A stretch of 5,607 nucleotides of DNA from Collinsella sp. (GTDB lineage Bacteria > Actinomycetota > Coriobacteriia > Coriobacteriales > Coriobacteriaceae): assembly GCA_022728415.1 (NCBI GenBank), contig JAIJJM010000160.1, forward strand, positions 1 through 5,607, written 5' to 3'. Position numbers and translations under genes: made by a program. The notes beneath the pieces are model-generated. The model was not told the origin of the DNA, made no database searches, and saw nothing but the letters and a program-made list of their open reading frames with translations. Positions 1 through 5,607 of the stretch are shown here, in pieces. The first letter of the stretch is position 1; each line of letters starts with the position of its first letter.

Positions 1-1485
1 TACAACCCTGCCGCCGACCCCAGCCGCGTGTACTACGGCACCGACACCCGCGTGTTCTCGCTGCTGCTGGGTGCCTGGATGGCCTTTATCCCCGATCGCG
101 ACCTGGCGCCGGTGCGTCTCGCCCATCGCCTAGGACTCGACCGCCTAGTTCGTGCTGCCAAGCGCGGTAAGCTCGACAAGAACGCCAAGAGCGGGCATGA
201 CGAGAAGACCGATTCCGCAGCCGAGGCCGCCCCGGCACAGCCAAACGCCCTCGTGCGCTTTTGGTCCTCGCCCGCATCCATCGATGTGTTGGGCGTCGTA
301 GGCCTGGTTGGCCTTGCCGCCATGGTCGCGCTCACCAACGGCTACACCGCGTTCCAGTATCGCGGCGGCACGCTATTATGCTCCATCCTCACGCTCATGG
401 TCATCGCGGCCTGCGTGCAGCCCCAGGGAATGGTCGCGCGCGCTCTTGCCGCCGAGCCGCTCGTGTGGGTTGGCAAGCGCTCGTACAGCATCTACCTGTG
501 GCACTATCCGCTGCTGTTGCTTATGAACCCGGTCGCCAACATCAACGATACGCCCTGGTGGCAGTACATTTTGCAGGTGCTGCTAGTGGTCGCCGTAGCA
601 GAGTGCTGCTATCGCTTTATCGAGACGCCGTTTAGAAAGGGCGCCTTTGGGCGCACCGTATCCGAGTTCCGCGATGGCACAACCACGCCCGCCAATTGGG
701 CACGCGCGCATATTCCCGTGTGCGCCACTTGCGGCATCGTGCTTGTTATCGCACTGGGCGGTCTGATCTTTGTGCCGGAGACCTCAGCACTGAGCGGTGA
801 GGGCGCCGAAGTCCTCAACAAGGAAGCCAAGAACACCGCGCCCACCGACCAGCAGGCGGCCGACGGCACCGACAAGGACAACGACGGCTTCCCCGATGGC
901 TCCTACGACCTGTTGATGATCGGTGACTCCGTGTCGTTGCGCGCCGTTGATTCCTTCGACGGCGTGTTCCCGCACAGCCATATCGACGCCGAAAAGGGCC
1001 GCCAGTTCGATGCGGGCCGTGCGACATTTGAGGGCTATCTCCAACAGAACCTTGCCGGCAAGATCGTGGTCTTTGCGCTGGGCACCAACGGCTTGGTAAC
1101 CGACGACCAGATCGACGCCATCATGGCCGATGCAGGAGATAAGCGTATTGTGGTGTTTGTGAACACGCGCAGCCCGCAGCCGTGGGTTAGCTCTACCAAT
1201 CAGGCCATCGCCAACGCCGCCACGCGCTACAAGAACGTGCGCGTTATCGACTGGTACGGATACAGCGCCAACCGCAACGACCTGTTCGACGGCGACGGCA
1301 CGCACCTGTCGGCCACCGGCGTAACCGAGTACCTCAACCTCATCCACGATGCGGTCAAGAAAGACCTGCCCGTGCACCCCGAGGACCACGTCAACGATCC
1401 GCAGCCGGCAGCTGTCAAGTCCGCCGCCGACGCACTCGTCAATGCCCTCGCCTACAAGCCACACAAGCTGGGCACCGACAAGTAA
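1..1485 (+). CDS. Membrane O-acyltransferase with C-terminal SGNH domain (OatA/OafA-like), 5' truncated
   Basis: Seen: reading frame 1 is open from base 1 (YNPAADPSRV...), so the GTG at 28 is internal and the gene begins upstream of the window; 494 residues are visible. The visible part covers the last membrane helices of an acyltransferase-3 domain (hydrophobic near 17-30, 93-112, 122-140, 188-208), including the family-typical SYSIYLWHYP (161-170). A final helix (238-258) leads into an extracytoplasmic SGNH hydrolase-like domain (about 303-450). Its candidate catalytic Ser310 lies in IGDS (codon 928-930), the oxyanion Asn363 in GTNG, and Asp432/His435 in DGTH (codons 1294-1305). Known: this architecture moves acetyl groups across the membrane and places them on peptidoglycan or other surface glycans. 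Inferred: substrate unknown; peptidoglycan or a secondary wall polymer is plausible. A charged Lys/Ala-rich loop (about 45-85) interrupts the membrane part, and a tail of about 45 residues follows the SGNH domain. The catalytic His of the acyltransferase-3 domain should lie upstream and cannot be checked. Confidence 0.9.
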   Translation, partial: YNPAADPSRVYYGTDTRVFSLLLGAWMAFIPDRDLAPVRLAHRLGLDRLVRAAKRGKLDKNAKSGHDEKTDSAAEAAPAQPNALVRFWSSPASIDVLGVVGLVGLAAMVALTNGYTAFQYRGGTLLCSILTLMVIAACVQPQGMVARALAAEPLVWVGKRSYSIYLWHYPLLLLMNPVANINDTPWWQYILQVLLVVAVAECCYRFIETPFRKGAFGRTVSEFRDGTTTPANWARAHIPVCATCGIVLVIALGGLIFVPETSALSGEGAEVLNKEAKNTAPTDQQAADGTDKDNDGFPDGSYDLLMIGDSVSLRAVDSFDGVFPHSHIDAEKGRQFDAGRATFEGYLQQNLAGKIVVFALGTNGLVTDDQIDAIMADAGDKRIVVFVNTRSPQPWVSSTNQAIANAATRYKNVRVIDWYGYSANRNDLFDGDGTHLSATGVTEYLNLIHDAVKKDLPVHPEDHVNDPQPAAVKSAADALVNALAYKPHKLGTDK

Positions 1486-1508
1486 CGCGCAGCCAAATCT
1501 GCTTACAC

Positions 1509-1553
1509 CCGCAGGGGGGGGGCGTCGGCTGTGGCCGATGCCCCCCCCTGCGG
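1509..1553 (+). terminator. Long GC hairpin after the acyltransferase gene (possible terminator)
   Basis: The left arm 1509-1529 pairs with 1534-1553 around a TGTG loop (1530-1533). This gives about 20 base pairs with one bulged G and one G-U pair, and includes eight consecutive G-C pairs (nine Gs against eight Cs). It begins 24 bases after the stop codon, where a terminator would be expected. No T tract follows on either strand; the nearest is four Ts at 1570-1573. It may therefore act only as a 3'-end stabiliser or a factor-assisted terminator. Confidence 0.45.
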
Positions 1554-1554
1554 C

Positions 1555-1581
1555 AGTTAGGGACGCTCCTTTTGTACCGGC
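1555..1581 (-). repeat. Solitary diverged copy of the 27-base repeat unit
   Basis: Aligned by eye, these 27 bases match the reverse complement of 5526-5552, one unit of the tandem array at the right end of the window, at 22 of 27 positions without gaps. GGGACG, TCC, TTTT and CCGGC are kept. The match is exactly one repeat period long. It sits directly after the GC hairpin. The relationship is an inference, since short GC-rich matches can occur by chance. Confidence 0.4.
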
Positions 1582-1759
1582 GCACCTGGAAGCACTCCTG
1601 GCGCAGCCAATGAAGACCTCTACGGATGAATTCCAAGCCGCTCCGCCGCCCCAGACATCGTTTCCGCGCCTCGCGCCTGCTCCAACCAATCAAAACACGC
1701 CCCTTTCGCCGCAACCTCAAAGGTCTGTGGGCAAAAAAGGCAAATATGAGTACTGTTAC

Positions 1760-1790
1760 CATTTTAGTAGCAGCCAAAACAACTAAAATG
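1760..1790. other. Perfect 9-bp hairpin inside the inverted-repeat element
   Basis: CATTTTAGT (1760-1768) and ACTAAAATG (1782-1790) are exact reverse complements separated by a 13-base loop. The hairpin abuts the inner end of the left arm, so the element would fold as a long outer stem with this as an inner branch. No gene function is visible. Confidence 0.45.
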
Positions 1791-1848
1791 ACGCCCGAGC
1801 GAACCGTATAACCCCCTAAAGCAGCCAACCTGACTGGTTTAAGGCGTA

Positions 1849-1890
1849 TTGGATTCAGTTTTAATGAACATATTATCTTATATGTTCATT
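1849..1890 (+). promoter_or_regulatory. 11-bp palindrome overlapping a sigma-70-like promoter candidate
   Basis: AATGAACATAT (1863-1873) and ATATGTTCATT (1880-1890) form a perfect 11-base inverted repeat around TATCTT. On the plus strand TTGGAT (1849-1854) and TATTAT (1871-1876) lie 16 bases apart, giving 4/6 and 5/6 matches to the -35 and -10 consensus, so the palindrome covers the -10 box as an operator would. No gene with a good ribosome site follows. The palindrome may simply be an RNA hairpin of the surrounding element. Confidence 0.3.
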
Positions 1891-1986
1891 ATCTTCTTGG
1901 GTGTAAATGCTATTCACTTAGCAACAGTACTCATATTTGGCATTTTTTGTCCACTGCCATATAACTAACACCCTATAGCAGGCAAA

Positions 1987-2017
1987 AATAGGCCGCAGTC
2001 CATCGCTGCGGCCTGTT
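1987..2017 (-). terminator. Intrinsic terminator of the MgtE-like/NRMT operon
   Basis: Read on the minus strand, AGGCCGCAG (2014-2006) pairs with CTGCGGCCT (1998-1990) around a 7-base loop. The stem extends by a G-U and A-T pairs, and a T run follows (complement of AAAAA at 1984-1988). It starts about 20 bases after the stop codon of the transporter gene and has the textbook stem-plus-U-tract form. Confidence 0.85.
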
Positions 2018-2035
2018 CGGAAGCAAAAGCGGGCG

Positions 2036-3298
2036 TTAAGCGCCGTAGCCCATCGCTTGCAGCATAAACATGACGACCGTCAGCACCGTAATCACGCCGA
2101 TAGTCGCCCACGTGAGCACGTTCCATACGCGGCCGTTGCGGTTGGCGCCCATAATGTGGCGATCCGCCGCGATAACCACCTGGAATACCAAGACCACGGG
2201 CAGTAGCACGCCGTTGATGACCTGCGAGGTCATCATAATCTGGAACAGATCGACGCCGGGCATAAGCACCAACACGGCAGAGATACCGATGATGGCCGTA
2301 ATGATGCCGCGGTAAACCGGGGCCTCGTCCCAGCTGCGATCGGCGCCGCGCTCCCAACCAAAAGCCTCGCAGATGGCACTCGACGTAACGCCCGGCAGCA
2401 CGCAGGCAGCCAAAAAACTCGCTGCGACCAGGCCCGAGGCAAACAGTACCGTGGACCACTGGCCCGCGATGGGCTCCAGCGCACGGGCGGCATCGGCGGC
2501 ATCGCTAATCTGAATACCCGCCGGGAACAGCACCGTACCGGTCGTGATGATAATGAAGCCCGCAATAATATCAGCAGCGATCGAGCCGCTCACGGTATCA
2601 ATGCGCTGCAGCACGATGTCGTCCTCGCCCGCATTCTTATCGACCACGTTGTTCTGAGCCAAGAAGATCATCCACGGCGCGATGGTGGTACCGATCGTGG
2701 CGACCACGAGCGACACGTAGCTGGGATCGTTCTGAATATTGGGGACGACCAAGTCGACCGCGACCTCGCCCCAGTTGGGGCCGGCCATAAACGCGGCGAC
2801 GATATAGGTCACGAACACGCAGCTTACCAGCAGCAAAATCTTCTCGATGCGCTGGAAACTGCCCGACATGGTAAGCATCCACACCAGCAGCGCCACGAGC
2901 GGCACCGAGATGCTCGCCGGAACGCCAAACAGAGCAAGGCCGCTCGCGATACCCGCGAACTCCGAGATGGTCACCGCCGTGTTGGCGATCAACAGCGCCG
3001 CCATGGCCAGCACGCTCTTGCGCACGCCAAAGCGCTCGCGAATGAGCGACGCCAAGCCCTTACCCGTGACGCATCCGCAGCGCGCCGCGGTCTCCTGCGT
3101 CACGATAAGCAGCACAGTCATGACGGGAAGCATCCAGAGCATCTTATAGCCATAGCTGGCGCCCGCGCTGGAATACGTGGCGATACCGCCGGCGTCGTTA
3201 CCCGAAAGCGCCGCCAGCAGACCGGGGCCCATAGCGCCAAAGATGGCGGCGATGGTCAGCTTTTGTTTGGTGCTCGGCTTTTGGTTCGTGTTTTGCAC
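2036..3298 (-). CDS. NRAMP-related transporter, probable magnesium importer (NRMT type)
   Basis: This 420-residue protein has the NRAMP (SLC11) fold with about 11 hydrophobic helices, roughly 16-38, 50-70, 95-120, 124-144, 153-173, 194-215, 238-260, 282-304, 330-349, 353-378 and 391-415. Seen: helix 1 reads GPGLLAALSGNDAGG, so the metal-site DPGN is Asp35-Ala-Gly-Gly38. Helix 6 reads IGTTIAPW, so AxxMPH becomes Thr204-Thr-Ile-Ala207-Pro-Trp209. Known: DPGN and MPH coordinate Mn/Fe in classical NRAMPs. Their loss with Asp retained marks the NRMT clade, described as magnesium transporters in Clostridium acetobutylicum and Eggerthella lenta. Inferred: it imports Mg2+ across the cytoplasmic membrane. 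The GTG start at 3298 is chosen because AGGTGG precedes it by 4 bases and family similarity begins right after; an ATG at 3361 would add 21 unrelated residues inside the upstream gene. It lies 8 bases after the MgtE-like gene. Mn2+ or another divalent ion is the main alternative substrate. Confidence 0.9.
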   Translation of the reverse strand: MQNTNQKPSTKQKLTIAAIFGAMGPGLLAALSGNDAGGIATYSSAGASYGYKMLWMLPVMTVLLIVTQETAARCGCVTGKGLASLIRERFGVRKSVLAMAALLIANTAVTISEFAGIASGLALFGVPASISVPLVALLVWMLTMSGSFQRIEKILLLVSCVFVTYIVAAFMAGPNWGEVAVDLVVPNIQNDPSYVSLVVATIGTTIAPWMIFLAQNNVVDKNAGEDDIVLQRIDTVSGSIAADIIAGFIIITTGTVLFPAGIQISDAADAARALEPIAGQWSTVLFASGLVAASFLAACVLPGVTSSAICEAFGWERGADRSWDEAPVYRGIITAIIGISAVLVLMPGVDLFQIMMTSQVINGVLLPVVLVFQVVIAADRHIMGANRNGRVWNVLTWATIGVITVLTVVMFMLQAMGYGA

Positions 3299-3302
3299 GC
3301 GA

Positions 3303-3308
3303 CCACCT
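3303..3308 (-). promoter_or_regulatory. Ribosome binding site of the NRMT gene, overlapping the upstream stop codon
   Basis: AGGTGG (3308-3303) lies 4 bases before the GTG at 3298 and shares its first two bases with the TAG stop (3309-3307) of the MgtE-like gene. Ribosomes finishing the first gene would therefore terminate on the start site of the second. This suggests translational coupling and supports the GTG start. Confidence 0.6.
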
Positions 3309-5151
3309 ATCCCATGACCGATATGGTGAGTAGCACCGCAGAGATGCAGTACGCCACACACGAGATCATGACGGCGATGACGTTCATGGCGGTACCCGAC
3401 GTGTTAAGGTCGTGCTCATCGCGCCAGAACAGCACCATCAGGTAAATCACGGCGCTCATGTTGCCCACCAGGCAGATGATGGCGGCAATGTTAAAGCAGC
3501 CGGTAAAGAGCTGCTCCTCAAACATAGGGCCATCGGGGAACGCGGTGGTGCGCACCAGCTGCGCGCACAGGTAGGTCACGAGCGAAAGAATCAGGCCCAT
3601 ACCCGTGCTCTGGAAGAAGAATCCCAGGTACGGTTTGGGCTCGTCGTCGTGACCGTCGTACTCGAGGAAGTAGTTCTTGACGAACGACACCATGCGCGAG
3701 GCAGCCAGCAGCACGAGCGGCATGGCGCACATGGGGAACACTGCCAGATGCGCGGAGCCCAGCGTCGTCCCCAGCACCGTCGCCATAATGCACGAGGCGA
3801 TGCCCCACACGACAACCCAGTACTGACGATGCACGAACCAGCTGAGCACGTTCGTCGAGTCATCCGATGCGCTATCGCCCGAGCCGACACCGGCGATCTG
3901 CAGGTCCTCCTGATGCTCCTCGGCGATAACGTCCATGGCGTCGTCGAAGGTTACGATACCCAGGATATGACGGTTCTCGTCGCAGACAGGGATGGCAACC
4001 AGGTCGTACTTGGTCATCTCGTCCGTCACGTCTTCCTGGTCCTCGTCGGGCGACACGTAAACCAGATCGCGATAGGCGAGCTGGCCCAGCGTGGCGTCGC
4101 GGTCGGCCACGATCAGCGTGCGCAGCGAAAGCACGCCCGTCAGCATGCCGCTCGGATCCTCGGTATAAACGTAGTAGACACTCTCAAAGTCCTCGTCAAG
4201 TTTGCGAATCGCCTCGATGGCATCGCCGACCGTCGCCGAGGCGGGCAGCGAGACAAACTCCGAGGTCATGATGCGGCCGGCGGTGTTATCCTCGTAGCCC
4301 AGCAGATTACGAATCGCCTTCTCCTCCTTGACGCCCATCAGGCGCAGGAGCTTCTCGGCCTTCTCATAATCGAGCTCGTCGATCAGGTCGGCAGCGTCGT
4401 CCGGGTCCATCATGGCCAGCATCGACGATGCATCCGTGTCGGACAGGCCCTCGAGCATCTCGGTCATGAGCTCATCGTCATCGAACTCCGAAATGGCCTC
4501 GGCGGCTTGGGCGGTATCGAGCTGCGCGAACACCTGCGCGCGCAGGCGCGGGTCGAGCTGCTCGATGATGTCGGCGATGTCGGCAGGATGCAGCTCGCCA
4601 AGCGTCTTGTGCGACACCGAGAGCTGGATGTTCTTAGTTGAGCGATCGAGCAGGTCCATGTAAGACCAGGCGATAATGTCCTCGCCAAGCGGCTTGCCCA
4701 GGTGCTTCATAAAGCTCTCAACGACGTGCTCGAGCGCGGGGCTGATTGCACGCAGCAGACCGCGGGCACCGACCTCGGCACCCAGCAGGCGCAGCTGATT
4801 TTCGCCCGACATGGAGAACTTGATGTCGTTGACGCGCACGACCTTCATGCCCTGTGTATCGACGATCTGCTTATTGAGAACATCGCGCGCCAGCAACAGC
4901 TCGGTCGGCTGCAGATATGAAAAGCGAATGTTGGTGGCAGACGTATTGAGGTACACACCCGTCTCGTCGATACGGTCGACCCATTTGCGCCAGCTGATCA
5001 TAAACGGCGTCTTGCCGGGACCACGGAACGCGAGCGACGTCACGTGCGGAAAAACTTCGCCGGTTGCAATGCCAAAATCGTTAACCACGCCGAGCTTTTC
5101 GCCGTCGACATCCAAGACCGGCAGTTTGAGCATCTCACTCAGATAATTCAA
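3307..5151 (-). CDS. MgtE-like PRC/MgtE_N/CBS protein with non-canonical membrane domain
   Basis: This 614-residue protein is longer than the roughly 450 typical of MgtE. Domains in order: two PRC-barrel-like repeats (about 8-75 and 90-135, each with a DxxG...VND core), an MgtE N domain (about 184-290; LGELHPADIADIIEQLD, then acidic DDAADLIDELD), a CBS pair (about 293-416; MTSEFVSLP, GVLSLRTLIVAD, IPVCDENRHILGIVTFDDAMDV), a Ser/Asp linker and about five membrane helices (443-614). Known: in MgtE the N and CBS domains bind Mg2+ and close the pore when Mg2+ is plentiful. Seen: the membrane domain has no GGNxGxQ motif; the corresponding stretch reads LLAASRMVSF (481-490). By-eye alignment puts SCVAYC where MgtE has its conserved pore Asp. 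Inferred: it is more likely a magnesium-sensing partner of the NRMT encoded 8 bases downstream than a channel. Start: TTG at 5151, preceded by GGGAG with 5-base spacing; a TTG at 5163 has no such site. Automatic annotation would probably call it mgtE. Confidence 0.9.
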   Translation of the reverse strand: MNYLSEMLKLPVLDVDGEKLGVVNDFGIATGEVFPHVTSLAFRGPGKTPFMISWRKWVDRIDETGVYLNTSATNIRFSYLQPTELLLARDVLNKQIVDTQGMKVVRVNDIKFSMSGENQLRLLGAEVGARGLLRAISPALEHVVESFMKHLGKPLGEDIIAWSYMDLLDRSTKNIQLSVSHKTLGELHPADIADIIEQLDPRLRAQVFAQLDTAQAAEAISEFDDDELMTEMLEGLSDTDASSMLAMMDPDDAADLIDELDYEKAEKLLRLMGVKEEKAIRNLLGYEDNTAGRIMTSEFVSLPASATVGDAIEAIRKLDEDFESVYYVYTEDPSGMLTGVLSLRTLIVADRDATLGQLAYRDLVYVSPDEDQEDVTDEMTKYDLVAIPVCDENRHILGIVTFDDAMDVIAEEHQEDLQIAGVGSGDSASDDSTNVLSWFVHRQYWVVVWGIASCIMATVLGTTLGSAHLAVFPMCAMPLVLLAASRMVSFVKNYFLEYDGHDDEPKPYLGFFFQSTGMGLILSLVTYLCAQLVRTTAFPDGPMFEEQLFTGCFNIAAIICLVGNMSAVIYLMVLFWRDEHDLNTSGTAMNVIAVMISCVAYCISAVLLTISVMG

Positions 5152-5156
5152 TGGTG

Positions 5157-5161
5157 CTCCC
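5157..5161 (-). promoter_or_regulatory. Ribosome binding site deciding the TTG start at 5151
   Basis: GGGAG (5161-5157) is followed by CACCA and then TTG at 5151-5149. The in-frame TTG at 5163 overlaps this site and has no Shine-Dalgarno sequence of its own, so the shorter protein is preferred. A TTG start for a well-equipped ribosome site may hold expression low. Confidence 0.6.
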
Positions 5162-5261
5162 AATCATTATTCCTACGGACCGCGCGACCATGCCGGCACG
5201 CCATCCGTGGACTTTTAGATATGTATACGCATGCGCAGGCGGCACACCGCTCGGCGCTCAC

Positions 5262-5296
5262 ACCCCATGCACACGCAGAAAGCACCTGCATGGGGT
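5262..5296 (-). other. Perfect 10-bp hairpin in the operon leader
   Basis: On the minus strand ACCCCATGCA (5296-5287) and TGCATGGGGT (5271-5262) pair perfectly around a 15-base loop. It is the strongest single stem between promoter and start codon and lies about 110 bases before the TTG. No T tract follows, so by itself it is not an intrinsic terminator. Confidence 0.55.
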
Positions 5297-5364
5297 CATC
5301 GACTGTATGGTCGAGGTTTGGATTTCACCTGCAACCTTTCTCTTGACCCTCATTAACCGCAGTA

Positions 5365-5373
5365 ACTATATCA
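5365..5373 (-). promoter_or_regulatory. Extended -10 promoter candidate for the operon
   Basis: On the minus strand TGATATAGT combines an extended -10 TGn with a 5/6 match to TATAAT (TATAGT, 5370-5365). No good -35 box lies 16-18 bases upstream, which is tolerated when the extended -10 is present. The predicted start is near 5358, the only reasonable promoter-like signal I see between the repeat array and the gene. A weaker alternative is TTGGTA...CATAAA about 40 bases upstream. Confidence 0.35.
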
Positions 5374-5447
5374 TCAGCATCGCGCTGCGGTACCGAATTT
5401 ATGCGCTGCACACTGCAGGCATACCAAACGCTGACGTATCCGTGACA

Positions 5448-5607
5448 TAGTCATTGGGGACGTTCTTAAACGACTAGTCGTCGGGGACACTCTTTGCGAG
5501 CGGCAGAAAAGGACCGTTCCAAACTGCCGGCAAAAAAGGAACGTCCCCAAGTGCCGGCCGTTGGGGACAGTCCCCAAGTGCCGGCCGTTGGGGACAGTCC
5601 CCAAGTG
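5448..5607. repeat. 27-base tandem repeat array, degenerate on the left and exact at the window edge
   Basis: Units of 27 bases start at 5501, 5528, 5555 and 5582. The last two are identical as far as visible (26 bases), and the array runs off the window. The unit at 5528 shares GTCCCCAAGTGCCGGC with them but has an A-rich front half; the unit at 5501 is a diverged sister of it. Further left, TAGTCNTNGGGGAC recurs with exactly 27-base spacing (5448 and 5475), so the periodicity extends over about six units. The conserved units contain the odd palindrome TTGGGGACAGTCCCCAA (8 bp plus a central base). There are no unrelated spacers, so it is not CRISPR. It lies upstream of the operon promoter. 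The period is a multiple of three, so it stays open on the minus strand without being a gene. Confidence 0.85.

Follow-up and report, generated by a model that had tools for sequence, protein, structure and literature searches.

What is a protein with the Mg2+-sensing parts of an MgtE channel, and without its pore, doing beside a magnesium carrier? The question is raised by an operon in the window, as we call the whole 5,607-nucleotide stretch of DNA analysed here, in which two genes lie on the minus strand, an MgtE-derived gene (encoding the partner) followed by a carrier gene of the NRMT type. Where the protein matches listed bear an organism name, it is Collinsella or Enorma, and the window is probably from Collinsella. 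The features of the operon are:

3307–5151, minus strand: gene of the MgtE-derived partner (TTG start, 614 aa; TAG stop at 3309–3307)
3310–3876, minus strand: membrane domain of the partner, with predicted MgtE fold and pore determinants lost
3299–3309, minus strand: partner stop, ribosome-site-like stretch of the NRMT gene and spacer (the junction sequence, as printed)
2036–3298, minus strand: gene of the NRMT-type NRAMP, a predicted magnesium carrier (GTG start, 420 aa)
2014–1990, minus strand: intrinsic-terminator-like hairpin directly 3′ of the NRMT gene, at the end of the two-gene operon
Partner residues 7–65 (Pfam), about 8–175 (family alignment): PRC barrels
Partner residues 191–293 (618-aa numbering): MgtE_N (Pfam, 2.5e-24)
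Partner residues about 297–414 (618-aa numbering): CBS pair (two Pfam CBS matches, 6e-18)
Partner residues 444–613 (614-aa model): five membrane helices

An earlier note on this DNA had described both genes, a spacing of 8 bases and an overlapping ribosome site, and the open reading frames and junction sequence bear this out: exactly 8 bases (3306–3299) separate the partner's stop from the NRMT start, and AGGTGG, a stretch resembling a ribosome site, overlaps the partner's TAG. A longer mechanical reading frame of the partner starts at 5163 and has 618 aa. The window has five terminator-like sites against 3.1 expected from shuffles, and we take the hairpin at 2014–1990 as terminator-like for the operon because it is placed right after the NRMT gene. 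An M-box riboswitch in the window was considered and rejected, as there was no match to RF00380 at E values up to 10.

We found that the window's NRAMP shares 57% identity with EleNRMT of Eggerthella lenta (7qia, a solved Mg2+ carrier; E 5.2e-150) in an alignment of 410 residues. It has the NRMT motif pattern that had been read from the letters, with DAGG (in NDAGG) in helix 1 and TIAPW (in GTTIAPW) in helix 6, and these ion-site motifs are the same in EleNRMT (PMC8806188). As given in the available part of that paper, the NRMT ion site has Gly for Asn (DxGG) in helix 1 and, in helix 6, Ala for Met, Thr for Ala and Trp for the first His. Judged by its ion site and by its kinship to a proven Mg2+ carrier, the window's protein is an NRMT-type magnesium carrier, with transport as its predicted activity. 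The same part of the paper reports that purified EleNRMT transports Mg2+ alone, and it deals with the protein without a partner, whereas the window carrier is encoded with one. Activity of EleNRMT alone suggests that transport can proceed without the partner, as one would expect of a regulator and not of an essential component. In a close relative, E. sinensis (L001), an NRMT with 96% identity lies beside a partner for which a single membrane helix is predicted.

Judging from its residues, the Mg2+-sensing parts of the window partner are intact, as the earlier note had claimed for MgtE_N and CBS from the letters and as Pfam and the alignments now confirm. The eight cytosolic Mg2+-site residues of Thermus thermophilus MgtE given in the accessible text of an NMR study are all identical in the window partner: E59, D91, D95 and D226 correspond to E222, D255, D259 and D387, and D247, D250, E258 and D259 correspond to D408, D411, E419 and D420. 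All 63 five-helix relatives share D91, D247, E258 and D259 (MgtE numbering) and have an acidic residue at D250, whereas D226 (Mg5) is Asn in 24, D95 (Mg6) is Ala in 15 and E59 (Mg7) is non-acidic in 8 of the 63; repeats (L081–L084, L124), L061 and L149 are left out of this alignment. Relatives with one membrane helix keep E258 in only 14 of 76 cases, suggesting that the plug-helix site tends to accompany a full membrane domain. The ATP pocket differs from that of MgtE. Of the MgtE ATP residues named in the literature, in the parts available to us, Phe227 is Leu in 63/63 five-helix relatives and Asn203 is Tyr in 30/63, with Tyr170 and Arg187 mostly kept; the window partner has Leu for Phe227 and Thr for Asp188.

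The membrane domain gave no Pfam match to PF01769 in the window partner, but six relatives match this family at E 1e-5, five of them over the cut-off. A profile comparison with MgtE (hhalign) gave E 1e-8 over 171 columns, and an AlphaFold model (AF2, pLDDT 94.2) with the five-helix membrane fold of MgtE had the MgtE structures 4u9l and 2zy9 as its best PDB matches; structure prediction and fold comparison took 43/57 rows of alignment A1 as input. By profile and model, the domain descends from MgtE and has a real MgtE fold, and with relatives, profile and fold in agreement we rejected an origin unrelated to MgtE. The earlier note had assumed this descent and did not have the PRC-barrel region; both are established here from Pfam, profile and fold.

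The pore determinants, said in that note to be missing, are indeed lost. The GGNxGxQ motif of MgtE helix 2 is absent from all 69 aligned rows (66 distinct, the window partner included) and from all 240 homologues among the matches listed in two protein searches (the best 120 of 3533 and the best 120 of 4303); the 22 canonical MgtE rows were picked for having the motif, so that their motif count proves nothing. The pore Asp (D432, helix 5) is Val598 in the window partner (618-aa numbering), and a check for an acidic pore site, which the note had proposed, found no Asp or Glu in this column in any of the 69 rows or of 113 wider homologues. Gly328, needed for MgtE activity according to the accessible literature, is kept in 0/63 five-helix relatives. 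Purifying selection acts on all parts of the partner, and the membrane domain, with a dN/dS of 0.035, is under such selection and not debris, so that we rejected a decaying pseudogene domain. Of all parts it is also the one with the lowest conservation (a mean consensus of 0.43; the others have 0.69–0.78). An acidic residue in helix 2 is kept in 35 of 38 rows outside the window's own group, so that in the wider family the pore might be remodelled rather than dead; Asp stands at one helix-2 motif column in 104/113 of the wider set. Within the window's group (window, L085–L114), the helix-2 acid is absent from 30 of 31 rows.

We examined linkage in 149 Coriobacteriia genomes, an evenly drawn sample without completeness values. 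The partner was found in 126 and an NRAMP match in 124; both occurred in 122, the partner only in 4, the NRAMP match only in 2 and neither in 21 (Fisher p 1.6e-19, kinship ignored). The two genes are adjacent in 122 of 122 genomes with both, in reversed order in one (G102). Here neighbours are genes on the same strand and contig, and in 120 genomes the alignment ends lie within 650 bases; the other two are G048, in which the partner is in two frames, the nearer 143 bases off, and G102, with 49 bases between the genes. These counts leave out 22 weaker partner rows taken as canonical MgtE (26–34% identity, with matches that begin no earlier than query residue 172), and they keep three NRAMP rows (G017:C7, G027:C6 and G108) that, at 29–34% identity, probably do not represent NRMT. 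Judged by open-frame length, this sample has 104 long partners, including the split one in G048, and 22 short ones; for the fetched loci hydropathy was used instead. Canonical MgtE occurs in 3/122 genomes with the pair and in 14/27 others (Fisher p 6e-10, kinship ignored), a count that omits six weak PF01769 matches falling in the partner genes themselves. Canonical MgtE is thus nearly excluded from Coriobacteriia genomes that have the pair.

Among relatives of EleNRMT, 78 of the best 80 of 434 loci have a partner; in the two that do not, 186 and 175 bases lie between the start of the carrier frame and the end of the contig. A further 20 NRMT loci came from genomes that were found in a search of the phylum and are absent from the class sample, and their identities of 40–48% suggest other classes. 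An upstream gene containing MgtE_N is present in 12 of these (5 with a membrane domain, 6 without and 1 truncated), a downstream PRC-only gene in 9 and neither gene in 2. In 14 such genomes, searched with one of these partners, the best homologue is on another contig than the NRMT gene in 6 and adjoins it in 5; in 1 only a truncated homologue adjoins NRMT, and 2 have none. The sampled counts indicate near-strict linkage within Coriobacteriia and a looser one outside the class. Homologues lying mostly away from NRMT, which the earlier note had said would count against it, are therefore not the rule within the class, and 6 of the 14 genomes beyond it do show a separation. Partner-like proteins of 652–781 aa without GGNxGxQ were also seen in three genomes without an NRMT match (L135–L137), two of which also have no PF01769 match. 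Pore-less PRC-MgtE homologues away from NRMT were seen at L255–L260, several of them beside genes for S11 peptidases and phosphoribosyltransferases. A new carrier beside such unlinked homologues was rejected: of the adjoining genes examined, two are S11 peptidases by Pfam and one resembles them, and phosphoribosyltransferases (Pfam) lie near three of the homologues.

The partner beside NRMT takes several forms. It has one membrane helix in 76/76 cases in the set fetched with EleNRMT and is membrane-less at six loci. In a tree made by a quick method from 65 rows, with long branches that meet and used only for placing forms, five-helix partners occur in both main halves, and partners with one helix or no membrane part branch at separate positions. 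The easiest reading would be that an MgtE lost its pore early and was then trimmed more than once. Scanning 35 loci for the M-box Mg2+ riboswitch gave three with one in front of the operon (L223, L227 and L228), and in all three the partner is membrane-less. The PRC-only gene 3′ of NRMT (L216, L218–L222 and L224–L226; frames of about 190–300 aa) is found both where a partner lies upstream and where none does, and looks like a free-standing version of the partner's PRC part. One protein of 967 aa (P0013) consists of a partner cut short in the membrane domain and joined in frame to NRMT; a natural deletion or misassembly may have produced it. We rejected a natural partner–NRMT fusion, as this is one protein on one contig with the last helices lost. 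Long frames, such as one of 1061 aa in G114, were judged to be overlapping open frames.

A former magnesium channel now probably regulates the adjoining carrier. With moderate confidence, we propose that the partner is a membrane-held Mg2+ sensor, derived from an MgtE channel and without a pore, that would restrain the co-encoded NRMT when cytosolic Mg2+ is high. At high cytosolic Mg2+, the ion would bridge the same parts as in MgtE, namely MgtE_N, the CBS pair and the connecting plug, and the sensor, now compacted, would hold the carrier back; a fall in Mg2+ would let the sensor relax and uptake resume. The membrane domain would act as anchor and docking scaffold and not as a channel. Contact with NRMT, Mg2+ as the ligand and inhibition as the effect are what we infer from the sequences. 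This proposal draws on the NRMT identity of the carrier, the kept sensor sites, the lost pore, the near-strict linkage, the near exclusion of canonical MgtE, the purifying selection, the trimmed partners that still lie beside NRMT and the M-box that precedes a few of the operons. Counted against it are transport by EleNRMT alone and the co-expression of an Acidobacterium capsulatum pair described below, both as given in the available text of the papers, the sensor positions that vary in relatives, the Leu at Phe227, the four partner-only genomes, the looser linkage elsewhere and the lack of an M-box in the window. It is possible, although we advance it only tentatively, that the whole channel, membrane domain included, became a regulatory subunit of NRMT, an unrelated secondary carrier, docking against it in the membrane with its pore-dead body and relaying cytosolic Mg2+ levels, that it replaced canonical MgtE across most Coriobacteriia and that its membrane part was trimmed in several lineages.

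Other roles for the partner have to be weighed against restraint of the carrier by a sensor. Its pore might be remodelled and still conduct Mg2+ or some other ion, in which case one promoter would serve two independent routes. The retained five-helix MgtE fold, the helix-2 acid outside the window's group, the Asp in the wider set and the selection on the membrane domain would all suit a conducting protein, but neither GGNxGxQ nor an acidic pore residue was found in any row, the window's own group has almost entirely lost the helix-2 acid, the membrane domain is the part that varies most, and relatives with one helix or none stand beside NRMT. We regard conduction as quite unlikely. A role in the assembly or stability of NRMT, or as its chaperone, with Mg2+ sites that are structural and no gating, seems to us unlikely as well, if a shade less so. 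PRC barrels are often protein-binding modules, and a PRC-only gene follows NRMT in nearly half of the 20 further loci. A chaperone role was also named in the available text of Shin et al. (PMC4072509). The conserved Mg2+ sites, among them the plug-helix pair E258/D259, nevertheless fit sensing better.

A pair that deals with Mn2+ or some other metal, which the partner would sense, is in our view very improbable. The NrmT of A. capsulatum, which is also paired with an adjoining MgtE-like gene, looked Mn2+-selective and rescued a Mn2+ transport mutant, according to the accessible text of PMC4072509. The window carrier, however, is close to EleNRMT and has the NRMT-site Ala in Met's place, three relatives have an M-box riboswitch ahead of the operon, and the pair and canonical MgtE nearly exclude each other.

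The pairing itself is already known. As stated in the available text of Shin et al. 2014 (PMC4072509), most NrmT genes adjoin a homologue of the MgtE cytoplasmic domain, which lies directly upstream of NRMT as in the window, and the authors speculated that it might serve in feedback regulation or as a chaperone, so that the regulatory proposal is the same as ours. The earlier note's view of a sensor repurposed beside a carrier thus stands as far as the intact sensor, the pore-dead body and, in the class sample, the constant NRMT neighbour go, but the idea of a two-protein regulated importer had been published before; its observation is confirmed and its interpretation partly supported. In the same text, co-expression of the A. 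capsulatum pair in Bacillus subtilis gave no better Mg2+ rescue, a result that does not test inhibition. An M-box is reported there upstream of many, not all, pairs, and the window has none. What is new is a full-length, pore-dead partner that retains its membrane domain: in contrast to the cytosolic-domain genes of that text, the 614-aa window partner comprises PRC barrels and a complete membrane domain, and we found no such partner in the open-access literature as judged by titles and abstract openings, papers citing Shin et al. included. The partner shares MgtE_N, the CBS pair, the Mg2+-site residues and the five-helix fold with the MgtE channel (2zy9, 2yvx, 5x9h); unlike the channel, it has no GGNxGxQ, pore Asp or Gly328, has Phe227 and Asp188 replaced in the window, and has extra PRC domains and a link to NRMT. 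NRMT is a proven bacterial Mg2+ carrier, and the role of its neighbour was left at a proposal in 2014. The operon is real, well conserved and testable, and the kept sites, the lost pore, the linkage and the exclusion of MgtE make the idea of a feedback subunit sharply testable, EleNRMT included. Actinomycetota proteins annotated as 'magnesium transporter' or 'Mg2+ transporter MgtE' may not be channels.

Other features of the window lie outside the operon. A strong G-run/C-run hairpin at 1502–1560, 3′ of an upstream acyltransferase gene, is terminator-like by its place and has no T tail. Just past the NRMT terminator, an element of about 239 bp (1722–1960) has 40-nt terminal inverted repeats (1733–1772 and 1908–1947, 80%) and is matched in 18 of 39 genomes sampled from the genus of G097, with 10–28 matches per positive genome, many of them to the ends only; it is a MITE-like family. 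Direct repeats spaced 27 nt run from 5484 to the window's end at 5607, in four copies that are 63–72% identical to the reference.
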